Shown here: positions 1 to 13,312 of the stretch, piece after piece
How positions within the stretch are numbered: the stretch's first letter is position 1
Layout: every line of letters starts with the position of its first letter
Origin: an uncultured Candidatus Udaeobacter sp.
Lineage (GTDB): Bacteria; Verrucomicrobiota; Verrucomicrobiia; Chthoniobacterales; UBA10450
Direction of reading: 5' to 3'
Length of the DNA stretch: 13,312 nt
Assembly (NCBI GenBank): GCA_955652715.1
Contig: CATPBS010000350.1
Location: 1 to 13,312, forward strand
Position numbers and translations under genes: made by a program
Notes under the pieces: model-generated
Told to the model about the DNA's origin: nothing
Database searches by the model: none
Seen by the model: only the letters and a program-made list of their open reading frames with translations

Positions 1-2
1 CG

Positions 3-278
3 CCCAGATTCAGGCTCGGTAATTTGTTTAAACCTAAAAGTTCAGTCAGTGCGTCGCCTTCCGCAGCACCTGTTACTGGCAGCAGCAGCACTGGCACGGC
101 TACTCCGGCACCAGGCGGCGGACGTGGATTGGTGTGGGTCAATACCGAGACACACGTTTATCACAAGGAGAGCTCTCGTTTTTACGGCACGACCAAGAAG
201 GGCAAGTATGTGAGCGAAGCTGACGCAATCAAAGAGGGAGACAGGGCCGCAGCCAAGGGCGATTTCAAAGAGTGGTGA
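3..278 (+). CDS. Small secreted-type protein, 5' end cut by window edge
   Basis: The reading frame is open from the left edge (first full codon at 3) to TGA at 276-278, giving at least 91 residues. A TTG at 24 could serve as a start, but the frame continues upstream and I expect a signal peptide outside the window. What is visible is a Ser/Thr/Ala/Gly/Pro-rich linker of about 30 residues, then a compact conserved-looking C-terminal block of about 50 residues (VWVNTETHVYHKESSRFYG, then TKKGKYVSEADAIKEG). The YH-x3-S-x2-YG-x-TKKGKY pattern resembles a small module often seen in exported bacterial proteins where a Cys usually occupies the Ser position; that likeness is from memory and the metal-binding residue would be missing here. 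No function can be assigned. It is followed after 54 nt by another exported protein gene on the same strand. Confidence 0.6.
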   Translation, partial: PRFRLGNLFKPKSSVSASPSAAPVTGSSSTGTATPAPGGGRGLVWVNTETHVYHKESSRFYGTTKKGKYVSEADAIKEGDRAAAKGDFKEW

Positions 279-296
279 AAGTTGCTCGCGTCAGCA

Positions 297-325
297 TTGG
301 CGAAAACCCAGTCCTATGACATAAT
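297..325 (+). promoter_or_regulatory. Putative sigma70-type promoter, probably leaderless
   Basis: TTGGCG at 297-302 and CATAAT at 320-325 are separated by 17 bp, a good match to the housekeeping consensus (4/6 and 5/6). Transcription would start near 331-333, and the best ATG of the next gene is at 333, so the mRNA would have essentially no 5' leader. No Shine-Dalgarno sequence lies before that ATG. Inferred from sequence only. Confidence 0.45.
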
Positions 326-332
326 ATGTGCC

Positions 333-740
333 ATGAAACCAAGACACAGCTTTGCCAGCAAGGTTCTTCTGATTTTTGCTTTTGTGTGCGCAATTTCCAT
401 CAGCACTGTTGCGCAAGGGAGTCCGAGGCTCGGCCGCCTGATTGTGGAAAGAGTGCCGAACTTCGGATGGAATCTGGGTTTGCATCTCGAGATCGATGGC
501 AGGTCTGTCGGGACCATCGTACAGGGTCGCCACTATGACGGTTGGGTGCCAGCGGGGCGCCATGTCTTAACCGTGTACAAAGTGCCCTATGTAGGCTATG
601 CCGAGCCGACTTCGACAACAGTGAACGTCCAGCCGGGGTGGATCTATGTATTTACTGCGATGTGGGATTCGAATTTGGTTTTTCTCCACAGACCAGCGGT
701 GTTGTTGTCCCCCGGGGAGCTGTGGCAACTTAGACCTTAA
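333..740 (+). CDS. Exported beta-rich protein of unknown function (135 aa)
   Basis: The start is placed at ATG 333, not at the upstream TTG 282, because translation from 333 begins directly with a classic signal peptide: MKPRHSF, then a hydrophobic core (VLLIFAFVCAISIS) and a cleavage-like TVAQG site near residue 28. The mature part of about 108 residues reads like a PEGA-type or other small beta sandwich: alternating hydrophobic strands, a GxxV..I..GRHYDGWVPAGRHVL turn where an ornament-like protein is fixed to a surface, and a final strand (WIYVFTAMWDSNLVFL). PEGA likeness is inference. No catalytic residues are evident. The product would act in the periplasm or envelope. The upstream promoter at 297-325 suggests it is transcribed alone. 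Confidence 0.65.
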   Translation: MKPRHSFASKVLLIFAFVCAISISTVAQGSPRLGRLIVERVPNFGWNLGLHLEIDGRSVGTIVQGRHYDGWVPAGRHVLTVYKVPYVGYAEPTSTTVNVQPGWIYVFTAMWDSNLVFLHRPAVLLSPGELWQLRP

Positions 741-854
741 CAACAGCTATTTGATCTTCGCCAGAACGTTGTTCGCGCTGCAAACAGCATTCGCCGCCAT
801 TGCCGCCACAGTGCTTGTGAACATCCCATGGCGACGCAGCAGGCCGAGGAAATC

Positions 855-1085
855 ATGATGGAGATTAAACACGTTTACGAAGTCAGACCGCGCAAAGACA
901 AACGCGGGGTCGATCTGATTTCAGACGTGCTGCCGTTTGGCGGCTTGTGGTAGGGCGAACCGAATGACGTAGTCGAGTACGCCAAGTTTTACAGCCGGTC
1001 ACACGACGCTGTGATTCGGGTTTTCGATGATGCGGGCAACGTCATCGATACGCACGAGCAAGCGGGCGAGTTCAAAGAGCCATAG
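855..1085 (+). pseudogene. Small conserved-type gene broken by one in-frame TAG
   Basis: From ATG 855 (a second ATG follows at 858) the frame reads MMEIKHVYEVRPRKDKRG, then a VDLISDVLPFGGLW segment, then TAG at 951-953, and continues coherently as GEPNDVVEYAKFYSRSHDAV, a VIRVFDDAGNVIDTHEQAG part, FKEP and a second TAG at 1083-1085. The whole would be about 76 codons with only one interruption at codon 33. A GAGGA ribosome-binding site (846-850) precedes ATG 855; ATG 828 in the same frame has none. Codon texture is equally protein-like on both sides of the stop, so a single base change from a Tyr codon (TAT or TAC) to TAG is the simplest reading. The 32-residue product alone is unlikely to be functional. 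Family function unknown; it looks like a small cytosolic protein. A sequencing error at 953 is possible. Confidence 0.6.
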
Positions 1086-1182
1086 GGACGACCCTGTACA
1101 AATCAATCAATCGCTCGCTGGCTACTCAAGTGATCGATTCGCATCGGTCGTGTGAAAATCTCGAACAACCGACGGTTTCATA

Positions 1183-1257
1183 TGGCAGCGCGTACGGGAG
1201 TCGAACCCGTGCACCAGCCTTGAGAGGGCTGTGTCCTAACCACTAGACGAACGCGCC
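1183..1257 (-). tRNA. tRNA-Glu (anticodon CTC)
   Basis: On the minus strand the gene folds fully: a 7-bp acceptor (GGCGCGT with ACGCGCT, first pair G-U), a D arm with GTCT/GGAC stem, an anticodon stem CAGCC/GGCTG around loop CTCTCAA (anticodon CTC, reading GAG), a 4-nt variable loop and a perfect 5-bp T arm (ACGGG-TTCGACT-CCCGT). The 3' CCA is encoded (1183-1185). Length is 75 nt with CCA. It lies 63 nt downstream of the stop of the exported-protein gene on the same strand. A possible promoter of its own is TTGCCA (1300-1305) with a weak -10 at 1277-1282, overlapping the spacer. Confidence 0.95.
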
Positions 1258-1320
1258 GTAAAAGAGGTGCGCTCTAGGATTACTGCATCCAAGGTGAGCT
1301 GGCAAGGCGGCTGCGCAACT

Positions 1321-1890
1321 CTACCCTTTGAGTTTATTCTTCTTGTTTTTGTGTTCGTGCTTCTTTTGTACAGGTGCGGGTACTGGTGTCGGACTACCCG
1401 GCGGTGTAGGTCGCACCCGTGGCTGAGCTAACAAACTCTGGTGACCCGTTTTAAATGCTTCCAATGCCAATTTGATTTCGGCGTTCGTAGTCAGGGCGGA
1501 CATGCGCTGGTAGTAAATGTTGTAATACTCACGGAGCCGATTCCGCTTTTCCAGATCCGTTCGAGCAGCCAGAGCAAACGCCCTGGCAGCCTGCACCTCA
1601 GGATCGCTTACCGTTCGGTTTCTCAGTTGTCGCCACTCGACACGCATCTTGGTTGCCTCAGCGTCCGTGCCCAACGATGGCGGCTTAAAAGTTTCGTCAA
1701 GCTGCTTTAACTCTGGCAACTCGGGACCGTTGAGTGGCGGAGAGGGCGTCATCGTGGCCTCCGGCTGCTCTTGCCCTTCATAAAGATCTACGGATGGCGG
1801 CGCGGCCTCCTGTGCGTGAATGGCCAACGCGGCCCCCACGAGCATCCCTGAGATGATCAAACCCCTTCGCAAAACGTAACAGTACAACAT
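1321..1890 (-). CDS. Small exported protein with Lys-rich tail, unknown function (189 aa)
   Basis: The start is set at ATG 1890. A longer in-frame start at 1971 would read through the tRNA-Pro gene (its first 20 residues are the translated tRNA) and is rejected. From 1890 the protein begins MLYCYVLRRGLIISGMLVGA and ends its hydrophobic core at AIHAQ/E, a standard Sec signal peptide of about 26 residues. The mature part has a Pro/Glu-rich stretch (about residues 27-65), a charged helical middle (about 70-150, many Arg/Glu/Ala, likely helical bundle), a PTPPGSPTPVPAP linker and a basic tail rich in Lys and His. No known domain is recognised. The basic tail could bind nucleic acid or an anionic wall polymer; that is speculation. 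It begins only 23 nt after the 3' end of tRNA-Pro, so it is probably on the same transcript. A GAAGA just before the ATG is a poor ribosome-binding site. Confidence 0.65.
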   Translation of the reverse strand: MLYCYVLRRGLIISGMLVGAALAIHAQEAAPPSVDLYEGQEQPEATMTPSPPLNGPELPELKQLDETFKPPSLGTDAEATKMRVEWRQLRNRTVSDPEVQAARAFALAARTDLEKRNRLREYYNIYYQRMSALTTNAEIKLALEAFKTGHQSLLAQPRVRPTPPGSPTPVPAPVQKKHEHKNKKNKLKG

Positions 1891-1912
1891 TCTTCGACCA
1901 TCGGTAATCCAT

Positions 1913-1987
<75 letters not shown>

Positions 1988-2067
1988 AATCGAGCGAAAT
2001 CACTACCATCATTCTGCGCTTTGCGCATCCACCAGTTTAATCACAACAGCTTTGGCGTTAATTTGGA

Positions 2068-4731
2068 TCAGCTGCTGTAATCGAGATTCGGCGCGAGTCG
2101 CTTTTCCACTGCCGCGACCGATTCGCCACGCCGGATCGCATAATCGACTAGTTGGTCACGCCCGATCTGGCCGACTCCGAAATATTTAGCGGCAGGATGC
2201 GAAAAATAAAGGCCGCTCACGCTTGCGCCGGGATGCATTGCAAACGATTCGGTCAGTTTGATGTGTGCGTTCTTCTCAGCATCGAGCAAATCGAACAGCG
2301 TTCGTTTCTCTGCATGCTCGGGACAAGCGGGATAACCGGCAGCCGGCCGGATACCACGATATCTTTCGCGCATGAGATCGGCATATGACAATTGTTCGTC
2401 GCGTCCGAACCCCCAGGCTATCCGCGTCTGTTTGTGCAGATATTCGGCAAACGCTTCAGCTAATCGGTCTGCCAGCGCCTTGGCGATGATCGCGCTGTAA
2501 TCGTCGTACTGAAGCTTGAATTCTTCCGCGAGTTCATCCGCGCCATGAATCGAGACAGCAAATCCACCGAGATAATCTTCGAATCTCGAATCAGATTGCG
2601 GAGCAATGTAGTCGGCCAGGCAATGGTTGAATTGTCCTGGCGGCTTTTGCATTTGCTGACGCAAGAAATAAAACGTGGCGACGTTTTCGGAGCGCGCTTC
2701 ATCAGCGTAAAGATCAACATCGTCGCGAACTGAATTTGCAGGCCAAAAAGCATGCACGCCACGCGCGACCAGTAGGTTTTTCGCGGCGATGTGGTCAAGA
2801 ATGGCCTGCGTATCATCGAACAGTTCGCGCGCTTGTTTGCCAACCTTTGGGTCATCGAAAATCGCCGGATAACGGCCACGCAATTCCCACGCATGAAAGA
2901 ACGGCGACCAATCGATGAAGGGAACCAGATCGCCGAGCGCGGGAGCGCACACGCGCACGCCGAGGAAATCCGGTTTCGCGGGGAGACAGCTGCTCCAATC
3001 GATTACTGTCCGATTCACGCGCGCTTCTTCGAGCGTCAGCAGCTTTTTCCCTTGCGTTTTTGCCGCATGCTCCTGGCGCAACCGTTCATAGTCTTCGCGC
3101 GTCTTTTTATCGAACTCGGATTTGAGTTCCTCGTTGAGCAGGGAATTCACCACGCCTACCGCGCGCGACGCGTCCAGCACATGCACGGTGCTGGCCCGAT
3201 AATGCGGCGCGATTTTGACCGCGGTGTGCGCCCGGCTTGTAGTCGCGCCGCCGATCAACAGCGGCAAACGAAATCCTTCGCGCTCCATTTCCTGCGCGAC
3301 ATGGACCATTTCATCCAATGAAGGGGTTATCAAACCGCTCAAGCCGATCGCGTCTGCTTTTTTTTCCCTCGCCGTTTCCAAGATCTTCGCGGCGGGAACC
3401 ATCACGCCAAGGTCCACCACGTCGTAGTTATTACATTGCAACACTACTCCCACGATGTTCTTGCCGATGTCATGCACGTCGCCTTTAACGGTCGCCATCA
3501 CGATGCGCGCCTGCGGCTTCGCACCCGCAGATTTCTCCGCTTCCATAAACGGCATCAGGTAAGCGACAGCTTTTTTCATCACTCGGGCGCTCTTCACCAC
3601 CTGTGGCAGAAACATTTTGCCTGCGCCAAATAAGTCGCCCACCACGCTCATTCCGGCCATGAGCGGACCTTCAATGACGTCGAGCGGCCGCTTGCATTTT
3701 TGGCGCGCCTCCTCGGTGTCGGCGTCAATATGATCAATGATGCCTTTGACCAACGCGTGTTTCAGGCGCTCTTCGACAGGCTCTTTTCGCCACGCCTCAT
3801 CGGTGACAGGCGTTTTGCCTTTTGCTTTTACGTTTTCTGCGAAATCGACCAGACGTTCGGTTGCATCGTCGCGCCGGTTTAACAGCACGTCTTCGACCCG
3901 CTCTCGCAGCTCGGGGTCGATTTCTTCGTAAACCGCCAGCTGCCCCGCGTTCACGATTCCCATGTCCAGGCCGGCACGAATAGCGTGAAAAAGAAAGGCG
4001 GCATGCATCGCCTCGCGAACGGTGTTGTTGCCGCGAAACGAAAACGAAATGTTGCTCACTCCTCCGCTGACTCGCGCGCCCGGCAGATTTTTTTTGACCC
4101 AGCGCGTCGCTTCAATGAAATCGACCGCGTAATTGCGATGTTCTTCCAGGCCGGTGCCAATCGTCAGGATGTTTGGATCAAAGATAATATCGCTCGCCGG
4201 GAAATCCGCGTGTTTGATCAACACATCGTAAGCGCGGGAACAGATGTCGATTTTTCGCTGGAAACTGTCGGCCTGGCCTTGTTCATCGAATGCCATCACG
4301 ATGGTGGCCGCGCCATATCGCCTGATCAATCGCGCCTGCCGGAGGAATTCCTCTTCGCCGTTTTTTAAGCTGATGGAGTTCACCACCGCTTTTCCCTGCA
4401 CGCATTTGAGTCCCGCCTCGATGACGCTCCACTTAGAGCTGTCGATTACGATGGGAATCCGTGCGATCTCCGGCTCGCTGCCGATCAAGTTCAGGAAGCG
4501 AATGATGGCCGCTTCCGAATCGATCATCCCTTCGTCCATGTTGACATCGAGAAGGTTCGCGCCGCCCTGCACCTGCTGGCGCGCTACAGCCAGGGCACCG
4601 TCGAAATCCCCTGCCAGAATCAGCTTCGAAAACTTGGGCGATCCTGTGATGTTGGTGCGCTCGCCGACAACAACGAAGCCGAATTCCGGCGTAATGTTCA
4701 ACGGTTCGAGCCCGGAAAGTCGCAGAATCAT
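2068..4731 (-). CDS. metH: Methionine synthase, pterin/cobalamin/reactivation part (split MetH)
   Basis: This 887-residue protein corresponds to the C-terminal three modules of cobalamin-dependent methionine synthase (about 1227 aa in E. coli). In order: methyltetrahydrofolate-binding TIM barrel (about 10-275; [49 protein letters not shown]); four-helix cap (about 310-400, [20 protein letters not shown]); Rossmann B12 domain with DVHDIGKN at 418-425, His420 being the expected lower cobalt ligand, followed by [11 protein letters not shown] and [11 protein letters not shown]; and the S-adenosylmethionine-dependent reactivation domain (about 560-887; [30 protein letters not shown]). It lacks the homocysteine/zinc domain, which is the preceding gene. 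Its ATG overlaps that gene's TGA as ATGA, with no Shine-Dalgarno visible, so it is probably made by termination-reinitiation. The complex would transfer methyl from CH3-H4folate to cobalamin in the cytosol. All key residues are present. Confidence 0.95.
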
Positions 4732-5828
4732 TTACGGCTGATTGTGGTTTCTAGGACACGGGGCGAAAATTGACGCACCAGTTTTGCGAGCGCGTGGATG
4801 TGATCCGGCGTGGTGCCGCAACAACCGCCGACCACGTTAAGCCAGCCGTTCTCTGCCCACTTCGCGACCTTGGGTGCAAACGTTTCGGCTGTTTCCGGAA
4901 AACCGGTCGGCGAGAGCGCATCCGGCAGACCCGCGTTCGGATACGCGCTCATGTAGTACGGCGAGATGCGCGCCAGCTCTTCGATGAACGGCTCCATTTC
5001 GATCGGACCCAACGAACAATTCAGACCGACGATGAGCGGTTCCGCGTGCGCGATCGATATGAGCAACGCTTCAACCGTTTGCCCGCTCAAGTTGCGCCCT
5101 GACTTGTCGATCACGGTTCCCGAGATCATCAACGGCACGCTGCGTCCGGTTTTTTCAAATACATCAGTGATAGCGAACAACGCGGCCTTTCCGTTGAGCG
5201 TATCGAAAATGGTTTCGACAATGAGAAGATCGACACCCCCTTGGAGCAGCGCTTTCGCTTCATCGAAATAAGTTTGGCGAAGTTGATCGAACGAGACCGC
5301 GCGAAATGCCGGATCGTTTACGTCTGGTGAAATGGAACCAGCAACAGGAAGAGGTCCCATTGAGCCGCCAACAAATCGCTGCTGCCCGGTTTCATTCGAG
5401 ACGCGATCCGCAGCGCGGCGCGCGATCCTGGCCGCTTCGAAATTAATTTCATGAACGAGCGCGCGAAGATCGACATCGTCTACCACGCGCTGAAAGAATT
5501 CCTGATCTTTACGACCACGTGTGGGTTCGCCTTGAAACAGGAAATCGTTCAAGCCGATGGTTGTTCCGCTGAAGGTGTTCGTTTCGATGACGTCGGCACC
5601 GGCATCGAGATAAGCGGCGTGAATTTCCTCGACGACTTGCGGACGTGTCAAATTGAGCAGTTCGAGACTCCCCTTGAGGTCTTTGCCTTTCCAATCACTG
5701 AACCGCTTTCCTCGATAATCCGCTTCGGACAATTTGTAGCGCTGGATCATGGTGCCCATGGCGCCATCCAGCACGACGATGCGTTCGCGCATCAGCGCTT
5801 CCAGAGGATGAAGACCGTTTGTTGCCAT
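4728..5828 (-). CDS. Methionine synthase, homocysteine S-methyltransferase part (split MetH)
   Basis: This 366-residue protein is the N-terminal homocysteine/zinc TIM barrel of MetH as a separate polypeptide. Visible motifs: [12 protein letters not shown] (18-29), [10 protein letters not shown] (77-86), [20 protein letters not shown] (156-175), [15 protein letters not shown] (205-219), and the zinc ligands Cys271 (GLNCSLGP) and Cys336/Cys337 (GGCCGTTP). About 20 extra residues (roughly 97-119, around [15 protein letters not shown]) relative to my recollection of the E. coli enzyme sit before the EINFEAA helix. The protein ends at VLETTISRK, the position of the linker to the pterin barrel in fused MetH. 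It must cooperate with the downstream 887-aa subunit, or it could methylate homocysteine with another methyl donor on its own; the 4-nt overlap favours the former. Start ATG 5828 gives a normal N-terminus; no clear ribosome-binding site. Confidence 0.93.
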
Positions 5829-5839
5829 GATTGCCCGGA

Positions 5840-5867
5840 ATTAAAAGGCGTTTGGTTCGGTAATCAA
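5840..5867 (-). promoter_or_regulatory. Possible promoter for the split metH operon
   Basis: On the minus strand TTGATT (5867-5862) and TTTAAT (5845-5840) are spaced by 16 bp. Transcription would begin near 5833, only a few bases before ATG 5828, so the leader would be very short. A perfect palindrome TATCATGATA (5882-5891) just upstream could be a protein-binding site. No SAM or cobalamin riboswitch is recognisable in 5829-6125. Confidence 0.3.
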
Positions 5868-5922
5868 GAAACAAATTGACGTATCATGATATGTAGATGT
5901 GTTCTTGATCCTGGCTCTTGCT

Positions 5923-5943
5923 CGTGATCGTGATCGTAATCGG
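5923..5943. repeat. Short 6-bp-period tract (CGTGAT units)
   Basis: Two exact CGTGAT units are followed by a diverged CGTAAT and CGG start, in the noncoding spacer between the divergent metH operon and the MFS gene. A further GATCGAT lies just to the right (5947-5953). Noncoding; looks like slippage-generated repeat or remnant of a dispersed element. Confidence 0.55.
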
Positions 5944-5977
5944 ATTGATCGATGTTGGTTGAGGCTACCGGCAGAAC

Positions 5978-6072
5978 AATGACGAATCTCGAATGAGGAA
6001 GACGAAATCGTCCGTGTGTTCGACATTCGACATTATGTCATTCCTTCGCACTTCGGCATTTGTGCTTCGACA
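5978..6072. repeat. Heptad repeat tract in two opposite orientations
   Basis: The left part (5978-6012) steps in 7-bp units of the form AATGACG, AATCTCG, AATGAGG; the right part (6019-6072) steps in units TTCGACA (6019, 6026, 6066), TTCGCAC (6045), TTCGGCA (6052) and TTTGTGC (6059), with a 12-nt interruption at 6033-6044. The right-hand unit is the reverse complement of the left-hand one after rotation, so 5978-6000 and 6019-6042 form an imperfect inverted repeat (about 19 of 24 positions match). No protein gene is supported in this spacer; any minus-strand ORF here just translates the repeats. Confidence 0.65.
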
Positions 6073-6125
6073 TTTTGATCCCTGAATTCGTGTTTATTGT
6101 GTTGATTCGTGATCACTTGAATTAG

Positions 6126-7367
6126 TTGAATCGCGCCGTGGAAGCGATCCGGCTGTTCAAACTGCTCGACCGCAATCAACGAAACACGTTCGTCGCCTGT
6201 TTCCTCGGCTGGTCGCTGGACGCATTCGATTTTTTTCTGCTCACATTCGTGATCGTGCCTATGGCCAGCGATTTTGGCACGAGCATCGCGAGGCTGAGCT
6301 ACGCGATCACACTTACCCTGGCCATGCGCCCCGTGGGCGCGTTCATCTTCGGTTTGCTCGGCGACCGGTTCGGACGGCGCATCCCGCTCATGATCGACAT
6401 TGTGTTTTATTCGATCATGGAACTGCTCACTGCGTTTTCGCCGAATTACACCTGGTTGCTGATCTTTCGCGCGCTTTACGGAATCGGGATGGGCGGCGAA
6501 TGGGGACTCGGCGCGTCACTGGCGATGGAAGCTCTGCCGACGGCGGCGCGAGGATTATTTTCGGGAATTTTGCAGCAGGGTTACGCGTTCGGTTATCTGC
6601 TGGCGGCAGTTGTGTATTGGGCGGTGTTTCCGTTCTTTGGCTGGCGCGGTCTCTTTATCGCGGGCGCGCTCCCGGCGTTTCTCGTGCTTTACATCCGGGC
6701 GCGCGTACCTGAATCGCCGGCTTGGTTGCGGCAGCAGGGCGGGCGTGATTTTTGGAGCGACGTGATGATTGTGCTAAGACGCCACTGGGCACTTTTTCTT
6801 TACGTCATTTTGTTAATGACGGCGTTCAACGCGATGTCGCATGGAACGCAGGACATGTACCAGACTTTTCTCGGCGAACAACGCCATTACGGGGTGACAC
6901 AAAAGGCGGCGACCGGGATCATTTATGCTTTCGGCGCAATCTGCGGTGGAACGGTCGTCGGCCATCTTTCGCAAAAATGGGGACGCCGTCGTTCGATTAT
7001 TTTGACTGCCGCATTCGGTATGGTTCTGATTCCTTTGTGGGCGTTTTCGCCGGGTTTCCCGCTTCTGGTCATAGGTGGGTTTGCCATGCAGTTCATGGTG
7101 CAAGGCGCGTGGGGGATTGTGCCGGTGCATCTCAATGAGCTTTCACCAGACTCTCTGCGCGGAACGTTCCCTGGATTTGCTTATCAACTTGGAAATTTAT
7201 TCGCGGCCAACACAGCCGTTGTTGAAGCGCAACTGGCGAGCCATTTTCATGACTCAATCGGCCATCCGGACTACGCAAAAGCGCTCGCGCTTTTTACGTT
7301 CGTGATTTTTTTGACGTTGATTGTGCTCGCTGCAATCGGGCCCGAAGAACGCGGCAAAGAATTTTAG
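6126..7367 (+). CDS. MFS transporter, sialate/carboxylate symporter (NanT/JEN1-like) type
   Basis: A 413-residue inner-membrane protein with about 12 hydrophobic segments. Near the N-terminus FLGWSLDAFDFFLLTFVIVP is the signature opening helix of the sialate:H+ symporter and aromatic-acid MFS groups; the loop 2-3 motif A is GLLGDRFGRR, repeated in weaker form as HLSQKWGRRRS in the second half; RALYGIGMGGEWGLG marks helix 4, and VPESPAW ends the first half. It likely uses the proton gradient to import an organic acid or acidic sugar; substrate cannot be read from sequence. The start is TTG 6126 or GTG 6138; neither has a Shine-Dalgarno site, so the start is uncertain. The stop TAG (7365-7367) overlaps the stop of the convergent amidase gene. 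It stands alone, with no catabolic gene beside it. Confidence 0.88.
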   Translation: MNRAVEAIRLFKLLDRNQRNTFVACFLGWSLDAFDFFLLTFVIVPMASDFGTSIARLSYAITLTLAMRPVGAFIFGLLGDRFGRRIPLMIDIVFYSIMELLTAFSPNYTWLLIFRALYGIGMGGEWGLGASLAMEALPTAARGLFSGILQQGYAFGYLLAAVVYWAVFPFFGWRGLFIAGALPAFLVLYIRARVPESPAWLRQQGGRDFWSDVMIVLRRHWALFLYVILLMTAFNAMSHGTQDMYQTFLGEQRHYGVTQKAATGIIYAFGAICGGTVVGHLSQKWGRRRSIILTAAFGMVLIPLWAFSPGFPLLVIGGFAMQFMVQGAWGIVPVHLNELSPDSLRGTFPGFAYQLGNLFAANTAVVEAQLASHFHDSIGHPDYAKALALFTFVIFLTLIVLAAIGPEERGKEF

Positions 7368-8095
7368 CGATGGACAGCGGCGGGCGCGAGGCCAGTACCG
7401 CCACTGGAAGCTTCCGGCTGTGGCGACTGTGCAGCCGTCTGAGTGGAACCGCGATAGACACCGGAACCGTAGCGCTGCTCGACAATCGCTTCCGCGATTC
7501 GGTCCGCGAGCAACTCGCGATATTCCCAATCACGTGCCTGGCCGCCTTCGGAGCGGTTACTTAGAAATCCACATTCCACCAGCACGGCTGGATACGTGGC
7601 AAGGCGCAGCACGCGAAAATTTGCCGTGTGAACGCCGCGATTTGCGGAGTGGGGAATCGTCATCAGTTTTTCTTGAATCCGATTCGCCAAATCGAATGAT
7701 GTGCTGGAATGATAGTACGTCTCGAAGCCGTGAATGCCGCGCCGGCGCGAATCGTTGAAGTGTATACTGACAAAGATTGCGTTCTTCTGTGAATTCTCAA
7801 TTGTCACGCGTTCATCAAGAGGAATGAAAACATCCGAAGAGCGGGTCATCACTGTCTTTAGCTGCGATTCGCGCAGTTTTCGATTGAGACGCTGAGCAAC
7901 ATCCAGAGCAACTATCTTCTCGGGCGGGCCATAGCGTCGATACGCGCCGCTATCTTTACCCCCGTGTCCGGCGTCCACCACTACCGTAGTAAAGCTCTTA
8001 CTCGTGTTTTTGACCGCCGCAGTCCGCGTACTTGCGCAGGCAGGCAGCAGGGCGACGAACGCAAGCGTAACGATGCGATTTACCAAGCCAGGCAT
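7364..8095 (-). CDS. N-acetylmuramoyl-L-alanine amidase, probable lipoprotein (Amidase_3)
   Basis: From ATG 8095 the 243-residue protein starts MPGLVNRIVTLAFVALLPAC, a lipoprotein-like signal with Cys20, preceded by AGGA five bases before the start. The zinc amidase domain follows: VVVDAGHGGKDSGA (His44), PEKIVALDVAQRL (Glu59), VSIHFND (His112) as metal ligands, and VECGFLSN with the catalytic Glu174. It would hydrolyse the amide bond between MurNAc and L-Ala of peptidoglycan in the periplasm, for cell separation or wall turnover. The C-terminus from about 212 is a short Ser/Gly/Ala-rich tail with no SPOR or AMIN domain. An alternative in-frame start at 8182 also has a good site (GGGAG, 6 nt spacing) and would add 29 charged residues before the signal; still longer ORF starts upstream overlap the divergent deacetylase and are rejected. 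Confidence 0.9.
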   Translation of the reverse strand: MPGLVNRIVTLAFVALLPACASTRTAAVKNTSKSFTTVVVDAGHGGKDSGAYRRYGPPEKIVALDVAQRLNRKLRESQLKTVMTRSSDVFIPLDERVTIENSQKNAIFVSIHFNDSRRRGIHGFETYYHSSTSFDLANRIQEKLMTIPHSANRGVHTANFRVLRLATYPAVLVECGFLSNRSEGGQARDWEYRELLADRIAEAIVEQRYGSGVYRGSTQTAAQSPQPEASSGGTGLAPAAVHR

Positions 8096-8177
8096 CCTCT
8101 TCCTAATAGCAAAAAACACGCGATCTACAAAAAGGTTTCTCTCCAAACTCAAGTGAGACCGTGCCACTGCGCGAGCG

Positions 8178-8206
8178 TTCATTTGTTTCTCCCAATTGCA
8201 TATAAA
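8178..8206 (+). promoter_or_regulatory. Putative promoter for the polysaccharide deacetylase
   Basis: TATAAA at 8201-8206 with a weak TTCATT (8178-8183) 17 bp upstream in the AT-rich spacer between the divergent amidase and deacetylase genes. Transcription would start near 8213, about 40 nt before ATG 8252. It overlaps the alternative amidase start at 8182. Confidence 0.35.
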
Positions 8207-8251
8207 ATCACTTGTGTTTTGCGCGACTACGCTTAAAGCCTTACCACTTTT

Positions 8252-9553
8252 ATGATGATCCGATTTGCAATTGTTCCATTGCTCCTGGCACTGAACTTTT
8301 CGATGTGCAAAAGGCAGGAAAGTGTTTCCCAGAACCCTCAGCCTGCGGGCGCCTCGTCGGCAGCGCCGGGTGCCACAACCGCCGGCGGCAGTCCGGGTGT
8401 AGCGCCGGTGGCGGCGTCTCCCAAGATAAGGAAGCCGGTCGTCGATCAAACGGCTCAGGTGATTATTTTTTGTTATCATCGTTTGGTCGACAAAGTCCGC
8501 TATCCTGGCACTGAGATCACGCCCGCTGCGTTTGAAGCGCAAATGAAGGAACTAAAGGACCGCGGGATTACAGTTATCTCAATGCAGGATTTGCTCGCAT
8601 GGAAGCGCGGCGAAAAGAATATACCGCCGCGATGCGCGGTCATTAGCTTCGATGATGGCTGGAAATCGCAATACGAAGTCGCGTGGCCCATCATGAAGAA
8701 GTTTGGATATACGTTCACGATGTTCCTTTACACCGAAGGCGTGCGCGGTGGCTCGTTAGGCGGCGGGGAAGCGATCACGTGGGAACAGCTCGCAGATATG
8801 CGCGACAACGGCGTCGATATCGAGGCGCACTCCGCGACGCACCAAGACTTGCGCGAAGGGCACAACATAATGCTGGCTGCTCCCGGCGGTAAGCGAACCC
8901 GAACGAAATTGGTCGGGCCCCAATACGAGCAATGGGTGCGAAACGAAGTGGTCGGCTCCAAGGAACTGCTCGAGCAACGACTCGGCATCAAAGTGAATTG
9001 TTTTGCCGTGCCGTTTGGAAATTATAACGAGCACGTTAAAGAATTAGCGCGAAATGCCGGTTACGAGGCGATGTTTACTGTTTACGGTCAGCCCATCACC
9101 TTTACTTCGCCACTCGATTCACTTGGGCGTTACGCGATTGAAGCGAACAAGCCAAAGGTCTTCGCCGATGCTGCGAAGATGATCGGCACATCAACAGGGG
9201 GCGCCGCAGCGGTGGCCGAAGTCGGCGCGAAGGACCTCGGGACGCAACCAGCGGATGGTGAGACAGTGCGTAATGCGCTTCCGCTTATTAAAGCCAACCT
9301 CAGCGGGATCGGCCAGATTGAACCCGGCAGCGTGCAAATGCGTGTGAGCGGTCTCGGTGTTGTTCCGGCCAGCTACGATCCCAAAGCAGGCACCGTGTCA
9401 TATCAAGTTACGCAGAAGTTGCGTGAGAAATCGTGCACCGTAATTGTCAGCGCGAAATCTCAAGGAAAGAAGGTCGAAGCGCATTGGACCTTCGGAATCG
9501 AAGAAGGCGCGGCACGCCCACCGGCAGCAACTACGCCAACGCAAAAGAAATGA
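8252..9553 (+). CDS. Exported polysaccharide deacetylase (NodB-type, CE4) with C-terminal domain
   Basis: The 433-residue product opens MMIRFAIVPLLLALNFSMCK, a signal peptide; Cys19 might be lipidated but FSMC is not a good lipobox. A low-complexity Ser/Ala/Gly/Pro linker (24-60) leads to a NodB domain: FCYHRL (73-78), SFDDG (132-136, catalytic Asp134 and metal-binding Asp135), HSATH (193-197, metal His193 and His197), and CFAVPFGNYNE (250-260). It is expected to remove acetyl groups from an N-acetylated polymer such as peptidoglycan or a beta-glucosamine polymer. Residues about 330-433 form a second, beta-rich unit (VQMRVSGLGVVPASYD, HWTF) resembling an Ig-like domain, then a Pro/Thr tail. 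The divergent amidase suggests a shared envelope role. ATG 8252 and 8255 are equivalent starts; no Shine-Dalgarno site. Confidence 0.9.
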   Translation: MMIRFAIVPLLLALNFSMCKRQESVSQNPQPAGASSAAPGATTAGGSPGVAPVAASPKIRKPVVDQTAQVIIFCYHRLVDKVRYPGTEITPAAFEAQMKELKDRGITVISMQDLLAWKRGEKNIPPRCAVISFDDGWKSQYEVAWPIMKKFGYTFTMFLYTEGVRGGSLGGGEAITWEQLADMRDNGVDIEAHSATHQDLREGHNIMLAAPGGKRTRTKLVGPQYEQWVRNEVVGSKELLEQRLGIKVNCFAVPFGNYNEHVKELARNAGYEAMFTVYGQPITFTSPLDSLGRYAIEANKPKVFADAAKMIGTSTGGAAAVAEVGAKDLGTQPADGETVRNALPLIKANLSGIGQIEPGSVQMRVSGLGVVPASYDPKAGTVSYQVTQKLREKSCTVIVSAKSQGKKVEAHWTFGIEEGAARPPAATTPTQKK

Positions 9554-9558
9554 CTCGA

Positions 9559-9580
9559 GGGGCACTTGTTGTCGTGCCTC
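9559..9580 (+). terminator. Hairpin after the deacetylase gene, weak terminator candidate
   Basis: GGGGCAC (9559-9565) pairs with GTGCCTC (9574-9580), 7 bp with one G-U, across an 8-nt loop, just after the deacetylase stop. It is followed by A residues rather than T, so it is not a textbook Rho-independent terminator; it may stabilise the upstream mRNA end. Confidence 0.25.
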
Positions 9581-9617
9581 AAAAAGCAGGACGCGACGAC
9601 GCGCGTTCCTTTCCTGT

Positions 9618-10940
9618 ATGTTTCCACAACTCAGCGATAAGCTTCAGGAAATTTTCAAAGAGCTGCGTGGGCATGGCACGATCAACGAATCAAATATTGA
9701 CGCGGCCCTGCGTCAGGTGCGCCTGGCCTTGCTCGAAGCTGATGTGGATTTTCAGGTCGCCAGAAAATTCGTCTCGCGGGTAAAAGAAAAAGCGCTCGGG
9801 GAAACAGTTCTTCGCAGCATTACCCCGGGTCAGCAGATCGTAAAAATTTTTCACGAAGAACTGACTGCGTTGCTCGGAGGCGATTCCGTGCCGCTTCATC
9901 TGGAAGATGGAGCCCGTATTTTGATGGTAGGTCTCAATGGTTCCGGCAAGACGACTTCCTCGGCAAAGCTGGCGCGCTTTTTACAGAAACAGAATTATTC
10001 CCCGGTGCTGGTCGCGTGCGACCTGCAACGTCCTGCAGCGATTGAGCAGCTCGTAACACTCGGGAAACAAATTGATGCGCCGGTTTATGCTCCTGATCGA
10101 AACGAGAAAAATGTTCAGCGCGCCGTAGCTGCCGCAGTTGCTACCGCGAGCAACGCAGGTGCGCCGCGCATTCACATCTTCGACACGGCAGGCCGGCAAG
10201 AGATCAATGAAGCGTTGATCCAGGAACTGAAAGAGTTGAAAGAATTTTTGAAGCCGCAAGAAATTTTGCTGGTGGTTGATGCCACCATGGGTCAGCAAGC
10301 GGTCAGCGTTGCAACCCATTTCAACGATGCGTTAGCCATCACAGGCATCATTTTGACCAAGCTCGACGGCGACGCGCGAGGTGGCGCAGCATTATCAATG
10401 CGCGAAGTGACGCACCAGCCCATCAAATTTGCTGGAACGGGGGAAAAGCTTGATCAATTTGAAGTCTTTGTTCCGGAGCGGCTTGCGGGCCGGATTCTCG
10501 GAATGGGCGACGTGGTTGGTCTCGTGGAGAAAGCTGCCGAAGCGGTGGAAGCCGAAGACGCTGCTCGGCTCGAGCACAAATTGCGCACTGCTTCATTCGA
10601 TTTCAATGATTTCCTGGCGCAGTTCAAAATGATGCGACGGATGGGGCCGCTTGAGAATATTCTTGGCATGTTGCCCGGCATGAGTAATGTGCAAGGCCTC
10701 TCCATAGACGAGAAGCAGCTCAAACGCACGGAAGCGATCGTGCTTTCAATGACGAAAGAAGAGCGGACGCGCCCCGACATTCTCAATGCGCGGCGTCGTC
10801 AGCGCATCGCGCGCGGTAGCGGCTGCACCGTCACGGAGGTGAACGATTTGCTGCGGCGCTTTGATCAGATGCGAAAGATGATGAAAAGCGCGGGCAAAAT
10901 GAAGAAAATGATGGCGCAAATGGCGCGAATGAAAACTTAA
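9618..10940 (+). CDS. ffh: Signal recognition particle protein Ffh (SRP54 homologue)
   Basis: ATG 9618 gives 440 residues starting [20 protein letters not shown], the normal Ffh N-terminus; the longer frame from 9444 lies over the deacetylase gene and is rejected. Modules: N domain helical bundle (1-88), GTPase domain with P-loop GLNGSGKTT (105-113), DLQRPAA (135-141), DTAGR (189-193), [10 protein letters not shown] (247-256), and GTGEKLDQF (273-281), and the methionine-rich M domain (about 325-440) with [14 protein letters not shown], the [11 protein letters not shown] helix that binds SRP RNA, and an Met/Lys-rich tail. It binds signal sequences emerging from the ribosome and hands them to FtsY at the membrane. 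The gene is 1 nt ahead of rpsP, so they form an operon. No Shine-Dalgarno site precedes the start. No 4.5S RNA gene is seen in the window. Confidence 0.97.
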
Positions 10941-10941
10941 C

Positions 10942-11283
10942 ATGGCAGTTTCAATCAGATTACGCAGAGAAGGCGCGAAAAATCGCCCGTATTACAAAGT
11001 GGTAGTGGCCGACAGCCGCAGCCCACGCGACGGAAAATTTATCGAGATCATCGGTACGTACGATCCGAAAATCCCAAGTCACAATAGCTCGTTGAAGGTC
11101 GAACGGGCCGAATATTGGATCAGCAAAGGCGCCCAACCGTCCGACACGGTGCGTAGCTTGATCAAGAAGAACAAGAAAATGACGACGGCTGCGAAGGCAT
11201 CGTCGCACCCCGAGCGAGAGAACGCACAAGCGACCCAAGAAGAGTCTTTACCTTCGCCACTTCCACCTGAGAGTTCCACCTGA
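10942..11283 (+). CDS. rpsP: Small ribosomal subunit protein bS16
   Basis: 113 residues beginning [20 protein letters not shown], followed by [22 protein letters not shown], the invariant bS16 core (1-78). The last 30-35 residues (from about [10 protein letters not shown]) are an unordered Ser/Pro/Glu-rich tail beyond the length of the E. coli protein (82 aa). It binds 16S rRNA during 30S assembly. The start lies one base after the ffh stop, implying tight coupling with ffh. This is the normal first gene of the rpsP-rimM-trmD-rplS operon; here ffh precedes it. Confidence 0.97.
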
Positions 11284-11320
11284 CTGCTGGCGGGATTTTC
11301 ATTTATCGAACCGTGCGTGC

Positions 11321-11370
11321 GCTGTCCCCAGCGCTTTTCCTTGGAGCGGTGCTAATCCGCTGAGGACAGC
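11321..11370. repeat. 13-bp imperfect inverted repeat in rpsP-khpA spacer
   Basis: GCTGTCCCCAGCG (11321-11333) and CGCTGAGGACAGC (11358-11370) are reverse complements except for one position, around a 24-nt loop. No T run follows, so it is not an intrinsic terminator. The 195-nt spacer 11284-11478 holds no gene; this stem could be an mRNA processing or attenuation structure, or a dispersed repeat copy. Confidence 0.6.
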
Positions 11371-11478
11371 TGACGCTACAGCATCCCTTCAGCGCGACTC
11401 CAAAATCAGTTTTATTCGTGTTCACCTGTCCCGCCGAAGCGTTGTGCGAATGCGGATTCATGGTTAGTCTTCTCACGC

Positions 11479-11709
11479 ATGAGAGAGTTTCTCGAGTTCG
11501 TCCTCCGTCAACTGATTGAATTTCCTGACGACATGGTGCTCATAGAAATTCCGAGCGGCAGAACGACCATATTTAAGTTGCAGCTTCGGCAGGGGGATGT
11601 CGGCCGCGTAATTGGCCGAGGCGGGCAGACCATTCACTCTATTCGCGCCTTGCTGGCCAGCTCCGCAGCGCGCCACGGCCAGCGGGCTATCCTCGAGATT
11701 TTGGAATAG
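11479..11709 (+). CDS. khpA: KH-domain RNA-binding protein KhpA
   Basis: A 76-residue protein consisting of a single KH domain: MREFLEFVLRQLIEFPDD (N-terminal helix), beta strands VLIEIPSGRTTIFKLQL, and the RNA-binding GXXG loop in GRVIGRGGQTIHSIRALLAS (GRGG at about 50-53), ending EILE. Size and position between rpsP and trmD match the bacterial KhpA (YlqC) family, which binds RNA, usually with KhpB, and influences division and small-RNA regulation in some bacteria. No KhpB is in the window. The stop codon TAG (11707-11709) is the first three bases of the palindromic element described next. No Shine-Dalgarno site precedes ATG 11479. Confidence 0.92.
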   Translation: MREFLEFVLRQLIEFPDDMVLIEIPSGRTTIFKLQLRQGDVGRVIGRGGQTIHSIRALLASSAARHGQRAILEILE

Positions 11710-11790
11710 GTAGGGGCGATTGACCTCGACCGCCCGTGGTTGATTATTTCCTGCACGGCGCGGGCGGTTCGGGTGAACCGCCCCTACCTA
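11707..11790. repeat. Double-hairpin palindromic element, copy 1 (khpA-trmD)
   Basis: Arms of 30 nt (11707-11736 and 11761-11790) are reverse complements at 25 of 30 positions, around a 24-nt centre. Each arm also folds on itself: 11714-11735 as GGGCGATTGA/TCGACCGCCC with one mismatch and one G-U, and 11762-11783 as a perfect 9-bp stem GGGCGGTTC-GGGT-GAACCGCCC ending 6 nt before the trmD ATG. The element fills the intergenic space exactly: its first bases TAG are the khpA stop and its last base is the A of the trmD ATG. Its relative is at 12478-12536. Confidence 0.8.
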
Positions 11791-12494
11791 TGAAGATCGA
11801 CATCGTCACGCTGTTTCCTGAAATCTGCCGCGCGCCATTGAACGAGAGCATGATGAAACGCGCACAGGAAAAGGAAATTGCTGATGTTCACATTCATAAC
11901 CTGCGCGATTGGACGACGGACAAACACCACGTGGCCGATGATGCGCCGTTTGGGGGAGGGCAGGGGATGGTGATGAAGCCCGAGCCGATTTTTGCCGCGG
12001 TGGAAGATCTCCAAACTCAAACGTCAGACGTCAAACGCCGAACATCAAAAACTATTCTGATGTCTCCCGCGGGCCGGCGCTTCGATCAACAAATGGCGAG
12101 ACAGCTTTCGCAGGAATCGCATCTGATCGTCGTTTGCGGCCATTACGAAGGAGTCGACCACCGCGTGATCGAACATCTTGTCGATCTTGAGATTTCGATT
12201 GGCGATTATGTGCTCACGAACGGCGCAATCGCCGCGGTCGTTTTTGTTGATGCAATCGTGCGTTTGCTGCCGGGCGCGCTCGGGCATGAACGATCCGCTG
12301 TCGACGATACCTTCAGTCTCGAAAGCTCGGGACTTGAGGCGCCTCAGTATACGCGGCCTGCCGAGTTTCGCGGCTGGAAAGTTCCAGAGATTTTGCTTTC
12401 CGGAAATCACGCTGAGATCGCAAAGTGGCGCAGAGAACAGGCGACCAAGCGCACGCGCGAGAATCGTCCTGATTTGCTGGGTAGGTGCGATTGA
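11790..12494 (+). CDS. trmD: tRNA (guanine37-N1)-methyltransferase TrmD
   Basis: Start ATG 11790 gives [11 protein letters not shown], the standard TrmD opening; the frame from 11736 only translates the repeat. The 234-residue SPOUT methyltransferase uses S-adenosylmethionine to make m1G37 in tRNAs for Leu, Pro and Arg (the tRNA-Pro here has G37), preventing +1 frameshifts. Motifs: [13 protein letters not shown] (50-62), [10 protein letters not shown] (91-100), the knotted AdoMet site [13 protein letters not shown] (114-126) and [12 protein letters not shown] (134-145), [13 protein letters not shown] (158-170), and [12 protein letters not shown] (182-193) with Glu183 at the place of the Asp general base of E. 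coli TrmD, and LLSGNHAEI. Residues about 74-87 are encoded by a heptad repeat tract. The final GRCD and TGA come from the second palindromic element. The expected rimM before and rplS after are absent. Confidence 0.96.
12013..12047. repeat. Five 7-bp units inside trmD
   Basis: Bases 12013-12047 divide into five consecutive heptads: AAACTCA, AACGTCA, GACGTCA, AACGCCG and AACATCA. They encode a polar stretch near residues 75-87 ([12 protein letters not shown]) between the N-terminal AdoMet-binding part and the MSPAGRR strand, a spot where TrmD proteins vary in length. In the opposite orientation a unit reads TTCGGCG, one base from TTCGGCA in the 5978-6072 tract. Confidence 0.6.
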
Positions 12495-12536
12495 CGTCAA
12501 TCGCCCGCAGGCGCTTCAGGTGAACCGCGCTACCTG
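12478..12536. repeat. Double-hairpin palindromic element, copy 2 (trmD-fabF)
   Basis: The left arm (12478-12507) matches the left arm of the 11707-11790 element at 25 of 30 positions; the right arm (12508-12536) matches the other arm, with no centre between them. The left half contains a perfect 18-bp palindrome GCGATTGACGTCAATCGC (12487-12504), the right half a hairpin GCGCTTCA/TGAACCGC (12511-12528) with one mismatch. The element begins inside trmD and carries its TGA (12492-12494), and its other end carries the TAG of fabF on the minus strand (12530-12532). It could end or insulate transcription from both convergent genes. Confidence 0.78.
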
Positions 12537-13312
12537 ACTCGCCCCAATATTACGCAAGCGTTGATCCCACCGAAGCCAAACGAGTTGCTCATAACGTAAT
12601 TCAACTCCGCGTCGCGCCCATGATTCGGCACAACGTCGAGATCACATGCTGGGTCGGGATTTCCATAGTTAATGGTCGGCGGGATCCACTGCCGGTCTAA
12701 CGCAAGTGCGCAAAGCGCCGCCTCGATCGCGCCGGTCGCACCCAGCGGATGCGCATAATAACCCTTCGTCCCGCTAACAGCGATCCGCTGCGAATGCTCG
12801 CCGAAAACTTGTTTTATCGACGCCGTTTCCGCGCTGTCATTGAGCTGAGTCGAGCTGGCGTGCGCGTTAATGTAATCAATCTGCTCGGGTGTCAGCTGTG
12901 CGTCCGCGAGCGCTTCGCGCATAGCCCGAATGGACGACTCGCCGTTCGGCAGGGGCGATGTCATGTGGAAAGCATCGTTGTTCAAGCTGTATCCGAGCAC
13001 TTCTGCGTAGATGCGCGCGCCACGGGCTTGGGCGTGTTCGAGTTCCTCGACGACGATCGAAGCGCCGCCTTCGCCCATGACAAATCCATCGCGCAACATG
13101 TCGAATGGACGACAAGCGAAAGCCGGATCACCCGGCCACCTGCTCATGGTCTTAATGATGTCAAACGCACCGATGGTAATGGCTGTCAGGGGCGCTTCCG
13201 CTCCGCCCGCGACGATTACGTCAGCAAAATCATCCCGAATGTAACGCAGCGCTTCGCCAACCGATACTGTGCCACTTGCGCAACTGTTTGAATTTGTTGT
13301 GCCGACGCCGCG
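12530..13312 (-). CDS. fabF: Beta-ketoacyl-ACP synthase II (KAS II, FabF-type), N-terminus outside the window
   Basis: The frame runs from the stop TAG (12530-12532) to the right edge without interruption, 260 residues; the ATG at 13147 is internal. The fragment begins just before the thiolase-type active site: TNSNSCASGTVSVGEALRYI, nucleophile Cys encoded at 13280-13282. It then shows IVAGGAEAPLTAITIGAF, RPFDMLRDGFVMGEGGASIV, catalytic His in YINAHASSTQLND (most FabF have NAHGTST), Lys and second His in SGTKGYYAHPLGATGA, and SNSFGFGGINACVILGR with the gating Phe. The enzyme condenses acyl-thioesters with malonyl-ACP in fatty acid elongation. Family length is about 410, so roughly 150 residues are missing. 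A secondary-metabolite or polyunsaturated-lipid ketosynthase is possible; no ACP is visible. The last bases lie in the palindromic element shared with trmD. Confidence 0.92.
   Translation of the reverse strand, partial: RGVGTTNSNSCASGTVSVGEALRYIRDDFADVIVAGGAEAPLTAITIGAFDIIKTMSRWPGDPAFACRPFDMLRDGFVMGEGGASIVVEELEHAQARGARIYAEVLGYSLNNDAFHMTSPLPNGESSIRAMREALADAQLTPEQIDYINAHASSTQLNDSAETASIKQVFGEHSQRIAVSGTKGYYAHPLGATGAIEAALCALALDRQWIPPTINYGNPDPACDLDVVPNHGRDAELNYVMSNSFGFGGINACVILGRVR

Follow-up and report, generated by a model that had tools for sequence, protein, structure and literature searches.

The window analysed here, a stretch of 13,312 nucleotides, contains a trmD gene bracketed by two copies of a palindromic element that adjoins or holds ends of the genes here. 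The locus raises the question of what this element is and whether it supplied the stop codons found at or within it. Upstream of trmD lies khpA (11479..11709, plus strand; KH domain, PF13083, 62.5 bits), whose TAG stop at 11707-11709 touches the first copy. The trmD gene itself (11790..12494, plus strand; PF01746, 215 bits) reads its final codons and stop from the second copy, and a fabF-like ketoacyl synthase gene (12530..13312, minus strand; PF02801 and PF00109 on 12530-13147), which runs off the window, has its stop in the foot of the element.

Copy 1 (11708-11789) is located 5' of trmD and copy 2 (12479-12535) is located across its 3' end. Each consists of two hairpin units of 28-29 nt arranged head to head, unit A (AGGTAGGGGCGATTGACCTCAATCGCCCG) followed by an inverted unit B (AGGTAGGGGCGGTTCACCYGAACCGCCCG), both of which open, as known REPs do, with a GTAG foot. 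A foot reading AGGTAGGGGCG is common to both units; their inner stems are distinct, being GATTGACCTCAATC in type A and GGTTCACCYGAACC in type B. Two stem pairs are altered on both sides between the types, so that pairing is kept despite the sequence change, and 92.6% of the stem cells in 21 units are paired. In copy 1, unit A occupies 11708..11736 (plus strand; 43.5 bits, E 1.3e-7 with a covariance model), the first AG of its AGGTAG foot (11708-11713) overlapping the khpA stop. A linker with no strand assignment (11737..11760) separates it from the inverted unit B (11761..11789, minus strand; 50.4 bits, E 2.1e-9), which ends one base ahead of the trmD ATG at 11790. In copy 2, unit A (12479..12507, plus strand; 40.8 bits, E 6.3e-7, also seen in relatives) holds the trmD stop TGA (12492-12494) within its stem. 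Unit B of this copy (12508..12535, minus strand) is degenerate and weak when taken alone (19.7 bits, E 0.19); its boundary is kept in four relatives (G013, G022, G004, and G019), and the fabF stop TAG (12530-12532, minus strand) sits within its foot.

The preliminary description of this DNA had reported two copies with matching arms around trmD, the positions of the khpA, trmD, and fabF stops, and a trmD start adjoining the element, and all of this was confirmed. In a repeat search of the window, the left arms form a direct repeat (11709-11736 and 12480-12507; 28 nt, 86%), the right arms match over 23 nt at 87% (11759-11781 and 12506-12528), and copy 1 contains an inverted repeat of 31 nt at 84% (11706-11736 and 11761-11791). 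Folded as single-stranded DNA, copy 1 has z-scores of -6.2 and -6.1 on the plus and minus strands, and none of 200 shuffles was as good. The fold of copy 2 is weaker, at -1.3 on the plus strand, a value reached by 23 of 200 shuffles, and -2.5 on the minus strand, reached by 5 of 200. At Rfam gathering scores the window matched two tRNAs only, and an Rfam family for the element was accordingly rejected.

Several features of the surrounding sequence may be recorded here. An ORF starting at GTG 11736 crosses the second hairpin of copy 1 in frame into trmD, and would lengthen TrmD by 18 residues; the element leaves no ordinary leader before the trmD ATG. In the rpsP-khpA gap, at 11357-11382, there is a unit of another palindrome family, within 350 bases of the REP family described here, which matches at 96% over 26 nt a palindrome that ends trmD in G041, G015, G012, and G040. 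On the minus strand, positions 2068-5828 hold two ORFs (4728-5828 and 2068-4731) that overlap by 4 bases and that we take to be a split gene resembling methionine synthase MetH.

A blastn search of the element's own genome (G000; 2.0 Mb, 69% complete) with an 88-nt copy 1 query produced 35 matches at E <= 10, including 24 at E < 0.02, some of the matches being both strands of one palindrome. The covariance-model search proposed in the preliminary description was carried out with a model of 21 units. In the same genome it recovered at least 31 units at E < 0.02, a lower bound, since 150 of 1250 first-look candidates were scored. Copy numbers of this order led us to reject chance palindromes. 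The model was applied to 39 genomes in all, with 150 first-look candidates scored in each, so that all counts are lower bounds. Every one of the 25 genus genomes, our own included, matched at E <= 0.01, with counts ranging from at least 1 to at least 71, while outside the genus two of 14 genomes matched, weakly (E 0.0045 and 0.006). The family is nearly restricted to one genus. Among the best matches listed, the named relatives of TrmD come from soil MAGs, Verrucomicrobia or Chthoniobacterales. The copies, dispersed through the genome, are short stem-loops that start from a 5' GTAG foot, its four bases being present at 95, 95, 96, and 96% of 247 outer feet. We identified 92 head-to-head pairs, in which two inverse units form a larger hairpin, as the fold of copy 1 illustrates; many single units also occur alone.

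The preliminary description had further suggested looking for a RAYT gene, and one was found. Contig C110 of the same genome encodes a 155-amino acid protein that scores 92.3 bits against NF047646, the NCBIfam model of the REP-associated tyrosine transposase (cut-off 80). E. coli TnpArep (4er8, E 9e-7) is the one solved structure that it matches, and at 31.9 bits the predicted RAYT is distant from it. The A and B units lie on both sides of the gene. Upstream, the end of a unit A is 5 nt from the start codon; downstream, the foot TAG of a REP pair serves as the stop of the gene. There are nine Y1 transposase matches in this genome, the one on C110 sitting among A and B units. A search for homologues gave matches in 33 of 35 genus genomes, and 30 loci were fetched. 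All six loci with at least 63% identity carry A/B units beside the gene, the nearest within about 52 nt; none of the 24 loci with at most 44% identity has such units within about 1.5 kb at a cut-off of 20, and lowering the cut-off to 19 brings in a single unit, 1.1 kb from one of these distant RAYT genes. A 47% match in G013 lies outside the 30-locus sample. Some copy-rich genomes have no close RAYT (G007, G008, G015, and G024, with at least 55, 42, 36, and 33 unit matches; best RAYT 36-40%); either incomplete assembly or loss may explain this. At eight of the distant loci (L237, L240, L241, L242, L249, L252, L253, and L258), inspection by eye revealed GTAG-footed palindromes of a different sequence directly 3' of the RAYT gene, and several of these genes stop at the foot TAG of the palindrome. 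These eight loci are probably further REPtrons.

With a probability of roughly 0.8, we take both features of the window to be a GTAG-type REP pair (a BIME or REPIN), a non-autonomous element that would be moved by its cognate RAYT. The preliminary description had spoken of a REP/MITE-like element. The REP-like, multi-copy part of this claim stood, and the MITE part, in the sense of a DDE element with target duplication, found no support. A MITE derived from a DDE transposon with terminal inverted repeats would account for the inverted ends of the whole pair and would be expected to leave a target-site duplication of constant length. Across the 92 head-to-head pairs (loci up to L259), duplications of 2-8 nt were never above the level in shuffles, the units also occur singly, and the transposase found with them belongs to the Y1 RAYTs. 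This origin is therefore hardly credible. The same absence of a target duplication agrees with an element mobilized by a RAYT.

We next consider where the copies lie. The gene-end sample comprised 155 elements with 233 outer feet having at least 400 nt of flank (loci L088-L117 were left out); its loci are the best-scoring matches among those listed rather than a random sample, and genes were called with a codon-usage script, which missed khpA. A coding ORF stops at -2 to +16 of the foot in 58 of 233 cases, compared to 13 of 1860 random points drawn anywhere in the same loci, intergenic or not, with the same caller. Restricted to points at most 100 nt from a called gene end, the figures are 58/103 and 13/159. 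Farther inside, at +17 to +100, there is a small excess (14/233 feet against 73/1860). Copies are strongly concentrated at gene 3' ends, which bears out the earlier suggestion that the element tolerates or prefers such sites. Two findings had been named as contrary to that suggestion, a genome with these two copies only and placement that is random relative to gene ends; the family proved to be multi-copy and biased toward gene ends. In our own genome, a called stop falls at -2 to +16 in 8 of 20 elements and at -2 to +100 in 10 of 20, counts in which khpA is missed and copy 2 of the window is taken as a single unit, leaving its fabF side uncounted. When related genes were merged, 40 of 92 records fell at -2 to +16 and 11 of 92 at +17 to +100.

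Strong hairpins at gene ends could also be bidirectional transcription terminators maintained mainly by selection, with their repetition incidental. The orientation of neighboring genes is in line with such a role: among the 101 elements for which genes were called on either side, convergent genes flank 38, unidirectional genes 46, and divergent genes 17. In 10 of the convergent cases the element adjoins or contains both stops. The REP stems, however, are not followed by a T run. A scan of 11400-12700 with a terminator consensus found 3 sites against 1.4 expected from shuffles, and the sole site inside the element (11726-11743) is not a REP stem. Moreover, the cognate transposase and the near-identical copies across genes point to mobility. 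We consider a primary terminator function improbable, and retain the mobile REP pair as the working interpretation.

The positions of the stops show how the element can end a gene. The offsets peak at +3, where the stop is the foot TAG (20 cases), and at +13, in the stem of unit A (18), with further peaks at -1, where a T is joined to the AG of the foot (14), and at -2 (6). The sequence of unit A offers a stop within five codons in two of three frames, and that of unit B in one of three; in the remaining phase a chance T before the foot is needed, and otherwise the gene reads on. The claim that the element ends with TAG in two frames and TGA in the third did not survive this analysis, because T precedes just 27% of 247 outer feet and is thus not part of the element. 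For the same reason, a stop in every frame was rejected. Nor does landing on a gene end always restore a stop, as had been proposed: on 14 of the 113 sides with a gene end, the stop comes at +17 to +100, and a gene for an HD-domain protein in G006 reads on. In the T-dependent phase, the T is present on 14 of 21 sides (-1 versus +38, +41, and +68), an excess over its overall frequency that suggests selection for a prompt stop. After merging related genes, the stops fall in the three phases 14, 23, and 14 times. This is not clearly uneven, and thus argues against a mechanism that recognizes stop codons in frame; such targeting was rejected as the main cause of the bias.

To judge which stops come from the element, we compared the same gene ends in relatives. 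For khpA, the stop is at the same codon in all 27 genomes having the khpA-trmD gap (own included), 24 of which have no element copy in that gap. The khpA stop is therefore native, and supply by the element was rejected. The trmD end was present in 28 of 30 fetched loci. Six of the 28 (G000, G013, G022, G004, G019, and G002) carry the REP pair there, each with the trmD stop inside the pair, and G021 has an apparent remnant, recognized by eye. Of the other 22 genomes, 20 have a TrmD that ends 0-6 residues past RPDLL (or RPDLF); in G023 and G047 it ends later. GRGD or GRCD follows this motif in five carriers, which use the stem TGA, an end within the native range; in G002 the pair is in the opposite order, and TrmD is extended by 20 residues. 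FabF ends in GRVR at the foot TAG in five carriers, while in G002 fabF has its own TAG, 5 nt outside the pair. Three element-free FabF ends, decoded by eye, read GRIRN (G041), GRIRD (G040), and GRVRD (G046). These alignments show the trmD and fabF ends as read from the element, so that the earlier claim of three gene stops carried by it stood for trmD and fabF and failed for khpA.

Two other genes, assigned by Pfam, illustrate the same behavior. In 28 of 29 genomes, whether or not the element is present, a Cys/Met PLP enzyme gene stops at one and the same codon, and in four carriers the foot TAG lies exactly at that codon. A gene for an HD-domain phosphohydrolase, presumably dGTPase-like, stops within one codon in 27 of 29 genomes, 25 of 29 using TAG, which is often the foot of some palindrome (by eye); four carriers stop in the element, and the fifth, G006, is out of phase and reads on. 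It seems that the element can replace a native stop almost to the codon, though not always. The coincidence of the foot TAG with the relatives' stop codon in these two genes fits selection, and it also fits a scenario in which the GTAG of the foot mirrors a tetranucleotide in the target. Gene-end stops in a GTAG or GTAA context would then act as sockets open to repeated insertion and excision by several REP families, and the "supplied" stop would be the gene's own. The occupation of the same trmD end by different palindrome families would also follow. Against this, stops fall in every phase with respect to the foot, the trmD stop is the stem TGA rather than the foot, and the flanks of the feet show a weak TC preference only. 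In addition, GTAG is described in PMC8266576 as having a guide role in cleavage, with cutting at CT or CA, and not as the target. That such stops are long-lived docking sites, at which RAYT/REP families insert, excise, and replace one another, thus appears unlikely, though less so than the terminator alternative. If it were true, the last codons, stop, and spacer of trmD, fabF, and other genes would be repeatedly rebuilt from mobile hairpins.

Unrelated palindromes stand at the same gene ends in other species. One of them, around CCGCTGAGGACAGCGG, was matched 66 times in G041, 55 times in G015, 18 times in G012, and 5 times in G040, counts in which both strands can be included; in each of these four genomes trmD stops at the TGA of the palindrome. 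Another, TAACACAGGC..., with 27 matches in G045 and 14 in G014, supplies the trmD TAA in both. A third, at the trmD end of G001 and G005, is rare, and its 3 matches in each genome do not support a large family. The trmD-fabF gap thus holds the family described here in 6 of 28 genus genomes and other palindromes in several others. On a tree of TrmD plus KhpA built from 23 of 30 loci (seven were dropped for having no full trmD match or no khpA), presence of the family at the trmD end requires at least six changes, a count that treats the G021 remnant and the reversed G002 pair as present. Five of the 20 inner branches are starred and many are weakly supported, so that independent insertion, replacement, and gene exchange are indistinguishable on the tree. 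Turnover at this one gene end is likely.

Some neighboring palindromes are noted separately. In the khpA-trmD gaps of relatives (e.g., L093, L099, and L102), runs of TTGGACGTT-like units lie just upstream of trmD; such units are found in many species and are absent where the element fills this gap. A GTCATCCTGAGCGGAG-type palindrome is common in trmD-fabF gaps (L096, L098, L101, L102, and others), and in G023 trmD reads into it and ends in ...ACHPERSRRIPRR.

The most economical account of these observations is that REP pairs spread in single-stranded form, driven by the RAYT and leaving no target duplication; the RAYT, an IS200/IS605-like tyrosine transposase, would act on single-stranded hairpins. 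Copies would be lost wherever a gene body is hit, leaving gene ends as safe places, and those at gene ends would persist since an insertion in the last codons is presumably of little consequence. Translation would end at once, at the foot TAG or the stem TGA, in two of three phases for unit A and in one of three for unit B. Stop supply may thus be a by-product of insertion plus selection, with no designed function. The analysis adds a well-supported REP family and its cognate RAYT from uncultured soil Verrucomicrobia, together with a comparative picture of REPs taking over gene ends. Why REPs lie so close to stop codons, whether through targeting, selection or tolerance, is a long-standing question that becomes testable with strain-level genomes.

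The element is a new REP family of a known kind, with a cognate RAYT; among the papers searched, none dealt with this family, and stop supply by GTAG REPs has already been published. Di Nocera et al. 2013 (PMC3733652) report that GTAG REP termini often give TAG stops to flanking ORFs, and name Opitutus terrae, of the Verrucomicrobia, as rich in GTAG repeats. Like the super-family described there, our element has a GTAG foot, a short stem-loop, and head-to-head dimers, lies beside the 3' ends of convergent and unidirectional ORFs, and uses the foot TAG as a stop. It departs from that account in that the two units of a pair differ in type, and our analysis does so in that native ends of the same genes were compared in relatives; the comparison with the 24 GTAG families of that paper was by description, not by consensus sequence. 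According to work cited in PMC12306157, REPs at most 15 nt from a stop lower translation. The REPINs of Pseudomonas fluorescens (PMC3116915) likewise consist of two inverted REPs forming one hairpin, are associated with a RAYT, and have the pair as the proposed moving unit; those doublets are described as randomly distributed in extragenic space, whereas the pairs studied here lie at gene ends and are accompanied by many single units. Finally, as with RAYT/TnpA-REP systems (PMC2817692 and PMC8266576), the transposase gene is bracketed by its own REP type and has its stop adjoining or within a REP, and the distant RAYTs with different GTAG-footed palindromes resemble the RAYT-specific REPs described in PMC2817692.
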